Assembly (NCBI RefSeq): GCF_000383475.1
Contig: NZ_KB911459.1
Span: forward strand, 510,467-574,466
Direction of reading: 5' to 3'
DNA: 64,000 nucleotides
Source of the DNA: Microbacterium sp. 11MF
Lineage (GTDB): Bacteria > Actinomycetota > Actinomycetes > Actinomycetales > Microbacteriaceae
A model generated the notes under the pieces. The model was not told the DNA's origin. It worked only from the letters and a program-made list of their open reading frames with translations, and searched no databases. Shown one piece after another: positions 1 through 64,000 of the stretch (its first letter is position 1; each line of letters opens with the position of its first letter). The position numbers were made by a program, and so were the translations under genes.

Positions 1-2757
<2,757 letters not shown>

Positions 2758-2758
<1 letters not shown>

Positions 2759-3354
2759 TGGTCGCGGATTCTGTGAGCGGGTTTGCGCGTGGTCAGCATC
2801 CGGTTTGGTCGGCGGCGATGGATGAGTCGTTGTCGTCTCTTTCGGCGTCCGTCGGTAGGGTAAACGGCTTGTCGGATGCTGTGGGTGCGTCAATGCTGTC
2901 GTCGCTGACGGAGTCGTTGTCTTCCATGACTCGGCCGTTCGGTCGCTTCGACGACCTATTTGATGGTGGGAGCGCGTCGGAGAAAACTATTTCAGCGAAC
3001 GACTCTCGCTTCAACCAGATGCAAAGGGCTTCAGATCCCCAGTCCGTGTCGCTTGAAGAATTGCTTGCGCAGCCAGATCTTGATGACTACATCTCGCGGG
3101 TCGTCCATGATGAGCAGGAGTTCAACGCAATCGTAGGGGCCTCATCACAGCTGGCATCCGGCGACAGCTTGGAGGTTATCCCCATTACAATGCGAGGGCC
3201 CGATGGTCGGCTTTTTCGATCTGCGTCGGTCGCTCTCTCGTTGTTGGGTGGTCTCTTGACTTGGGTTGCCAACGCTGCTGTCGACGGAGTGTATTCGCCT
3301 GTGGAGGCGGTCACGGTGTTCGTCACGCTCTACTGGTGGTCGAGAGAGCTGTAG
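2758..3354 (+). CDS. Unknown protein coupled to nrdF, atypical composition, C-terminal hydrophobic segment
   Basis: A 198-residue frame begins at the ATG that overlaps the nrdF stop by one base. I do not recognise the family. The first 75 residues are Ser-rich, the middle (about 80-150) is mixed and acidic, and residues about 155-195 form one or two hydrophobic stretches (SLLGGLLTWVANAA and AVTVFVTLYWW), so the protein is probably membrane-associated. Codon use is clearly unlike the neighbours: T- and A-ending codons (ttt, gat, ctt, cta, aga) are frequent, whereas nrdEF is almost uniformly G/C-ending. A terminator-like hairpin follows about 80 nt after the stop. The gene could be a recent acquisition, or weakly expressed. 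An internal ATG (for example 2818) is an alternative start. Confidence 0.55.
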
Positions 3355-3435
3355 CAATTCACTCGAGACCCTGGGCAAGGCTCTCGCTACCGAGGCGAGA
3401 CTGAGGCTTTTATGAGGCGCTGAGATCCGAAGGAG

Positions 3436-3474
3436 GGCCTCCGGCACCGCGCTGACGAGCGGATGCCGGGGGCC
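3436..3474 (+). terminator. Terminator-like hairpin after the nrdEF unit
   Basis: Arms 3436-3446 and 3464-3474 pair over 11 bp with one G-U wobble and a 17-nt loop. The following bases are only moderately T-rich (TCTTCGTTGT), as is common in GC-rich actinobacteria. Confidence 0.65.
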
Positions 3475-3612
3475 TCTTCGTTGTCAAGGTCACCGCAAAA
3501 CGCCAAAGTGCGGGAGCGTGGAACGGCGTGTCGCGTTAGATCCCCTTGAATCGGCGTGCGGTCGCGCGATCAAGTTGGCCGGAACGGCGACGCGCAAGAG
3601 ACACCGACGCTG

Positions 3613-3656
3613 AAAGACCCCCGGCCCGTTCTCGCGAACGATCGCCGGGGGTCTTT
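3613..3656 (+). terminator. Second, stronger hairpin (possibly bidirectional terminator)
   Basis: AAAGACCCCCGGC at 3613-3625 pairs perfectly over 13 bp with 3644-3656 around an 18-nt loop. The A-tract on the left arm and T-tract on the right arm would suit termination in either direction. No gene is recognised on either side within 250 nt. Confidence 0.7.
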
Positions 3657-3913
3657 CGCTGTCCCGGTCGACGGCGCACGCTGCCCGTTGCGTGCGAAGC
3701 GTTCCCGGGATCCCGATGCCGGCTCGGAGCGAGCGCGGACGTCGGGGACGCACGGTGCTCGCTCATCCCCTCAGTGAGCTTCACGATCAACGCGAGATGC
3801 GGCCCCCAAGCCGCAGTGAGCACCTCGCCATCTCCTCCTTCGGAGCGGACGGCGGATCGGATCGGAGGCGAGTCGATCGTCCCGCAGCGTCGTCGCCTCT
3901 ACGGTGGGGCATT

Positions 3914-5197
3914 GTGATCCCCACCCGCTCGCGCGCCGGCCTCTTCGGTCTGCCTGCGACGTTCTTCGGCTTCGTGGCGGCGGTCGCGTTCTCCGACATC
4001 GGCGACTCGTTCCGAGTCCTCGCCCTCGACCTCTGGTATTTCGAGCTCACGGCGGGTCGGGAGGGCGCCCGACTGACGCTTCTGCTCGCGACGGTACTCC
4101 CGGCCCTGTTCCTCGCTCCCGTCGCGGGCGCGGTGGCCGACCGGTTCGATCTGCGCACCGTCTTCATCGTCACCACCGCACTGCGCGGCATCCTGAGCTT
4201 CGGGCTGGCTGCCGCCGCTGCGGCCGGGGGACCCGGCATCCACTCGACGGTCCTGGTCGCGGCCGCCGCGATCGCCGGGGTCTTCTTCGCCTCGTCGGCG
4301 TTCGTCTTCGTCCCGCGGCTCGTGCAACGAGACATGCTTCCCCGAGCCAACGGCATCCTCGAATCGACGACGTGGGCGCTCGCGAGCGTCGGACCAGCCC
4401 TCGGCGCCGGTGCGTACGCCATGTGGGGGCCGGCGCCGTCGTTCGCCGTGGACGGCGTCTCCTTCCTCGTCACCGCAGCACTGTTTGCGCGCATCCTCCC
4501 GAAGACGACGGATGCCGAGTCGTCGATGCCCGCACGGCGGCGGGCCCGCATCCGGCTCGGCGTCGATGCGCTGGCGTCGACCGTCCGCGGCATCCCACCC
4601 GCCGCCCGTTACCTCGCCGGCCACCGCTTCGCGCTGGGACTGCTGCTCGCCTCGTACGGTGTGACGATCACTGCGGGGACGAACGCGTACGCGCTCATCT
4701 TCCTCGTGTCGGATGACCTACGGCTACCGAGCGAGGTCCTGGGTCTCGTCCTCTCGTGGAACGGCATCGTGGCGGTCATCGCAGCGCTGACGGTCGGGTT
4801 CGTCGTCCGGCGGTCGCGGATGCCGCTGGTCTTCGTGGTCTGCCTGGCACTGTTCGCCGTCGCCCAGGTCGTGATGGGGGCCGCGCCGAACGTGACGGTG
4901 CTCCTCGTCGGCGTCGCCCTGAGTGCCCTCGTCAACGCGCCGTACAACATCGCGGTCACGACCCTGTTCCAGACGTCGATCGACGACCAGTTCCTCGGGC
5001 GGGTCGAGGGTCTCGACACGGCCGTCGAGAGCCTGCTGCGCATCGCGGTGCTGCTCGGCGCGGCCGCCGTGGTGACGCTCTGGGGAGCGCGCGCCGCCGT
5101 CATCGCCTCGGCCGGGGTCGCCATGATCCTCCTCGTGGCCGGCGTCCTGCTCATGGCGCGACGCCGAGCGGCCGCCACCGACGCCGGCCGCCGATGA
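3914..5197 (+). CDS. MFS transporter (likely drug/metabolite exporter)
   Basis: A 427-residue hydrophobic protein with about 12 membrane segments in two halves, separated by a basic cytoplasmic loop around residue 200 (MPARRRARIRLG). The short loop VADRFDLRTVF between the second and third segments is the MFS motif-A position. The frame is open further upstream to 3692, but that stretch is Arg/Ser-rich and not membrane-like, so I take GTG 3914 (VIPTRSRAGLF), immediately before the first membrane segment. The substrate cannot be read from sequence. The overall shape resembles actinobacterial exporters of about 420 residues. Confidence 0.75.
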   Translation: MIPTRSRAGLFGLPATFFGFVAAVAFSDIGDSFRVLALDLWYFELTAGREGARLTLLLATVLPALFLAPVAGAVADRFDLRTVFIVTTALRGILSFGLAAAAAAGGPGIHSTVLVAAAAIAGVFFASSAFVFVPRLVQRDMLPRANGILESTTWALASVGPALGAGAYAMWGPAPSFAVDGVSFLVTAALFARILPKTTDAESSMPARRRARIRLGVDALASTVRGIPPAARYLAGHRFALGLLLASYGVTITAGTNAYALIFLVSDDLRLPSEVLGLVLSWNGIVAVIAALTVGFVVRRSRMPLVFVVCLALFAVAQVVMGAAPNVTVLLVGVALSALVNAPYNIAVTTLFQTSIDDQFLGRVEGLDTAVESLLRIAVLLGAAAVVTLWGARAAVIASAGVAMILLVAGVLLMARRRAAATDAGRR

Positions 5198-5218
5198 GGC
5201 CGGGCGGCGCATTCCGCT

Positions 5219-5224
5219 TAGACT
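5219..5224 (+). promoter_or_regulatory. Leaderless -10 box TAGACT
   Basis: The box ends 6 nt before GTG 5231. Two GTG codons stand in tandem (5228, 5231), and the 6-nt spacing seen throughout this window favours the second as transcription and translation start. Confidence 0.6.
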
Positions 5225-5230
5225 CACGTG

Positions 5231-7339
5231 GTGACTCAGCTCGTCGACGCCCCGGGTGGGCCCCGTAACGCACCGCCCGCATCGTCGCCGGAAGCACCGC
5301 GCCACCGCGTCCGGGCGGACATCCAAGGCCTCCGCGCCATCGCGGTCGCCTCCGTCGTGGTCTACCACTTCTGGCCCTCCCTCCTCCCCGGTGGCTTCAC
5401 GGGTGTCGACGTGTTCTTCGTCGTCTCGGGGTTCCTGATCACCGGGCAGATCCTGCGCGACGTCGACCGTCACCGCCCCCTCCGCTTCGCCGCCAGGTTC
5501 TGGGCCGCCCGCGTCCGACGGATCATGCCGGCCGCACTCCTTGTGCTCGGATTCGTGCTCGTCGCCTCGTGGTTCATCGTTCCTGCCTCCCAGTGGCCCC
5601 AGATCGGTCGGCACGTCCTCGCGTCGGCCCTCTCGATCGAGAACTGGGTCCTTGCCGGTGACGCGGTCGACTACGGCGCGGAAGGCGCCGCGCCGAGCCC
5701 CGTCCAGCACTTCTGGTCGCTGTCGGTCGAGGAGCAGTTCTACCTCGTCTGGCCGATGCTGCTCCTGCTCGCCACCCTGTTCGCGCGGCGCTTCGGTCCG
5801 ATCGGTCGCCTGGGACGCCGGAGCGTCGTGGGAATCGTCATGGGTCTCGTCCTGGTGGCGAGCCTCTGCTTCTCGTTCATCTTCACGAACGTCGATCCCG
5901 GCGCCGCGTACTTCGTCACGCCGACCCGGATGTGGCAGCTCGCCGCCGGCGGTCTCGTCGCCCTGGTCGCCGTACGAGGCATCCGCTTCGCTCCGTGGGT
6001 CGGTGTCGCCCTGATCGGGGTCGGGTTCTTCGTCCTGAACGTGGACATGCCCTACCCGGGCATCGCCGCGATGATCCCGACGGTCGGCGCCTGCCTCGTG
6101 CTGCTCGGGGGGCCTGACGGACGATTCTCGTTCGACCGCGCCGTGAGCGCCCGACCGATCCAGCACCTCGGCGACATCTCCTACTCGGTCTACCTGTGGC
6201 ACTGGCCGCTGCTGATCATCGTCCCGATCGCGCTCGGACACGAGCTGAGCATCCTCGAGGCCTTCGGTCTGCTCGCCATCATCCTCGTGGTGTCGGAAGC
6301 GAGTTACCGCTTCATCGAGCAGCCGTTCCGACGTGGATGGCTGCTGCGGACGTCTCCTCGAAGCCTCGCGCTCGGAACCGTCGCGGTTCTCATCATCGTC
6401 GCCGGCGCCGTCAGGTTCGACGCCAGCGGGCAGGCTCGGATCGAGGCCGCGGCCGCGGAGTTCGAGCAGACCATCGCCTCCGCCGACGAATGCTTCGGCG
6501 CCGCCGCGCTCGACAACACATGCGGGGATCCCTTCGCCCCGGTCGACGAGGCCGCAGCACTCGCCGGCAACAACGACCTGCCGATCGCCTCACGCAAGCC
6601 GCGCTGCTCTGACGACACCGGCCCGTTCAGCGAGGTCATCTGCCACTACGGCGATCCGAACGGAGCCCGCACGGTGCTGCTGTGGGGCAACTCCCACGCG
6701 TCGGCGTGGAGCGACGCGATCGACGCCGCGGGAAAGCGCCTCAAGTGGAACGTCATCGTGGCGTCGCGCTCCGGATGCCCGGCGACGCTGGGCACCCCGC
6801 CGCCGAACGAGATCCGCAAGACGTCCCAGGAAGAACAGAAGGGCTGCGCCGAGCGCAACGAGTGGGTCGTCTCGACCCTCGCCCCGAAGGTCGACCTCGT
6901 CGTCATGTCCGACCTCCGCGCCGGCTACGCCGACGGTGCTCGCAGCGTCGACGGTTTCGTCGAGGCGATCACGCGGGTTCGGGAAGCGGGCGCCACAGTC
7001 GTCTGGCTCGGCGACGTCCCGTTGACCGACGGGATCACCACCCGACGCGACGGCCCCGAGTGCCTCGAACTCAACGGCCAGTGCTCCAACCCCGTCAGCA
7101 AGGCGCTCGTCGCCCGCAGCGTCACCGACGAAGTCGCCAAGCGCGTACCGGACCTCCTCACGATCGATCCGACGGACCGGTTCTGCGATGACGAGCGCTG
7201 CTACTCCGCCGTGGGCGGGGTGTCGGTGTACTTCGACGGGCTTCACCTGAGCGGGACGTACTCGCGCACCCTCGGCCCCTGGCTCGCCCGCGAACTGAAG
7301 GCCTGCGCACAGGGCGCATCCTCCTGCCCCGCGCTCTGA
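5231..7339 (+). CDS. Acyltransferase-3 membrane protein with C-terminal SGNH domain (OafA/YrhL type)
   Basis: A 702-residue O-acyltransferase expected to move acyl groups (often acetyl) from the cytoplasmic side to cell-surface glycans. Residues about 20-400 form the acyltransferase-3 membrane domain, with the typical VVYHFWPSLLPGGFTGVDVF start, FFVVSGFLITGQI and SVEEQFYLVWP. Residues about 410-702 are extracytoplasmic and SGNH-hydrolase-like, with a LLWGNSHASAW block near residue 485 and a terminal YFDGLHLSG motif supplying Asp/His. The first block reads GNS rather than GDS. The substrate glycan is unknown; no glycan gene cluster is adjacent. Confidence 0.88.
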   Translation: MTQLVDAPGGPRNAPPASSPEAPRHRVRADIQGLRAIAVASVVVYHFWPSLLPGGFTGVDVFFVVSGFLITGQILRDVDRHRPLRFAARFWAARVRRIMPAALLVLGFVLVASWFIVPASQWPQIGRHVLASALSIENWVLAGDAVDYGAEGAAPSPVQHFWSLSVEEQFYLVWPMLLLLATLFARRFGPIGRLGRRSVVGIVMGLVLVASLCFSFIFTNVDPGAAYFVTPTRMWQLAAGGLVALVAVRGIRFAPWVGVALIGVGFFVLNVDMPYPGIAAMIPTVGACLVLLGGPDGRFSFDRAVSARPIQHLGDISYSVYLWHWPLLIIVPIALGHELSILEAFGLLAIILVVSEASYRFIEQPFRRGWLLRTSPRSLALGTVAVLIIVAGAVRFDASGQARIEAAAAEFEQTIASADECFGAAALDNTCGDPFAPVDEAAALAGNNDLPIASRKPRCSDDTGPFSEVICHYGDPNGARTVLLWGNSHASAWSDAIDAAGKRLKWNVIVASRSGCPATLGTPPPNEIRKTSQEEQKGCAERNEWVVSTLAPKVDLVVMSDLRAGYADGARSVDGFVEAITRVREAGATVVWLGDVPLTDGITTRRDGPECLELNGQCSNPVSKALVARSVTDEVAKRVPDLLTIDPTDRFCDDERCYSAVGGVSVYFDGLHLSGTYSRTLGPWLARELKACAQGASSCPAL

Positions 7340-7361
7340 CGCCCTCCAGGGCGTGAGCGCC

Positions 7362-7847
7362 TCAGCGCTCGACGCGGCCGCAGGAGGACACGGCGAGGAT
7401 GTCGAGCGCCACCGGCGCGTCGGCAGCGCGTTCGGTGATGTCGACGGACACGCCCGATCCCGCACGGTTGAGGCGCACGGTGGCGAGATCGACGTCGATC
7501 CCGACGGGCTCGACGGCCCAGCCGTCGCCGAGTGCGGTGGGCAGGTCCGCGATGACGGATGCCGCGTCCGCGGCGCCTGGCAGCGTCACCTGCCCCTGGA
7601 TCGTCGCGAAGGCGGTCCCGCGGGGGCCGTCGACCGTGGCCGAGCCCGTTCCGCAGGGCGTTGAAGTCGGGTCGCCCGACGCCGTGTACGTCGACCCCGT
7701 CGGCATCGCGGCCACGACCTCGGTCACCGCCTCCTCGGACTGCGCGCGCACCGCGTCGAAGGACGGGCCTGCGGCGGGGGCGCATGCCGTGAGGCTGAGG
7801 GCCAAGGTTCCGACCAGCACCGTTGCTGCGACGGACCGGGCGGGCAT
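7362..7847 (-). CDS. Small secreted lipoprotein, unknown function
   Basis: A 161-residue protein starting MPARSVAATVLVG with a lipobox ending at Cys22 (LSLTAC), so it should be lipid-anchored on the outer face of the membrane. The mature part has two further Cys (near residues 65 and 156) that could form a disulfide. The frame continues much further upstream, but that extension is a shadow of the hydrolase gene. ATG 7847 overlaps the hydrolase stop by 4 nt (ATGA), which fixes the start and indicates translational coupling. No family recognised. Confidence 0.75.
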   Translation of the reverse strand: MPARSVAATVLVGTLALSLTACAPAAGPSFDAVRAQSEEAVTEVVAAMPTGSTYTASGDPTSTPCGTGSATVDGPRGTAFATIQGQVTLPGAADAASVIADLPTALGDGWAVEPVGIDVDLATVRLNRAGSGVSVDITERAADAPVALDILAVSSCGRVER

Positions 7848-9100
7848 CAGCCGCTGCTCTCGTCGGCGAGGGAGGTGAGGAGCAGTCGCACGTCCTTCAA
7901 CACCGTCCCGTTCGCCGACCCGTCGCCGCTGAAGAGGCGGTTGTGAAGCGTGAGGCCCTCGGCGAGCATCGCGGTGACGGTGCCGGTCGGCTTCTCGGAG
8001 AATCCCGGGTCGACGATCGTGATGCCGGGGAACTCCTCGGGGCCGATGCCGTAGCCGATGTCGCCCATCTGGAATCCGGCGTAGTAGCGGTTGATGTCGT
8101 CCTTGGCCTGCGTGGCGTAATAAGCCGTTCCGGGCACCGTCGTGTACCCGTCTGTGGCGCCGACTCCCGCGGCGAGGAACCGGGCGGTGAATCGTGCCCC
8201 GGCCATCTCGGCGGCGCTTCCGACCTGGGACCCGGCGCTGTGCTCGTAGCTCAGCGTCGGAAGTCCGGGGAAAGCGGCGTCGATTCCCTTCACGATGCGA
8301 GCGTAGTCCGCCCCCGCCGCGGTGGCGATCGTGTTGTTCTGCGGGCCCGAAGCGAGATCGACCGAGATCTGCGGCATGGGTGCCGCGAGGACGGTGAAGG
8401 CGAGGATCGGCGCCGAAGGATCGGCGTGCTGGACCTGCCAGTTCGCGAAGGACGTGACGGGGTCGTCGTTCATGAACGTCGCGATCGACGCATTGGTCCC
8501 CGGCACGACGAAGAGGATGCCGGTGGCCGCCGCCGGATCCCCCGCCATCTCGACGATCGAGCCCCGGACCGGGTTGTACAAGTAGAGCTGGACGAGGCCG
8601 AGGGCGACTTTCGTGAGATACGCACGTTCGCGTTCCAGCGCGTCGAGGTCGCCGGCGGAGGGCGCGTCCTCGTGCGTCACGAGTCCGGCCAGGAGGACGT
8701 CGAGTCGTCCCAGGCGTTCCCGGGCTCCGACACGGTTGGCGGCGACACGGACCTCGGCGGGCAGCCCGTCGAGCGCGCCGATGAGATCCGGGACGTCGTG
8801 GATGAGCTGTGCGCGCGTGGCGAGGGTGAGGCCGCCCCACCAGGCCGAGGCGACGGTCGGCGCGGTGGAGTCGAGGATGCTCTGCAGGGCAGCGGGGGAG
8901 TGGGCGACCTCCGCCGTCAACTGCGCATGCGAGAGGGTGGCGATGTCGTCGAGGGTGAGCTGATGGGCGGAGCTCGCCAGGGTGGCGCGGACCTGCGGGA
9001 CCGATCGCTCGTCGTCGGCGGAGGGGGCGTGCGAGCCGAGGGCGAACACCATCGCGGCTGCGGCGAGCGCAGCCGTCGGCAGATGGATCGCGCGGAGCAT
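7847..9100 (-). CDS. Secreted alpha/beta-hydrolase, DUF1023-like
   Basis: A 417-residue protein with an N-terminal hydrophobic export segment (residues 5-25), a helical middle and a C-terminal alpha/beta-hydrolase-like half. ILFVVPGTNASI looks like the strand-plus-oxyanion region, and LSYEHSAGSQVGS holds the nucleophile elbow (HSAGS, a GxSxG-like variant with His first). DUF1023 proteins are actinobacterial hydrolases of unclear substrate, often secreted. The gene is the first of a two-gene unit with the overlapping lipoprotein gene. Start ATG 9100 lies 7 nt after a TATCAT box. The family call is moderate; catalytic competence is not certain. Confidence 0.65.
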   Translation of the reverse strand: MLRAIHLPTAALAAAAMVFALGSHAPSADDERSVPQVRATLASSAHQLTLDDIATLSHAQLTAEVAHSPAALQSILDSTAPTVASAWWGGLTLATRAQLIHDVPDLIGALDGLPAEVRVAANRVGARERLGRLDVLLAGLVTHEDAPSAGDLDALERERAYLTKVALGLVQLYLYNPVRGSIVEMAGDPAAATGILFVVPGTNASIATFMNDDPVTSFANWQVQHADPSAPILAFTVLAAPMPQISVDLASGPQNNTIATAAGADYARIVKGIDAAFPGLPTLSYEHSAGSQVGSAAEMAGARFTARFLAAGVGATDGYTTVPGTAYYATQAKDDINRYYAGFQMGDIGYGIGPEEFPGITIVDPGFSEKPTGTVTAMLAEGLTLHNRLFSGDGSANGTVLKDVRLLLTSLADESSG

Positions 9101-9107
9101 ACCGCTG

Positions 9108-9113
9108 ATGATA
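9108..9113 (-). promoter_or_regulatory. Leaderless -10 box TATCAT for the hydrolase-lipoprotein unit
   Basis: The minus-strand box ends 7 nt upstream of ATG 9100, and no Shine-Dalgarno is visible. Confidence 0.55.
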
Positions 9114-9233
9114 CGGGCGCGCGGGATCTCACATGTTTCGCAGATGAGAACTCGTTCATCTCTTCCGTCGTGGCCGGAAAATCGCTACCGAATCGCGGTG
9201 GCGCGGATGCTGACCGCGGCGCGGCGTGACTCA

Positions 9234-9239
9234 TAGACT
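9234..9239 (+). promoter_or_regulatory. Leaderless -10 box TAGACT
   Basis: The box ends exactly 6 nt before GTG 9246 of the MarR-like gene. It is divergent from the hydrolase promoter about 120 bp away. Confidence 0.6.
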
Positions 9240-9245
9240 TCTGCC

Positions 9246-9671
9246 GTGGCAGATACCCCCGCAGAGGATGCACCGCGCTTCAGTCCCGTCATCGCGCTCC
9301 TCGCCGTTTCTGCCTCGTGGGAGGCCCAATTGGCGGCCGAGCTGCGTGATCTCGGGATCTCGACGCGCAAGTTCGGCCTGCTCGGTCACATCGGCGCGGA
9401 GCCCGGAATCTCGTTCTCGGAACTCGCCCGCAGATCCCGCATCACGGTGCAGTCGGCTCATGCCGCCGTCCACGCCCTCGTCGACGACGGGCTGGTCGCC
9501 GACGCGACGGCGCAGGCCGGAGCGGCGAGCGACCTGAGCGTCACCGAGCGCGGGGCGGAGGTCCTGCGGGACGCGCAGGACCGTCTGGAGCGGTTGGACG
9601 AGTCGCTCTCCCACTCGTTGCCCCGGGTCGCCGAATCGCTCGGCGGCATCCGAGCGGGTGTGATCGAGTGA
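9246..9671 (+). CDS. MarR-like winged-helix regulator
   Basis: A 141-residue protein whose middle (ISTRKFGLLGHIGAEPGIS, then ELARRSRITVQSAHAAVHAL) has the spacing of a MarR winged helix-turn-helix: an effector-proximal helix, recognition helix and a short wing (DLSVTERGAEVL). The GTG start is supported by the leaderless -10 box. The stop overlaps the GTG of the DoxX-like gene by 4 nt (GTGA), so the regulator probably controls its own two-gene unit. The ligand is not predictable. Confidence 0.7.
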   Translation: MADTPAEDAPRFSPVIALLAVSASWEAQLAAELRDLGISTRKFGLLGHIGAEPGISFSELARRSRITVQSAHAAVHALVDDGLVADATAQAGAASDLSVTERGAEVLRDAQDRLERLDESLSHSLPRVAESLGGIRAGVIE

Positions 9672-10090
9672 GCGCGCGGGCCGCGACGATCCGTCGACGC
9701 GAGGGGGCGCTGCGGAGCATCGCCCGCGTCGGCCTCGCGGTCCTGTTGACGGCCGCCGGCGTCGCGCACCTGACGGTGCTCCGGCGCGGGTTCCGGATCG
9801 CCGTTCCGGACTGGGCGACGCGCCTGTTCCGGACCGACAAGGACACGATCGTCGTCGTATCCGGTGTCGTGGAGGCGGGGTTGGGGGTCGCCCTCATCGC
9901 GCTGCCGCGTGAACGGCGCCGCGTGGGTCTGGCCGTCGCGGCCCTGTTCGTCGCCGTGTTCCCCGGCAACGTCCATCACTGGCGATCGGGTCGCGACGTG
10001 CCGGGGATGGACTCCGACGCCAAGCGCTTCGCCCGGCTGTTCTTCCAACCGGTGCTCGTGCTGTGGGCGCTGTGGGCCACGCGGCGATGA
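9668..10090 (+). CDS. DoxX-like membrane protein (paralogue A)
   Basis: A 140-residue protein with four predicted membrane helices, of the DoxX/MauE-like type. Landmarks are the GVAHLTVLRRGF segment, VSGVVEAGLGVALI, the PRERRRVG loop, VAVFPGNVHHW and the C-terminal FFQPVLVLWALWATR. The gene at 11776 shares the same landmarks (FPGN, FFQPVLV/LFQPVLV, WALW-T-R) and is a paralogue. It overlaps the MarR-like gene by 4 nt. DoxX-family proteins are often linked to redox or quinone functions, but no specific role can be assigned. Confidence 0.75.
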   Translation: MSARAATIRRREGALRSIARVGLAVLLTAAGVAHLTVLRRGFRIAVPDWATRLFRTDKDTIVVVSGVVEAGLGVALIALPRERRRVGLAVAALFVAVFPGNVHHWRSGRDVPGMDSDAKRFARLFFQPVLVLWALWATRR

Positions 10091-10113
10091 CGCGACCGAC
10101 GCCATCCTTCAGG

Positions 10114-10119
10114 TAGGCT
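10114..10119 (+). promoter_or_regulatory. Leaderless -10 box TAGGCT
   Basis: The box ends 6 nt before GTG 10126. An AAGGAG sequence abuts and overlaps the start codon, too close to act as a ribosome binding site, which supports a leaderless transcript. Confidence 0.6.
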
Positions 10120-10125
10120 GAAGGA

Positions 10126-10587
10126 GTGTTCCGCACCCCTCTCTCGATCTTCCGCATCCTCGCCATCGCCGAGGTGTTCTCCTGGACCCTCCTCATCGCC
10201 GCCCTCATCGTCCGTGCCGTGGGAGGTCCTGCCGTCGCCGTCACGATCGGCGGCGGCATCCACGGCTTCGTCTTCCTGTCGTACGGCGCGACCGCCATCC
10301 TCGTCGCTCTCAACAACCGGTGGAGCCTCGGCACCTCGGTGCTCGCGGTGGGTTCGGCCGTCATCCCGTACGCGACGCTCCCCGTCGAGAGGTGGCTGCA
10401 CCGAACCGGCCGCCTCGACGGTGCGTGGCGGCTCGAGGAGACCTCGGACCCCCGCGACCGGCGGCCGATCGACCGCCTGCTGCGCTGGTTCCTGCGCCAC
10501 GCCGGCATCCTGGTCGCCCTCATCGCGGTGGCGGTGGTCGCCCTCTACGTCATCCTGCTGCTCGTCGGTCCTCCCGGAGGACGGTGA
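10126..10587 (+). CDS. DUF3817 family integral membrane protein
   Basis: A 153-residue protein with an N-terminal helix in the RILAIAEVFSWTLLIAALIV pattern typical of DUF3817, followed by the GGIHGFVFLSYG segment, a third helix (LAVGSAVIPYATLP) and a long C-terminal membrane segment after a basic linker (RRPIDRLLRWFLRH). The last segment extends the protein beyond the usual DUF3817 length of 100 or so. The function of the family is unknown. It converges on the methyltransferase gene with only a 3-nt gap. Confidence 0.75.
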   Translation: MFRTPLSIFRILAIAEVFSWTLLIAALIVRAVGGPAVAVTIGGGIHGFVFLSYGATAILVALNNRWSLGTSVLAVGSAVIPYATLPVERWLHRTGRLDGAWRLEETSDPRDRRPIDRLLRWFLRHAGILVALIAVAVVALYVILLLVGPPGGR

Positions 10588-10590
10588 GCG

Positions 10591-11721
10591 TCACCGACGC
10601 GTCGACACCGTCACGGTGAACTTCGCGTCGCGCGCGACCTGACGGGTAGGCCCGACGAGGCGCTCGAGATCACCCCGGTACCGCATCCCCGAGTTCCAGA
10701 CGCACCACAGCTCACCGCCCGAACGCAGCACGCGTGCCGCGTCCGCGAACAGACGGAACGCGAGCCGCTCGGTCAGCGCCGCCCCGCTGTGGAACGGCGG
10801 GTTGAGGGCGATGAACGACGCGGACGCCGCGGGCCGGCCCGCGAGCAGGTCATCGCGGGCGACCTCGACCCGGCCCTCGACACCGTTCGCGGCGGCCGTC
10901 GCCCGTGCCGAGGCGACCGCCGCGGCGGACTGGTCCGAGGCGTAGACGGATGCCGCCGGATGCCGCGTCGCGAGGTGCGCGGCGACCGCGCCCGTTCCGC
11001 ACGCCATGTCGATGAGCGGGTCCTCCGGCGACCCGCCGGCGGGGTCCGCCGGCAGATGTGTCATCAGGAGCCGCGTGCCATTGTCGAGCCGTGCCCCGGC
11101 GAACGCACCGCCGAAGGCGCGGATCTCGAGGTCGCCTTCGCGTCCCGCCGCCGGTGCGGGCTCGTGGCCCGCGCGTGGGTCGCGGGCGAACAGGACGCGT
11201 GATTTCTGCCGGGCGTGCGAGACGTCGATCCGTCCGAAGTGCTCGCCGAGCACGTCGTTCATTGCGAGGGTCATGTGCTTGAGGCGGCCGCCGGCCACGA
11301 CGACGACGTCGGGGGAGGCGTGCGCGGCGACGAGCGCGGCGACGTCGCGGAGGGCGTCGAGCGCGCGGGGCAGGCGGACGAGCACGACCCGGGCGTCGCT
11401 GACGGCGTCGGCGTCGAGACGGACGACTCGGATGCGATCGCTCAGCCCGAGCTCCTCGGCGTTCCGGGAGATCGCCCGCTCACCGGCCAGCGCATCCTGG
11501 TGCACACGGACGTCCCGCGCGCCGTCGTGCGCGGCCGCCAGGGCGAGAGCGCCGTGGGTGTCGCCGATCGCGACGATCGACCTGGCCGGTGCGTCGGCGC
11601 GGAGGCCGGCAGATTCATCCAGGATGAGGCGGTCGGCGGCATCCGATGCCACCAGGTCGGGACCTTCGACGTCGGGGCGACGGGAGAGCCGGTCGAAGGG
11701 GAACGGGGTGGGGCTCGGCAC
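10591..11721 (-). CDS. RsmC/RlmG-type rRNA guanine-N2 methyltransferase
   Basis: A 376-residue class I SAM-dependent methyltransferase with two related halves, as in RsmC/RlmG. The C-terminal half carries the SAM loop DMACGTGAVAAHLA, YASDQSAAA after strand 2, and the catalytic NPPFHSGAALT near residue 305, the NPPF signature of guanine-N2 methyltransferases. The N-terminal half is a degenerate copy (SIVAIGDTHGALALAA). The frame stays open far upstream through the neighbouring transporter, but GTG 11721 is fixed by a TACGCT box ending 6 nt before it. Whether it modifies 16S or 23S rRNA is not decidable here. Confidence 0.85.
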   Translation of the reverse strand: MPSPTPFPFDRLSRRPDVEGPDLVASDAADRLILDESAGLRADAPARSIVAIGDTHGALALAAAHDGARDVRVHQDALAGERAISRNAEELGLSDRIRVVRLDADAVSDARVVLVRLPRALDALRDVAALVAAHASPDVVVVAGGRLKHMTLAMNDVLGEHFGRIDVSHARQKSRVLFARDPRAGHEPAPAAGREGDLEIRAFGGAFAGARLDNGTRLLMTHLPADPAGGSPEDPLIDMACGTGAVAAHLATRHPAASVYASDQSAAAVASARATAAANGVEGRVEVARDDLLAGRPAASASFIALNPPFHSGAALTERLAFRLFADAARVLRSGGELWCVWNSGMRYRGDLERLVGPTRQVARDAKFTVTVSTRR

Positions 11722-11727
11722 CTCACC

Positions 11728-11733
11728 AGCGTA
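11728..11733 (-). promoter_or_regulatory. Leaderless -10 box TACGCT
   Basis: The minus-strand box ends 6 nt before GTG 11721 of the methyltransferase gene and sets that start. Confidence 0.6.
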
Positions 11734-11763
11734 GGCGAGGGCGCCGCCGGCGCCCGGCGGGGG

Positions 11764-11769
11764 GATACT
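11764..11769 (+). promoter_or_regulatory. Leaderless -10-like box GATACT
   Basis: The box ends 6 nt before ATG 11776. Its first base deviates from TANNNT. It lies about 30 bp from the divergent methyltransferase box. Confidence 0.45.
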
Positions 11770-11775
11770 CGGAGG

Positions 11776-12156
11776 ATGAAGACAATCGCTCGCTGGGCTC
11801 TCGCCGGCGCCATGGTGTTCGCCGGACTCAGCCACCTGTTCTGGGCGCGCAAGGAGTTCCAGGCGCAGGTACCCGACCTCGTGACCGACACCCTCCCGAT
11901 CGACAAGGACGGCGTCGTCGTCGCCTCCGGGGCCGTCGAGATGATGCTCGGCGCCGCGCTCGTGGTCCTCCCGAAGGAGCGGCGCCGCATCGGCGTCATC
12001 CTCGCCGCCTTCTTCGTCGCGATTTTCCCCGGCAACCTCGACCAGGCGCTCAAGAAGCGCGACGGCTTCCGGCTCGACAGCGACACCGCGCGCTGGCGTC
12101 GCCTGCTGTTCCAGCCCGTTCTCGTTGCCTGGGCGCTCTGGTCCACGCGCGACTGA
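11776..12156 (+). CDS. DoxX-like membrane protein (paralogue B)
   Basis: A 126-residue protein with four predicted membrane helices, aligning along its length with the gene at 9668. Shared blocks include GLSHLFWARKEF versus GVAHLTVLRRGF, DTLPIDKDGVVVASGAVEMMLG versus its counterpart, PKERRRIGV, AIFPGN and LLFQPVLVAWALWSTR. The conserved basic loop and FPGN motif suggest a shared structural role. It is probably monocistronic: its own -10 box lies upstream and a 14-bp hairpin follows. Confidence 0.75.
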   Translation: MKTIARWALAGAMVFAGLSHLFWARKEFQAQVPDLVTDTLPIDKDGVVVASGAVEMMLGAALVVLPKERRRIGVILAAFFVAIFPGNLDQALKKRDGFRLDSDTARWRRLLFQPVLVAWALWSTRD

Positions 12157-12171
12157 TCCGGCCGCGAACGC

Positions 12172-12206
12172 CGATGCCCTCGACCGGTGAACGGTCGAGG
12201 GCATCG
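12172..12206. terminator. Bidirectional terminator between converging units
   Basis: CGATGCCCTCGACC at 12172-12185 pairs perfectly over 14 bp with 12193-12206 around a 7-nt loop, and TTTC follows on the plus strand. It lies between the DoxX-like gene and the converging sugar-permease gene. Confidence 0.8.
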
Positions 12207-12221
12207 TTTCGTGCCGAGGGG

Positions 12222-13490
12222 TCAGGTGCGCATCCCGCCCGTCCGCAGCCGCGACAGCGCGTCGACGGTGGCGGCGAGGATCAGGACGCCACCCGTGACG
12301 AGGAGGTTGAACCCCGCGTCGAGCTGCAGGAGCCCCAGTCCGTTGATGATGACCGCGATGACGAGAGCGCCGATCGCTGCGTGGATGAGGCGTCCTCGAC
12401 CACCGAACAGACTCACGCCGCCGACGACGGCGGCCGCCACGCCCGAGAGGACGATGTCGCGACCGACGGCACCGTCGACCGAGCCGACGCGCGCCTGGTT
12501 GAACAGCAGTGACACGACGGCGAGGCCCGAGGCGGCGACGAAGCACCACCACTTCACCCACCGCACCTTGATGCCGGCGCGGCGAGCAGCCTCGGCATTG
12601 CCGCCGATGGCGTAGACGTACCGGCCGAACCGGGTGCGGTCGAGGACGAACGTGCCGATGAAGAGGATCGTCAGCACCACCGGGACGATGATCGGCACGC
12701 CCTCGATCGGGATGATCGACTGCGACCGGTTGAGGTTCAGCACGAAAACGGCCACTCCGCCGAGGATCGCGAGCACGGCGAGCTTGGCCCACACGAGGGC
12801 GATCGGACGGTTGGGCACGCCGGCGCGGGTGCGGCGTCGGCGATCCCAGTACGACAGGCCGCCCGAGATCAGCAGCATGACCAGCAGCATCACCCAGCCG
12901 CCCCAGACGGGCAGGCGTCCGTTCTGCAGCGCCAGCAGCTCCGGCGCCTCGATCGGGTAGAGACCGCCGGCACCGATGATGAGCAGGGCGAGGCCCTGGT
13001 AGCCGAGGAACAGACCGAGGGTCACGACGAATGACGGGATGCCGATCCTCGCCACGAGGAATCCGATCAGCGCTCCGGTGGCCAGGCCCACCACGAACCC
13101 GATCGCCAGGGCGGGCGGCCACGGGATGTCGAATTTCACGTTCAGAACGACGAACGAGGCGACGCCGACTCCGCCGGTGACACCCGCCGACAGGTCGATC
13201 TCGCCGAGCAAGAGGACGAACACGAGCGCCATGCCGAGCACGACGAGGGATGCCGCCTGGCTCATCAGGTTCGCGAAGTTGATGGGGGTGAAGAAGTACT
13301 GGCTCAGCGTGCTGAACAGGATCACCAGCAGGATGAGGCCACCGACGGCGGGAAGGGCGCCCATTTCGCCGCCGCGCACGCGCTGGAGCCACGCCTTGAT
13401 CTGGTCGCCGACGCCCCCTTCGACGCCGCTGCCGATGAGGTCGCTCACGACGGGGTCGGGTGCCGCCGCGGTCCGGGTGCTGGTGCTCAT
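12222..13490 (-). CDS. Sugar ABC transporter permease, XylH-like (cassette I)
   Basis: A 422-residue inner-membrane permease of the ribose/xylose family with about ten membrane helices. Family marks are LLLGEIDLSAGVTGG after the second helix, GIPSFVVTLGLFLGYQGLAL and the EAA-like GGNAEAARRAGIKV loop that contacts the ATPase. It carries an extra cytoplasmic loop near residues 215-235 (YWDRRRRTRAGV), as XylH proteins do. Its start overlaps the ATPase stop by 4 nt (ATGA). Together with the 13487 and 14363 genes it forms a complete importer. Xylose or a related pentose is the likely substrate by family resemblance only. Confidence 0.88.
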   Translation of the reverse strand: MSTSTRTAAAPDPVVSDLIGSGVEGGVGDQIKAWLQRVRGGEMGALPAVGGLILLVILFSTLSQYFFTPINFANLMSQAASLVVLGMALVFVLLLGEIDLSAGVTGGVGVASFVVLNVKFDIPWPPALAIGFVVGLATGALIGFLVARIGIPSFVVTLGLFLGYQGLALLIIGAGGLYPIEAPELLALQNGRLPVWGGWVMLLVMLLISGGLSYWDRRRRTRAGVPNRPIALVWAKLAVLAILGGVAVFVLNLNRSQSIIPIEGVPIIVPVVLTILFIGTFVLDRTRFGRYVYAIGGNAEAARRAGIKVRWVKWWCFVAASGLAVVSLLFNQARVGSVDGAVGRDIVLSGVAAAVVGGVSLFGGRGRLIHAAIGALVIAVIINGLGLLQLDAGFNLLVTGGVLILAATVDALSRLRTGGMRT

Positions 13491-14275
13491 GCGTCGCCTC
13501 CGACGGGGATGGTGGATGTGCCCACGAGCTGAACGCCCGGCGGGATCTTGGTTCCGGTGATGTAGCCGACGATCTCGTCGCGGGTCGACTCGGCCGTCGG
13601 GACCTGGGCGACCATCTGGCCGAGGTACAGCACGGCGATATCGTCGGCGACGGCGAAGACATCAGCCAGGTTGTGGCTGATGAGGACCACGGCGACGCCC
13701 TGATCGGCGAGGCGCCGGACCAGGTTCAGCACCTGCTCCGTCTGCGCGACGCCGAGGGCGGCGGTGGGTTCGTCGAGGATGACGACGCGCGCCTTCTTGA
13801 GGACGGCACGTGCGATCGCGACCGTCTGACGCTGACCTCCGGAGAGGCTCGACACCTTCTGCCGGACGCTCTTCACGGTTCGCACCGACAGGGAGCGCAA
13901 CGTGTCCGAGGCATCCTTCTCCATGCGGCCTTCGTCGAACGTGCCCCCGATGACCTCTTCGCGTCCGAGGAACATGTTCTGGACGATGTCGAGGTTGTCG
14001 CAGAGGGCGAGGTCCTGATAGACCACTTCGATGCCCAGGGCGCCTGCTTCGCGGGGGGTCCGGAGCGACTGCTCCTGACCGTCGACGAGGATCTCGCCGG
14101 TGTCGTAGGGCTGCACGCCGGCGAGGCCCTTGATGAGGGTGGACTTTCCGGCGCCGTTGTCGCCGACGAGGGCGGTCACCATGCCGGGTCGGACCGTGAG
14201 GTCGACGCCTTTGAGGACGCTGACCGGTCCGAAGGACTTCGTGACGCGGCGGAGTTCGATGATGGGTTCGCTCAT
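13487..14275 (-). CDS. Sugar ABC transporter ATPase, single-domain (cassette I)
   Basis: A 262-residue ATP-binding subunit with a complete nucleotide-binding domain: Walker A GDNGAGKST, a Q-loop in YQDLALCDN, signature LSGGQRQTV, Walker [11 protein letters not shown] and switch His in LISHN. It has one domain only, like FrcA-type subunits, whereas RbsA/XylG proteins have two in about 500 residues; two copies presumably act per transporter. A GGAG lies upstream of ATG 14275. The 87-nt gap to the binding-protein gene contains a 17-bp hairpin. It is closely similar to the ATPase at 16797. Confidence 0.9.
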   Translation of the reverse strand: MSEPIIELRRVTKSFGPVSVLKGVDLTVRPGMVTALVGDNGAGKSTLIKGLAGVQPYDTGEILVDGQEQSLRTPREAGALGIEVVYQDLALCDNLDIVQNMFLGREEVIGGTFDEGRMEKDASDTLRSLSVRTVKSVRQKVSSLSGGQRQTVAIARAVLKKARVVILDEPTAALGVAQTEQVLNLVRRLADQGVAVVLISHNLADVFAVADDIAVLYLGQMVAQVPTAESTRDEIVGYITGTKIPPGVQLVGTSTIPVGGDA

Positions 14276-14317
14276 GCGGGTTCTCCAGGGAGGTCGAGGG
14301 GTGTCGCGCAGACAGAG

Positions 14318-14356
14318 GGGAGTGGGGATGCCGCGGATCGCGGCATCCCCACTCCC
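14318..14356 (-). repeat. 17-bp perfect hairpin between binding-protein and ATPase genes (cassette I)
   Basis: Arms 14318-14334 and 14340-14356 are perfectly complementary with a 5-nt loop. It lies 7 nt after the binding-protein stop. There is no T-run on the minus strand, so it is more likely an mRNA-stabilising or partial-termination element that raises binding-protein yield relative to ATPase and permease. Confidence 0.75.
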
Positions 14357-14362
14357 GTCAGA

Positions 14363-15451
14363 TCACTCGACGCCGAATTCGGTGCACTTGTCGGCGAGGC
14401 TGACGCCGGCGATCTCGCCGGTGCAGACGTCCGAGGCGGAGGCGTCACCGGCGGCGACGACGTCCTTGACCTTGTCGGGGCCGACGAGCTGCGGCGTGAC
14501 CGAGATGTACGGCGTGCCGTCGTCGAGCTTCTGGTCGGCCGTCGGCGTCGACCCGTTCAAGAGGTCCGTTGCGACCTTGATGGCGGCCTCGGCCTCGTCC
14601 TTGACGGGCTTGTAGACGGTGGCCGTCTGCCATCCGGTCAGGATGTTGCGCAGGCCTTCCACGTTGGCGTCCTGGCCCGAGACGGCGACACCCTTGAGGT
14701 CGCGGTCCTGGAGCACCTTGATGACGCCGTCGGCGTTGGTGTCGTTGGCGGCCCAGACGCCGTCGACCTTGCCGCCGTTCGCGGTCAGTGCCTGCTCGAA
14801 GTTGGTCTGGGTCTTCGCGCCGTCCCAGACTCCCGGGGGCTCGGCGACCGGCTTGATGCCCGCCGCTTCCATGACCTCCTTCGCGCCCTTGAGGAACATC
14901 GCGGCGTTGCCGTCGGTCGGGTCGCCGCCCATGTAGAAGACGGCGGCCGTCTTCGGGTCCTTGTTCGCGGCCTTGAGGCCGTCGAGGACGGTCTGCCCCT
15001 CGAGCTTGCCGACCTCGACGTTGTCGAAGGAGACGTAGTAGTCCGCGCCCTTGAAGGGGCGGTCGTACGCGATGACGGGGATGCCCTGAGCCTTCGCCTT
15101 GGTGGCGACGCCGACGGCGGCGCCGTTGTAGTCGACGAGCATCATGACGCCGCAGCCCTTGGTGAGCTGTTGGTCGGCGATCGTCGTGTACTTCGACGTG
15201 TCACCACCGGCGTTCTGGATGTCGACCTCGAAGCCGGCGCCCGTGAGCCCCTCTTCCAGGTACTTGCGGTCGAAGTTCTCCCACCGGGGCGACGACGCGG
15301 CGTCGGGAAGGATGACGCAGGCGCGCCCGGCTTCAGCGGGAGCCGCGCCACCGCTCGAACCGGCGGGCGCCGGGGTGCTCGTGCTGGAACAGCCGGCGAG
15401 CAGGAGTGCAGCGGCCCCGAGGGCTGCGGCAACGGACAGGGACTTCTTCAT
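14363..15451 (-). CDS. Sugar ABC transporter substrate-binding lipoprotein, XylF-like (cassette I)
   Basis: A 362-residue periplasmic-binding-protein type 1 lipoprotein with signal MKKSLSVAAALG and lipobox Cys21 (LLLAGC). Typical blocks are [34 protein letters not shown] and AVSGQDANVEGLR. Four Cys in the mature part could form disulfides, including one in RACVILPD and one in DKCTEFG near the C-terminus. The frame is open 23 codons further upstream, but ATG 15451 has a good AAAGGCG and begins a proper signal peptide. It is the first gene of cassette I, downstream of its own promoter region with inverted repeats. Confidence 0.9.
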   Translation of the reverse strand: MKKSLSVAAALGAAALLLAGCSSTSTPAPAGSSGGAAPAEAGRACVILPDAASSPRWENFDRKYLEEGLTGAGFEVDIQNAGGDTSKYTTIADQQLTKGCGVMMLVDYNGAAVGVATKAKAQGIPVIAYDRPFKGADYYVSFDNVEVGKLEGQTVLDGLKAANKDPKTAAVFYMGGDPTDGNAAMFLKGAKEVMEAAGIKPVAEPPGVWDGAKTQTNFEQALTANGGKVDGVWAANDTNADGVIKVLQDRDLKGVAVSGQDANVEGLRNILTGWQTATVYKPVKDEAEAAIKVATDLLNGSTPTADQKLDDGTPYISVTPQLVGPDKVKDVVAAGDASASDVCTGEIAGVSLADKCTEFGVE

Positions 15452-15505
15452 CGTTCGCCTTTCGACAGTGAAATCGAGCGAGCGCGACATCGCGCTTGAC
15501 GATGA

Positions 15506-15543
15506 TCTTGATGTGTTCACGAAATGAAGTCAAGATGTGAACA
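15506..15543 (-). promoter_or_regulatory. Promoter/operator region of cassette I with nested inverted repeats
   Basis: On the minus strand a TTGACT -35 candidate (15533-15528) is followed at 17 nt by CAAGAT as a weak -10. Overlapping it are TCTTGA/TCAAGA (15506-15511 with 15530-15535) and TGTTCAC/GTGAACA (15514-15520 with 15537-15543), plus TTCA-N5-TGAA at 15516-15528. This is the layout of a regulator-binding promoter. The regulator may be the ROK protein encoded upstream, which is inference. Confidence 0.5.
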
Positions 15544-15612
15544 TAACGCTTTCGTCACCGTCGACGGTCGGCCCGAACCCTCCGAGGAAGCGCTGCGCGG
15601 CGAGCGTACGGA

Positions 15613-16800
15613 CTAGGTCCGACCCGTGCCGAGGCGGCTGCGGCGAGTGACGGCATCCAGCGCCACGGCGAAGACCAGCACGGCTCCGGTGACCATGTAC
15701 TGCACCGACGAGCTGAGGTTGATGAGCGTGAATCCCGACGAGATCGCCTGGATCACGACGACGCCCAGGAGCGCGGCGAACGCCGACCCGCGTCCGCCGA
15801 AGAGCGAGGCGCCGCCGATGATGGCCGCCGCGATCGCATTGAGGTTCGTATCCGCCGCGCCGGTGCTCTGGTTGGCCGCCGCGAGCCGGGCCGCGGCGAG
15901 GATGCCGCCCGTCGCCGCGAGCACCGAGCACAGCACGAACACCGAGACCACGACGCGGTCGACGCGGATGCCGGCCCGTCGCGCCGCCTCGATCGAGCCG
16001 CCGACCGCGAACACCGATCGGCCCCAGCGGGTGCGCGTCAGCGCCAGATGCGCGACCACGACGAGGACGACGAAGAGGACGAACATGAGTCCCACGCCGC
16101 GGGAGAGGTTGAGGTACCAGGATCCGCCGGCGAGACCGACGAGGAGCAGGGCGCCCCGGATCACGATGATGACCGTGCGCGTGCTCTCCAGTTCCGCGGC
16201 CGCTCGTCGCCGGGCCCGGCTGAGGAGCGTGGCGGTGTAGGCCAGCGCGGTCGCGGCCGACAGCACGTACGACAGCCAGGGCGGGAGGTACATCTGCTGG
16301 GCGAACTGCACGATCCACGAGTCGAAGGGGAGGTTGATCGAACCGGCGTCGCCCAGCACCCACAGCTGCACGCCGAGCAGGCCGAGCAGCCCGGCGAGCG
16401 TCACGACGAAGCTCGGCAGGCCGAGCGTGCTGCGCAAGAGCCCGTAGACGGCTCCCACGATGCCTCCGGCGGCGACCGCGGCGCCGATCGCGAGCACGAA
16501 GGGCCACTGCAGCTGCACGGCGCCCACCGTCAGGATCGCCGCCGCCACCCCCGACATCGAGCCGACCGACAGGTCGATCTCGCCGATGAGGAGGACGAGG
16601 ACGATCCCGAGCGAGATCGTGCCCATCGCAGCGCACTGCATCAGCAGGTCGCTGAGGTTCCGGCTGGTCAGGAAGACGGGGTTGAGCGCCTGGAACACGA
16701 CGGCGATCACGACGAGAGCCAGCACCACCGGCATCCGTCCGACGTCGCCGGATCGCACCCGGGTGAGAACGAGGCTGAGGATGCCGCTCTCCCGGTTCAT
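15613..16800 (-). CDS. Sugar ABC transporter permease, XylH-like (cassette II)
   Basis: A 395-residue permease of the same family as the 12222 gene, with LLIGEIDLSVGSMSG, GLPSFVVTLAGLLGLLG, a basic loop near residue 200 and the GGSIEAARRAGIRV coupling loop. The frame is open upstream through the ATPase gene, but ATG 16800 overlaps the ATPase stop by 4 nt and starts just before the first hydrophobic segment. It is the last gene of a four-gene unit, ROK regulator - binding protein - ATPase - permease, in which every junction is a 4-nt overlap. The sugar specificity is unknown. Confidence 0.87.
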   Translation of the reverse strand: MNRESGILSLVLTRVRSGDVGRMPVVLALVVIAVVFQALNPVFLTSRNLSDLLMQCAAMGTISLGIVLVLLIGEIDLSVGSMSGVAAAILTVGAVQLQWPFVLAIGAAVAAGGIVGAVYGLLRSTLGLPSFVVTLAGLLGLLGVQLWVLGDAGSINLPFDSWIVQFAQQMYLPPWLSYVLSAATALAYTATLLSRARRRAAAELESTRTVIIVIRGALLLVGLAGGSWYLNLSRGVGLMFVLFVVLVVVAHLALTRTRWGRSVFAVGGSIEAARRAGIRVDRVVVSVFVLCSVLAATGGILAAARLAAANQSTGAADTNLNAIAAAIIGGASLFGGRGSAFAALLGVVVIQAISSGFTLINLSSSVQYMVTGAVLVFAVALDAVTRRSRLGTGRT

Positions 16801-17651
16801 CGGTCGCCGTCCACGCGGCGCCGGGCATCCGCGAGCGGGATGACGGGAGCCCGGGGTTCGTCGGGCGGGCTGACCGGCCGAACCGGGTCGAAGGCTCCCG
16901 TGATGGCGGCGATCAGCACTTCGCTCGTCGCCGTCTCGGCGTCGAACTCGCCGTTGTTGCGGCCGAGGCGGAGGACCACGATGCGGTCGGCGACGGCGAG
17001 CACATCGGTGAGGTTGTGGCTGATGAGGACGACCCCGTGGCCCCGGTCGCGCAAGCGCTCGATGAGGTTGAGGACCTCGGCGGTCTGTGCCACGCCGAGG
17101 GCAGCGGTCGGTTCGTCCAGGATCACGATGCGCGGCTCGCCGATGAGGGATCGGGCGATCGCGACGGTCTGACGCTGGCCACCCGACAGCGTCGAGACCG
17201 GCACGCGGACCGACGGGACCTTCGCCGCGAGTTCGCGCAGCAGCATCCAGGTCCGCTCTTCCATGCCCACCTCGTCGAGGCGACCGCGCTCGATGAGCTC
17301 GCGACCGAGCCACAGGTTGGCGACGACGTCGAGGTTCTCGCAGAGCGCGAGGTCCTGGAACACGGTCGCGATGCCGAGGTCCTGCGCGTCCGCCGGGCTC
17401 GAGAGCTGCACGAGCTCGCCGTCGAGCTCGATCGTCCCGGCGTCGGCGGGGTGGACGCCGGCGAGGATCTTCACAAGCGTCGACTTGCCCGCGCCGTTGT
17501 CGCCGACGAGGGCGACGACCTCGCCCTCGCGGACGCGGAAGTCCACACCGTTCAGGGCGCGGACCGCGCCGAAGCGCTTGTCGATGCCGCGCATCGACAG
17601 GACGTGATCGCCGGTGCGACGGGGGGAGACGCTCACGCTCGGTGCTCTCAT
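16797..17651 (-). CDS. Sugar ABC transporter ATPase, single-domain (cassette II)
   Basis: A 284-residue single-domain ATPase with Walker A GDNGAGKST, FQDLALCENLDVV, signature LSGGQRQTV, Walker [11 protein letters not shown] and LISHNLTDVL. It resembles the cassette I ATPase almost motif for motif, including the unusual ALGVAQT string after Walker B, which indicates duplication. The C-terminal 25 residues (PPDEPRAPVIPLADARRRV) are an unrelated polar tail. Both ends overlap neighbouring genes by 4 nt, which fixes the start at ATG 17651. Confidence 0.9.
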   Translation of the reverse strand: MRAPSVSVSPRRTGDHVLSMRGIDKRFGAVRALNGVDFRVREGEVVALVGDNGAGKSTLVKILAGVHPADAGTIELDGELVQLSSPADAQDLGIATVFQDLALCENLDVVANLWLGRELIERGRLDEVGMEERTWMLLRELAAKVPSVRVPVSTLSGGQRQTVAIARSLIGEPRIVILDEPTAALGVAQTAEVLNLIERLRDRGHGVVLISHNLTDVLAVADRIVVLRLGRNNGEFDAETATSEVLIAAITGAFDPVRPVSPPDEPRAPVIPLADARRRVDGDR

Positions 17652-18700
17652 TCCAGGCCTGCGGCGGCGCAGGCCTCGGCGTAGGTGGGGGTGCAGATGT
17701 CCGCGATGGTCCAGAAGCCGTCCGCGACGACGGTGGAGGCGATGTTGTCCACGGTGACAGCGACGGGGGTCAGCAGGGTGGCCGGGATGCCGTCGATCGT
17801 CGTGTCGCCGGCGGGCTTCTCACCGGCGGCGAGCTGCACGGCGACGTCGGCGGCGATCGTGGCCTGCGTGCGGATCGCCTTGTAGACGGTCATGTACTGA
17901 TCGCCCTCGACGATCCGCTGGAGCGCGGTGAGCTCGGCATCCTGCCCCGTGACGATGGGGAACGGCGAGACGTCCGCAGCGCGGAGGGCGGCGATCGCTC
18001 CGCTGGCGGTGCCGTCGTTGGCGGCGTACACGGCGGCCACCTCATCGCCGTACTGCGCCAGCTGACCCGAGACCCACGCCTGCGCCTTGTCGGGACTCCA
18101 ATCCGGGGTGTCGTACTCGGCGAGCACGCGCAGACCCGCCGCGGCGATCACCCGGCGGGCGCCGTCGCGGAACTGCGCTGCGTTGCTGTCGGTGGGAGCG
18201 CCGTGGACCATCAGGATGCCGCCGTCGCTGCGACCCTCCTTCTCGAGGCCTGCCACGAGGGCCTCCGCCTGCAGTTCGCCGACACGCTCGTTGTCGAACG
18301 ACACGTAGTAGGCGGGCTTTCCGCCGCCGATGATCATCCGGTCGTACGAGATGACTGGCACGCCCTCGGCGGTCGCCGCCGCGAGGATGGATGCCGCGGC
18401 CCGGCCGTCGACGGGGTCGAGGACGAGGACGGCGGCTCCCGCGGCGAGCGCGGACTCCGCCTGCTGCTGCTGCCTCGCGGCATCCTGATCGGCGTTCGTG
18501 TACAGCACCTGCGCGTCGCCGAGTTCCGCGATGCGCTTCTCGAAGACGGGCCGATCGAAGGTCTCGTAGCGTGCGGTCTTCTTGTCGGGGAGGAGCAGCG
18601 CGATGATCGTGCGCGGCGACGAGTTGTCGGGGAGGGCGCAGCCCGAGAGTGCGGCAGCAGACGCCGCCACGAGCAGGACGGCCGTGAGGAACCGTCTCAT
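17648..18700 (-). CDS. Sugar ABC transporter substrate-binding lipoprotein (cassette II)
   Basis: A 350-residue type 1 periplasmic-binding lipoprotein with signal MRRFLTAVLLVAAS and lipobox Cys21 (ALSGC). Conserved strings include GVPVISYDRMI, YYVSFDNERVGELQ, VYAANDGTASGAI and IVTGQDAELTAL, shared in form with the cassette I binding protein. Two C-terminal Cys (DICTPTYAEAC) mirror the Cys at the end of the cassette I protein. Unlike the other three binding-protein genes in the window, no hairpin follows, because the ATPase start overlaps the stop. Confidence 0.88.
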   Translation of the reverse strand: MRRFLTAVLLVAASAAALSGCALPDNSSPRTIIALLLPDKKTARYETFDRPVFEKRIAELGDAQVLYTNADQDAARQQQQAESALAAGAAVLVLDPVDGRAAASILAAATAEGVPVISYDRMIIGGGKPAYYVSFDNERVGELQAEALVAGLEKEGRSDGGILMVHGAPTDSNAAQFRDGARRVIAAAGLRVLAEYDTPDWSPDKAQAWVSGQLAQYGDEVAAVYAANDGTASGAIAALRAADVSPFPIVTGQDAELTALQRIVEGDQYMTVYKAIRTQATIAADVAVQLAAGEKPAGDTTIDGIPATLLTPVAVTVDNIASTVVADGFWTIADICTPTYAEACAAAGLE

Positions 18701-19878
18701 GCGGGGAACGCGACCAGATCTGCGTCGACGGCCACGTGATCGAGGGCCAGGGCGATCGCGCCGCGCGTCTCGGCCCACTCCGCGAAGGCGGACGCGACGA
18801 TCTCGGGCACCCCGCCGCCGAGGATCGCGCGCTCCAGGGCGTGCCGGAGCGGAGCGAGGAGGATCTCGCCCGCGCGGGCCAGCTCGCCTCCCACGACGAT
18901 GCGCTCGGGGTCGATGAGGTTGCACAGGCTCGCCGCGGCGATGCCGATGTGGCGGCCGGCATCCGCGATCGTGCGCTGTGCGGCGGGGACGCCGCCGCCC
19001 GCGGCCGTGACGAGGTCACGGAGGCGATGGATGCCGTCGGCCTCGCTGAAACCGGCGAGCAGCGCAGGACCGGCGGCCACCGTCTCGAGGCAGCCGCGGT
19101 TGCCGCAGCGGCAGCGGCCGCCGTTCTCGTCGATCGTCATGTGACCGATCTGTCCGGTGCGTCCGCTGGCCCCGCGGAAGAGCTCACCGTCGACGAGGAG
19201 ACCGGCGCTGATCGAGTGCCCCACGGTCACGTAGACGGACGAGGATGCCCCGCGGGCGGCGCCTTCGCGGGCCTCGGCGAGTGCGCCCAGGTTCGCTTCG
19301 CTGTCGACATGGACGGGACGCCCGATGCGCGCCGAGAGGCTGCGGGCGATGTCGACACCGTCCCAGCCGGGGAGGAGACCGGGCGTGGAGATGACCGAGG
19401 TGCGGGGATCGACGGGGGCCGGCAACGCCAGACCGACCGCCAAGAGGTCGGACAGCGATCCGCCGAGACCCTCGACCATGTCGCCGAGCAGCAGGCTGAG
19501 GCGGTCCAGCTCGGCGTCGTGCCGATGGTCGGGGGCGAGGGGGAGCGAGGTCTCGGCGACGACCGAGCGGGTCGCGTCGGCGATGGCGACGTGGAGCTTC
19601 CGCGTCGAGAAATGCGCGCCCGCCACGAGCCCGACCTGTCGGGCGAGCGAAACGAGGGTCGCGCGGCGACCACTGCGCGACGTGAAGGAGGTGTGCAGAA
19701 CCCCCGTCGCCGTCAGCTCTTTGACGATGTTCGACACCGTCGCGGGGGAGAGCCCGGTCGCGCCGGCGAGCTCGATCTGCGTCAAGCGCCCATGCCGCTT
19801 GAGCGAATCGAGCAATCGTGCACGATTCGCCTCTCGCAGTGAGGACTGCGAGCCGGGCGGAGTTGACCGGCGAGCCAC
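18697..19878 (-). CDS. ROK family transcriptional regulator (NagC/XylR type)
   Basis: A 393-residue ROK repressor. The N-terminal winged helix (residues about 15-65) reads RLTQIELAGATGLSPATVSNIV. The C-terminal ROK domain contains the sugar-kinase-like fold and the zinc-site cluster CRCGNRGCLETVA, with the upstream His in GQIGHMTID. It heads the cassette II unit and overlaps its binding-protein gene by 4 nt, so it very likely senses the imported sugar and regulates this operon, perhaps also cassette I. GTG 19878 lies exactly 6 nt after a TAGGGT box, indicating a leaderless mRNA. Confidence 0.9.
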   Translation of the reverse strand: MARRSTPPGSQSSLREANRARLLDSLKRHGRLTQIELAGATGLSPATVSNIVKELTATGVLHTSFTSRSGRRATLVSLARQVGLVAGAHFSTRKLHVAIADATRSVVAETSLPLAPDHRHDAELDRLSLLLGDMVEGLGGSLSDLLAVGLALPAPVDPRTSVISTPGLLPGWDGVDIARSLSARIGRPVHVDSEANLGALAEAREGAARGASSSVYVTVGHSISAGLLVDGELFRGASGRTGQIGHMTIDENGGRCRCGNRGCLETVAAGPALLAGFSEADGIHRLRDLVTAAGGGVPAAQRTIADAGRHIGIAAASLCNLIDPERIVVGGELARAGEILLAPLRHALERAILGGGVPEIVASAFAEWAETRGAIALALDHVAVDADLVAFPA

Positions 19879-19884
19879 GGGGCC

Positions 19885-19890
19885 ACCCTA
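19885..19890 (-). promoter_or_regulatory. Leaderless -10 box TAGGGT for the ROK-cassette II operon
   Basis: The minus-strand box ends 6 nt before GTG 19878, with no Shine-Dalgarno in between. Confidence 0.6.
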
Positions 19891-19923
19891 CCGTGCGGCG
19901 TGTCGCGGGCGGGGCTCTTCGTG

Positions 19924-20787
19924 TCAGGAGGCGTCGACGGCGCGGACGCGGACGATGTTCGTCGACTCGTCCAGCTCGGCGATCTTCGGGTGCGCTTTGA
20001 CGAAGTCCGAGAACGAGCGGTGGCCCAGGGACTTCTCGCTGAACGACGGGTCCATGCGCTTGAGCAGGTTCTTCACCGCCGACAGGTGCATCCACTCCTC
20101 GTCGGTACGGACCTGCTCGAGGCGCAGCGCGCGCGAGAGGAGCTGTTCGACGGGGTCGACGGCCTTCCGCCGACGGCGGCCCGCCTGGGGCGTGCTCTCG
20201 GGGGCGGGTTCGGGCTCGGGGGTCGCGACCCCGGGGAGGGCGTCGTACGCGTCGAACTGGTCGCACGCCGCCGCGAGCGATTTGGCCGTGGACCCGGCGA
20301 CGCCGACGGCGACGACGAAGCGCCCGAGCCGCTTGCACCGCTGCGCGAGCGGGACGTAGTCGCTGTCGCCCGCCACGATCACGACGTGGGTGAGGTCCTC
20401 GAGGCGGAAGAGATCTTCGACGGTGTCGACGGCGAGACGGATGTCGGCGCCGTTCTTCGCGTAGGCGGCCGCGGGGAACAACTGCACGAGGTCGACCGCG
20501 CGGGCGACGAGCTGCTGGCGGTAGAGCGAGTTCACCGGCGACGACCAGTCGGCGTAGGCGCGGGTCAGGACCAGGGTTCCGAAGGATGCCGCGTAGTCCA
20601 TGATCGCGCCGACGTCGATCATGGCGGCGGCCAGGCGCTCCGAGATCTCCTTCTCGTCGGGGTCGGCCGCGATCCGTTGCCGATCCCGCGAGTAGCTGTT
20701 GCGACCGTGGACCCGGTCGTACCAACTCATGACGATGTTGTCGAAATCGAGGTAGACCGCGACGCGGGGGATGGAGGAATCCGGCAT
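19924..20787 (-). CDS. NYN-domain ribonuclease-like protein with OST-HTH/LOTUS-like C-terminus
   Basis: A 287-residue protein. Residues about 8-165 are a NYN (PIN-like) domain: acidic residues in VAVYLDFDNIVM, ADIRLAVDTVEDLF and VIVAGDSDYVPLAQ form the predicted metal-binding nuclease centre, and GSTAKSLAAACDQF follows. A Pro/Glu-rich linker and a basic patch (GRRRRKAVD) precede a C-terminal OST-HTH/LOTUS-like RNA-binding domain (LSAVKNLLKRMDPSFSEKSLGHRSFSDFV). The combination suggests RNA cleavage or binding. The frame is open upstream, but ATG 20787 is chosen because an AAGACT box ends 6 nt before it. Confidence 0.85.
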   Translation of the reverse strand: MPDSSIPRVAVYLDFDNIVMSWYDRVHGRNSYSRDRQRIAADPDEKEISERLAAAMIDVGAIMDYAASFGTLVLTRAYADWSSPVNSLYRQQLVARAVDLVQLFPAAAYAKNGADIRLAVDTVEDLFRLEDLTHVVIVAGDSDYVPLAQRCKRLGRFVVAVGVAGSTAKSLAAACDQFDAYDALPGVATPEPEPAPESTPQAGRRRRKAVDPVEQLLSRALRLEQVRTDEEWMHLSAVKNLLKRMDPSFSEKSLGHRSFSDFVKAHPKIAELDESTNIVRVRAVDAS

Positions 20788-20793
20788 CCCCCC

Positions 20794-20799
20794 AGTCTT
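20794..20799 (-). promoter_or_regulatory. Leaderless -10-like box AAGACT for the NYN gene
   Basis: The box ends 6 nt before ATG 20787 and overlaps the TAA stop of the upstream gene (20798-20800). The first base deviates from TANNNT. Confidence 0.4.
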
Positions 20800-21310
20800 A
20801 CAGTTCGCGTGCCGCCGATGTTCCGGGAACCTGATCGCGCAGGCCCAGAACGAACTCGAGGATGTCGCGTGCGGGGGCGGAGCGGACGGTGCCGCGACCG
20901 AGTGTCCAGCCGTCATCGCTCGCGCGGAGCGAAGAACCCGCGACCGCAGCGCGCCGGTCGAAGGACATGCGCGTGACGGCATACAGCGCGACGGCGCCGC
21001 TGGTGGTCGCAGAAAGGGCGACCGGCCGGTCGCCCGCGAGGTCCAGGAGGGCGCGCGTCGCCGCGACGAGGGAGCGGATCCGCACTCGTCGCCCGGAGAG
21101 GACCGCCTCGACCACATCGGCGAACCCCGGATCGTCGGATGCGGAGAGACCGGCGGCGCCCAGGAACGCGACACGCTCATCCGCGGTGCGCGCCAGGGGA
21201 GCGGCGAGCCGTACGACGTCGGCGAGGGCGATGCGCCAATCGCCCGTGACACCGGCTTCGTCGACGCGTTCCCGATTGCTGAGGGGCAGGTGGCGCGACA
21301 CGTCGGACAT
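20798..21310 (-). CDS. Unknown cytoplasmic protein
   Basis: A 170-residue protein with no export signal or membrane segment and no family I recognise. The first two thirds are helical and charged (DVVRLAAPLARTADERVAFLG; VVEAVLSGRRVRIRSLVAATRALLDLAG), and the end is a mixed alpha/beta stretch. The frame is open 58 codons further upstream, but ATG 21310 follows a TATGCT box by 7 nt. The gene ends in TAA, rare in this window, and its stop overlaps the promoter of the NYN gene. It is divergent from the LacI gene. Confidence 0.6.
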   Translation of the reverse strand: MSDVSRHLPLSNRERVDEAGVTGDWRIALADVVRLAAPLARTADERVAFLGAAGLSASDDPGFADVVEAVLSGRRVRIRSLVAATRALLDLAGDRPVALSATTSGAVALYAVTRMSFDRRAAVAGSSLRASDDGWTLGRGTVRSAPARDILEFVLGLRDQVPGTSAAREL

Positions 21311-21317
21311 AGCGGTC

Positions 21318-21323
21318 AGCATA
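21318..21323 (-). promoter_or_regulatory. Leaderless -10 box TATGCT
   Basis: The minus-strand box ends 7 nt before ATG 21310. Confidence 0.55.
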
Positions 21324-21365
21324 GGTGCGGCGCGCCGGTCCGGCTGCGGCGAAAGGGTCGGCGTG

Positions 21366-21399
21366 CATAATGGGCCTCGGTCCGTGTGACCGTGAACAT
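21366..21399 (+). promoter_or_regulatory. lacI-type promoter with candidate autoregulatory operator
   Basis: CATAAT at 21366-21371 is a good -10. Just downstream, 21384-21399 (GTGTGACCGTGAACAT) matches the reverse complement of the 22481-22496 palindrome at 13 of 16 positions. This suggests that the LacI protein represses itself as well as the downstream operon. Confidence 0.5.
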
Positions 21400-21415
21400 G
21401 GCCCGAGGGGGACCG

Positions 21416-22426
21416 ATGAGCGACGATGCCGGCGGCCGGAGGGCGAGTATCCGCGACGTCGCGCGCCGAGCGGACGTCTCGCACCAGACGGTCTCACGCG
21501 TTCTCAACGACCACCCGAGCATCCGGCCCGAGACCCGCGATCGGGTCCTCGCGGCCATGCAGGAGCTGTCGTACAGCCCGAACCCCGCGGCCCGTGCGCT
21601 CGTCACCAGCAGGTCGAGGACCATCGGGATCCTGGCGGCGTCGTCGACGCAATACGGTCCGGCGTCGTCGATCGCGGCCATCGAGGCCGCCGCGCAGGCG
21701 CGGGGCTACTGGGTGTCCACGGCCAACATCGACCCGACGGACCCCCAGTCGATTCCCGACGGGCTGTCGTACCTCATGGCGCAATCCGTCGAGGGGCTCG
21801 TCGTCATCGCCCCGCAGGTCCGGGTGATCCGGGCCCTGGCCGCGCAGGCGGTCGGCGTGCCCTACGTGACCCTGCAGTCGACCGACGTCGACGCCGGCCA
21901 CACCCTCGCGGTCGACCAGATCGCGGGAGCGCGCCTGGCGACACGCCATCTCATCGAGCTCGGGCACCGCTCGATCTACCACCTGGCCGGTCCGCAGGAC
22001 TGGATGGAGGCGGAGTCGCGGATGCGCGGCTTCCTGGAGGAGATGAGCGCCTGGGACATCGCCACGACGGCGCCGATCCTCGGCGATTGGACAGCGGACT
22101 TCGGGTACTACGCGGGGCGCGAACTGCTGGGTTATCGGGACTTCACGGCGATCTTCTCCTCGAACGACCAGATGGCGCTGGGGCTCCTGCACGCCATCCG
22201 CGACGAGGGCCTGGACTGCCCGCGCGATGTGAGCATCGTCGGCTTCGACGACATCCCCGAGGCGGGCCACTTCTGGCCGCCACTGACGACGGTCCGCCAG
22301 GACTTCGCCGAACTCGGCAGGCGCTGCGTCGAACTCCTGCTCGACGGGTCGGCCGCCGCGGCGGCCCCGGTGCTCACGCCGGACCTCATCGTGCGGTCCT
22401 CGACGGCGCGCGCAGCGTCCGTCTGA
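21416..22426 (+). CDS. LacI family transcriptional regulator (operon at 22550-27475)
   Basis: A 336-residue LacI repressor. The N-terminal helix-turn-helix reads SIRDVARRADVSHQTVSRVL, the hinge helix region is NPAARALVTSRSRT, and the sugar-binding core ends with FDDIPEAGHFWPPLTTVRQD. The frame is open 10 codons further upstream, but ATG 21416 has a strong GAGGGGG 5 nt before it. It is encoded immediately upstream of, and in the same direction as, the aldolase-like gene and sugar importer. The same palindrome occurs in front of both units, so it is the obvious regulator. Confidence 0.92.
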   Translation: MSDDAGGRRASIRDVARRADVSHQTVSRVLNDHPSIRPETRDRVLAAMQELSYSPNPAARALVTSRSRTIGILAASSTQYGPASSIAAIEAAAQARGYWVSTANIDPTDPQSIPDGLSYLMAQSVEGLVVIAPQVRVIRALAAQAVGVPYVTLQSTDVDAGHTLAVDQIAGARLATRHLIELGHRSIYHLAGPQDWMEAESRMRGFLEEMSAWDIATTAPILGDWTADFGYYAGRELLGYRDFTAIFSSNDQMALGLLHAIRDEGLDCPRDVSIVGFDDIPEAGHFWPPLTTVRQDFAELGRRCVELLLDGSAAAAAPVLTPDLIVRSSTARAASV

Positions 22427-22444
22427 CGCCGTCCGCGCGTCGTG

Positions 22445-22474
22445 TTGACACGGCCCGGGTCCGAGGTGCATAGT
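22445..22474 (+). promoter_or_regulatory. Sigma-70-type promoter of the aldolase-like/importer operon
   Basis: TTGACA at 22445-22450 and CATAGT at 22469-22474 are separated by 18 nt, the best -35/-10 pair in the window. It lies 18 nt after the LacI stop. Confidence 0.65.
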
Positions 22475-22480
22475 CATCCG

Positions 22481-22496
22481 ATGTGAACGGTCACAT
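22481..22496 (+). promoter_or_regulatory. LacI-type operator palindrome
   Basis: ATGTGAACGGTCACAT is a perfect 6-bp inverted repeat with a 4-nt centre, placed at the expected transcription start just downstream of the -10. A 13/16 match occurs in front of the lacI gene itself. Confidence 0.65.
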
Positions 22497-22549
22497 GACC
22501 GCCCCCGATGTCGGTGGCGGTGACCGCGCAAGACGAAGGAGTCGGGCAA

Positions 22550-23245
22550 GTGGTGTCGAAGGACGACGCGGAGCGGTACGTGAACGGGGTGAAGACCGAG
22601 GTCGCCGTCGCGCGCATCCGCGAGCGGGTGGCATCCCTCCTGGTCGATCTCGCCGGTCGCGGCCTCGCGTCGACGACGCTGTCCGAGCGGGTCCCCGACG
22701 CCGACCTCTTCGTGACCCGGCCGGTCCTGGCCGACGACGAACTCGCTCCCGAGAACATGATGGTCGTCTCGCTCGACGGACTGTCCGTCCCGGGCACCCC
22801 CGGTGACGACGGCGTCCTGCCCGACGACGTGGAGCTGTACGCGGCCATCCTGAAGGATGCCGGCGCCGTCGCCCTCGTGCACCTCGAAGCCGGCCATGCG
22901 GCGGCGTGGGCCGCCCGCGGCGCCGCGATCCCGTGTCTGACGGCGCAGGCGGCACGCGAATTCGGCGGCGCGGTGCCCGTCATCGCAGGTCCGGACGTGT
23001 CGGCGCCGGCGGTCATCGATTCCCTCCGTGAGGCGGATGCCCCGGCCATCCTCGTCGCCGGCCTCGGCGCGCTCTGCGTCGCGGCGAGCGCCCGCGAGGC
23101 GGTGCGTCTCGCCCAGGTGCTGGAGGGCGTCGCCCGGACAGCGAGCCTCTCGTCGGAGGCCGAGCCGCTGGAAGCGGACCTCATCGCCGACCTCTCCGGC
23201 CGTGCTCGCGCACGCCGGTCCACGATCACCGACGGCCGCCGGTAG
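22550..23245 (+). CDS. Degenerate class II aldolase/AraD-like protein
   Basis: A 231-residue protein whose order of elements matches class II aldolases and ribulose-phosphate epimerases. [19 protein letters not shown] stands where GLVTGTSGNVS lies, followed by [15 protein letters not shown], then [20 protein letters not shown] and GAAIPCL. The catalytic and metal residues appear lost: the glycine/Asn-rich phosphate loop is absent, the HTH/HSH metal pair is reduced to HLE, and the downstream NHG histidine is replaced ([12 protein letters not shown]). It may be a regulator or structural remnant. GTG 22550 is chosen for its GAAGGAG at 22535; GTG 22553 is also possible. Confidence 0.6.
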
Positions 23246-23340
23246 CCCGATACCGGGCGCGGCCACTCAGAAAGACCCTCACCAGGGGCAATGCGCACAA
23301 CCGAACACCACGACACCGAAGTCCAGGGAAAGGGACCACA

Positions 23341-24465
23341 GTGAAACTCAAGAGGATCATCTTCGTCGGCATCGCAGCCGGCGCGCTCGCGCTCTCCGCG
23401 TGCTCCACCGCATCGACCGGCGGCGGCTCCGAAGGCGGCAAGGGTGACGGCGGCCTGATCGGCGTCGCCATGCCGACCAAGAGCTCCGAGCGTTGGATCC
23501 AGGACGGCAACGCCGTCAAGAAGGCGCTGGAGGACCAGGGTTACAAGGTCGACCTCCAGTACGCCGAGGACGACATCCCCACGCAGGTCTCGCAGATCGA
23601 GAACATGATCACGAAGGGCGCCGAGGCGCTCATCGTCGCCTCGATCGACGGAACCACCCTCACCGAGGCGCTGCAGAACGCGGCGGACGCCGACATCCCC
23701 GTCATCGCCTACGACCGCCTCATCAAGGGCACCGAGAACGTCGACTACTACGCGACGTTCGACAACCAGCTCGTCGGCAACCAGCAGGCGTGGACCGTCC
23801 TGAACGGCCTGGGCCTGACCGACCTCGAGGGCAAGCCGGTCGCCGACCCGCCCAAGGGACCGTTCAACATCGAGTTGTTCGCCGGATCGCTCGACGACAA
23901 CAACGCGTTCTTCTTCTTCAACGGCGCGATGGAGGTGCTCAAGCCCTACATCGACAACGGCACCCTCGTCGTGAAGTCGGGCCAGACCACCATCGAGCAG
24001 GCCGCGACGCTCCGCTGGGACGGCGAGACCGCTCAGAGCCGCATGGAGGACATCCTCACGGCCAACTACAGCGACGGCACGAAGGTCGACGCGGTCCTGT
24101 CGCCCTACGACGGCATCTCGCGCGGCATCATCTCGGCGCTGGCCGATGCCGGCTACGACGTGGGTGACGAGTGGCCGATCATCTCCGGTCAGGACGCCGA
24201 GGTCGACTCGGTCAAGGCGATCCTGAGCGGCGAGCAGTACGCCACGATCTTCAAGGACACGCGCGAGCTCGCGAAGGTCGCCGCCGGCATGGCCGTCGAC
24301 GTGCTGAACGACGAGAAGCCCGAGGTCAACGACGAGGAGACGTACGACAACGACGTGAAGGTCGTTCCCTCGTACCTGCTCGCGCCGGTCCCCGTCGTCA
24401 AGGACAACGTGAAGTCCGCGCTGGTCGACACCGGCTACTGGACGGAGGCCGAGCTGGGTCTGTGA
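23341..24465 (+). CDS. Multiple-sugar-binding lipoprotein, ChvE-like
   Basis: A 374-residue type 1 periplasmic-binding lipoprotein, signal [14 protein letters not shown], lipobox Cys21 (LALSAC). ChvE-type blocks include [57 protein letters not shown] and [19 protein letters not shown]. The long insertion around [23 protein letters not shown] is typical of ChvE/xylose binders. GTG 23341 has AGGGA upstream. It is followed by a 15-bp hairpin and then by the mmsA/gguA-type ATPase and gguB-type permease, together a complete pentose/galactose-type importer. Confidence 0.92.
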
Positions 24466-24487
24466 CCCGGTTCGTCTGACCACCACC

Positions 24488-24521
24488 TGCGTCGGCGGCG
24501 GGTCCGCCCGCCGCCGACGCA
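24488..24521 (+). repeat. 15-bp perfect hairpin between binding-protein and ATPase genes
   Basis: TGCGTCGGCGGCGGG at 24488-24502 pairs with 24507-24521 around the 4-nt loop TCCG. No U-tract follows. It lies 22 nt after the binding-protein stop, analogous to the hairpins at 14318 and 55698. Confidence 0.75.
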
Positions 24522-24553
24522 TCCCATCCCCCCCACCACGGAAGTCGGAGATC

Positions 24554-26083
24554 GTGACCGAGACCATCCTCGAGATGCGCGGCATCACCAAGACGTTCCC
24601 GGGCGTGAAGGCGCTCTCGAACGTCAACTTCGCCGTCGGGCGCGGCGAGATCCACGCCATCTGCGGCGAGAACGGCGCCGGCAAGTCGACCTTGATGAAG
24701 GTCCTGTCGGGCGTCTACCCCCACGGCACCTACGACGGCGAGATCCACTACGCCGGCGACGTCGTCGAATTCAAGAACCTGCGTGACAGCGAAGCGCGCG
24801 GCATCGTCATCATCCACCAGGAGCTGGCGCTCAGCCCGTACCTGTCGATCGCCGAGAACATCTTCCTCAACAACGAGCGCAGAGGCGCCGGCGGACTGAT
24901 CGACTGGAACCAGACGAACTTCCAGGCCGCCGCGCTCCTCAAGCGCGTGGGTCTGCGCGAGAACCCGACGACGAAGGTCAACCAGCTCGGCGTCGGCAAG
25001 CAGCAGCTCGTCGAGATCGCCAAGGCCCTGTCGAAGGAGGTCAAGCTCCTCATCCTCGACGAGCCCACGGCCGCTCTCAACGACGAGGACTCGGACCACC
25101 TGCTCGAACTGATCCTCAGCCTCCGCGAGGAGGGGATCACGTCGATCATCATCAGCCACAAGCTCAACGAGATCAAGAAGGTCGCCGACACCGTCACGGT
25201 CATCCGCGACGGGAAGACGATCGAGACGATCGCGAAGACCGATGTGACCGAGGACCGGATCATCAAGGACATGGTGGGCCGTGACCTCGAGCACCGCTAC
25301 CCCGACCACGAACCACAGATCGGCGACGAGCTGCTCCGCGTCGAGAACTGGACGGCCCACCACCCGCAGGACCCGAGCCGCGTCGTCGTCGACGACGTGT
25401 CGATCACGGTGCGTGCGGGCGAGATCGTCGGGATCGCCGGCCTCATGGGCGCCGGTCGCACCGAATTCGCGATGAGCCTGTTCGGCCACAGCTACGGCAC
25501 CCGCATCTCGGGCAAGGTCTTCATGCGCGGCAAGGAGATCCGGACGCGCACCGTCTCGGAGGCGATCGCGAACGGCCTCGCGTATGCGACCGAGGATCGG
25601 AAGACCTACGGCCTGAACCTCATCGACGACATCAAGCGCAACATCTCGGTGGCATCGCTGAAGAAGCTCGAGAAAGCGGGGCTGGTCGACGACAACGAGG
25701 AGTTCGCCGTCGCCAACCAGTACCGCAAGAGCATGAACATCAAGGCGCCGACCGTGCTCGCCAAGACGGGGAAGCTCTCGGGCGGCAACCAGCAGAAGGT
25801 CGTCCTCTCGAAGTGGATCTACTCGGATCCCGAGGTGCTGATCCTCGACGAGCCGACGCGAGGGATCGACGTCGGAGCGAAGTACGAGATCTACACGATC
25901 ATCAACAAGCTCGCGGCGGCAGGCAAGGGCGTCATCGTGATCTCGTCGGAGCTGCCTGAGCTCCTCGGTATCTCGGACCGCGTGTACGCACTCTCAGAGG
26001 GTCGCATCACCGGCGAGGTGCCCATCAGTGACGCCACCCCCGAACACGTCCTCAAGCTCATGACCATGGAGAAGCCCCGCTGA
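24554..26083 (+). CDS. mmsA: Sugar ABC transporter ATPase, double-domain (MmsA/GguA type)
   Basis: A 509-residue ATPase with two fused nucleotide-binding domains. Domain 1 has Walker [18 protein letters not shown], Walker [11 protein letters not shown] and IISHKLNEI. Domain 2 has the degenerate Walker [11 protein letters not shown] lacking the Lys, signature LSGGNQQKV and [13 protein letters not shown], as is normal for RbsA/MglA/GguA proteins. GTG 24554 has GGAG at 24547-24550. It energises import of the sugar bound by the 23341 protein. The length is usual for the family and contrasts with the single-domain ATPases at 13487 and 16797. Confidence 0.92.
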
Positions 26084-26100
26084 CGGGGCAGGAGACACAC

Positions 26101-27333
26101 ATGTCGAACACCACCACAACCCCGGAAACCGCCGCCGGCGGCGGCATCAATCCGCCCGAGAACCGGGTCACCCGCTGGGTGACGACGGTCCTGTCCGATC
26201 TCGGCCGCAACGGCATCTTCATCGCGTTGATCGCCGTCGTCGTCCTCTTCGCGATCACGACCGAAGGCATCCTGCTGCGCCCGCAGAACCTGTCGAACCT
26301 CGTCGTCCAGAACGGGTACATCCTCGTCCTGGCCATCGGCATGGTGATGATCATTATCGCCGGTCACATCGACCTGTCCGTCGGCTCCGTGGCGGCCTTC
26401 ATCGGCGCCGTATCCGGCGTCCTGGCCGTCGACATGGGACTCCCGTGGGGCGTCGCGATCATCCTGTCGCTGCTCATCGGCGCCCTCGTGGGTGCCTGGC
26501 AGGGATTCTGGGTGGCCTACGTCGGCATCCCCGCCTTCATCGTGACCCTCGCCGGCATGCTGATCTTCCGGGGCCTTGCTCTCGTCGTCCTCGGAAACCA
26601 GAACATCGGCTCGTTCCCGACCGAGTACCGTTCGCTCGGTAACGGGTTCCTCTCCGGTCTGTTCGGCGAGTCCGACCCCGACGTGTTCACGCTCGTCGTC
26701 GGTGGCGTCGCCATCATCGCCCTCGCCGTCCAGCAGGTGCGCACCCGGCTGGGACGACAGAAGTACGACCAGGACGTCGACCCGCTGCTGTGGTTCATCG
26801 TCAAGCTCGCTCTCATCGCCGTGGTGATCGGTTGGTTCACGTTCGCCCTCGCCTCGTACAAGGGCATCCCCGTCACGCTCATCGTGCTGGCGGTCCTCGT
26901 CCTCGTCTACGGCATCGTCATGAACCGCAGCGTCTTCGGCCGCCACATCTACGCCATCGGCGGCAACCGTCACGCGGCGGAGCTCTCGGGCATCAAGACG
27001 CGGCGCGTGGACTTCTGGCTGTTCGTCAACATGGGCGTCCTCGCCGCTCTCGCCGGTCTCATCTTCACGGCGCGACTGAACCTCGCCGGCCCCAAGGCGG
27101 GCGAGGGCTTCGAGCTCGAGGCCATCTCGGCCGCCTTCATCGGCGGCGCGGCGGTTCAGGGCGGTATCGGCACCATCGGCGGTGCCATCATCGGTGGCCT
27201 CATCATCGGTGTGCTCAACAACGGCATGTCGATCATGGGCATCGGCATCGACTGGCAGCAGGCGGTCAAGGGGCTCGTGCTGCTGTTCGCCGTCGCCTTC
27301 GATGTCTACAACAAGCGACGGGCCGGTCACTGA
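26101..27333 (+). CDS. mmsB: Sugar ABC transporter permease (MmsB/GguB type)
   Basis: A 410-residue multi-helix permease. Family marks are IIIAGHIDLSVGSVAAF, GIPAFIVTLAGMLIFRGLAL, a polar loop QQVRTRLGRQKYDQDVD and the coupling loop AIGGNRHAAELSGIKT, ending with FDVYNKRRAGH. GGAG at 26091 precedes ATG 26101 by 6 nt. It completes the importer with the 23341 and 24554 genes. The next, 46-residue gene starts one base after its stop and is likely co-translated. Confidence 0.92.
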   Translation: MSNTTTTPETAAGGGINPPENRVTRWVTTVLSDLGRNGIFIALIAVVVLFAITTEGILLRPQNLSNLVVQNGYILVLAIGMVMIIIAGHIDLSVGSVAAFIGAVSGVLAVDMGLPWGVAIILSLLIGALVGAWQGFWVAYVGIPAFIVTLAGMLIFRGLALVVLGNQNIGSFPTEYRSLGNGFLSGLFGESDPDVFTLVVGGVAIIALAVQQVRTRLGRQKYDQDVDPLLWFIVKLALIAVVIGWFTFALASYKGIPVTLIVLAVLVLVYGIVMNRSVFGRHIYAIGGNRHAAELSGIKTRRVDFWLFVNMGVLAALAGLIFTARLNLAGPKAGEGFELEAISAAFIGGAAVQGGIGTIGGAIIGGLIIGVLNNGMSIMGIGIDWQQAVKGLVLLFAVAFDVYNKRRAGH

Positions 27334-27334
27334 C

Positions 27335-27475
27335 ATGGCGAAGACGTCGAACACCGCGCCCGACCTCGAGCGGCCCCGCGTCACGACGGCGCGCATCACG
27401 ATGTGGATCTGCGGCGGCGCCGTCGGGATCTACATGGTCGTCAGCGGCCTGATCGGTGCGCTGACCACCGGCTGA
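27335..27475 (+). CDS. Small membrane protein (46 residues) at the end of the importer operon
   Basis: A short frame starting ATG 27335, one base after the permease stop. It encodes a polar N-terminus (MAKTSNTAPDLERPRVTTAR) and one membrane segment (ITMWICGGAVGIYMVVSGL). It ends 22 nt before a 13-bp terminator, so it belongs to the operon. I do not recognise a family. Its position suggests an accessory subunit of the permease, but a small protein of unrelated function is possible. Confidence 0.6.
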   Translation: MAKTSNTAPDLERPRVTTARITMWICGGAVGIYMVVSGLIGALTTG

Positions 27476-27497
27476 TCCATCCGTTCGGATCGTCGAC

Positions 27498-27535
27498 CCG
27501 CATCCCCTCTCTCCCTCGTGGAAGAGGGGATGCGG
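27498..27535 (+). terminator. Terminator of the importer operon
   Basis: CCGCATCCCCTCT at 27498-27510 pairs perfectly over 13 bp with 27523-27535 around a 12-nt loop, just before the promoter of the next gene. Confidence 0.8.
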
Positions 27536-27553
27536 CGTCTCACCGCCCGCTCA

Positions 27554-27559
27554 TAGACT
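27554..27559 (+). promoter_or_regulatory. Leaderless -10 box TAGACT
   Basis: The box ends 7 nt before ATG 27567. Confidence 0.55.
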
Positions 27560-27566
27560 CTGGCCC

Positions 27567-27929
27567 ATGCCTTTCGTGATCTCGCTCCTCGTCCTGGCGG
27601 GGATGATCTTCGCGCTCGTCGACATCATCACGCGGGACCAGAGCCTCGTGAAGCACATGCCGAAGACGGTGTGGCTGTTCGTCGTCATCCTGCTGCCGTT
27701 CCTCGGCACCGTGCTGTGGTTCGCGATCGGCAGGGAGTACCCGCAGCGCGAGGTGCGCCGGGCGCCGCAGTTCGCGCCGTGGGCGACCGAACCCCCTGCA
27801 GCGCCGACGGGCGCGCACGACGCCCGGTCGACCGAGCAGCAGCTCGCCGACCTGGAACGCGAGATCGAGGAGGAGCGGTTGCGCGCCGAACTCGCCCGAC
27901 GTCGCCGGGAGCTCGGCGACCCGGCCTGA
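27567..27929 (+). CDS. PLDc_N-domain membrane protein with SHOCT-like tail
   Basis: A 120-residue protein with two membrane helices (VISLLVLAGMIFALVDI; VWLFVVILLPFLGTVLWFAIG) separated by a short loop, which is the PLDc_N/phospholipase-D N-terminal pattern found in many small actinobacterial membrane proteins. After a Pro/Ala-rich linker the C-terminus is a charged, probably coiled-coil segment (EQQLADLEREIEEERLRAEL) resembling a SHOCT tail. There is no catalytic domain. Function unknown; it converges on the Gfo/Idh gene. Confidence 0.75.
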   Translation: MPFVISLLVLAGMIFALVDIITRDQSLVKHMPKTVWLFVVILLPFLGTVLWFAIGREYPQREVRRAPQFAPWATEPPAAPTGAHDARSTEQQLADLEREIEEERLRAELARRRRELGDPA

Positions 27930-27935
27930 TCCGCG

Positions 27936-28916
27936 TCAGCTAGGCGGGTAGACGACGCCGATCTGACGTCGGATCTCGTCGAGTGTGCCCATGATGGCGA
28001 TGCTCTCGTCGATCGGCAGCAGGTCGCCGTCGGTGCGCCCCTCGGCGATGAGTCGTTCGGCGTAGAGGGCCTGGAACTGCATGCCGCGACCGTCGATCTC
28101 GGTGCGGAACTCCTCGACGAGTGCGCCGTCGACATCGAAGACGCGGAAGGACGTCGGTGCGTAGAAGACGCCGTCGATCTCGATGCGACCCTTCGTCCCG
28201 ACGATCTGCGCGGCGTTGGCGCCGGCACCCCTCATGGACGTGAGGAGCGAAGACACCCCGCCCGCGGCGTGACGCACGGAGATCGCCACATCGGTGTCGG
28301 CGCCCGTCTCACCCAGCTGCGCCGTCGCGAGGATCTCGGCGGGCGCGCCGAGGACGTCCCAGGCGAAGGAGACGGGGTAGATCCCGAGATCGAGGAGTGC
28401 ACCGCCGCCGAGGGCGAGATCGTTGAGCCGGTGATCGGGGTCGGTGGGGAGGTTCTGCGTGTGGTCGGCGCTGAGGACCCGCACCTCGCCGATGACGCCG
28501 GCGGCGAGGACCTCTCGCAGGCGCACCATGTGGGGCAGGTACCGCGTCCACATCGCCTCCATCGCCAGCAGGCCGTGATCGGCGGCAAGGTCGCGGATCG
28601 CGACGGCCTGGTCGGCGTCGAGGGTGAGGGGTTTCTCGATGAGCACGTGCTTGCCATGCTCGAGGGCGAGGGCCGCGCACGCGAGGTGGTGACTGTGCGG
28701 CGTCGCGATGTACACGATGTCGACCTCGGGGTCGGCGACGAGCTCGTCGTACGACCCGTAGGAGCGGGGGATGCCGTACTGCGCGGCGAACTCCTGCGCC
28801 GACTCCGTGCGGCGCGAGCCCACGGCGGTGACCGTCAGGCCGGCTGTCTTCAGGTCGGCGGTGAAGGCGTGCGCGATGCCACCGGTGGCCAGGATTCCCC
28901 ATCGAAGTGCGGTCAT
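27936..28916 (-). CDS. Gfo/Idh/MocA family oxidoreductase
   Basis: A 326-residue NAD(P)-dependent oxidoreductase acting on a sugar-like or cyclic polyol substrate. The Rossmann start WGILATGGIAHAF binds the nucleotide, and VYIATPHSHHLACAALALEHGKHVLIEKPLT carries the EKP motif typical of the family. The C-terminal half is the alpha/beta substrate domain (LGGGALLDLGIYPVSF). ATG 28916 lies exactly 6 nt after a TAGGCT box. It is divergent from the M20 peptidase gene with back-to-back leaderless promoters. Its specific substrate is unknown. Confidence 0.9.
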   Translation of the reverse strand: MTALRWGILATGGIAHAFTADLKTAGLTVTAVGSRRTESAQEFAAQYGIPRSYGSYDELVADPEVDIVYIATPHSHHLACAALALEHGKHVLIEKPLTLDADQAVAIRDLAADHGLLAMEAMWTRYLPHMVRLREVLAAGVIGEVRVLSADHTQNLPTDPDHRLNDLALGGGALLDLGIYPVSFAWDVLGAPAEILATAQLGETGADTDVAISVRHAAGGVSSLLTSMRGAGANAAQIVGTKGRIEIDGVFYAPTSFRVFDVDGALVEEFRTEIDGRGMQFQALYAERLIAEGRTDGDLLPIDESIAIMGTLDEIRRQIGVVYPPS

Positions 28917-28922
28917 GTCCCG

Positions 28923-28928
28923 AGCCTA
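28923..28928 (-). promoter_or_regulatory. Leaderless -10 box TAGGCT
   Basis: The minus-strand box ends 6 nt before ATG 28916 of the Gfo/Idh gene. Confidence 0.6.
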
Positions 28929-28952
28929 TCGGCGGGTGGGGTCCACCCGACC

Positions 28953-28958
28953 TAGAGT
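28953..28958 (+). promoter_or_regulatory. Leaderless -10 box TAGAGT
   Basis: The box ends 6 nt before GTG 28965 of the M20 peptidase gene. It lies only 24 nt from the divergent box at 28923. Confidence 0.6.
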
Positions 28959-28964
28959 CGACTC

Positions 28965-30308
28965 GTGGTCACGACTCCCGACGCCGCCCTCGACCGCTTC
29001 CGCGAGCTCCTGCGGATCCCGACGGTGTCGCTCGACCCCGATGCCCCGGATGCCGACGGCACGGCGTTCCTGCACTTCCACGACACCGTCGCGCGGCTCT
29101 ATCCGCACCTGCACGCGTCGCTCGAGCGCGAGGTCGTCGCCGGGTACTCCCTGCTGTACCGCTGGCGCGGGAGGGATGCGGCATCCCCGCTCGTCCTCAT
29201 GGCGCACATCGACGTCGTCCCCGTCGTCCCGGCGGAGTGGACGCACGACCCGTTCGCGGCGGAGGTCGTCGGGTCCGGCGACGCGGCCGAGGTCCACGCC
29301 CGCGGCGCGGTCGACGACAAGGGCTCGCTCGTGGCCGTCCTCGAAGCCGTCGAGTCCCTCGTCGCCGAGGGGTTCACACCCGAACGCGACGTCTACCTCG
29401 CCTTCGGGCACAACGAGGAGGTGGCCGGCGACGGTGCGCAGGCGATCGTCGAGGTGCTGCGGGGCCGCGGCATCCGCCCCTCGCTCGTCCTGGACGAGGG
29501 CGGCGCCGTCGTGGAGGGAGCCCTGCCGGGAGTGACCGTCCCGACCGCCGTCATCGGCGTCGCCGAGCGCGGCGTGATGACCGTGCACCTCACCGCCCGC
29601 GAGCTCGGCGGTCACGCCTCGACGCCGCCCCGCGATCCCGCGACCGCGCGACTCGCGCGGGCCGTGCTGCGCCTGCACCGCCGTCCCTTCCCGACGCGGC
29701 TCGTGCCGCCGGTGCGGGCGATGTTCGAGACGGTCGCGCCGCACACGACAGGGCCACTCCGCCGGGTGTTCGCGAGCATCGGGCTGACCGGGCGGCTGCT
29801 CGTGAAGGTCTTCCCGCGTCTCGGGCCCGAGCTCAATGCGCTCGTGCGGACCACCGCCGTCGTGACCGAGCTCTCCGGGGCGACGGGGGCGAACGTCCTC
29901 GCGACGTCGGCGCGGGCGAGCGTCAACGTGCGCCTGCTCCCGGGCGACACCGCAGCCTCGGCGGAAGCCCGCATCCGCCGGGTCGTCGGCGATCCGCTCG
30001 TCGAGGTGGAGGTGGTCTCGGCATCCGATCCGTCGCCGGTGTCGCCGTGGTCGGGTCCCGCATGGAATCGGCTGGTCGCCGCGACCCGCTCGGCGCTCGG
30101 CGACGACGTCCTCCCCACGCCCTACATCCAGCTCGGTGCGAGCGACAGCCGGTGGTTCACGGCGATCAGCGACCACGTGTACCGCTTCACGCCGTTCCAC
30201 CTCACTCGCGGCGAACGCGAGGCGCTGCACTCGCACGACGAGCGGATCCGCGTGGGCTCGTGGTTGCGAGGGATCGGGTTCTACCGCGACCTGCTGCGGA
30301 AGAGCTGA
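28965..30308 (+). CDS. M20 family metallopeptidase (carboxypeptidase S-like)
   Basis: A 447-residue dizinc peptidase or amidohydrolase. Metal and catalytic motifs are visible: LMAHIDVVP (first His and Asp), HARGAVDDKGS (bridging Asp), FGHNEEVAGDG (Glu base and ligand), VLDEGGAV and, near the end, YRFTPFHLT with the last His ligand. A dimerisation or lid domain lies in the middle (ELGGHASTPP). The long form with FVPP-like insertions resembles Gly-X/CPS1 carboxypeptidases. It is cytoplasmic, with no signal peptide. It ends one base before the converging hrpA gene. Confidence 0.9.
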   Translation: MVTTPDAALDRFRELLRIPTVSLDPDAPDADGTAFLHFHDTVARLYPHLHASLEREVVAGYSLLYRWRGRDAASPLVLMAHIDVVPVVPAEWTHDPFAAEVVGSGDAAEVHARGAVDDKGSLVAVLEAVESLVAEGFTPERDVYLAFGHNEEVAGDGAQAIVEVLRGRGIRPSLVLDEGGAVVEGALPGVTVPTAVIGVAERGVMTVHLTARELGGHASTPPRDPATARLARAVLRLHRRPFPTRLVPPVRAMFETVAPHTTGPLRRVFASIGLTGRLLVKVFPRLGPELNALVRTTAVVTELSGATGANVLATSARASVNVRLLPGDTAASAEARIRRVVGDPLVEVEVVSASDPSPVSPWSGPAWNRLVAATRSALGDDVLPTPYIQLGASDSRWFTAISDHVYRFTPFHLTRGEREALHSHDERIRVGSWLRGIGFYRDLLRKS

Positions 30309-30309
30309 C

Positions 30310-33300
30310 TCAGCCCGCCAGCGCCTTCGAGATCCGCTGCAGCGACACGGGCTCGGCGGTGCCGAGGCGCTGGGCGAACAGGCTCACCCGGAACTCCTCG
30401 AGCAGCCAGCGGGCGTGCTCGAGGCGTGCGGGCGCGCCGGCCGGCAGCGGGAGGGTGCCCCCGGCATCCGCGAACAGGGTCGCAGCGCGCTCGTACTCGG
30501 TCATCCGCTGCCGGTCGCGGCCCGGGTTGTCCGCGAGTCCGTCCACGCGCTCCTTCGCACCCTGCAGGTAGCGGGGGAGATGCGCGAGGCGTGCGGCCCC
30601 GGTGCGCGAGAGGAACCCGGGGTGGACGAGGCCGGCCAGCTGGCCCTTCACGTCGCCGAGTGCGGCGAGCAGGGTCATGGAGTTCTGGTTCTTCACCGCG
30701 CGCTCGACGTCGCGCTGGAGGGTGAGGATGCGGGCGGCCAGCGACACGGTCTGGAACAGTTCGTCGACGACCCGAGCGGAGAACGCGTCGCGGGCGGCGG
30801 TGAACGCAGCCTCGGTACGGATGACCGCGTCGCCCATGACAGCGTCGGCGACGGCGACCCGGGCGTCCTCGATGAGCGCCTTGGCGGACGGATACGGCGA
30901 TGCTGCCAGGGCGAGCTTCTCGGGCGCCGTCAGGTGGTCCATGACGTACGCGGTGGGAGAGGGCACAGCGAGCAGCAGCAGACGCCGGGCGCCCGCGCGG
31001 GTGAGCTCGGCGGCGCGTTCGGCGGTCGCCTCGATGCGCAGCGATACCCCGTCCTTCGCGTCGACGAGGGCCGGGTAGCCACGGACGACACCGCCGGCGA
31101 CCTTCGTGTCGACGACCTCGCGCAGATCCCCGACGTCCCACGTCGTGATGCCGGTGCGCTCGATCGGAGCGCTCGCGGCGGCGACGGCCGCGGTCGGGGA
31201 TGCCGCCGGCTGCGGCCCGCGCTTCGGCGCGAGCGAGCGGGCGACCGACTCGCGGGCACGGCCGGCGAGTCGGTCCTGCAGCTCGCGCAGGTCGCGGGAC
31301 GACCCGACGGTGCGTCCGCGCTGATCGACGGCGCGGAACGAGACGCCCAGGTGGGCGGGCACCCTCTCGAGGTCGAAGTCGCGCTCGGTGACCGGCTGAT
31401 GCGCGATGCGCTGGATGCGTGCGGCGAGGGCTGCGCGGAGAGTGGATGCCGGGAGCCCGTCGGTGTCCTCGGGGCCAGATCCGCGCAGCTCGTCGCCGAG
31501 GGTGGTGGCCCAGTCGGCGGCGGGGACGACGTGCCTGCGGATCGCTTTGGGAAGCGCCTTGATGAGGCCGGTGACGAGCTCGTCCCGCATACCGGGGACC
31601 TGCCAGTCGAACCCGTCGGGGCGCAGTTGTGCGAGCAGGGCAAGCGGGACGACGACGCTCACGCCGTCGTCGGGGGCGCCGGGCTCGAAGCGGTAGGCGA
31701 GCGAGAGCACCTGGTCGCCCTGACGCCAGCGCGTCGGGAAGTCGCGCTCGTCGGTCCGGGCGGACTCGCCGAGCAGGTCGGCCTCGGTCATGTCGAGCAG
31801 CTTCGGGGTGACGGGCTGCGTCTCGCGCCACCATGTCTCGAACGAGCGCACGTCGAACACGTCGTGCGGCACGCGTGCGTCGTAGAAGGCGTACACGGCC
31901 TCGTCGCCGACGAGGATGTCGCGGCGTCGCTCCCGCTCCTCGATGCGCTCGAGCTGACGGCGGAGCTCGCCGTTGCGTCGCTCGAACGCGGTGAGGCGCT
32001 TGTCGAGGTGCTGACTGTTCCACTCGCCCTCGACGAGGGCGTGCCGCAGGAACAGCTCCCGCGCCAGGTCGCGGTCCCGTCGGGCCAGCTGCACCCGGCG
32101 GCGCGGGATGATCTCGACACCGAAGAGCGTCACCTTCTCGGCCGCGACGGCAGCGCCGGCATCCTTCGACCAGTGCGGGTCGCTCAGACTGCGGTTCGCG
32201 AGGTCGCCGGCGAGATCCTCCGCCCAGGCGGGGTCGATCGCAGCGACGGTGCGACCGAACAAGCGCGACGTCTCGACGAGCTCGGCGGCCATGACGGCGT
32301 CGGGGGAGGCCTTGCGCAGACCCGACCCGGGGAACACCGCGAACGACGCGCCGCGGGCGCCGCGGTACTGCGGCAGGGGCTTCCGCGCGTTCTTCTTCGC
32401 GGGGTCGATCGTGACCGAGCGGGTGTCGAGGATGCCGATGTGCGAGAGGAGTCCCGACAGGATCGCGCGGTGCAGCGCATCCGGGTCGGCGGCTCCCGAC
32501 GCCTGACGAGGGGCATCCTTCGGCGAACCGGAACGGGAGAGCGTCGAGAGCTGACGGTGCACGTCGAACCACTCGCGGACGCGGACGTAGTTGAGGTACT
32601 CGCTGCGGCACAGGCGCCGGAAGGCGCTCGAGCCGAGCTCTCGCTGCTGCTCGCGCAGGTGGTTCCAGAGGTTCAGCAGGGTGAGGAAGTCGCTCGTCGG
32701 GTCGACGAAGCGCGCGTGCAGACGGTCGGCCTCCTCGCGGCGCTCCTCGGGACGCTCGCGGACGTCCTGGATCGACAGTCCCGACACGATCGCGAGCAGG
32801 TCGCGCGAGACGCCCAGCTTCTCGGCCTCGAGCAGCATCCGCGCGAACCGCGGATCGATCGGCAGGCGCGCGATGCGGCGGCCGAGGCTCGTCAGGCGCA
32901 GGGCGCCGGTGCGCCCGCCCACGGCGCGGAGCTCGGTGAGCAGCTCGACGGCCGCCTTCACGCCGCGGCTGTCGGGCTTCGTGAGGAACGGGAACTCGGT
33001 GACGTCGCCGAAGCCGAGCGACAGCATCTGCAGGATGACCGAGGCGAGCGAGGTGCGGAGGATCTCGGGCTCGGTGAACTCGGGGCGCGCGGTGAAGTCG
33101 TCCTCGCCGTACAGACGGATCGCGATGCCCGCCGACGTGCGACCGGCGCGCCCGGAGCGCTGCTGCGCCGAGGCCTGCGAGATCGCTTCGATCGGCAGCC
33201 GCTGGATCTTCGAGCGCACGCTGTAGCGGGAGATGCGCGCCGTGCCGGTGTCGACGACGTAGCGGATGCCGGGGACCGTGAGGCTCGTCTCGGCGACGTT

Positions 33301-34182
33301 CGTGGCGAGGATGATCCGGCGCCTCACCCCGGCGACAGCGGACGGCTCGAACACGCGGTGCTGCTCGGCGGAGGAGAGTCGGCCGAACAGCGGCAGCACC
33401 TCGGTGGGGCGGGCGTCCTTCGCGTAGAGGCCGCGGACGGCATCCATCGCGTCGCGGATCTCGGCCTCGCCGGGGAGGAAGACGAGGACGTCGCCGTCGG
33501 GCTCCCGGTCGAGTTCGCGGAGGGCGGCGAGCAGGCCGTCGACGTCGTCCTCGGACTCCTCGTCGTGCGCGCGGTAGCGGATCTCGACGGGGTACGTGCG
33601 GCCGGAGACCTCGATGATCGGGGCGGGGACGCGCTCGCCGTCCGGGCCTGTCGCCGCGAAGTGGGCGGCGAAGCTCTCGGGGTCGATCGTCGCCGAGGTG
33701 ATGATCACCTTGAGGTCGGGACGCTCGGGCAGGATGCGGGCGAGGTAGCCGAGCAGGAAGTCGACGTTCAGCGACCGCTCGTGCGCCTCGTCGACGATGA
33801 TCGTGTCGTAGCGGCGGAGCAGTCGGTCGCGGTGGATCTCATTGAGCAGGATGCCGTCGGTCATCAGCGTGACCTGCGTGGCCTCGGTCACCTCGTCGGT
33901 GAATCGGACCTTGTAGCCGATCGCGCCGCCGAGGGGCACCTGCACCTCGTGCGCGAGACGCTCGGCGATCGACCGGGCCGCGATGCGGCGGGGCTGGGTG
34001 TGCGCGATGCGGGTGCGGCCGAGTTCGAGGCACATCTTGGGCAGCTGGGTGGTCTTGCCCGAGCCGGTGGCACCGGCGACGATGACGACCTGGTTCTCCG
34101 CGATGGCGCGCGAGATCTCGTCCCGCGCGGCGCTGACGGGCAGCTCCGGGGGATACGAGATGACGGGGGCGGGTGCGGACAC
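30310..34182 (-). CDS. hrpA: DEAH-box ATP-dependent RNA helicase
   Basis: A 1290-residue helicase of the bacterial HrpA type. Motif I is GATGSGKTT (residues 37-45), followed by QPRRIAARSIAERL, DEAHERS (motif II), SATIDPESFAAHF (motif III), ATNVAETSLTVPGI (motif V) and QRSGRAGR (motif VI). The HA2/OB region and the long HrpA-specific C-terminal domain (DUF3418 type, WPTAYVMDHL-like region) follow. GTG 34182 is the first start; a TACCAT box ends 8 nt upstream and may give a leaderless or near-leaderless message. The length is typical of the family. It is a separate unit from the FHA operon upstream. Confidence 0.95.
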   Translation of the reverse strand: MSAPAPVISYPPELPVSAARDEISRAIAENQVVIVAGATGSGKTTQLPKMCLELGRTRIAHTQPRRIAARSIAERLAHEVQVPLGGAIGYKVRFTDEVTEATQVTLMTDGILLNEIHRDRLLRRYDTIIVDEAHERSLNVDFLLGYLARILPERPDLKVIITSATIDPESFAAHFAATGPDGERVPAPIIEVSGRTYPVEIRYRAHDEESEDDVDGLLAALRELDREPDGDVLVFLPGEAEIRDAMDAVRGLYAKDARPTEVLPLFGRLSSAEQHRVFEPSAVAGVRRRIILATNVAETSLTVPGIRYVVDTGTARISRYSVRSKIQRLPIEAISQASAQQRSGRAGRTSAGIAIRLYGEDDFTARPEFTEPEILRTSLASVILQMLSLGFGDVTEFPFLTKPDSRGVKAAVELLTELRAVGGRTGALRLTSLGRRIARLPIDPRFARMLLEAEKLGVSRDLLAIVSGLSIQDVRERPEERREEADRLHARFVDPTSDFLTLLNLWNHLREQQRELGSSAFRRLCRSEYLNYVRVREWFDVHRQLSTLSRSGSPKDAPRQASGAADPDALHRAILSGLLSHIGILDTRSVTIDPAKKNARKPLPQYRGARGASFAVFPGSGLRKASPDAVMAAELVETSRLFGRTVAAIDPAWAEDLAGDLANRSLSDPHWSKDAGAAVAAEKVTLFGVEIIPRRRVQLARRDRDLARELFLRHALVEGEWNSQHLDKRLTAFERRNGELRRQLERIEERERRRDILVGDEAVYAFYDARVPHDVFDVRSFETWWRETQPVTPKLLDMTEADLLGESARTDERDFPTRWRQGDQVLSLAYRFEPGAPDDGVSVVVPLALLAQLRPDGFDWQVPGMRDELVTGLIKALPKAIRRHVVPAADWATTLGDELRGSGPEDTDGLPASTLRAALAARIQRIAHQPVTERDFDLERVPAHLGVSFRAVDQRGRTVGSSRDLRELQDRLAGRARESVARSLAPKRGPQPAASPTAAVAAASAPIERTGITTWDVGDLREVVDTKVAGGVVRGYPALVDAKDGVSLRIEATAERAAELTRAGARRLLLLAVPSPTAYVMDHLTAPEKLALAASPYPSAKALIEDARVAVADAVMGDAVIRTEAAFTAARDAFSARVVDELFQTVSLAARILTLQRDVERAVKNQNSMTLLAALGDVKGQLAGLVHPGFLSRTGAARLAHLPRYLQGAKERVDGLADNPGRDRQRMTEYERAATLFADAGGTLPLPAGAPARLEHARWLLEEFRVSLFAQRLGTAEPVSLQRISKALAG

Positions 34183-34190
34183 AGCCTTCG

Positions 34191-34196
34191 ATGGTA
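34191..34196 (-). promoter_or_regulatory. Possible -10 box TACCAT for hrpA
   Basis: The minus-strand box ends 8 nt before GTG 34182, slightly longer than the 6-7 nt seen elsewhere, so this is less certain. Confidence 0.35.
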
Positions 34197-34243
34197 TCGC
34201 GCGGGCGGATGCCTCCGGTCGCCCGGCCCGCCGGCGGTGCGGC

Positions 34244-34990
34244 TCAGCGGTCGGAGTTCTGCGGTTCGTCGAGCAGCGGCAGGTCCGCTGCCGTCACGAG
34301 ACGTGAGAGCACCGCGTGCTCGACCAGGCGCGCGCGGCGGTTGGTGGCGAGCTTCCCGGCGCCGCCGCGGAGCCCCTGCACTCCCTCGCGATCGAACTTG
34401 TCGCACACGTTGTCGAGCTTGCGGTTGAAGGTCGTCAGCGGCCAGCCGAGCCGCTCCGCCGCCTTCGCGGAGGTCGGGATCTGACTCGAGCCCATCATCC
34501 CGCCGCGCAGGATCGGCTCGCAGAGGGCGATCAGAAGCAGGCGCTGGGTGGCCGTGAGGGGGACCGCACCGATCGTCGTCCCGCCGTCCGTGCTATCGCC
34601 GTCCAGCTCCACCGCGCGACCCGTGAAGCGCGCGGCGCCGTTGCGGATCGTGAACTCGTACGTGAACGCGCCGGCGGTGAACATGACGACGAGTTCGGGG
34701 AAGACGAGCGGCACGCGCGTCCCCGGTCCGAGCATCGCCTGGTACGCCCCATCCGAGGTCGCGAGGGCCACCGAGATCGACCGGCCCGTGTTCGTGAGCC
34801 ACCACATGCCCTGCGAGGACTCGATCTCGAGCAGGCGACGGTGCAGGTACGGGTTCGTGTCGATGACGAGGTCGGCGTCCCGTCCGATCGAGAAGGTCTC
34901 TCCGGGCGTCGGGTGGAACCATTCGCCGCAGAACTCGATGCCGAGCTCGGCGGCGTCGGTCTCGGCCGTCATCTCTATGTCTTCCGCCAT
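34244..34990 (-). CDS. FHA-domain protein with C-terminal helix-turn-helix-like domain
   Basis: A 248-residue protein, last gene of the ten-gene operon. Residues about 15-110 are an FHA phospho-threonine-binding domain (GETFSIGRDADLVID, NPYLHRRLLEIES, GMWWLTNTGRSI). Residues about 145-230 look like a winged or LuxR-like DNA-binding region (LTATQRLLLIALCEPILR; IPTSAKAAERLGWPLTTF; RKLDNVCDKF). It is probably the output module that couples kinase signalling to transcription. ATG 34990 overlaps the previous stop by one base (TGATG) and has GGGGGA upstream. The next 61 nt before hrpA contain no strong hairpin. Confidence 0.8.
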   Translation of the reverse strand: MAEDIEMTAETDAAELGIEFCGEWFHPTPGETFSIGRDADLVIDTNPYLHRRLLEIESSQGMWWLTNTGRSISVALATSDGAYQAMLGPGTRVPLVFPELVVMFTAGAFTYEFTIRNGAARFTGRAVELDGDSTDGGTTIGAVPLTATQRLLLIALCEPILRGGMMGSSQIPTSAKAAERLGWPLTTFNRKLDNVCDKFDREGVQGLRGGAGKLATNRRARLVEHAVLSRLVTAADLPLLDEPQNSDR

Positions 34991-35529
34991 CACATTCCCC
35001 CTTGGACGATCACGATGATTCCCCACACGGCGCCCGCCACCACGGCGGCTCCGCCGATCACGACGGCGACGACGCCGCCCCGTCGGGCACGTCGGCGCGT
35101 CCTGCGATCCGGTCCGGTCGGCGGGGAGAGCGGGGCGCGGACGACCTGCGGCGCCGGCTCCGAACGTCGGGGTGCGTAGACGGCGCCGGAGACCAGGGTG
35201 CCCGGCGACGAGGCCGTGCGGGGCGTGTCGGCCCGCCCGTGCGCGACCGCCGGGGACCCGGCATCCCGCACGACACGGCGCTCGGTCACGCGTGTGCCCT
35301 CGCCCGTGCGGCGTTCGGCCACCAGCGTCTCGTCCGCCCGCCGCTCGGCGAGGCGTGTGTCGTCGTCGTCGGCGTCGGCGCGGCGTGCCGCGAGGAGCGT
35401 CTCGTCGTCCGGCACCCGACGCGCGGCGAAGAGCGTCAGGTCGTCGGGCTCGCTGTCCGGCACGCGTGTCCCGCCCCGTCGGTCCGCCCGGTCGGCGCGA
35501 CGCGTGGGGTCGTCGATCGGGTCAGTCAT
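34990..35529 (-). CDS. Tail-anchored protein with tandem threonine-motif repeats (candidate phospho-scaffold)
   Basis: A 179-residue protein with no recognised family. The N-terminal half contains five repeats of about 10-14 residues with the core T-x-x-A/T-x-R-R, at Thr32 (DDLTLFAARR), Thr44 (DDETLLAARR), Thr58 (DDDTRLAERR), Thr68 (ADETLVAERR) and Thr79 (GEGTRVTERR), with degenerate copies at Thr9 and Thr21. The middle is disordered (Ala/Pro/Arg). A very basic stretch (RRTRRRARR) precedes one C-terminal membrane helix (VVAVVIGGAAVVAGAVWGII). Its first 8 nt overlap the PP2C gene, and its stop overlaps the FHA-HTH gene. A multisite kinase substrate and FHA docking tail is the likely role. Confidence 0.75.
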   Translation of the reverse strand: MTDPIDDPTRRADRADRRGGTRVPDSEPDDLTLFAARRVPDDETLLAARRADADDDDTRLAERRADETLVAERRTGEGTRVTERRVVRDAGSPAVAHGRADTPRTASSPGTLVSGAVYAPRRSEPAPQVVRAPLSPPTGPDRRTRRRARRGGVVAVVIGGAAVVAGAVWGIIVIVQGGM

Positions 35530-36373
35530 GGCGCCTCCGGCGCGAGGGGACCGTCTCGACCTCGATCGTGCCCGTGGCCGGTTCGCTCGTGACGAGACCG
35601 CCCGTCGTGTCCTCCAGACGGGGGTGGATGCCGCCGCCCACCACGTCGATGACGATTGCGGTGACGTTGTCCCTGCCGCCGTGCGCGAGCGCCTGCGCGA
35701 TGAGCGCTCCCGTCGTCTGGGCGGGCGAGGCGCCCGTCAACAGTCCGGCGCGGATCGCCTCGTCGGTGATCTCTCCCGACAGGCCGTCCGAACAGATGAG
35801 GAGCCGCTCTCCCGTGACGACCGGCAGCAGCCAGAAGTCGGCCGGGCTGCGCTCGCCGCCGACGGCACGCGTGATGACGTTGCGCCCCTCGAAGGTCGCC
35901 ATGTCCTCGCGCGCGAGGCGACCGGCATCCACCATCTCCTGCGCGATCGAGTGGTCGACCGTGAGCTGCTCGAGGCGCTCGGACAGGAGGCGGTAGACGC
36001 GGGAGTCGCCGATGTTCACGACGAGCCACCGGTTCTCACCGTTCTGCTGCACGGCGATGACGCCCGTGAGCGTCGATCCGGCGCCGCGCGTCGTGCCGCG
36101 GGCGATCTCCTGCACCGACCGGTGCGCGCCCTGGACGGCCTCGGCGACCTCTTCGGGTGCCACGTCGCTCCGACCGACGAAGTCCCGGAACGCGTCGATG
36201 ACCGCGGCCGATGCCAGATCGCCCGCCTCGTGGCCGCCCATGCCGTCGGCGACGAGGAAGACGGGGAAGCTCGCGAGGTGCGAGTCCTCGTTCACGCGAC
36301 GGCGGAGGCCCGTGTCGGTGAGAGCGCCGCTGATGACGTCGAAGGGAGGGAGCGGTCCGGTGGTGGGGGTCAT
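35522..36373 (-). CDS. PP2C-family Ser/Thr phosphatase
   Basis: A 283-residue cytoplasmic phosphatase, presumed antagonist of the kinase at 48393. All metal-binding motifs are intact: RRVNEDS, VADGMGGHEAGDLAS, VVNIGDSRVY, LLICSDGLSGEI and GGRDNVTAIVIDVV. No membrane segment is present, unlike mycobacterial PstP, so it relies on partners for localisation. ATG 36373 overlaps the stop of the FHA membrane protein by 4 nt. The short tail after residue 250 (PRLEDTTGGLVTSEP) is Thr-rich and could itself be phosphorylated. Confidence 0.92.
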   Translation of the reverse strand: MTPTTGPLPPFDVISGALTDTGLRRRVNEDSHLASFPVFLVADGMGGHEAGDLASAAVIDAFRDFVGRSDVAPEEVAEAVQGAHRSVQEIARGTTRGAGSTLTGVIAVQQNGENRWLVVNIGDSRVYRLLSERLEQLTVDHSIAQEMVDAGRLAREDMATFEGRNVITRAVGGERSPADFWLLPVVTGERLLICSDGLSGEITDEAIRAGLLTGASPAQTTGALIAQALAHGGRDNVTAIVIDVVGGGIHPRLEDTTGGLVTSEPATGTIEVETVPSRRRRHD

Positions 36374-37554
36374 CGCGATCCTGCGTCGAGGGTGAGCTCC
36401 GCGTCGCCGAGGAGGAAGCGGCCGGCAAGGGGGACGGGGGTGCCCACGGTGATCTCGGTGTCGCTCGTGCCGACGACCACGCCGTTGGTCGAGGCGAGAT
36501 CGGTGATCGTCCAGGCGTCGCCGGTCCGCCGCAGCAGCGCGTGCGTCTTGGACACCGTCCGGGTCGTGTCGTCGATCGCGATCGGCTGGGCCTCGGGGGC
36601 ATCGGACGGCGGTGCGGGGTTGCGGCCCAGCACGATGGTGTCGGACGTGAGGGCGACGGTCTGTCCGGTGGGCAGACGCAAGGACGCCGCCGGGCGGCGG
36701 TGCGCCGCGAGGACCGTGTGCTCCTCGAGCTCGGTCTGCTCGCCCGGGGCCACCGCGGGCGCCGCCGGGGGAGCGGCGGGCGCGGCCGGCGCCGGCACGG
36801 GTGCGGCGACCGGAGCCAGCGGAGGCGGCGACCAGGGATGGACCGGGACGGATGCCGCGGCCGGCGTCCCGGGCCCCGGTGCTGAGGTCGGGGCCGGGGG
36901 CGCGAACGCGGACGTGTCGGCGGGAACGCCGCGGGTGTCGACGGCGACAGGTTCCGCTGCGAACGGCGTCGGGGGCAGGCCCTTCTGCGGCAGCCCCTGC
37001 CAGCGCGCCGCTCCCCACCCGATCACCGAGGCCCAGACGGGCAGCAGCAGTGCACCGAGGGCGACGAACCCGCCGCCGCGACCGAAACCGCGGTTCAGGG
37101 GGCCCATCATCCGCACCAGGAGGATCACGACGCCGGCGAGGAAGACGAGGAACAGCAGGGTCGGGACGACGGATGCCGCCAGGATCGCGCCCGCTCCATC
37201 GCCGCCGCCGCCGAACGCGGCCTCCTGAGCGGACTGCAGCAGGAGCGATCCTGCGACCGAGGCGATGACGGCGGTGAGGAGGCCGCCGCCCACGATGACC
37301 GCCGCCCACCACCCCTTCATGCCGGCGAGCTCGAAGAGCATCCAGATGTTCAGCACCGGAACCCAGGCGCGACCGCTCGGGAGACCGGCCTTGCGGAACA
37401 CGGCGGCCAGGGCGAGCGAGGTCCAGACGTACACGGCCGCGAGCAGGACGAGCTGCACGAGCACGCCGAGGAGCGACACCGCGAGGGCGCCTCCCACAGT
37501 TCCGGCGGCATCGCCGATCGAGGCCAGCGGGTTCCCCGTCGTCACGCTCAACAT
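36370..37554 (-). CDS. Membrane protein with C-terminal FHA domain (DUF5684-like N-terminus)
   Basis: A 394-residue protein. Residues 15-190 hold four to five membrane helices, including the GRAWVPVLNIWMLFELAG motif of DUF5684/RDD-like proteins. Residues 190-270 are an Ala/Pro-rich linker, and residues about 300-390 an FHA domain (DTIVLGRNPA, VSKTHALL, ITDLASTNGV). Just before the FHA is EEHTVLAAHRR with Thr280 (codon at 36715-36717), matching the repeat motif of the 34990 protein. The frame is open 15 codons upstream, but ATG 37554 with GAGGA is the better start. The 46-nt gap to the transglutaminase-like gene is the largest gap inside the operon. Confidence 0.88.
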   Translation of the reverse strand: MLSVTTGNPLASIGDAAGTVGGALAVSLLGVLVQLVLLAAVYVWTSLALAAVFRKAGLPSGRAWVPVLNIWMLFELAGMKGWWAAVIVGGGLLTAVIASVAGSLLLQSAQEAAFGGGGDGAGAILAASVVPTLLFLVFLAGVVILLVRMMGPLNRGFGRGGGFVALGALLLPVWASVIGWGAARWQGLPQKGLPPTPFAAEPVAVDTRGVPADTSAFAPPAPTSAPGPGTPAAASVPVHPWSPPPLAPVAAPVPAPAAPAAPPAAPAVAPGEQTELEEHTVLAAHRRPAASLRLPTGQTVALTSDTIVLGRNPAPPSDAPEAQPIAIDDTTRTVSKTHALLRRTGDAWTITDLASTNGVVVGTSDTEITVGTPVPLAGRFLLGDAELTLDAGSR

Positions 37555-37600
37555 CTGTCCTCGTCCCTCTTCGACTTCCCTCGGTCCCGCATCGCACACC

Positions 37601-40072
37601 CTATCTGCGGGCGGCCCGTCTGCGCGGCAGCAGGGAGCGCAGCGACAGCCGCGCCCCGAGCCGCGCCCAGAAACCCTTCTCCCCGGCGAACCGGGTGCGC
37701 TCGGCGGCCACGATCCGCCAGAACTCCTCGCTCTCGGCTGCGCTCGGCGGCGAGACGTCGAAGACCGACCGATCCGCCCAGCCGGCCAACCGCCTGCCCG
37801 GCGCCTCGTCGGCCCCGCCGGCGAACAGGCTCGCCAGCTCCTGCCTCGTCAGGTGGGCCGGTGCGGGGTAGCCGTGGTCGACCGCGGTGTCGACGTACTC
37901 CTCCCAGCCGCCGGTGAAGCGCTCCGCGACGTCGCCGCGCCGCCGCCGGTTGCGTCGGCGGACGGCCTTGACCGCCAGGACCGTCACGAGCGGCCCGATC
38001 AGGACGATGACCGCGAGCAGCGACACGCCGCCGATGCGGACGGCAGCCCACACCGCCGACAGGTCGGTCTCGTCCGCGGGCGCCTGCTCGTCCGGCAGGT
38101 CACCGTCGGACGGAGAGGCATCGGCCGGGAGCACCGTGTCCACCTCGTCGCGGCGGACGTCCGTCGGGTTCTCGGGGTCCCGCCGCTGCTGCACATCCGG
38201 CGAGGGGAAGCTGTCGTGCTGCGGCGTCGCATCGACGGGGACCCACTGGCCGGCGGCATCCTGCACCTCGATCCACGCAGCGAGATCGCCGCCGCGGCAC
38301 GAGCCGTCCTCGCAGACGGGCAGGTCCTCGGCTGAGGTGAGACGGGTGCCGACGACGACCCGCGCCTCGAAGCCGAGCTGATCGGCGATCAGCATGGCAG
38401 CGACGGCGAACTGCTCGTCGTCGCCGACGGCGGCGACGAGTTCCGCATCGGAGCGGCCCGGCGCCTCGGCTTCGCGCGTCAGCAGCTGCGTGAACATCGT
38501 CCCGATGCGGTCTGCCGAGTGACCCGCCCGCGACGACTGGAACCCGCTGCCACCGAGGTCCGCCAGCCAGGACGGGGTGTCACCGGTCGGCACCTGCAGG
38601 GCGTGGCTCAGATAACCCCGGGCGCGCAGGCGCTCCACCAGGGTGTCGAGAGCGGCGCCACCGGTGCCCGCGTCCTGCGCCTCGATCCATTCCACGAGCG
38701 AGGCGGGAACGACGTCGGCGCGCAGGGACGGTCCGCTCCGGGCGGGGGTGAGGGATGCCACCGGTTCGGCCTGGCCGTCCGGGACGACCGACAGCCGGTA
38801 CGCGTCGCCCTCGCCCAGACCGGGGTCGGCGAGCTCGATCGCGGCGCCCGTCGCGGCGTTGTGGAAGAACCCATCGGACAGGTCCGTCGCCCGGGTCCCG
38901 TCGAACGCGATGGCGCGGAGGCTGCCGACGGTCGGGACCCAGATGCCCGCGCCCGCTCCCATCCGGACCGAGACGCTCGCCGTGCCGTCGCCGCCGAGGC
39001 TCGAGGGCACGCGGGTGAACGCCGTCGCCGGGTCGGTGGGGCCGGCATCCGGATCGATCGCGCGCACCGTGCGACCGTCGTAGAACGGCAGGGTCGCGAG
39101 GCGCACGCGGTCGATCGTCTCGGGAGCGGCGACCGTGAACAGGACCTGGTCGTAGCGATCGTCCGCGAACGACGCGCGGTAGTCCGCGAGCGGGCTGGGC
39201 GCGCGCTCGAGTTCGAGCACCGGTGCCACCGCCGCCCGCGCCACCTCGCGCGGCTGCCCCGCGAGTGCCCACGGCCCCCAGACGGCCGCAGCGGCGGTCG
39301 CGACGACGACCATCCCCGCCGCGGTCGCCGCGCGGGTGGCGGTGCCGCGCCGCCGGGCGGTCGGGCCCCGACGCATCCCGGTCGCGTCGGCCGCGGTCCG
39401 GAGTGCGCGGCGCCGGTCGTGGGCGGTCCGCCAGACGACGGCGACGAGGGCTGCGGCGACGGACGCCGCGCCGACGAGCGTCTCGGGCTGGAGGGGGACG
39501 GCGCCGACGAGCAGCGGCGCGGCCAGGGTGCGGGCGCCGAAGACCACGCCGAACGCGGTCGGGATGAGCGCCACGGCGACCGCCGGCATCCACACCGTCT
39601 TCGCGCGCCACGCGATCGACAGGGCGGCGACGGTGACGGCGAGGAAGAGCAGGAGCGTCGGCGCGAGGGTCGCCTGGTAGGCGCCGAGCGGCAGGTCGAG
39701 GGTGAGCAGGTCCTTCCACCCGGTGACGGGCGCCGTCGCGACGTCGACGAGGGCGCGGAGCGCCGCACCCGGGGAGGCCAGCGAACCGGATGCCGCGACG
39801 AGAACTCCCAGCGCGACGTATGCGCCCAGCGCGGTGAGGGCGACCCACCATCCCGACCAGCGCCAGCGGGTGCCGACGGCCGCGACGACGTGACCGGCGA
39901 CGATCCCGGCCGTCACCGCGACGATGAACGCGGTGCTCCGGTAGATCGGCCATGCGGCGACCGCTCCCACGGCGAGGACGAGGTCGAGGACGATCGCCTG
40001 GCCGATGAAGAAGCCCGCCCGCGACGGTGCGGGGAGCGGGCGGCGGGCGTCGCGGCGGAGGGGGACGGTCAC
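37601..40072 (-). CDS. Membrane-anchored transglutaminase-like protein lacking the catalytic Cys and His
   Basis: An 823-residue protein with six or more membrane helices in the first 265 residues, an extracytoplasmic domain (about 275-675), one more membrane helix (682-702) and a cytoplasmic tail. The transglutaminase fold is recognisable in GDDEQFAVAAMLIADQLGFE, AAWIEVQDAAGQWVPVDATP. The expected catalytic Cys of GxCxxFA is Asp552, and the His of HAW is Ala598; only the third residue, Asp614, remains. Cys587 and Cys592 could form a local disulfide. GTG 40072 overlaps the DUF58 stop by 4 nt. It is the classic partner of MoxR and DUF58 but is predicted to be enzymatically dead. Confidence 0.85.
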   Translation of the reverse strand: MTVPLRRDARRPLPAPSRAGFFIGQAIVLDLVLAVGAVAAWPIYRSTAFIVAVTAGIVAGHVVAAVGTRWRWSGWWVALTALGAYVALGVLVAASGSLASPGAALRALVDVATAPVTGWKDLLTLDLPLGAYQATLAPTLLLFLAVTVAALSIAWRAKTVWMPAVAVALIPTAFGVVFGARTLAAPLLVGAVPLQPETLVGAASVAAALVAVVWRTAHDRRRALRTAADATGMRRGPTARRRGTATRAATAAGMVVVATAAAAVWGPWALAGQPREVARAAVAPVLELERAPSPLADYRASFADDRYDQVLFTVAAPETIDRVRLATLPFYDGRTVRAIDPDAGPTDPATAFTRVPSSLGGDGTASVSVRMGAGAGIWVPTVGSLRAIAFDGTRATDLSDGFFHNAATGAAIELADPGLGEGDAYRLSVVPDGQAEPVASLTPARSGPSLRADVVPASLVEWIEAQDAGTGGAALDTLVERLRARGYLSHALQVPTGDTPSWLADLGGSGFQSSRAGHSADRIGTMFTQLLTREAEAPGRSDAELVAAVGDDEQFAVAAMLIADQLGFEARVVVGTRLTSAEDLPVCEDGSCRGGDLAAWIEVQDAAGQWVPVDATPQHDSFPSPDVQQRRDPENPTDVRRDEVDTVLPADASPSDGDLPDEQAPADETDLSAVWAAVRIGGVSLLAVIVLIGPLVTVLAVKAVRRRNRRRRGDVAERFTGGWEEYVDTAVDHGYPAPAHLTRQELASLFAGGADEAPGRRLAGWADRSVFDVSPPSAAESEEFWRIVAAERTRFAGEKGFWARLGARLSLRSLLPRRRAARR

Positions 40073-41418
40073 GATCGCCCACCCCTCGCGAGCATCTGTC
40101 GCAGGTCGTCGAGGAGCCCGATCGAGATGACGGTCATGCTCCCGAGGCGCCGGATGCCGGGAGCCGCCGTCGGGTCGCACACGAGGGCGACGACGGCCAC
40201 CTCGGACCCGAAGGCGAGCGCGGCGCTCTGCAGCTGCGTGGGCGTCAGAGTCGATCCGCAGACGAGGAAGGCGATCGAGGCATCCGGATGGCGCCCGGCC
40301 GCGAGCGCTGCGACCTCGCGGAGCGGGCTCGGGTTCTCCCCCCGACCGATGGCGGCGAGGTCGTCGAGGAGGGTCCGCGACGAGATCGTCGTCAGGGTGC
40401 GGAACGTCCGCATGCGGCCTCGCGCGAATTCGGGGATCTCCGCGCCGGCGACGACGTCGACGTCCCGCCCGTCGCGGAGGCCCCGGACGCCGATCGACGC
40501 GGTCGCGCTGACGGCGAGTTCGAACTCGTCGTCGTCGGCGTACTCGTCGCCGCCGAGTCCGAGAACGAGGATCATGCGGGAGCGGCGGGTCTCCTCGTAC
40601 TGACGCACCATCATGGCGCCGGTCTTCGCCGTGGACTTCCAGTGCACCTGGCGTGGTGAGTCGCCCGGGACGTAGGGCCGGAGCGCGTGGAACGAGAAGT
40701 CGGCGTCGACGATCGTCCTCGACGGGCTCCCCTCGAGGTCGCGGATGAGTCCCGTCGCGGTGCTCCGCAACGCCGTCGTCACGGGGTGCACGTAGAGCGT
40801 GCGGGTCTCCTGCCAGGTCGCTTCACGGGTGAGGATGCCGAGGGGGTCCCCGCGCACGGTGCGGGCGGGGCCGACGGTGATGACGCCGCGGCGCAGGGTC
40901 GGGATCGCGACATCCTCGCTGGTCTCGTGGCCAGGGCGCAGCAGCGGCACGGCGACGTCGACGAGGCCGTCGCCGACGGGCAGGTCGACCCGGCCGGGGA
41001 GCGCGACGCGCCGACCGACGTTGGCGACGACGAGGGCACCCTCGACGGGCGTCCCGGCGACGACGCGGTCGTGCTCGAGGCGGAGGGTCACCTCGTAGGC
41101 GCGCGCACCGAACAGGAACGGAACCGAGAGCGCGAGGAGCAGAACGGCCGCCCCGCCCGCCACGGCGAACTCGAGCCAGCCGAGGGCGAGGCCGCACGCG
41201 AGTCCGATGACCGCGACGGCGAGGACGATCCACCCCGCGGGTGCCACGGTCTCGGCGAACCCCCGCGCCGCCCGCGCGCTCGCGCGCCGGAGCCGCCGCC
41301 ATCCGCGCACCCCCCGTACCGCCAGGCGCGTCGTGGCGGGCGCCGAGCCGTAGCCCGTGCGCGTGTATCCCGTCGCGGCGAAGGTGCGGGTGAGGCGGGA
41401 CTCGGTGGAGGAACTCAC
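40069..41418 (-). CDS. DUF58 domain protein (MoxR partner)
   Basis: A 449-residue protein with two membrane helices near residues 60-105 (GWIVLAVAVIGLACGLALGW; AVLLLALSVPFLFG) and the diagnostic DUF58 core FHALRPYVPGDSPRQVHWKS near residue 245. The C-terminal part is the von Willebrand-like portion of the family (MILVLGLGGDEYADDDEFE). DUF58 proteins are encoded next to MoxR ATPases across bacteria and are thought to be chaperoned or remodelled by them. GTG 41418 overlaps the MoxR stop by 4 nt (GTGA), and the frame upstream of it is a MoxR shadow. Confidence 0.92.
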   Translation of the reverse strand: MSSSTESRLTRTFAATGYTRTGYGSAPATTRLAVRGVRGWRRLRRASARAARGFAETVAPAGWIVLAVAVIGLACGLALGWLEFAVAGGAAVLLLALSVPFLFGARAYEVTLRLEHDRVVAGTPVEGALVVANVGRRVALPGRVDLPVGDGLVDVAVPLLRPGHETSEDVAIPTLRRGVITVGPARTVRGDPLGILTREATWQETRTLYVHPVTTALRSTATGLIRDLEGSPSRTIVDADFSFHALRPYVPGDSPRQVHWKSTAKTGAMMVRQYEETRRSRMILVLGLGGDEYADDDEFELAVSATASIGVRGLRDGRDVDVVAGAEIPEFARGRMRTFRTLTTISSRTLLDDLAAIGRGENPSPLREVAALAAGRHPDASIAFLVCGSTLTPTQLQSAALAFGSEVAVVALVCDPTAAPGIRRLGSMTVISIGLLDDLRQMLARGGRS

Positions 41419-42404
41419 ACGTTCTCTCGCTGACCGCGTTCGTCGAGACGCTCGCCCGACGGCGGGACGACGTCGAGGAGGACCTGCCCGATGACCGCCT
41501 CGGCCGTGACGCCGTCGAACTCGGCTTCGGGGTCGAGGATCAGACGGTGCGCGAGCACGGGCACGGCGAGCGCCTTGACGTCGTCGGGGGTGACGTAGGT
41601 GCGGCCGTGGGCCAGCGCCCACGTGCGCGACGCCTTCGTGAGCGCGAGTGCTCCTCGGACGCTGACCCCCAGCCGCACCTCGCGCGCGAGGCGGGTGGCG
41701 TCGACCACGCGCGCGATGTAGTCGAGGACGAGCGGGTTCAGGTATCCGCCGCGGGCGATGTCGGCCATGCTGACGATCCCCTGCGGGGTGATGACGGGGG
41801 AGACCTCCCGCGTCGCATCGCCGGAGCCCTCGAGGATGCGGATCGTGGCGGCGCGATCCGGGTAGCCGAGCGAGGTCTTCAGCAGGAAGCGGTCGAGCTG
41901 CGCCTCGGGGAGCCGGTAGGTGCCGGCCTGCTCGACCGGGTTCTGCGTCGCCACGACGAGGAACGGGACGGGTACGTCCCGCGTGACGCCGTCGACCGTG
42001 ACGTGACCCTCCTCCATCACTTCGAGGAGCGCCGACTGCGTCTTGGGCGATGCGCGGTTGATCTCGTCGGCGAGGACGACGTTCGCGAAGATCGGCCCCT
42101 GGTGGAACTCGAACTCGCCCCGGCGCTGGTCGTACACCGTGATGCCCGTGACGTCACCGGGGAGGAGGTCGGGGGTGAACTGGATGCGGGACGCCGTCCC
42201 CTGTACCGATCGCCCCATCGCGCGCGCCAACGACGTCTTGCCGGTACCGGGGTAGTCCTCGAGCAGGAGGTGACCCTCGGACACCATCGTGGTGAACGCG
42301 AGTTCGATCACGTGCCGTTTGCCGAGCACGACCTGCTCCACGTTGTCGACGAGCGTGGTGAAGGTCTCGGCGAACCAGGCGCTCTGCTCCTGGGTGATCG
42401 TCAT
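41415..42404 (-). CDS. MoxR-type AAA+ ATPase
   Basis: A 329-residue MoxR chaperone ATPase with Walker A DYPGTGKTSLA, Walker B VVLADEINRASPKTQSALLE, sensor 1 VVATQNPVEQ and the arginine-finger region LPEAQLDRFLLK. The C-terminal lid includes VRLGVSVRGALALTKASR. MoxR proteins are believed to help assemble or activate partner complexes, here most likely DUF58, the transglutaminase-like protein and the giant surface protein made from the same message. GAGAGG lies 6 nt before ATG 42404. Confidence 0.95.
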   Translation of the reverse strand: MTITQEQSAWFAETFTTLVDNVEQVVLGKRHVIELAFTTMVSEGHLLLEDYPGTGKTSLARAMGRSVQGTASRIQFTPDLLPGDVTGITVYDQRRGEFEFHQGPIFANVVLADEINRASPKTQSALLEVMEEGHVTVDGVTRDVPVPFLVVATQNPVEQAGTYRLPEAQLDRFLLKTSLGYPDRAATIRILEGSGDATREVSPVITPQGIVSMADIARGGYLNPLVLDYIARVVDATRLAREVRLGVSVRGALALTKASRTWALAHGRTYVTPDDVKALAVPVLAHRLILDPEAEFDGVTAEAVIGQVLLDVVPPSGERLDERGQRENV

Positions 42405-42443
42405 CGTGTTCCTCTCGGGGAAGGGGTCTCGGGGCCGCGCCGC

Positions 42444-45400
42444 TCAGGGAGCCGGCGGGGTGGTCTCGGTCGGGTCGGGGGATGCCGGCGGCTCCGTCTC
42501 GGGCGGCGGCGGCGTGATCTGACGGCAGTCGACGCTGACGGTGATCGGATCGAGCGCGCGGAGGGCGCCGGTCCACCCGAGGGTGTACTCGACACGCTGC
42601 GGGCCGAGGTCTCCGTCGATCACGGTCTTCCGCACCGTCGCGACGTCGGTGCCGATGTTCCGCGGGAACCAGTCCGACACCTCTTCGTCCGACCGGCACC
42701 GCGGCACGTCGTCCGTGGCCACGTACACCGGCCAACCCGCGCTTCCGCGTGCCGCGACGATGGGTGTCCGGTCGGAGCACTCACCGACGACGCCGAGGAA
42801 GGTGTCGCACCACTCCGCGGTCCACCGGTCGTCGGGCCTGTTGGGGCGCGGCTCGAAGGAGTCCCGAAGCTGATCATTCAGTCGGTACCGCAGCGTCGCT
42901 CCCTCGAACGGCGGCCGGCCGGGGTCGCTGGCCGCGCTCGCCGCGTACGTGAACCCGGAGGCCTGATCCCCGCGTGGCGTCGTCGACACCGTGTAGGTCA
43001 TCGGCTCGGGCGCGGCGACGTTCCCGGTCGGGCGGGCGGTGATCGCGTCGGAGGTCACGCCGAAGCCGTCCTGGCCGTCGAAGGTGCTCGTCGCGCAGAC
43101 GTAGACCGTCTTGCGTTCGAACGCGCGCGCCGCGAAGGTGCGTCGGGCGTCCCGCGAGTCCGGGCTGCACTCCGCGGCGGACACCTCGCTGAAGCCGAAC
43201 AGCGCCACGGTGCCGGCGCTCTCGGCCGTCACCCGTGCGGTCACCGTCAGCGAGTCCGTCGTGGTCGTCTGCGAGAGCTCGATACTCGGGGCACCGACGC
43301 CGTGGGCGCGGAGCTCGAGTGATCGCCCCTCGGTGGACCCTCCGGCGATGGGCGGGAGGTCGAATTCCGTCAGCGGCGTCGCCGTCAGCGTCTTCGGGTC
43401 GTTCGAGCCGACTCGGTAGCCGGTGAAGGTGGCGGTCCCGCCGCGGACGGCCTGCGTCGCGCTTCCGGCGACTCCGCCGGCCAGGCGGACGCTGCCGGTC
43501 GTGTCGTCGAGCCCGGTCACGGTGACGGTCGCTACTCCGCCGTCGCGTCCGTTCGGGACCGGCGTGAACGTGGCGGCGGCGGGACGGGAGGGCGGACGGT
43601 AGGCCCACGCGGTCGTCCGCACGGTGCCGCGCGAGGCGCCCACCTCGTTGACCGCACGCGCCTCGTAGACGCGCTGTTCGCCCACCGGGGCGGAGATCGG
43701 CGCGCACACCCCGGAGGCCGGGCAGGTGGCGACCTCGCGTCCTCCCGTCGTGATGCGGTACCCCTCGACGCCCGGGTAGGAACCGGCATCCGAGGTCACC
43801 CGCAGGGTCACGGCTTCCTCGGTGTACGAGGTCCACTCGAGGCGGGTGGGGCTCGCCGGCAGACCGCGCAGGTCGAGGACGACGGAGCCGTTGCGATCGC
43901 CGCTCGACTGGCGCCCCTGCGCGTCCTCGACGACGAAGGTGCCCGCGCAGCGCGCCGCGCCCTCGGCATCCGTACTCCAGCTCGCTCGGACGGTGCGGTC
44001 GCCGGCGGGGGAGAACCGGACGCCGTCGCAGTTGCCGGCGCTCGACGCAGCCACGACCCGGAGCGGCGTGCCGGGGAGCGGGTTGACCTCGCCGTCGGCT
44101 CCGACGACCTCGATCGTGCACGAGGACTGCCCGTCCGACTGCGAGCAGGTCTTCACCGCGGATCCGCCGCGGGGAAGCGACGAGGGGGAGGGGCCGACCG
44201 TGAGCACGAGGCTCGACGCGCTCGCGTCGGGGTGGCTCGGCAGCGACACCGTCACCTCCTCCTCACGTCCGGGACGGGCCTCGTCGACGGCGGTGACGGT
44301 CAGGGCGGCGCCGTCGGCGGTCACCTCGAACTGGTTGCCGGAGTAGGCGACGTCGAAGCGGAGGGCGTCCTCGTCGGCGACGCCGGCCCATCGCACCATC
44401 CGGGTGAGGTCGTACGTCTGCGTCCGGCCCGGACGGACGCCGAGCGACGCGCTCCGCAGCGACGGCTGCGGCGTCTCGGCCTCGACGGCGACAGCGAGCG
44501 TCAGATAGGTGGGCTCGTCCTGGCCGGCCAGGCGTGCCGCCACGATGCACGAATCGGACCAGGGGGCGCCCTTCCCCGCGGTGTATCGGATGACGGTGCC
44601 CGACACGACACGGCAGGTGGCGTCCTTGCGCGCACCGCCGGCCTTGGTGCCGTCGCGGTCGAGGACGAGGGCCCCGTCCTCGGGCAGGACCACGAGGTCG
44701 GCGACATCCGCTTCGACGCTCTCGCCCTCGGCGACGCGGAGCTGCTCGACGCCGGCGCGGAGGGTGAGGCGGATCTCGTCCGTCCCCGGCACGCGCAGGA
44801 ACCCGTACGTCGTCACCTCGCTGCCGTCGTAGGCGGTGCCGCTGACCTCGAACGGGATGAGGCGGGTGCGCGTCGGCAGCTCGCCCGAGATCCTCCGCCC
44901 CGACACCTCGAGGTCGCCGGGGTCGCCCCAGAGCCGCAGGGTGAGCCCGGCGACGTCGCCGGCATCCCACGCGACATGGCCGGTCAGCACGTCGACGCCG
45001 GTCGTGAACCGGTCGCGGTCCTCGATCGTCAGCACCGTGTCCGAGACGACCGGATGATCGGGCACCGGGTCACGGACGACCTTGACGACGAGGAGACCGA
45101 TGGCGGTGTCGCCGTCCGCGTTGGAGACCTCGTACGAGTACGAGAAGGTGCCGAGGGCGGTGCCCGCCGTGACCGTCACCGCGCCGTCGTCGACGCTCAC
45201 CCGGCCGGCCAGCGCCGCGTACTCGGGGCTGTCCGCGGGGGCGTTCGGGACGACGTCGCCGAGTTCCAAGGGACTGCCGAAAGGATCGACGTCGTTGTCC
45301 GCGGGCCGGACGACGACCGTGCTCTCGGCGCCCGCCTGCACCTGCACGTAGTCGCTGAAGGTCACCGGGCTCGGGTCGCTCTGACGGGCGATGACGCCGA

Positions 45401-48392
45401 CGCGCACCTCGCCGACGCCCGTCCGGCCCCGGGCATCCTTCACCTGGTAGCCGAAGCGCACCTGACCCGAGACGCCCTCGCGACTCGTGTAGACGATCGA
45501 CTGGCCGTCGGCCGAGATGGTCGCCGATCCCTCGGCGGGCTGGGTCGTGATGGCGTCGAGCGACACGTCGTCGCCGTCGGGGTCGACGGCGAACCGGTCG
45601 AAGCCGATCGTGACGGACTGGCCCGCGACGACCCGCCCGACGAGGGTCCGCGGGACCGGGTCGCGGTTCTCGTCGCCGCCGGTGACGGTGACGGTCACCC
45701 GCGCCGTGTCGGTCACCTCGGGGAAGCCCAACCGGTACACCGTGTACGTCAGCGCGTACGCACCCGCCGCGCGCGGCGCCAGGTAGCGCAGGACGCGTCC
45801 CGAGGCGAACGCGAGGCCGCCGCCGGTCTCGTTGACCACCGACGACGGGTCGATCGCGATGAGGGCCCCGGTGGGCGTGTGGTCGTTGTCGAGGACGGGG
45901 ATGTCGACCTGGGTCCCGCCGCGGACCGTCACGGCGTCGTCGACGGCGATCGGCTGCTCGGCCGAGCCGGCCGGCAGGAGGATGACGGTCAGCTCGCCCT
46001 CGGCACCGGCGGCATCCGCCCCGCCGTCGCTCAGGCGGTAGCGCACGACGCCGAGGCGTCCCGGTGTGCCGTCGTCGGTCGTCCCACTGACCCGCAGGAG
46101 GCTCTGCCCCACGAGATCGACGCTGAGCGACGCGGTCGGGTCGCTGTCGGGTCGGATGTCGTCGAGGAGCAGCACGAGGCCGGCCGGGTTCGCCGCGGCC
46201 GACGCGACGTCGATCGTCGCGTCCTCGCCGGGACGGACGAACGCGGTGAGCGGCGGTGTCGTCACGACGGTGTCCTCGGGTGCGCGGACGGTGACGCGTG
46301 CGATGGCGGATGCCTCGCCGACACCGTCTCGCACCGAGTACTGCACGACGTACGAGCCCGGCTCGTTCGCCACGACGTTCATGCGCAGCGCGGAGGGGTT
46401 GGGGGTCGCGCTCACGCGGTCGGCGTCGAGAGCCACGAGCGAGCCGAGCGCGAGGGGTCCCGACGCCCCGGTGACGTAGGGGGTGAGGTCGACGTCGAGC
46501 GGCTCGCCGACCACACCGTTCACCGCGAACGACTCGGCCGACAGCTCGGGTGCGGGCGTGACCTGCACCGTCACCGTCTGCGTCGTCGTCGCTCCCCGCG
46601 CGTCGGAGACGACCACCGCGACCGGGATGCCGGCGGCGTCCGTCGCGCTCGGATCGGGATGCTGGTAGGTGAACTCGCCCTCCGGCGACGTCGTCGCGGT
46701 CCCCACCGCGGGGGCTCCGTCGATGCCGGAGAGGTAGACGGGGTCGCCGTCGGGGTCGACCCAGCCCCGGAGCAGGTCGGCCGAGACCGTGCCGCCGGGG
46801 GCGACCGAGAGCGTGGGCCAGGTGGCGAGGCATCCGGGCACCCCGCACCAGACGGGCGACGCGTTGTCCTCTTCGGGGACGACGCGGACCGTCACGGTCG
46901 CGTACTCCGAGAGGCGCCCGCCGGCCGAGGTGCCGTCGGTGACGCGGTAGCGGAAGGTGGTCGTACCGGTCGCGTCCGGCGCGACGTCGAGGGCGATCTG
47001 CTGCTCGGCGCCGGTGAGCGTCGCCGACCCGAAGGCGGCGTCCGCCCCGTCGAATCCGCCCGCGTCGATGCTGAGGACGTCCTCGTTGGGGTCGTGATCG
47101 TTGAGGAGGACGGGCAGGAGCGCGACGGAACCGGCGCGCACCCCGAACTCGTCGTCGACCGCGACGGGCGGCTTGGGGTCGAGCACCCGTTCGACGGGGT
47201 CGTCGGTGTCGGGGGCGGCCTCGCTCGTGTCCTCGACGCGCCACTGCTGCGACGAGGGGATGAGCGCACCGTCGGGGACACGCCAGACCCAGCCGGATCC
47301 GCGGTCGTTCAGCGCCAGGCGCGACCCGTTGCCGACGAACACGGGATCGACGCCGTCGCCGATGTCGGCGCCGGCGTAGTCCAGAGGCGTGCTCTGCGTC
47401 GGGGCCGCGCTCGACCACAGCGTCCCGCCGCCGGTGCCGTCGCCGAGCCACGCAGCCGAGACCGCCCCGCCGGAGGGAGTCGGCACGGCCGGTGTGCCGA
47501 GCCCGGGGGATTCGAGCGGCCGGTCCGCGGCGCCGGAGTCGAGCGGCACGCGCGTGATCCCGGTCGGATCGGCGATGACGGCCGCGTCCCCGCTCGTCGC
47601 GGCCCGTTGCAGCAGCGCCCCGGTCGCCGGCGTCGTCGACACGACGTCGTCCCGATCCGCCACGGCGACGTCACCCGTCGCGACGTCGTAGAGCACCCAG
47701 CGACCGCCGACCGCGCTCAGCTGCGCGTCGACGGGGGCGATCGGGGTCGGATCCTGACCGAGGATGCGCCCCGTGGCCGCTTCGGCCCGGACGACGACCT
47801 TCTCGGGCGCCGAGTAGGCGTACACGACGCCGTCGGCGTCGACGGCGACGGCGGATGCCGAGAAGCGGGGCCCCTGCTCGTTCGCGTCCCGGTCCACGTC
47901 GGCGTACGGATCGATCGGCGAGACCGCGCCGCCGCTGGACAGGGTCGCGCCGAAGACGCCGCCGCCCTCGGTCCGGTAGGCGATCGCGTCGCCCGCCGAG
48001 ACGATCTCGACCGTTCCTGCCGGTGTGGGGGAGGAGGCGTCCTCATCCTCGCCGGTGAGGTCGGCGGGTTGGGCGAGGTCGACGTCGGAGTAGGCCGAGC
48101 CGCCCTCGCTGAAGACGAACAGCCGGTCGGCGGTCTGAGCCACCTGCGTCCCGTTGACCACCTGCTTGACGGTGTCGACCTCGCCGAGGTCGAGGTTGAC
48201 CCGGGCGTACCCGCTCCCGGCGCCGGTCTGCAGCGCCCAGACCGTCGGATCGTCGACGGGCGTCTGCTGCGCGTCGTATCCCGGCCAGACGACCGCGAGG
48301 GTGCCGACCACCGCGACGACGGCGGTGAGCGCACCCACGCCGATCCACGTGGACCGGCGGATGCGGGGTCGCTCCCGGGGCATGCCTGCCAT
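42444..48392 (-). CDS. Giant extracellular repeat protein (Ig/cadherin-like, 1982 residues)
   Basis: A 1982-residue protein with a short basic cytoplasmic start, one membrane anchor (TWIGVGALTAVVAVVGTLAV) and everything else outside. Residues about 45-390 resemble a beta-propeller (repeated Trp/Gly/Asp strands). From about 405 there are many Ig/cadherin-like repeats, some with AVDDEFGVRAGS, LLNDHDPNEDVLSIDA and IAVDDAVTVRGGT, VLDNDHTPTG calcium-binding-like signatures. A FN3-like region lies near 1500-1600 and Cys-rich segments follow. The C-terminus is a Pro/Glu/Thr tail without an LPxTG signal. The start codon directly abuts the kinase stop. It may be a surface sensor or adhesin assembled by MoxR/DUF58. 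Confidence 0.85.
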   Translation of the reverse strand: MAGMPRERPRIRRSTWIGVGALTAVVAVVGTLAVVWPGYDAQQTPVDDPTVWALQTGAGSGYARVNLDLGEVDTVKQVVNGTQVAQTADRLFVFSEGGSAYSDVDLAQPADLTGEDEDASSPTPAGTVEIVSAGDAIAYRTEGGGVFGATLSSGGAVSPIDPYADVDRDANEQGPRFSASAVAVDADGVVYAYSAPEKVVVRAEAATGRILGQDPTPIAPVDAQLSAVGGRWVLYDVATGDVAVADRDDVVSTTPATGALLQRAATSGDAAVIADPTGITRVPLDSGAADRPLESPGLGTPAVPTPSGGAVSAAWLGDGTGGGTLWSSAAPTQSTPLDYAGADIGDGVDPVFVGNGSRLALNDRGSGWVWRVPDGALIPSSQQWRVEDTSEAAPDTDDPVERVLDPKPPVAVDDEFGVRAGSVALLPVLLNDHDPNEDVLSIDAGGFDGADAAFGSATLTGAEQQIALDVAPDATGTTTFRYRVTDGTSAGGRLSEYATVTVRVVPEEDNASPVWCGVPGCLATWPTLSVAPGGTVSADLLRGWVDPDGDPVYLSGIDGAPAVGTATTSPEGEFTYQHPDPSATDAAGIPVAVVVSDARGATTTQTVTVQVTPAPELSAESFAVNGVVGEPLDVDLTPYVTGASGPLALGSLVALDADRVSATPNPSALRMNVVANEPGSYVVQYSVRDGVGEASAIARVTVRAPEDTVVTTPPLTAFVRPGEDATIDVASAAANPAGLVLLLDDIRPDSDPTASLSVDLVGQSLLRVSGTTDDGTPGRLGVVRYRLSDGGADAAGAEGELTVILLPAGSAEQPIAVDDAVTVRGGTQVDIPVLDNDHTPTGALIAIDPSSVVNETGGGLAFASGRVLRYLAPRAAGAYALTYTVYRLGFPEVTDTARVTVTVTGGDENRDPVPRTLVGRVVAGQSVTIGFDRFAVDPDGDDVSLDAITTQPAEGSATISADGQSIVYTSREGVSGQVRFGYQVKDARGRTGVGEVRVGVIARQSDPSPVTFSDYVQVQAGAESTVVVRPADNDVDPFGSPLELGDVVPNAPADSPEYAALAGRVSVDDGAVTVTAGTALGTFSYSYEVSNADGDTAIGLLVVKVVRDPVPDHPVVSDTVLTIEDRDRFTTGVDVLTGHVAWDAGDVAGLTLRLWGDPGDLEVSGRRISGELPTRTRLIPFEVSGTAYDGSEVTTYGFLRVPGTDEIRLTLRAGVEQLRVAEGESVEADVADLVVLPEDGALVLDRDGTKAGGARKDATCRVVSGTVIRYTAGKGAPWSDSCIVAARLAGQDEPTYLTLAVAVEAETPQPSLRSASLGVRPGRTQTYDLTRMVRWAGVADEDALRFDVAYSGNQFEVTADGAALTVTAVDEARPGREEEVTVSLPSHPDASASSLVLTVGPSPSSLPRGGSAVKTCSQSDGQSSCTIEVVGADGEVNPLPGTPLRVVAASSAGNCDGVRFSPAGDRTVRASWSTDAEGAARCAGTFVVEDAQGRQSSGDRNGSVVLDLRGLPASPTRLEWTSYTEEAVTLRVTSDAGSYPGVEGYRITTGGREVATCPASGVCAPISAPVGEQRVYEARAVNEVGASRGTVRTTAWAYRPPSRPAAATFTPVPNGRDGGVATVTVTGLDDTTGSVRLAGGVAGSATQAVRGGTATFTGYRVGSNDPKTLTATPLTEFDLPPIAGGSTEGRSLELRAHGVGAPSIELSQTTTTDSLTVTARVTAESAGTVALFGFSEVSAAECSPDSRDARRTFAARAFERKTVYVCATSTFDGQDGFGVTSDAITARPTGNVAAPEPMTYTVSTTPRGDQASGFTYAASAASDPGRPPFEGATLRYRLNDQLRDSFEPRPNRPDDRWTAEWCDTFLGVVGECSDRTPIVAARGSAGWPVYVATDDVPRCRSDEEVSDWFPRNIGTDVATVRKTVIDGDLGPQRVEYTLGWTGALRALDPITVSVDCRQITPPPPETEPPASPDPTETTPPAP

Positions 48393-49550
48393 TCAGCCCG
48401 CTCCGCCGAGGAGGAAGAACGTGGTGGCGGCGCCCGCCAGGGTGAGCGCGACGCCCGCGCCGACGGCGAGGGCGATCACGGCGGTGCGACTCAGCCGCGG
48501 CGCGGGCTCGGCGCCTGCGAGGATGGTGCCCTCGTCGGGGCGACGGGGAGGGCCAGACTTGCGACGCGCGGGCCGGGCCGACTCGTACGCGACGCTCGGA
48601 CGCACCGGACCGCGCAGGCGGTCATCGTCGAAGTCGACGGTCGCCCCGGCTGCGGCCCACTCGTCGACGGCGACTTCGAGGGGAGTGTGGGGGAGCCCCA
48701 TCTGGTGCTGGATGAGCTGCAGGTCGTGAGCGAAGGCCGCGGCGGACGGATGCCGGGCGGCGGGGTCCCGGCTCAGGGCGCGGGCGAGGACGGCGTCCAC
48801 CTCGGCGGGGACGTCGGGGCGACCGACGGGCGTGTACACCGCTTTGCGGATCCGCGCCTTGAGCTGGTCGCGGGTGTTCTGGCCGCGGCCGGAGCGCTCG
48901 AAGGGACTGCGGCCGGCGAGCAGCGAGTACACGGTGGCGCCCAGACTCCAGACCTCGGCCGCGATGGAACCCGAGACCCGCTCGTCGACGATCTCGGGCG
49001 CCGACCACGGCACGGACATCGCGAACACCTCCTCGGCGTCCGGTCGGGCCTCGACGGCGGCGGCGATGCCGAAATCCGAGAGGACGGGCGAACCGAAGGC
49101 GGTGACGAGGATGTTCGACGGCTTGATGTCCCGGTGCAGGAGCCCGGCGCGGTGGGCGGTCTCGAGTGCGGAGCCGATCTTCACCCCGAGCTGCAGCACC
49201 TCGGCGACGGGGATCTCCTCGCGCCGGTAGCGGTGGGTGAGCGAGGTCGGGCAGTACTCCATCACGAGGTAGGGGCGTCCGTCGGCCGACACGGATGCCT
49301 CGTGGATCGTGAGGATCGAGGGGTGGGCGCTGAGGCGGGCCATGACATCGGCTTCGGCGTTGAACATGCGCAGCACGTTCTCGTCGACGACGTCTTCGAG
49401 GAGGACCTTCACGGCCACCGGGCGCCGCGGCAGGTTCTGCTCGAACAGGAAGACGTCGGCGAAACCTCCGGCACCCAGCGGACGGACGTACGTGAACCCC
49501 GAGAGACCGGGTGGCGTGGACGGAAGCCTGTGGGACACGCGGTCGGTCAT
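48393..49550 (-). CDS. Transmembrane Ser/Thr protein kinase
   Basis: A 385-residue Hanks-type kinase with glycine loop LGAGGFADVF (26-34), catalytic Lys48 (PVAVKVL), HRDIKPSN (139-146), DFG (159-161) and APE (184-186). The usual GTP-x-YMAPE stretch reads SVPWSAPE and the activation loop is acidic (PDAEEVF). After the kinase domain, a basic linker with DEGTILAG (Thr342, codon 48525-48527) leads into one membrane helix (355-382) and almost no extracellular part, so it has no sensor domain of its own. The adjoining giant protein could supply sensing. ATG 49550 overlaps the FHA gene by 4 nt; the frame upstream is a shadow. Confidence 0.93.
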   Translation of the reverse strand: MTDRVSHRLPSTPPGLSGFTYVRPLGAGGFADVFLFEQNLPRRPVAVKVLLEDVVDENVLRMFNAEADVMARLSAHPSILTIHEASVSADGRPYLVMEYCPTSLTHRYRREEIPVAEVLQLGVKIGSALETAHRAGLLHRDIKPSNILVTAFGSPVLSDFGIAAAVEARPDAEEVFAMSVPWSAPEIVDERVSGSIAAEVWSLGATVYSLLAGRSPFERSGRGQNTRDQLKARIRKAVYTPVGRPDVPAEVDAVLARALSRDPAARHPSAAAFAHDLQLIQHQMGLPHTPLEVAVDEWAAAGATVDFDDDRLRGPVRPSVAYESARPARRKSGPPRRPDEGTILAGAEPAPRLSRTAVIALAVGAGVALTLAGAATTFFLLGGAG

Positions 49551-50668
49551 CCCGCCGTCGAGGGGTCGAGCACATCGAACACCGCGGTCACGCCGTCGCC
49601 GAGGTCGAGCTCGGTCCCGAGCGGCACCCGCGACGCCGCGCCGCCGCGCAGGAGCGCCGCGGCGCCCGTCGGCGGACGCACGATCGTCCCGTTCGTCGAG
49701 TCGAGGTCGCGGACCACGAGGGTCGTCCCGTCGAGCACCACTTCGAGGTGCGTGCCCGAGATCTCCTTGTGCGGCGAGGAGACGCGTTCGATGCGCGCAC
49801 CGGCGTGACCGGCCTGCCGCGGGCCGCGCCCGAGGATCACGGGCCGGTCGAGGGGGACCGTCCGCCCGCCGGGAAGGCGCAGGCCGTAGACCGCCCCGGT
49901 TGCGGCGCGACGCGAGCCGAAGAGGGTGCGTTCGTCGGGGAGGTCCCCGCCGTCGTGGCGCTGGTCGTCCTCGCGCAGGAAGTCGGGCAGCTCGAGCTCG
50001 TCGTCGTCCTCGAAGAGCCGGGCGAACAGGCTGCGGTCGACCGAGATCGTCTGTAGGACGTCGATCTCCTCGTCGCGGGGAGTCTGAGCGGGCGCTGCGG
50101 GTGCGGGCCGGACGGGCGGCGTGATCGTGGGGACGGCGACGGTGACGGGCGCAAGGGTGCCGGGGGGTTCTTCGCCCTCGGCGGCGGGCGTCACCTCGGC
50201 GTCGGGCTCGCGGCCCGCGGGGAAGGGGCGCCCCCACGACAGTTCGTCGGCGCGGGTGACCCCGAGCCCGAGGGGCAGCAGGTCGCCGCCCGTCGCGCCG
50301 GCGTCGAGGGCGAGACGGATGCCGACGGCCCCCGCGAGCGCCGTCTCGATCCAGGTCCGCGCATCGGCCCCGGACACGCGCGTGCGATCGGAGGTCTCGA
50401 CGATGGCGGCGCCGCGGACGGCCACGCGCACCGGCTGCGCGTCGTCGTCGGGGAACTCCGCGATCGCGAAGTCGGGCAGGTCGTGGATGCCGCCCGCCAC
50501 GAGCACGCTCAGGACGTCCTCGAGGACCGCCGTGTCGGCGACGGCCGAGTTCCACAGCCGCGCGATGACACCCTCGGTGACGCCCGATCCGAGGAGGATG
50601 GCGAACCGATCGCCGGCGATGGCGTACCCCGACTCGGCGGCGAGCGTCGGGGTGGGGTATCGGAACAC
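49547..50668 (-). CDS. FHA-domain protein, first gene of the signalling operon
   Basis: A 373-residue cytoplasmic protein. Residues 1-140 form an unrecognised alpha/beta domain (YAIAGDRFAILLGSG; VLSVLVAGGIHDLPDFAI), residues 150-240 an acidic, disordered linker, and residues about 260-370 an FHA domain (RPVILGRGPR, KEISGTHLEV, VVRDLDSTNGTIV). Immediately before the FHA is DERTLFGSRR with Thr248 (codon 49925-49927), the same motif as in the 34990 repeat protein. This resembles GarA/OdhI, where a phospho-Thr N-terminal to an FHA domain is bound intramolecularly. GTG 50668 lies 6 nt after a TAGGCT box, so this is the operon's leaderless first gene. Confidence 0.88.
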   Translation of the reverse strand: MFRYPTPTLAAESGYAIAGDRFAILLGSGVTEGVIARLWNSAVADTAVLEDVLSVLVAGGIHDLPDFAIAEFPDDDAQPVRVAVRGAAIVETSDRTRVSGADARTWIETALAGAVGIRLALDAGATGGDLLPLGLGVTRADELSWGRPFPAGREPDAEVTPAAEGEEPPGTLAPVTVAVPTITPPVRPAPAAPAQTPRDEEIDVLQTISVDRSLFARLFEDDDELELPDFLREDDQRHDGGDLPDERTLFGSRRAATGAVYGLRLPGGRTVPLDRPVILGRGPRQAGHAGARIERVSSPHKEISGTHLEVVLDGTTLVVRDLDSTNGTIVRPPTGAAALLRGGAASRVPLGTELDLGDGVTAVFDVLDPSTAG

Positions 50669-50674
50669 GTGCTC

Positions 50675-50680
50675 AGCCTA
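50675..50680 (-). promoter_or_regulatory. Leaderless -10 box TAGGCT of the FHA/kinase/MoxR operon
   Basis: The minus-strand box ends 6 nt before GTG 50668. It is the only promoter-like site I see for the whole 16-kb operon. Confidence 0.6.
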
Positions 50681-50694
50681 CTGACGGCGCGCGG

Positions 50695-52290
50695 TCAGAC
50701 CCATCCGCGCAGCCAGTTGTGCAGCCAGTAGAACTCGTACGGCACGCGGATGGCGGCCCAGAGGGGGTACCAGAACACCGACAGCGCGACGACGAGCGCC
50801 AGGACGAGGAGCACGATCCGGCGCGCGACGATCCGACCCGTCGCATCGATCCGGCCCGGCGAACCCCACAGGGCGCGCAGCGCGAAGGTCAGCGCCAGCA
50901 CCATGAACGGGAGGATCAGGACCGTGTAGAACTGGAAGATCGTGCGATCGGGGTAGAACAGCCACGGCACGTACGAGGCGCCGACGCCGACGATCACGAC
51001 GGCTGCGCGCCAGTCGCGGGTGCGGACCCCGTGGACGGCGATCCAGAGGACGGCGAGCACGCCGAGCCACCACAGCAGCGGGTTCGGCATCGAGTACAGG
51101 ATCTCGATGCACCCGCGGGCGCTCGCGCATCCGTCGACGGTGTTCGCGGTGTTCCCGACGTACATCGAGGTGGGGCGGAGCAGGAGCGGCCACTGCCAGG
51201 CGGGGCTCGCGTACGGATGCGTCGAGGTGATCTCGGCCGTCGCCGTGTAGATCGTCTCGTGATAGTGCCAGAGGTTCTGGAAGGGCAGCGGGACCCACGA
51301 CCAGAAGCCCTGCGCCGGGGTCGCGTCGACGTCGTGACGGCCATACCCGCCGTCGGTGGTCAACCACCCGATCCACGTCGAGAGGTAGACGACGACGGCG
51401 ACCGGCACGAGCAGGAGGAACGACGCGGCGCCCTGGCGGACGGCATCCGCCGGCCAGAAGTAGACGCCCAGGCGGCGTCGGGCGAGCGCGTCGCTGACGA
51501 CGACGTACAGGCCGAGCGCCCCGAGGACCCATGCCCCCGACCACTTGACCCCGCACGCCGCACCGCCGGCGATGCCCGCGGCGACCAGCCACGGCCGGCC
51601 CCACAGGACCGGAGCCCACCACGAGACGCGGCCCGCGGCATCCCGTCGGAGCATGGCCCGGGCGAGGCGGTCGAGGTGACGCCGCCGGTCGAGGAGGACG
51701 AACCACACCATGAGGAGGACGAAGAACGTGAGCAGGATGTCGAGGATCGCGACCCGGCTCATGACGATCGCGAGCCCGTCGATCGCCATCAGCCCCGCCG
51801 CGACCGTGCTGAACGCGATCGACCGGGTCAGCTGCCACGCGATCAGATAGAGGACGAGGACGGCGAGGGTGCCCGCGAGGGCCACGGCGAAGCGCCAGCC
51901 GAACGACGAGGTCGGGCCGAACAGGGCCATGCCCGCACCGATGAGGTACTTGCCGAGCGGCGGATGCACCGCGAAGCTCGGCTCGCGCGTGTAGATGTCG
52001 GTCTCACCGTCCGCGAAGCGCTGGTCGGCGCCGTCTGGCCACGTGGCGGCGTAGCCGAGGTTCCACTGACTCCAGGCATCCTTCACGTAGTACGTCTCGT
52101 CGAAGACGATCGCGTGCGGGTGGCCGACGTTCCACACCCGCAGGATGCCGGCGAGCAGCGTCACGAGCAGGGGTGCGAGCCAGCGGGCCGCCGGATGACG
52201 GAGGATCCGGCCGCGCCAGGCATCGATGCGGACGTCGAGGCGGGGCCGCAGCGGGGCCGCGGGCAGCAACGGTTCCGCGGTCGAGCTCAC
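50695..52290 (-). CDS. pmt: Protein O-mannosyltransferase (dolichyl-phosphate-mannose-protein mannosyltransferase)
   Basis: A 531-residue polytopic membrane GT39 enzyme that transfers mannose from polyprenyl-phosphate-mannose to Ser/Thr of exported proteins. The catalytic loop after the first helix reads HPHAIVFDETYYVKD, with the key DE pair. Further marks are HPPLGKYLIGAGMALFG, LMAIDGLAIVMSR and VKWSGAWVLG. The gene is divergent from rsmI, an arrangement common in actinobacteria. GTG 52290 lies 7 nt after a TAGGCT box. It ends 14 nt before the promoter of the FHA/kinase operon, whose giant secreted protein is a plausible substrate. Confidence 0.93.
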   Translation of the reverse strand: MSSTAEPLLPAAPLRPRLDVRIDAWRGRILRHPAARWLAPLLVTLLAGILRVWNVGHPHAIVFDETYYVKDAWSQWNLGYAATWPDGADQRFADGETDIYTREPSFAVHPPLGKYLIGAGMALFGPTSSFGWRFAVALAGTLAVLVLYLIAWQLTRSIAFSTVAAGLMAIDGLAIVMSRVAILDILLTFFVLLMVWFVLLDRRRHLDRLARAMLRRDAAGRVSWWAPVLWGRPWLVAAGIAGGAACGVKWSGAWVLGALGLYVVVSDALARRRLGVYFWPADAVRQGAASFLLLVPVAVVVYLSTWIGWLTTDGGYGRHDVDATPAQGFWSWVPLPFQNLWHYHETIYTATAEITSTHPYASPAWQWPLLLRPTSMYVGNTANTVDGCASARGCIEILYSMPNPLLWWLGVLAVLWIAVHGVRTRDWRAAVVIVGVGASYVPWLFYPDRTIFQFYTVLILPFMVLALTFALRALWGSPGRIDATGRIVARRIVLLVLALVVALSVFWYPLWAAIRVPYEFYWLHNWLRGWV

Positions 52291-52297
52291 GGCGACC

Positions 52298-52307
52298 AGC
52301 CTATGCT
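52298..52307. promoter_or_regulatory. Overlapping divergent -10 boxes of pmt and rsmI
   Basis: AGCCTATGCT contains TAGGCT on the minus strand (52303-52298, 7 nt before pmt GTG 52290) and TATGCT on the plus strand (52302-52307, 6 nt before rsmI GTG 52314). The two boxes share two base pairs, so polymerase cannot occupy both at once. Confidence 0.65.
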
Positions 52308-52313
52308 GGGGCG

Positions 52314-53144
52314 GTGCTGATCCTCGCCGCGACCCCGATCGGAAATCTGGGCGACGCGACCGGGCGCCTGCGCACCGCCCTCGAGGACGCGACGATCGTC
52401 GCCGCCGAGGACACCCGCACCACCCAGCGCCTGCTGCAGGCCCTCGGCATCGAGAATCGGCCGCGCCTCATCGCCCTGCACGACCACAACGAGAAGCAGC
52501 GCGCCGCGGAGCTCGTCGCGCTCGCCGCGACCGAGGACGTCCTGCTGCTGAGCGACGCCGGGATGCCGACGGTCAGCGACCCCGGCTATGCGGTCGTCGC
52601 GGCCGCCGTCGAGCAGGGCGTGGACGTGACGGCGCTCCCGGGTCCGAGCGCCGTGATCACCGCGCTCGCTCTCGCGGGCCTCCCGACGGACCGATTCACG
52701 TTCGAAGGCTTCGCGCCCCGCAAGGCGGGGGAGCGGCGGACGGTCTTCGGCGCCCTGGCCTCCGAGGCGCGCACCATGGTCTTCTTCGAGGCGCCGTCCC
52801 GTCTCGCCGACACGCTCGCGGCCATGGCCGAGGCGTTCGGGGTGGGCCGTCGCGCGGCCGTCTGCCGCGAGCTGACCAAGCTGCACGAGGAGGTCGTCCG
52901 CGGCCCGCTCGGCGAGCTGGCGGAGTGGGCCGCCCAGGGCGTCCGCGGCGAGATCGTCGTCGTCGTGGAGGGGGCGAGCGTCCGAGCCGTCAGCGAGGAC
53001 GACGCCGTCGCCCAGGTGCAGGCGCTCGTGGCTTCCGGCATCCGGTTGAAGGATGCCGCCGGCGAGGTCTCGCGAGAGACGGGACTCCCCTCGCGAGACC
53101 TCTACCGTGCCGCCGTCGCGGCGAAGAAGCCGCTCAGCCCTTGA
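52314..53144 (+). CDS. rsmI: 16S rRNA 2'-O-methyltransferase (C1402)
   Basis: A 276-residue tetrapyrrole-methylase-fold enzyme that methylates the ribose of C1402 in 16S rRNA. Family motifs are LAATPIGNLGDAT at the start, EDTRTTQRLL, LIALHDHNE, LLSDAGMPTVSDPG and LPGPSAVITALALAGLP. The C-terminal helical piece (VQALVASGIRLKDAAGEVS) is typical. The frame is open 47 codons upstream, but GTG 52314 is set by the TATGCT box. The last 11 nt overlap the converging malG-like gene. Confidence 0.95.
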   Translation: MLILAATPIGNLGDATGRLRTALEDATIVAAEDTRTTQRLLQALGIENRPRLIALHDHNEKQRAAELVALAATEDVLLLSDAGMPTVSDPGYAVVAAAVEQGVDVTALPGPSAVITALALAGLPTDRFTFEGFAPRKAGERRTVFGALASEARTMVFFEAPSRLADTLAAMAEAFGVGRRAAVCRELTKLHEEVVRGPLGELAEWAAQGVRGEIVVVVEGASVRAVSEDDAVAQVQALVASGIRLKDAAGEVSRETGLPSRDLYRAAVAAKKPLSP

Positions 53145-54063
53145 CCGAGCCGGCCGTCAAGCCGCCGACGATGTAGCGCTGCAGCGACAGGAACAGTGCC
53201 AGCACGGGGATCGAGGCGAGGATGGCCCCGGCGGCGAACAGACCCCAGTTGCTTGCGAGCTGGTTCGAGACCCACTGGAACATGCCGACGGCGAGGGTCC
53301 AGTTGTCCTCCGAGACGAGGACGATCTTCGCGATGATGTAGTCGCCGAATGCCGCGATGAAGGCGAGGAGGCCGACGACGGCGAGGATCGGGGTCACGAG
53401 CGGCATGATGAGGCGCCAGAAGATCTGGGCGTGGGTGGCGCCGTCGATCTTGGCCGACTCGTCGATCTCCATCGGGATCGTGTTGAAGAAGCCGTACATG
53501 AGGAAGGTGTTCACGCCCAGCGCGCCACCGAGGTACACGCAGATGAGAGCGATCTTCGAGTTGAGCCCGAGGACCGGGAACACCTCGCCGAGGGTCAGCA
53601 GCATCAGGAAGATCGCGACGAACGCGAGCGCCTGCGGGAACATCTGGACGATCAGGAGCGCCGTCAGGCTGATCCGCCGGCCGGAGAACCGGAATCGCGA
53701 GAAGGCGTAAGCAGCCGCCGCGCCCATGAGGACCGCTCCCGCCGCGGACGCGCCGCCGACGAGGAGCGTGTTGCCGTACCAGGCCCAGTAGCTCGTGTCG
53801 GCGAGGGCGGCGTAGTTGCCGATGTCGATGACGGAGAACAACGCGTTCGCCGCGGACAAGGTGCCGTTCGGATTGAACGACGCCGACAGGACGTACACGA
53901 GCGGGAACATCGCGTAGAAGAGGAGCCCCGCGGCGATCAGGTACTTCCAGCCGACCTCGAGCACCCAGCGCTTGCGCTGCGCGGGACGCAGGGCGGCGGT
54001 GCGAGTCGCGGACGAACCGGTTGTGATCGTCGCGGTGGTCGCGGCGGGGGAGGGAGCGGACAT
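53134..54063 (-). CDS. Maltose/oligosaccharide ABC permease, MalG-like
   Basis: A 309-residue permease with six membrane helices. The EAA loop ESAKIDGATHAQIFWRLIMPL is the MalG-type contact site for the ATPase, and the extended periplasmic start (SASFNPNGTLSAANALF) is also MalG-like. ATG 54063 shares one base with the MalF stop (TGATG). No ATPase gene is present in the cluster, so a shared MsiK-type ATPase encoded elsewhere must energise transport. The GH42 gene in the operon suggests galactosides or galacto-oligosaccharides as substrate. Confidence 0.92.
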   Translation of the reverse strand: MSAPSPAATTATITTGSSATRTAALRPAQRKRWVLEVGWKYLIAAGLLFYAMFPLVYVLSASFNPNGTLSAANALFSVIDIGNYAALADTSYWAWYGNTLLVGGASAAGAVLMGAAAAYAFSRFRFSGRRISLTALLIVQMFPQALAFVAIFLMLLTLGEVFPVLGLNSKIALICVYLGGALGVNTFLMYGFFNTIPMEIDESAKIDGATHAQIFWRLIMPLVTPILAVVGLLAFIAAFGDYIIAKIVLVSEDNWTLAVGMFQWVSNQLASNWGLFAAGAILASIPVLALFLSLQRYIVGGLTAGSVKG

Positions 54064-55670
54064 CACTGGTACTCCTCGAGCTTCTTGGTCTGACGGAATG
54101 CGAGGGCCGACACAGCGCCCACCACGACGAACACGAGGATCGACAGGGCGCTCGCGAGGCCGTAGTCGGCCTTGCCCCCCGAGACCCCGGAGATGTCGTA
54201 GATCGCCGAGATGAGGATGTCGGTGTACCCGAGTGCATACGGTGCGCCGGGGATCGCGGGCCCGCCGGCGTTGAACATGTAGATGATCGTGAAGTTGTTG
54301 AAGCTGAACGCGAAGGACGAGATCAGCAGCGGCGCCGTCGACACGAGCACGAGCGGCAGGATGATCGCCCGCAGCTGGCGGAACCGGCCCGCCCCGTCGA
54401 TCGACGCCGCCTCGAGCGCATCCTGCGGAAGAGCCTGCAGAGCGCCGGTGCACACGAGGAAGTAGTACGGGTAGGTGAGCCAGACGTTCACGAAGAGCAC
54501 CGCGCCGCGCGCGAGCCACGGATCCCCGAGCCAGTCGATGTTCGCGCCGCCGAAGAAGAGTTCGTTGATGACGCCGAACTCCGCGTTGAACATGCCGCGG
54601 AACAGCAGTGCGGACATGAACGCCGGGAACGCGTACGGGAGGATGAACAGGGTCCGGAGGATCTTCCGGCCGCGCACCCGCGGATCGTTGAAGATGAGTG
54701 CGAAGACGAGCCCCATCGCGAACGGGATGAGGACCGACAGCACCGCCCAGACGAAGGTCCAGCCGGTGACGAGTCCCAGCGTCTCGAGGATCGTCGGGTC
54801 GGTGAACAGCTTCACGAAGTTGTCGAAGCCCACGTTCACGACCCACCCGGTGGGGAGTGTCGTCCCGTCGTCGGCGACGAAGTTGCCGGTGGGGCTCGCG
54901 GTGTAGACGAGACCCGTCGCACTGTCGGTGATCGTCTGCGTCTCGGCATCCCAGGTCATCGTGGACTGGTACACCGCGCCGCTGGACCCGTCGCGAGTGC
55001 GGATCGAGCCGTCGTTGGGATCGTCCGAGACGGGGACGCGGAGGTCGATGACGGCCTGCTGCGTCGCCTGGTCGCCGATGATCTGGTTGCGAGGGACGAC
55101 GGACCAGCCGGGGACCTCGGTCGCGGCGCCCGAGGCGGGAGCGGGGCCGACCGCGCTGAGCGGGTCGTCGGCGGAGCCCGCCAGGAGCTGGCCGTCCTCG
55201 ACGACGGCGAAGCCGAGGTCGCCGCCGCGTTCGACGACGGTGAGGGGGAGGGTGGGGGCACCCTCGACGCGGCGCTCCCCCTGGGCGAGCGAGGCGGCGA
55301 CCGCCTGCTCCTGCGAGCCGATGTGGCCGGCGCCGTAGTTCGTGAAGGCGATGTACCCCGTGTACAGGAAGATGAACACCTGGAACACGAGCAGGAACGA
55401 CAGTCCCGGCAGCAGGTATTTCAGCGGGAGTGCCTTCTTGGTGAAGTAGACGACGTCGGCTGCGAGGAGCAGCGCCAGGGCGACGCCGAACACGATCCAG
55501 GACTGTGCCTGGAACGCGGCGATGATGCCCAGCAGGCCCACCGCGTTGATGAGGCCCATCAGCACCAGCTTGACCAGGAAGCCCCAGCCGAGGCCTGACC
55601 AGCGCCGGGCGTGGGACTCCGCAGCCGGCGGTGCGTCTTCCGGCAGGGTGGGGCTCTGCAGAGCCGTCAT
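54063..55670 (-). CDS. Maltose/oligosaccharide ABC permease, MalF-like
   Basis: A 535-residue permease. Three N-terminal helices are followed by a large extracytoplasmic insert (about residues 130-290), which corresponds to the MalF P2 loop that holds the binding protein, then the transmembrane core with the coupling loop DALEAASIDGAGRFRQLRAI. The frame is open upstream, but ATG 55670 with GAGGGAG 5 nt before it is clear. Separated from the binding-protein gene by 67 nt that contain a hairpin. Works with the MalG-like and MalE-like proteins. Confidence 0.92.
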   Translation of the reverse strand: MTALQSPTLPEDAPPAAESHARRWSGLGWGFLVKLVLMGLINAVGLLGIIAAFQAQSWIVFGVALALLLAADVVYFTKKALPLKYLLPGLSFLLVFQVFIFLYTGYIAFTNYGAGHIGSQEQAVAASLAQGERRVEGAPTLPLTVVERGGDLGFAVVEDGQLLAGSADDPLSAVGPAPASGAATEVPGWSVVPRNQIIGDQATQQAVIDLRVPVSDDPNDGSIRTRDGSSGAVYQSTMTWDAETQTITDSATGLVYTASPTGNFVADDGTTLPTGWVVNVGFDNFVKLFTDPTILETLGLVTGWTFVWAVLSVLIPFAMGLVFALIFNDPRVRGRKILRTLFILPYAFPAFMSALLFRGMFNAEFGVINELFFGGANIDWLGDPWLARGAVLFVNVWLTYPYYFLVCTGALQALPQDALEAASIDGAGRFRQLRAIILPLVLVSTAPLLISSFAFSFNNFTIIYMFNAGGPAIPGAPYALGYTDILISAIYDISGVSGGKADYGLASALSILVFVVVGAVSALAFRQTKKLEEYQ

Positions 55671-55697
55671 GTCATCTCCCTCTCGAGGAAAGTGGTC

Positions 55698-55731
55698 TCC
55701 GGGGGCGAGGCGTCGCAGCCCCGCCCCCGGA
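55698..55731 (-). repeat. Hairpin between malE-like and malF-like genes
   Basis: TCCGGGGGCG at 55698-55707 pairs perfectly with 55722-55731, extendable to 13 bp with one mismatch. It lies 7 nt after the binding-protein stop, with no T-run on the minus strand, as at 14318 and 24488. Confidence 0.7.
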
Positions 55732-55737
55732 AGCGTG

Positions 55738-56985
55738 TCAGCCGATGGTCTTCTCGAGGTCGGCGACCATCTTGGTCCAGGTCCCCTTCGGGTCCGCACC
55801 CTTGATGACCTGCACCTGAGCGGCGTTCCAGAGGTCCCAGACCGAACCCATCTCAGGGATGCTCGGCATGGGCACACCGTTCTTCGCCGAGGCGGCGAAA
55901 CCGGCGATCACGGGGTCGGACGAGACCTCCTCGGCCAGGTCGGACCAGGCCGGGATGCGGGGGTCCGCCTCATAGAGGGCCTTCTGCGCCTCGTAGGTCG
56001 CGAGGTACTTGGTGACGAACTCCTGCGCAACGAGGGCGTTCGCACTCTCGGCGCTGATGTAGAAGCCCTGCACGCCGACGAACGGGGATGCCGTCTCGCC
56101 CCCGGCCGACGGGATCGGGTTGACCTTGATCTTCGCGCCCTGATCGGTCAGCGCCTTGACGGCCCAGGGACCCTGGATCGTGTACGCGGCCTTGCCCGAG
56201 GCGAACAGCTCGTTGTTGGTGTCGTAGTCGATCGTGGTCGAGATCTCGCCCGAGCCCTTTTCGCCGTGCTCGCCGAGCCACGTGGCGAATGCGGTACCGG
56301 GCTCGCCGCCCATGCCGACGTCCTTCGTGTAGGACCCGGAGGAGTCCTGCACGAACACCGGCGCACCGAACGAGGTCTGGAGCCCGTACATCGTGTACGC
56401 GTCGCCCTTTGAGCTCTCCGTGTTGATGACGAACGGACGCTCGGCGCCCGACTTGGTGCCCGCCGCGATCATGTCGTCGAAGGTCGCGGGTGCGTCCTCG
56501 CCGACGAGGTCGGTGTTCTGGACGAGCGCGACGCTCTCGAGCGAGTAGGGCAGACCGTAGGTCTGGCCGTCGTACGTGAACGCGTCGGTCGCGACCTTCT
56601 CGAACTTGGAGGCGTTCTCGCCGAGGTCGACGGTCGCCACGACACCCGCCTGCACGAAACCGCCGAGCCAGTCGTGCGCGCCGATCGTGATGTCGGGCCC
56701 CTTGCCCGTGGGCACCTGGTTGGTGAAGTCGTTGCGGATGTCGCCGAAGTTCTTCTGGACGAGATCGATCTTCGCGCCGGTCTCCTCCTCGAACGTCTTC
56801 GCGGCGGCCTTAATGGCGGGCTCGCGGTTCTCGTCGGTCCAGACGGTGAGGGTCACGCCGCTTGCGTCGATCGGAGCCGCTGACTCCGACTGTGCCGGGG
56901 TGGTGGTGCTGCTGCCGCCGGCGCAACCGGCCAGCAGGAGGGAGCCCGCCGCCAATGCGGCGATGCCGATACCCATCTTGCGCAT
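55738..56985 (-). CDS. Sugar-binding lipoprotein, MalE-like
   Basis: A 415-residue extracellular solute-binding protein family 1 lipoprotein with signal MRKMGIGIAALAAG and lipobox Cys21 (LLLAGC). Typical maltose-type blocks are VTLTVWTDENREPAIKAAAK, GPDITIGAHDWLGGFVQAG, YGLPYSLESVALVQN and AAYTIQGPWAVKAL. GGAAGGAAG precedes ATG 56985. Placed between the GH42 gene and the MalFG-like permeases. The cluster context points to galacto-oligosaccharides, although the sequence type is maltodextrin-like. Confidence 0.92.
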   Translation of the reverse strand: MRKMGIGIAALAAGSLLLAGCAGGSSTTTPAQSESAAPIDASGVTLTVWTDENREPAIKAAAKTFEEETGAKIDLVQKNFGDIRNDFTNQVPTGKGPDITIGAHDWLGGFVQAGVVATVDLGENASKFEKVATDAFTYDGQTYGLPYSLESVALVQNTDLVGEDAPATFDDMIAAGTKSGAERPFVINTESSKGDAYTMYGLQTSFGAPVFVQDSSGSYTKDVGMGGEPGTAFATWLGEHGEKGSGEISTTIDYDTNNELFASGKAAYTIQGPWAVKALTDQGAKIKVNPIPSAGGETASPFVGVQGFYISAESANALVAQEFVTKYLATYEAQKALYEADPRIPAWSDLAEEVSSDPVIAGFAASAKNGVPMPSIPEMGSVWDLWNAAQVQVIKGADPKGTWTKMVADLEKTIG

Positions 56986-57128
56986 GGATCTTCCTTCCGG
57001 GTGTGGTCGATCCGGCGGGCCTCTGGCGAGGTCGCGCCGTCACGACCGGTGTGTGATCGTCGCGGCCGGGTGGCTGCGACGGCTTTTCTCTCAGTGCGTT
57101 CGACGGTGTCCCGTCGCGAGTCGATCGG

Positions 57129-59150
57129 TCATCGATCGCCCCGGTGGGCTGTGTGCGCCAGGCGGACGACGGCGACGTCGCCTCCTGCCAGCACCAGCGT
57201 GTCCCGGACGTCGGCCTGCGTGAGCAGGTCGGTTCCGGTGGTCGTGAGCGACACCTGTTCGGTGCCGTGGTTGATCGCGACGAGGTAGTCGGAGTCGGCT
57301 CCTCGGCGCACGATCGTCTCCACGCCGTCAGGCGTGCCGGGCACGTCGACACCCGCGTCGGCGTAGACCTCGCGCATGATCGCGCGGAGGCCGTCGGCAT
57401 CCGGTCGGGTGCTGATGTACCAGCCGACACCGTCACCGTGGGCGTTCCGCGTCACGGCGGGACGGCCCTCGGCAGGCCCGGCGGTGTAGGTCGCGCGGAC
57501 GTCGGCGGTGGTGACGACGAGATCCTCCTGCCAGATGTCGGCAGCGAAGACGTGATCGTCGACGCGGATGCCGGTGACGTGTCCCTCGCGCAGGGGCAGG
57601 TGCTCCTCGACGCGGACGCCCAGAGCGTCCGCGAGCACGGCGCCGTAGCCGCCGGGGTGGACGGCGTCGTTCTCGTCGACGACGGCGGAAAAGAACGACA
57701 CGACGAGCGTCCCGCCCTGGGAGACATAGGCGGTGAGGTTCGCGGCATCCGCTGCGGTCAGCAGGTACTGCGACGGGACGACGACGAGACGGTAGCGCGA
57801 GAGGTCGTGCCCGGGGAGGGCGAAGTCGACGGTGATGTCGTCGCGCCAGAGCCGCTCGTAGAAAGCCCTGATGCGCTCGTCGTGGCTGACATCCTCGGAC
57901 GGGCGCCACTCGAGGTCCTGCGCCCAGAACGACTCGAAGTCCCACAGGACGGCGACGTCGGCCTCGACGCGCGAGCCCTGTACCTCGGCCAGACGGCCAA
58001 GCTTCGCTCCGAGGTCCACGACCTCGCGGAAGACACGCGACTCGGTACCGGCGTGCGGCAGCATCGCGGAGTGGAACTTCTCGGCGCCGGAGCGTCCCGC
58101 GCGCCACTGGAAGAAGAGGATGCCGTCGGCTCCGCGCCCGAGGTGGCTCAGCGAGTTCCGGGTCATCTCACCGGGGCGCTTCGCGACGTTCCGCGGCTGC
58201 CAGTTGACGGCGGAGGTGGAGTGCTCCATGAGGATCCAGGGCTTGCCGGCTCCGACGGAGCGGCTGAGATCGGCGGCGATCGCGAGGCCGATCTCGCCCT
58301 CCTCGTCGGCCGCCCACAGGTAGTGGTCGTCCGAGACGATGTCGACCTCGTCCGCCCAGGCCCAGAGGTCGACGCCATGGTGCTGGTTGGCCATGAAGTT
58401 CGTCGTGATGGGCTGCGAGGCGTGCTCACGGATCGCGGCCTTCTCGATGCGGAAGCACTCCCGCAGCATCTCGTCCGTGAACCGCGCCCAATCGAGCTTC
58501 TGCGCGGGGTTGATGGTCGACGGGGCGGCGGCGGGTGCGCCGACGTGGTCCCACTCCTCGTAGTGCTGCCCCCAGAACGCGGTGCCCCAGGCGGCGTTGA
58601 GGCCGGCGATCTCGCCGTACTTCGCCTGCAGCCAGAGACGCCAGGCCCGGACGGAGTGCGGGGAGAAGTCCTCGCCGACGGGCACGCCGTACTCGTTGTG
58701 GATGTGCCACAGCACGACGGCCGGGTGATCGCCGTAGCGCTCGGCGAGAGCGCCGGCGATGCGGGCGATCGCTGCGCGGTACTCGGGCGCCGAGTGCGAG
58801 ACCATGCCGCGGGCGCCGAAGCCCATCGGCACGCCGTCCTTCGTGACGGTGCGGGCCTCGGGGTACTGCGCGAAGAACCACGCCGGGGGAGAGGCGGTCG
58901 GGGTGCCGAGGTCGACGGCGATGCCGTTCTCGTGGAGGAGGGCGATGATGTCGTCGAGCCACGCGAAGTCGAACTCGCCCTCGCGGATCTCGAGGAGACC
59001 CCACGAGAAGATGCCGATGCTCACCATCGTGACGCCGGCGTCGCGCATGAGCCGCACGTCCTCGTCCCACACCTCGCGGGGCCACTGCTCCGGGTTGTAG
59101 TCACCGCCGTAGGCGATGCCGTCCAGATGCGGCCAAGCGGGGGTCGTCAT
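57129..59150 (-). CDS. Beta-galactosidase, glycoside hydrolase family 42
   Basis: A 673-residue GH42 enzyme that cleaves terminal beta-galactosides. The catalytic (beta/alpha)8 barrel begins GIAYGGDYNPEQWP. The acid/base Glu153 is in HIHNEYGVPVG and the nucleophile Glu309 in WILMEHSTSAVNWQP, both intact. The trimerisation domain and the C-terminal beta domain (GHVTGIRVDD; YLVAINHGTE) follow. No signal peptide, so it acts on imported oligosaccharides. ATG 59150 is preceded by a roughly 80-nt leader that starts near an operator and carries no clear Shine-Dalgarno. First gene of the operon with the MalEFG-like importer, 143 nt upstream of malE. Confidence 0.94.
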   Translation of the reverse strand: MTTPAWPHLDGIAYGGDYNPEQWPREVWDEDVRLMRDAGVTMVSIGIFSWGLLEIREGEFDFAWLDDIIALLHENGIAVDLGTPTASPPAWFFAQYPEARTVTKDGVPMGFGARGMVSHSAPEYRAAIARIAGALAERYGDHPAVVLWHIHNEYGVPVGEDFSPHSVRAWRLWLQAKYGEIAGLNAAWGTAFWGQHYEEWDHVGAPAAAPSTINPAQKLDWARFTDEMLRECFRIEKAAIREHASQPITTNFMANQHHGVDLWAWADEVDIVSDDHYLWAADEEGEIGLAIAADLSRSVGAGKPWILMEHSTSAVNWQPRNVAKRPGEMTRNSLSHLGRGADGILFFQWRAGRSGAEKFHSAMLPHAGTESRVFREVVDLGAKLGRLAEVQGSRVEADVAVLWDFESFWAQDLEWRPSEDVSHDERIRAFYERLWRDDITVDFALPGHDLSRYRLVVVPSQYLLTAADAANLTAYVSQGGTLVVSFFSAVVDENDAVHPGGYGAVLADALGVRVEEHLPLREGHVTGIRVDDHVFAADIWQEDLVVTTADVRATYTAGPAEGRPAVTRNAHGDGVGWYISTRPDADGLRAIMREVYADAGVDVPGTPDGVETIVRRGADSDYLVAINHGTEQVSLTTTGTDLLTQADVRDTLVLAGGDVAVVRLAHTAHRGDR

Positions 59151-59206
59151 GGTGCGAGAGCCATCCTCATCGATCGGGCTCCGTCCCCGTCGCGCCTCCG
59201 AGAGGC

Positions 59207-59223
59207 GACTGGGACCGGTAACA
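59207..59223 (-). promoter_or_regulatory. Operator O1 (ACCGGT core) at the GH42 promoter
   Basis: GACTGGGACCGGTAACA matches the reverse complement of O2 (59281-59297) at 16 of 17 positions. It begins about 6 nt downstream of the predicted GH42 transcription start, as expected for repression. Confidence 0.65.
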
Positions 59224-59235
59224 GGTTCGTCACGG

Positions 59236-59241
59236 AGTCTA
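59236..59241 (-). promoter_or_regulatory. -10 box TAGACT of the GH42-mal operon
   Basis: A minus-strand box about 13 nt upstream of operator O1. Unlike most units here it implies a leader of about 80 nt. Confidence 0.5.
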
Positions 59242-59280
59242 TGCGGGATGCCGCGCCCCAACCGGCCCTCGTTACCGGAT

Positions 59281-59297
59281 TGTGACCGGTCCCAGTC
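59281..59297 (+). promoter_or_regulatory. Operator O2 (ACCGGT core)
   Basis: TGTGACCGGTCCCAGTC is the inverted partner of O1. The two ACCGGT centres are 71 bp apart. It lies just upstream of the -35 position of the lacI promoter, so both divergent promoters are flanked. A third partial site, GTTACCGG, is at 59271-59278. Confidence 0.65.
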
Positions 59298-59325
59298 CCC
59301 GTCCGGGCGGAGGGCGCCCGGGGTA

Positions 59326-59331
59326 TAGAGT
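59326..59331 (+). promoter_or_regulatory. Leaderless -10 box TAGAGT
   Basis: The box ends 6 nt before GTG 59338 of the LacI gene. Confidence 0.6.
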
Positions 59332-59337
59332 CGGCGC

Positions 59338-60351
59338 GTGGTCCTCCCCTCCGAGCGCAGGCGTCCCACCATCCGCGATGTCGCGGAGGTCGCGGGCGTC
59401 TCGCACGGCACCGTCTCGCGGGTCATCAACGGCGGTCGCTGGGTGTCGGAGGAGTCCCGTCTCGCGGTCGAGGCCGCCATCCAGGCCACGGGCTACACCG
59501 TCAGTCATGCCGCGCGGGCCCTCGCCACGGGCCGGGCGAACTCGGTCGCGTTCCTCCTGACGGAGCCGCAGCACCTCCTGTTCGCCGACCCCACCTTCGC
59601 GCTGCTGCTGCGCGGCGCGACCGAAGCCCTCGCCGCTCGCGACATGACCCTCGTGCTGCTCATCGCGGAGCATCCCTCGCAGTACGCCAACATCGAGCGG
59701 TACGTCCGCGCGGGGCACGTCGACGGCGTGCTCCTCATCTCGTCGCACGAGTCCAACCCGCTCCTCGCCTCCCTGACGGCGGCCGGGGTGCCGACGGTGT
59801 GCTCGGGGGTCCCGCTCGGGGACCGTGCCCACGTCCCGACGGTGTCGGTCGACGAGGAGGGGTCGGCACGGGAGATGACCCGCCACCTCCTCGACCGCGG
59901 ATACGAGCGCATCGCCGTCATCACGGGACCCGACGACACTCCGGGCGGTCGCTACCGGCTGGTGGGGTTCCGCGAGGAGATGGGCGAGAAATTCGACCCG
60001 GCCCTCGTGGAGCAGGACGTCTACTCCAGCGTCGCAGGCGAGGCCGCCATGACCCGTCTCCTCGGGCGCGCTCCCGACATCGACGCGGTGTTCGCGGCGT
60101 CCGACGTCATGGCCGTGGGCGCGATCGCCGCTCTCCGCAAGGCCGGACGGCGCGTACCCGAGGACGTCGCGGTCGCGGGATTCGACGACTCGGGACTCGC
60201 GGCGACGACCGACCCGCCGCTGACCACGATGCGTCAGCCGTGGACCGAGATCTCGCGCCGGATGGTCGAGGTGCTCCTCGACGTCGTCGACGGGGGCGCC
60301 GGCGGATCGATCGTGCTGCCCACGACGCTCGTGCCGCGCGCGAGCGCCTGA
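59338..60351 (+). CDS. LacI family repressor of the galactoside operon
   Basis: A 337-residue LacI regulator with helix-turn-helix TIRDVAEVAGVSHGTVSRVI, hinge NGGRWVSEESRL...SHAARALATG and ligand-binding core (VPTVCSGVPLGDRAHVPTV; VAVAGFDDSGLAATTDPPLTTM). It is divergent from the GH42-MalEFG operon, and the paired ACCGGT operators in the 187-bp intergenic region are its likely binding sites. GTG 59338 is fixed by the TAGAGT box. An allolactose- or galactose-type inducer is expected from the enzyme it controls; that is inference. Confidence 0.93.
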   Translation: MVLPSERRRPTIRDVAEVAGVSHGTVSRVINGGRWVSEESRLAVEAAIQATGYTVSHAARALATGRANSVAFLLTEPQHLLFADPTFALLLRGATEALAARDMTLVLLIAEHPSQYANIERYVRAGHVDGVLLISSHESNPLLASLTAAGVPTVCSGVPLGDRAHVPTVSVDEEGSAREMTRHLLDRGYERIAVITGPDDTPGGRYRLVGFREEMGEKFDPALVEQDVYSSVAGEAAMTRLLGRAPDIDAVFAASDVMAVGAIAALRKAGRRVPEDVAVAGFDDSGLAATTDPPLTTMRQPWTEISRRMVEVLLDVVDGGAGGSIVLPTTLVPRASA

Positions 60352-60403
60352 GCCTCTGAGGGCGAGCACCCGTCATGAACGACGGCGGGTGCCGCGCCGC
60401 CCG

Positions 60404-60409
60404 TAGAAT
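60404..60409 (+). promoter_or_regulatory. Leaderless -10 box TAGAAT of metG-tatD
   Basis: The box ends 6 nt before GTG 60416, and no Shine-Dalgarno lies in the spacer. Confidence 0.6.
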
Positions 60410-60415
60410 CTCCAG

Positions 60416-61984
60416 GTGACTTCCGGCGGCTCCTTCTACATCACCACCCCCATCTACTACCCGAGCGATCTGCCCCACATCGGGCACGGGTACACGTCGG
60501 TGGCGGTGGACGCTCTCGCGCGCTGGCACCGCCAGTCGGGGGACGACACCTGGATGCTCACCGGCACCGACGAGCACGGGCAGAAGATGCTCCGCGCCGC
60601 GACCGCGAACGGTGTCACGCCGCAGCAGTGGGTCGACAAGCTCGTCGAGGAGTCGTGGTTCCCGCTCCTGCGGACCCTCGACGTCGCCAACGACGACTTC
60701 ATCCGCACGACGCAGCCCCGCCACGAGGAGCGCGTGAAGACCTTCGTCCAGGCGCTCTACGACAGCGGCTACATCTACGCGGGGGAGTACGAGGCGCTGT
60801 ACTGCGTCGGCTGCGAGGAGTTCAAGCCCGAGGCCGAGATCGTCGACGGCACCGGACCGTTCGAGGGCCTCAAGGTGTGCGCGATCCACTCGAAGCCGCT
60901 CGAGCTCCTGCAGGAGAAGAACTACTTCTTCAAGCTCAGCGAGTTCCAGGACCGGCTCCTCGAGCTCTACAAGACACAGCCCGACTTCGTGCGCCCGGAC
61001 TCGGCGCGCAACGAGGTCGTCTCGTTCGTCCGATCGGGCCTCAAGGACCTGTCGATCTCGCGCTCCGCGTTCGACTGGGGCATCCGCGTGCCGTGGGACG
61101 ACTCGCACGTCATCTACGTGTGGGTCGACGCGCTGCTGAACTACGCGACCGCCGTCGGGTACGGCGACGACCCCGAGCAGTTCGAGCGCCGCTGGCCGGC
61201 CTACCATGTGGTCGGCAAGGACATCCTGCGCTTCCACGCCGTCATCTGGCCCGCCATGCTGATGGCCGCAGGGCTCGACGTCCCGAAGGGGATCTTCGCG
61301 CACGGCTGGCTGCTCGTCGGCGGCGAGAAGATGTCGAAGTCGAAGCTCACGGGCATCGCGCCGACCGAGATCACCGACGTCTTCGGATCGGATGCGTACC
61401 GCTACTACTTCCTCTCGGCGATCGCCTTCGGCCAGGACGGCTCGTTCTCGTGGGAGGACCTCTCGGCGCGCTATCAGGCCGAGCTCGCGAACGGATTCGG
61501 CAACCTCGCCTCGCGCACCGTCGCCATGATCGGCCGGTACTTCGACGGCGTCGTGCCGACCGCCGGCGAGCCCACCGAGATCGACCTTCGGGTGCAGCGG
61601 ACGGTGGCGGAAGCCGCGACCGCTGCGGATGCCGCGATGACCGCGTTCCGCCCCGACGAGGCCATCGCCGCCATCTGGCGGATCGTCGACGACCTCAACG
61701 GGTACATCACCGAGAACGAGCCGTGGGCGCTCGCCAAGGACGAGGCGAAGCGCGAACGGCTGTCGACCGTGCTCTACACGGCCGCCGAAGGGCTCCGCGC
61801 GCTCGCGGTCCTGCTGTCGCCGGTCATGCCGCAGTCGACCACGACGCTCTGGGACGCCCTGGGCGCCCCCGGCGAGCTCACCGCGCAGCCGCTCCGCGAG
61901 GCGGGCACGTGGGGCCAGCTCCCCGCGGGCAGCCGGGTGAAGACCCTCGCGCCGCTGTTCCCGCGCGTCGAGCAGACGGCATGA
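60416..61984 (+). CDS. metG: Methionyl-tRNA synthetase
   Basis: A 522-residue class I synthetase of the short form without the C-terminal tRNA-binding extension. HIGH motif is PHIGHGYTSV, the connective peptide keeps one Cys pair (ALYCVGCEEFKPEAEI), and the KMSKS loop is GGEKMSKSKLTG. The anticodon-binding helical domain starts near residue 365. GTG 60416 is set by the TAGAAT box. The stop overlaps the tatD ATG by 4 nt (ATGA). The order rsmI - metG - tatD is common in related actinobacteria; here the galactoside block sits between rsmI and metG. Confidence 0.96.
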   Translation: MTSGGSFYITTPIYYPSDLPHIGHGYTSVAVDALARWHRQSGDDTWMLTGTDEHGQKMLRAATANGVTPQQWVDKLVEESWFPLLRTLDVANDDFIRTTQPRHEERVKTFVQALYDSGYIYAGEYEALYCVGCEEFKPEAEIVDGTGPFEGLKVCAIHSKPLELLQEKNYFFKLSEFQDRLLELYKTQPDFVRPDSARNEVVSFVRSGLKDLSISRSAFDWGIRVPWDDSHVIYVWVDALLNYATAVGYGDDPEQFERRWPAYHVVGKDILRFHAVIWPAMLMAAGLDVPKGIFAHGWLLVGGEKMSKSKLTGIAPTEITDVFGSDAYRYYFLSAIAFGQDGSFSWEDLSARYQAELANGFGNLASRTVAMIGRYFDGVVPTAGEPTEIDLRVQRTVAEAATAADAAMTAFRPDEAIAAIWRIVDDLNGYITENEPWALAKDEAKRERLSTVLYTAAEGLRALAVLLSPVMPQSTTTLWDALGAPGELTAQPLREAGTWGQLPAGSRVKTLAPLFPRVEQTA

Positions 61985-62874
61985 CGACCGACCCCACCGA
62001 CCCGAGCGGCTACGTCCGCCAGCGCGAGCAATCCGCCCGGGACGTGCGCTGGCCGGACGCCCCCGAGCCCCTTCCGGTCGCCGTCTACGACAACCACGCG
62101 CACCTCGAGATCGAAGACGGCGACGAGCCGCGCGGTCTCGACGAGCAGCTCTCCCGCGCGGCCGCGGTCGGCGTGATCGGCGTGGTCCAGGCGGGCGGCG
62201 ACATCGACTCCTCCCGCTGGTCCGCGTGGGCCGCGGCATCCCACCCCGCCGTGCTCGCCGCGGTCGCCATCCACCCCAACGAAGCGCCCGCCTACAAGCA
62301 GGCCGGCCGTCTCGACGAGGCGATCGCCGTCATCGACGAGCTCGCGGCCCAGCCGCGCGTGCGGGCCGTGGGGGAGACGGGGCTCGACTTCTTCCGGACG
62401 GACGAGAGCGGCATCCCCGCGCAGATCGAGAGCTTCGAGGCGCACATCGACATCGCCAAGCGCCACGGCATCGCGATGCAGATCCACGACCGCGACGCCC
62501 ACGGGGCGGTCCTCGAGACCCTCGAGCGCGTCGGCGCCCCGGAGCGGACCGTCTTCCACTGCTTCTCGGGCGACGCCGACATGGCGCGCTACAGCGCCGA
62601 GCGCGGGTACTGGCTGAGCTTCGCCGGCAACGTGACGTTCAAGAATGCTCAGAACCTCCGCGACGCCCTTGCGGTGACCCCGCGCGAGCGGATCCTGGTC
62701 GAGACCGACGCGCCCTTCCTGACGCCGACGCCCCACCGCGGACGCCCCAACGCGCCGTACCTGGTGCCTGTCACGGTGCGCTTCATGGCGGCCGAGCTGG
62801 GGATGCCGGTCGACGAGTTCTGCGCGCAGCTCGCGCAGAACACGCTCGAGGTCTACGGGGCTTTCAGCGACTGA
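61981..62874 (+). CDS. tatD: TatD family metal-dependent DNase
   Basis: A 297-residue TIM-barrel metallohydrolase. The metal-binding start is YDNHAHLEIEDG, followed by VAAVAIHPNEA, VGETGLDFFR, MQIHDRDAH, TVFHCFSGD and VETDAPFLTP, so all catalytic positions are present. An N-terminal extension of about 35 residues precedes the barrel, typical of actinobacterial TatD. ATG 61981 overlaps the metG stop by 4 nt, which fixes the start. The 3' end overlaps the converging LacI gene by 22 nt. Confidence 0.94.
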   Translation: MTTDPTDPSGYVRQREQSARDVRWPDAPEPLPVAVYDNHAHLEIEDGDEPRGLDEQLSRAAAVGVIGVVQAGGDIDSSRWSAWAAASHPAVLAAVAIHPNEAPAYKQAGRLDEAIAVIDELAAQPRVRAVGETGLDFFRTDESGIPAQIESFEAHIDIAKRHGIAMQIHDRDAHGAVLETLERVGAPERTVFHCFSGDADMARYSAERGYWLSFAGNVTFKNAQNLRDALAVTPRERILVETDAPFLTPTPHRGRPNAPYLVPVTVRFMAAELGMPVDEFCAQLAQNTLEVYGAFSD

Positions 62875-63890
62875 GCCCGCTTCGGCCGAGGCTTCCGCCT
62901 CGAGTCGATCGTGAGGGGCGGCCGCGTCGTCGACCCCGGCACGAGTTCCCAGGGCAGGTCGACGACCCGTGGTGCGTCGTCGAGGAGCGCCGCGGGCAAC
63001 GTCTCGAACATCGCCTCGGCGGCGAGGTCCGGGCGGATGCAGACGTGCGTCACGCCGAGCCTGCGGTTGACCGCGCAGTCGGTCGTGCAGAGGGCGACGA
63101 GCTGCACGTCGCGGGGGATGACGAGGCGCATCTCCTCGAGCTGCAGGTAGACGTCGGGGCCGTCCTCCGCGCCCGCGAAGATCGCGTCGGCGCCGTCGGC
63201 GAGGGCGTCCGTGAGCAGGCGCGGGAGAGTGCGGCGGGACGCATCCACCGCCCGGACGAGGGGCTCGCGCCCGCGGACCGAGCTCCAGATCTCGTAGGCG
63301 GCCCGGCCGATCTCGTCTCGAGGCTGTCGGCCGTCCTCGGTGAGGAAGACGATGCGCTGGGCGCCCGCCCGTTCGAGCTCGTCGAGCCCCGCCCGGACGG
63401 CCGCGTCGTAGCCCGTGCGGATGCTGAGCCCCCGCGAGCCGTCGACGAACTGGTCGTCCGCGACGATCGGGATGCCGCGGGCGATCGCCGCGTGCAGCAG
63501 GGGCTGGTTGCCGCGGGCGTCGGGGACGTAGAGCGCGTCGAGGGTCGTCCCCGAGATGAGGTCGGGGTTCGAGTCCGAGAGGACTGTGACCGTGAACCCG
63601 TGCTCCGCTGAGGCGCGGACGAGCGAGATGAGCTTGCGGGCACGCTGGAGCTCGCCGCGTCGATCGCTCTCAGGGTCGTCGACCATGACGAAACCGACGG
63701 TCATGGTCCGCCCGCTCCGGAGTGCGGCCGCGTGACGGTTCGGGACGTAGCCGAGTTCGGCGGCGAGCGCCTTGATCCGCTCGCGCGTCTCGGGGCGCAT
63801 GCTGCCGCGGTCGTTGAGCGCCTGGCTGATGGCCGCCGTCGACACGCCGGCGGCGCGCGCGATGTCCTTCAGCGTGACGCTCGGACTCAC
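62853..63890 (-). CDS. LacI family transcriptional regulator
   Basis: A 345-residue LacI regulator with helix-turn-helix TLKDIARAAGVSTAAISQAL, hinge NRHAAALRSGRTM and ligand core (VPDARGNQPLLHAAIARGIPIVADDQF). The core differs from the two other LacI proteins in the window. GTG 63890 overlaps the stop of the upstream gene by 4 nt, so it is the last gene of a unit entering from outside the window, and its target genes probably lie there too. The C-terminus is basic (RRKPRPKRAQSL). Confidence 0.9.
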   Translation of the reverse strand: MSPSVTLKDIARAAGVSTAAISQALNDRGSMRPETRERIKALAAELGYVPNRHAAALRSGRTMTVGFVMVDDPESDRRGELQRARKLISLVRASAEHGFTVTVLSDSNPDLISGTTLDALYVPDARGNQPLLHAAIARGIPIVADDQFVDGSRGLSIRTGYDAAVRAGLDELERAGAQRIVFLTEDGRQPRDEIGRAAYEIWSSVRGREPLVRAVDASRRTLPRLLTDALADGADAIFAGAEDGPDVYLQLEEMRLVIPRDVQLVALCTTDCAVNRRLGVTHVCIRPDLAAEAMFETLPAALLDDAPRVVDLPWELVPGSTTRPPLTIDSRRKPRPKRAQSLKAP

Positions 63891-64000
63891 GGCTGTTCGC
63901 CCTCGTCCGGGGAGATGCCCTCGCGGGTGCCCGGCAGCACCGTGCGGATCGCGTCGGCCCAGTCGGCACCCGCCCCCGACGACGCGAGCGTGTGACCGCG
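63887..64000 (-). CDS. C-terminal end of an unidentified protein (truncated by window edge)
   Basis: Only the last 37 residues are visible (…GAGADWADAIRTVLPGTREG…), ending in TGA that overlaps the LacI start by 4 nt. Too short to assign. The overlap shows co-transcription with the LacI gene. Confidence 0.6.
   Translation of the reverse strand, partial: RGHTLASSGAGADWADAIRTVLPGTREGISPDEGEQP

Follow-up and report, generated by a model that had tools for sequence, protein, structure and literature searches.

The PFNA operon of Bifidobacterium is reported to contain pkb2, fn3, aaa-atp, duf58, tgm, prpC, a seventh gene and fha, and the seventh gene, which follows the phosphatase gene, is described there as being without known function (PMC8430577). 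In the kinase-FHA switches met in the parts of the literature surveyed, there is either one phosphorylation site or motif, or the sites and the FHA domains are held in one protein. GarA carries a Thr motif in the N-terminal tail before its FHA domain, which is phosphorylated by protein kinases (PMC12321487). In Rv1747 of M. tuberculosis, the FHA domains and a disordered linker are described to phase-separate and to form membrane nanoclusters, a process promoted by PknF and reversed by PstP (PMC9312465). In the type VI secretion system of Agrobacterium, a kinase-phosphorylated Thr of TssL is bound by Fha, which activates secretion (PMC3953482), and in DgcB of Bdellovibrio the N-terminal pTSIV tail is bound by the FHA domain of the same protein (PMC6733907).

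The window analyzed here is a stretch of 64,000 nucleotides of Microbacterium sp. 11MF (contig NZ_KB911459.1, positions 510,467 to 574,466). It encodes a small protein with five Thr-containing units ahead of a C-terminal membrane helix, which we named the array protein, together with two FHA proteins (FHA1 and FHA2) that share the layout of GarA and OdhI, with a Thr motif ahead of the FHA domain (PMC12321487). GarA is described with one ETTS motif in the same protein, whereas the array has five units of another sequence in a separate membrane protein. Similarly, Rv1747 combines FHA domains and linker in one transporter, whereas the array consists of separate tandem sites with their own membrane helix. 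TssL is, as the anchored array would be, an inner-membrane protein with a Thr phosphosite (PMC3953482), but as described it has one such Thr (Thr14), no repeat, and is unrelated to the array protein. The likeness of DgcB lies in the hydrophobic residues that follow the pThr (PMC6733907). DgcB differs, as far as its description goes, in being a diguanylate cyclase with a single site that acts in cis. Among eukaryotic proteins, the repeats of MDC1 are read by NBS1 through its FHA domain. The SDTD region of MDC1 is phosphorylated and acidic and binds NBS1 (PMC6858307); its units are of the pSer-pThr type, and in the account given the protein lacks a membrane anchor and is unrelated to the array. 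In the motif reported for mycobacterial kinases, the Thr is preceded by acidic residues and position +3 is taken by a large hydrophobic residue (PMC6888350). The array units, with Ala, Ser or Val at +3, are similar to it but not identical. A text search of PMC5549992 for linker sites gave no match, and no array of such a design was found in the listed titles and abstract openings of the open-licence literature. The class of mechanism is already known; it is for a dedicated, fused and copy-variable array that we found no name in these titles and abstract openings.

Organization of the gene cluster

The cluster is transcribed from high to low coordinates in the order FHA1, kinase A, Ig-like, MoxR, DUF58, transglutaminase-like, FHA2, PP2C, array gene, FHA3 and a long helicase-like gene at the end (Table 1). 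Its core gene set and order, from the kinase through the FHA gene, are similar to those of the PFNA operon as described (PMC8430577). Pfam identifies a kinase, MoxR (AAA_3), DUF58, Transglut_core, PP2C and two FHA domains in the window. An earlier note on this DNA had placed the array gene between a PP2C gene and an FHA gene, in an operon with a Ser/Thr kinase, and had counted three FHA domains. The PP2C and kinase assignments agree with Pfam, but the downstream gene, FHA3, is without a Pfam FHA match, and the recognised domains number two, in FHA1 and FHA2. The array gene begins within the PP2C gene, with 8 nt in common, and its stop codon shares letters with the start codon of the gene that follows (TGATG), an arrangement suggestive of translational coupling.

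Table 1. Features of the array gene and its cluster, in coordinates of the window. Residue numbers refer to the array protein.
Feature	Coordinates	Strand	Remarks
FHA1, canonical FHA domain protein	49547..50668	-	Pfam
FHA1, single motif copy DERTLFGSRR before FHA domain	49907..49936	-	
Ser/Thr kinase A, C-terminal membrane helix, candidate writer	48393..49556	-	Pfam
Kinase A, juxtamembrane tail, motif front half DEGTILAG	48513..48536	-	no Arg pair
Large Ig-like protein, 1982 aa	42444..48392	-	label from reading of the sequence alone
MoxR ATPase, DUF58 and transglutaminase-like genes of PFNA-like core	37601..42404	-	Pfam
FHA2, DUF5684 region and canonical FHA domain	36370..37599	-	Pfam
FHA2, single copy of close motif form, LEEHTVLAAHRR, one residue longer	36694..36729	-	just before FHA domain
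PP2C phosphatase, candidate eraser	35522..36373	-	Pfam
Array protein, Thr array, C-terminally membrane-anchored	34990..35529	-	179 aa; no Pfam/NCBIfam match
Array, five T-x-x-[A/T]-x-R-R units (residues 29-85)	35275..35445	-	
Unit 1, Thr32, DDLTLFAARR	35416..35445	-	
Unit 2, Thr44, DDETLLAARR	35380..35409	-	
Unit 3, Thr58, DDDTRLAERR	35338..35367	-	
Unit 4, Thr68, ADETLVAERR	35308..35337	-	
Unit 5, Thr79, GEGTRVTERR	35275..35304	-	
Conserved Y-x-x-R element, YAPRR, residue 118	35164..35178	-	
Basic stretch RRTRRRARR (residues 142-150)	35080..35106	-	before membrane helix
Predicted membrane helix (residues 153-175)	35005..35073	-	sequence, hydropathy
FHA3, unannotated, not a recognised FHA domain	34244..34990	-	low-confidence model

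Features of the array protein

The five core repeats, which the earlier note had read at Thr32, Thr44, Thr58, Thr68 and Thr79, lie exactly at these positions, and in 100,000 shuffles of the protein five units were never reached (shuffled mean 0.10, maximum 3). The basic run and the one C-terminal membrane helix described in the same note are both present; the hydrophobic helix is 23 residues long and stops 4 residues short of the C-terminus. With this single C-terminal helix and the basic residues ahead of it, the protein may be tail-anchored, with a presumed cytoplasmic N-terminus. The array protein matched 0 Pfam families at E 0.001 and 0 NCBIfam families at E 0.1.

A strict DNA pattern of the unit was also used to search the own genome, giving 12 matches, three of them in the array gene, versus one for a reversed-pattern control. 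The other nine were not taken as further targets, because their frames look non-coding by eye.

Array homologues in the Microbacterium clade

A direct search with the array protein gave matches in no more than 8 of 119 genus genomes (own genome among them), and FHA3 was used as the anchor instead. The clade was defined as the 29 of 366 genus genomes, own included, that match FHA3 at E 1e-90 or better. The PFNA-like core order was met in the window and in 27 of the 28 other clade loci, the 28th (L164) being cut off; among the matches listed, M. oleivorans is the one confirmed match in named genomes, and it is syntenic. A side observation concerns L084, where the Ig-like gene of G059 aligns as two pieces at neighbouring positions and may be frameshifted or split.

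An array tail is located directly upstream of FHA3 in all 29 clade genomes, either as a stand-alone protein (15 genomes, window included) or fused in frame to a kinase (14 genomes). A membrane helix is common to all 29 tails, as is a Y-x2/3-R element located 61-70 residues before the C-terminal end. Core units vary in number between genomes, from 0 to 9 per tail, a variation that the earlier note had proposed to check between strains. Near loss of the array also occurs, as the core pattern finds no unit in G008 and G536 and a single one in G097. Even between G448 and G449, whose clusters are nearly identical, the pattern matches differ (6 and 8, respectively); as one match of G449 is located in another part of the tail, the comparison is of 6 with 7 units. 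For searches beyond the clade we used a scan rule of at least three motifs plus a terminal helix, which recovers 25 of the 29 clade genes, including that of the window.

Array homologues outside the clade

A DUF58 search of 218 genomes of the order gave 27 places outside the clade at E 1e-95 or better, and all were fetched, as 14 and then 13. Among the first 14, 11 have at least three units and a terminal helix and two more have two units; no array protein was found in L201. Two of the later 13 are cut by a contig end; of the 11 left, six satisfy the scan rule and four have two units, and no array protein was found in L230, which has a different gene order. An array homologue, with at least two units and a terminal helix, is therefore present in 23 of 25 assessable outside clusters (13/14 and 10/11), although in six of the 23 proteins (L198, L210, L218, L224, L226 and L227) the pattern finds two units only. 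The gene lies directly after PP2C in 19 of these clusters and directly after FHA2 in three (L198, L200 and L218, without a PP2C match at that place), and in one it is fused to PP2C. The genomes belong to the same genus, to the same family and to another family of the order. Judged from sequence, the array family extends beyond the genome of Microbacterium sp. 11MF. The idea that the array gene is a mere left-over kinase tail was dropped, because the clusters outside the clade have the stand-alone form.

The scan rule had no match in 488 kb of own-genome background (26 stretches), in 12 clusters belonging to a second type (L090-L100 and L165) or in L212-L217; its one clear false positive is a frame on the antisense strand of L219. 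The own-genome member of the second type, L165 (contig C2, 225-242 kb), is a related cluster with MoxR, DUF58, transglutaminase-like, PP2C, FHA and kinase genes. In L214-L217, which appear to resemble Bifidobacterium and the PFNA type, no Thr array with a membrane helix was found, and the first gene called after PP2C in L214-L216 encodes a different protein of 219-266 aa.

Conservation of the threonine within the units

The 29 clade tails were analyzed in a leave-one-out manner, with four motif positions fixed and the fifth left free. Thr occupies its position in all but one of the matches (109/110; 93/94 distinct windows), as does an acidic residue at -2 (109/110); L/I/V/M at +2 (109/116), Arg at +5 (109/120) and A/S at +3 (109/131) follow. 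Loss of the Thr with retention of the rest of the repeat, which the earlier note had named as evidence against its proposal, was thus seen once in 94 distinct windows. A looser test, requiring two acidic residues in the preceding four, L/I/V/M at +2 and Arg at +5, gave Thr in 102 of 120 distinct windows, compared with 9% Thr in shuffled tails, and 15 of the 18 non-Thr windows are shifted readings of a unit. Outside the clade, Thr is present in 42 of 45 leave-one-out matches from 12 proteins of 12 loci (L198 left out; L200 and L203 untrimmed).

Among 125 distinct DNA units, the Thr codons are ACC (71), ACG (47), ACA (6) and ACT (1); this count is conditioned on Thr, acidic -2 and Arg +5, so that only the synonymous variety is informative. 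As the codons differ between units, the repeats do not result only from recent copying. This bears on the reading of the array as an unselected slippage product, drifting as a low-complexity repeat in a linker. Such drift would fit the copy-number change between genomes as close as G448 and G449, but it is strongly disfavoured, to the point of being very improbable, by the invariance of the Thr in spite of synonymous codon differences, by the presence of the array in another family of the order and by its absence, by the scan rule, from the own-genome background.

Fusion of the array to kinase and phosphatase

Among the 14 kinase-fused arrays of the clade, five kinases keep HRD and DFG and nine are degenerate. 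In eight of the latter, His-Gly-Arg replaces His-Arg-Asp and GFD replaces DFG; the ninth, in G560, has HGD and GFE. All 14 fused kinases group together in a quick tree (SH-aLRT 97), and neither kinase A nor the second-type kinases fall within this clade. A quick tree of four cluster proteins, for which G503 offers too little data to be placed, shows kinase-bearing genomes in both branches of the earliest split within the clade. The simplest history would accordingly be one fusion and three losses, in the group of ten to which the window belongs, in G402, and in G340/G097/G008/G536; horizontal transfer may provide an alternative. G560 groups with the pseudokinases in the kinase tree but with the intact-kinase genomes in the cluster tree, a conflict that could be due to long-branch error or transfer.

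Outside the clade, L228 (14938-16302) encodes PP2C, four DDATVV units and a helix in one frame of 454 aa; being a single genome, it might reflect an assembly error. The fusions of such tails to kinases and to a PP2C constitute the best sequence evidence that both enzymes act on the array. They also bear on a reading in which the motif is a phospho-independent docking or assembly element for the MoxR, DUF58, transglutaminase-like or Ig-like protein. Such an element would be expected to be enriched in the cluster, as the motif is (see below), and to travel with the whole cluster, as the array gene does; moreover, bifidobacterial Pkb2 is reported to phosphorylate MoxR, so that other wiring is possible (PMC8430577). 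Still, it is Thr that is kept, rather than Ser, Val or Ile, and the fusions found are to kinase and PP2C, and we regard this reading as quite improbable.

A motif shared with FHA1, FHA2 and kinase A

A feature absent from the earlier note is that the motif is common to four proteins of the cluster, namely the array protein, FHA1, FHA2 and kinase A. In FHA2 it stands out as a conserved island within an otherwise variable linker rich in Pro and Ala, some 30 residues ahead of the Gly-Arg of the FHA domain, and its Thr is kept in 29 of 29 clade genomes. In FHA1 the motif was observed in 23 of the 24 sequences found, that of G560 being a fragment; in five genomes no FHA1 was found at that place, for at least four of them because the retrieved sequence starts close to or within kinase A. 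The tail of kinase A has GT[IV]LAG, without the Arg pair, in all 28 genomes examined. Outside the clade, the motif was found by pattern in 17 of 24 clusters with an FHA2 match (11/14 and 6/10). The FHA gene of L215, in a Bifidobacterium-like cluster, has DWDSTVLSPSF shortly before its FHA domain, like FHA2.

The specificity of the motif was assessed in the own genome with script-made gene calls and a sample of the rest of the genome. Motif B, the front half with the hydrophobic core, occurs in four of the 10 cluster proteins, compared with 5 of 434 in the background and none of the 99 proteins encoded at the other kinase and FHA loci; for motif A, with the Arg pair, the corresponding numbers are 3, 1 and 2. 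These counts depend on the pattern, since the kinase tail of L165 has similar motifs (acidic-T-R-V-R and acidic-T-I-V-R) that neither motif counts. In the kinases adjoining FHA3 in other Microbacteriaceae (L090-L100), the linker that follows the kinase domain contains acidic-T-[RV]-[VIL]-R by pattern in 10 of 11 cases. This linker motif is possibly an older form of the array unit.

Both FHA1 and FHA2, the candidate readers, have retained Gly-Arg, Ser, His and Ser-Thr-Asn-Gly, the residues by which FHA domains hold phosphothreonine. FHA2 is not itself a GarA/OdhI protein by profile, as it scores 21.8 versus the OdhI equivalog cut-off of 200, and its motif is EEHTVLAA, not ETTS.

The motif in these linkers is also relevant to the reading of the array as a charge switch, in which phosphorylation would alter the contact of the tail with the membrane surface or the basic stretch without any reader domain. 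The alternation of acidic and basic residues and the basic run ahead of the helix agree with it; conservation of a hydrophobic +2 position (109/116 matches), however, points to recognition and not to charge alone, and the motif also has copies in the linkers of the FHA proteins. We consider it of low probability.

Within the same genome, the FHA2 motif resembles the array units more than expected (likeness 0.41 versus 0.31, 37 genomes). In a test that ignores kinship, and from which genomes lacking either motif, and a further 13 loci, are left out, permutations as high were obtained in 0 of 20,000 cases for the 37 genomes, 30 of 20,000 for the 10 outside genomes and 148 of 20,000 for the 27 clade genomes. 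This co-variation helps to evaluate a further reading, in which the array is a phospho-sink or decoy that titrates the kinase or PP2C and sets a threshold without FHA docking. Tandem similar sites in variable copy number, fused to a kinase in 14 genomes and to PP2C in one, are what such a sink could look like. A sink would need neither the close motif form kept as a single copy beside FHA domains nor the co-variation of the array and FHA2 motifs, and we consider it unlikely, though the least unlikely of the rival readings.

Proposed function of the array

The reading we prefer, with a probability of about 0.64, is that the array protein is a multisite substrate of the kinase and PP2C and serves as a membrane docking array for canonical FHA proteins. 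A motif array placed before a membrane anchor, and fused in relatives to a kinase or a phosphatase, is probably a membrane platform switched by Thr phosphorylation. Docking is proposed on account of the phosphothreonine-holding residues kept in FHA1 and FHA2 and of the literature precedents. The array protein would be a disordered, cytoplasmic substrate of the Ser/Thr kinase of the cluster, with its C-terminal helix as the membrane anchor. Every [D/E]-x-T-x-[L/I/V]-[A/S]-x-R unit would offer the kinase one site, from which PP2C would remove the phosphate; once phosphorylated, the units would bind FHA2 and FHA1 through their canonical FHA domains. How many FHA proteins gather near the membrane proteins of the cluster would then depend on how many units are phosphorylated, with the presumed clustering and biological output. 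As FHA2, FHA1 and kinase A each hold one close copy of the motif, such cis copies, comparable to that of GarA, would probably compete with the units in trans, which would create a threshold. The proposal of the earlier note, a multisite phospho-switch that could gather FHA proteins at the membrane in proportion to kinase activity, is supported in part, by the retained Thr, the variable unit number, the fusions and the motif copies beside the two canonical FHA domains. Points that weigh against the preferred reading are the near loss of units in G008, G536 and G097, the outside proteins with two units and the clusters L201 and L230 in which none was found, the presence of the FHA2 motif in only 17 of 24 outside clusters, the lack of an array in L214-L217, the pattern dependence of the specificity counts and the residue at +3.

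On these sequence comparisons, the array is best read as an unannotated variant of the bacterial kinase-FHA switch. We see an even chance that it represents an undescribed family of membrane-anchored phospho-Thr arrays, in which a short motif present once in each FHA protein and in the kinase is multiplied in a scaffold of its own. This scaffold would have been joined to the kinase in one lineage and to PP2C in another; in the former, the kinase would have decayed to a pseudokinase or disappeared although the array persisted, with copy number acting as an evolvable gain control of the FHA switch. If the docking reading is true, the dose and threshold questions of multisite phosphorylation would become directly testable in bacteria, with a tandem-site scaffold of natural copy variation that lies beside its own kinase, phosphatase and FHA candidates. 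It would also offer a handle on the role of PFNA-like clusters and a motif predicting kinase targets there.

The neighbouring genes FHA3 and PP2C

The suggestion that the gene downstream of the array encodes an FHA partner was not borne out, as Pfam finds no FHA domain in FHA3, and none of 20 homologues gives an FHA match at E 1. No PDB relative of FHA3 was found either. A Foldseek search with the FHA3 model placed an FHA domain at rank 1 (E 0.049), with no match at E 0.001, a hint too weak to retain FHA3 as a phospho-Thr reader. The family itself has no Pfam match above the cut-off and is well conserved, with matches in 75 of 119 genus genomes and 75 of 199 family genomes (E 0.001). The model (AF2 from two sequences, mean pLDDT 44.3) has a beta-rich front and a helical back, and FHA3 may perhaps consist of an FHA-like domain and a DNA-binding domain.

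As to PP2C, several of its tails (L202-L208; near 35522-35570 in the window) finish with DATT-, DDDT- or ETVP-like sequences and then Arg, which may represent a further copy of the signal.
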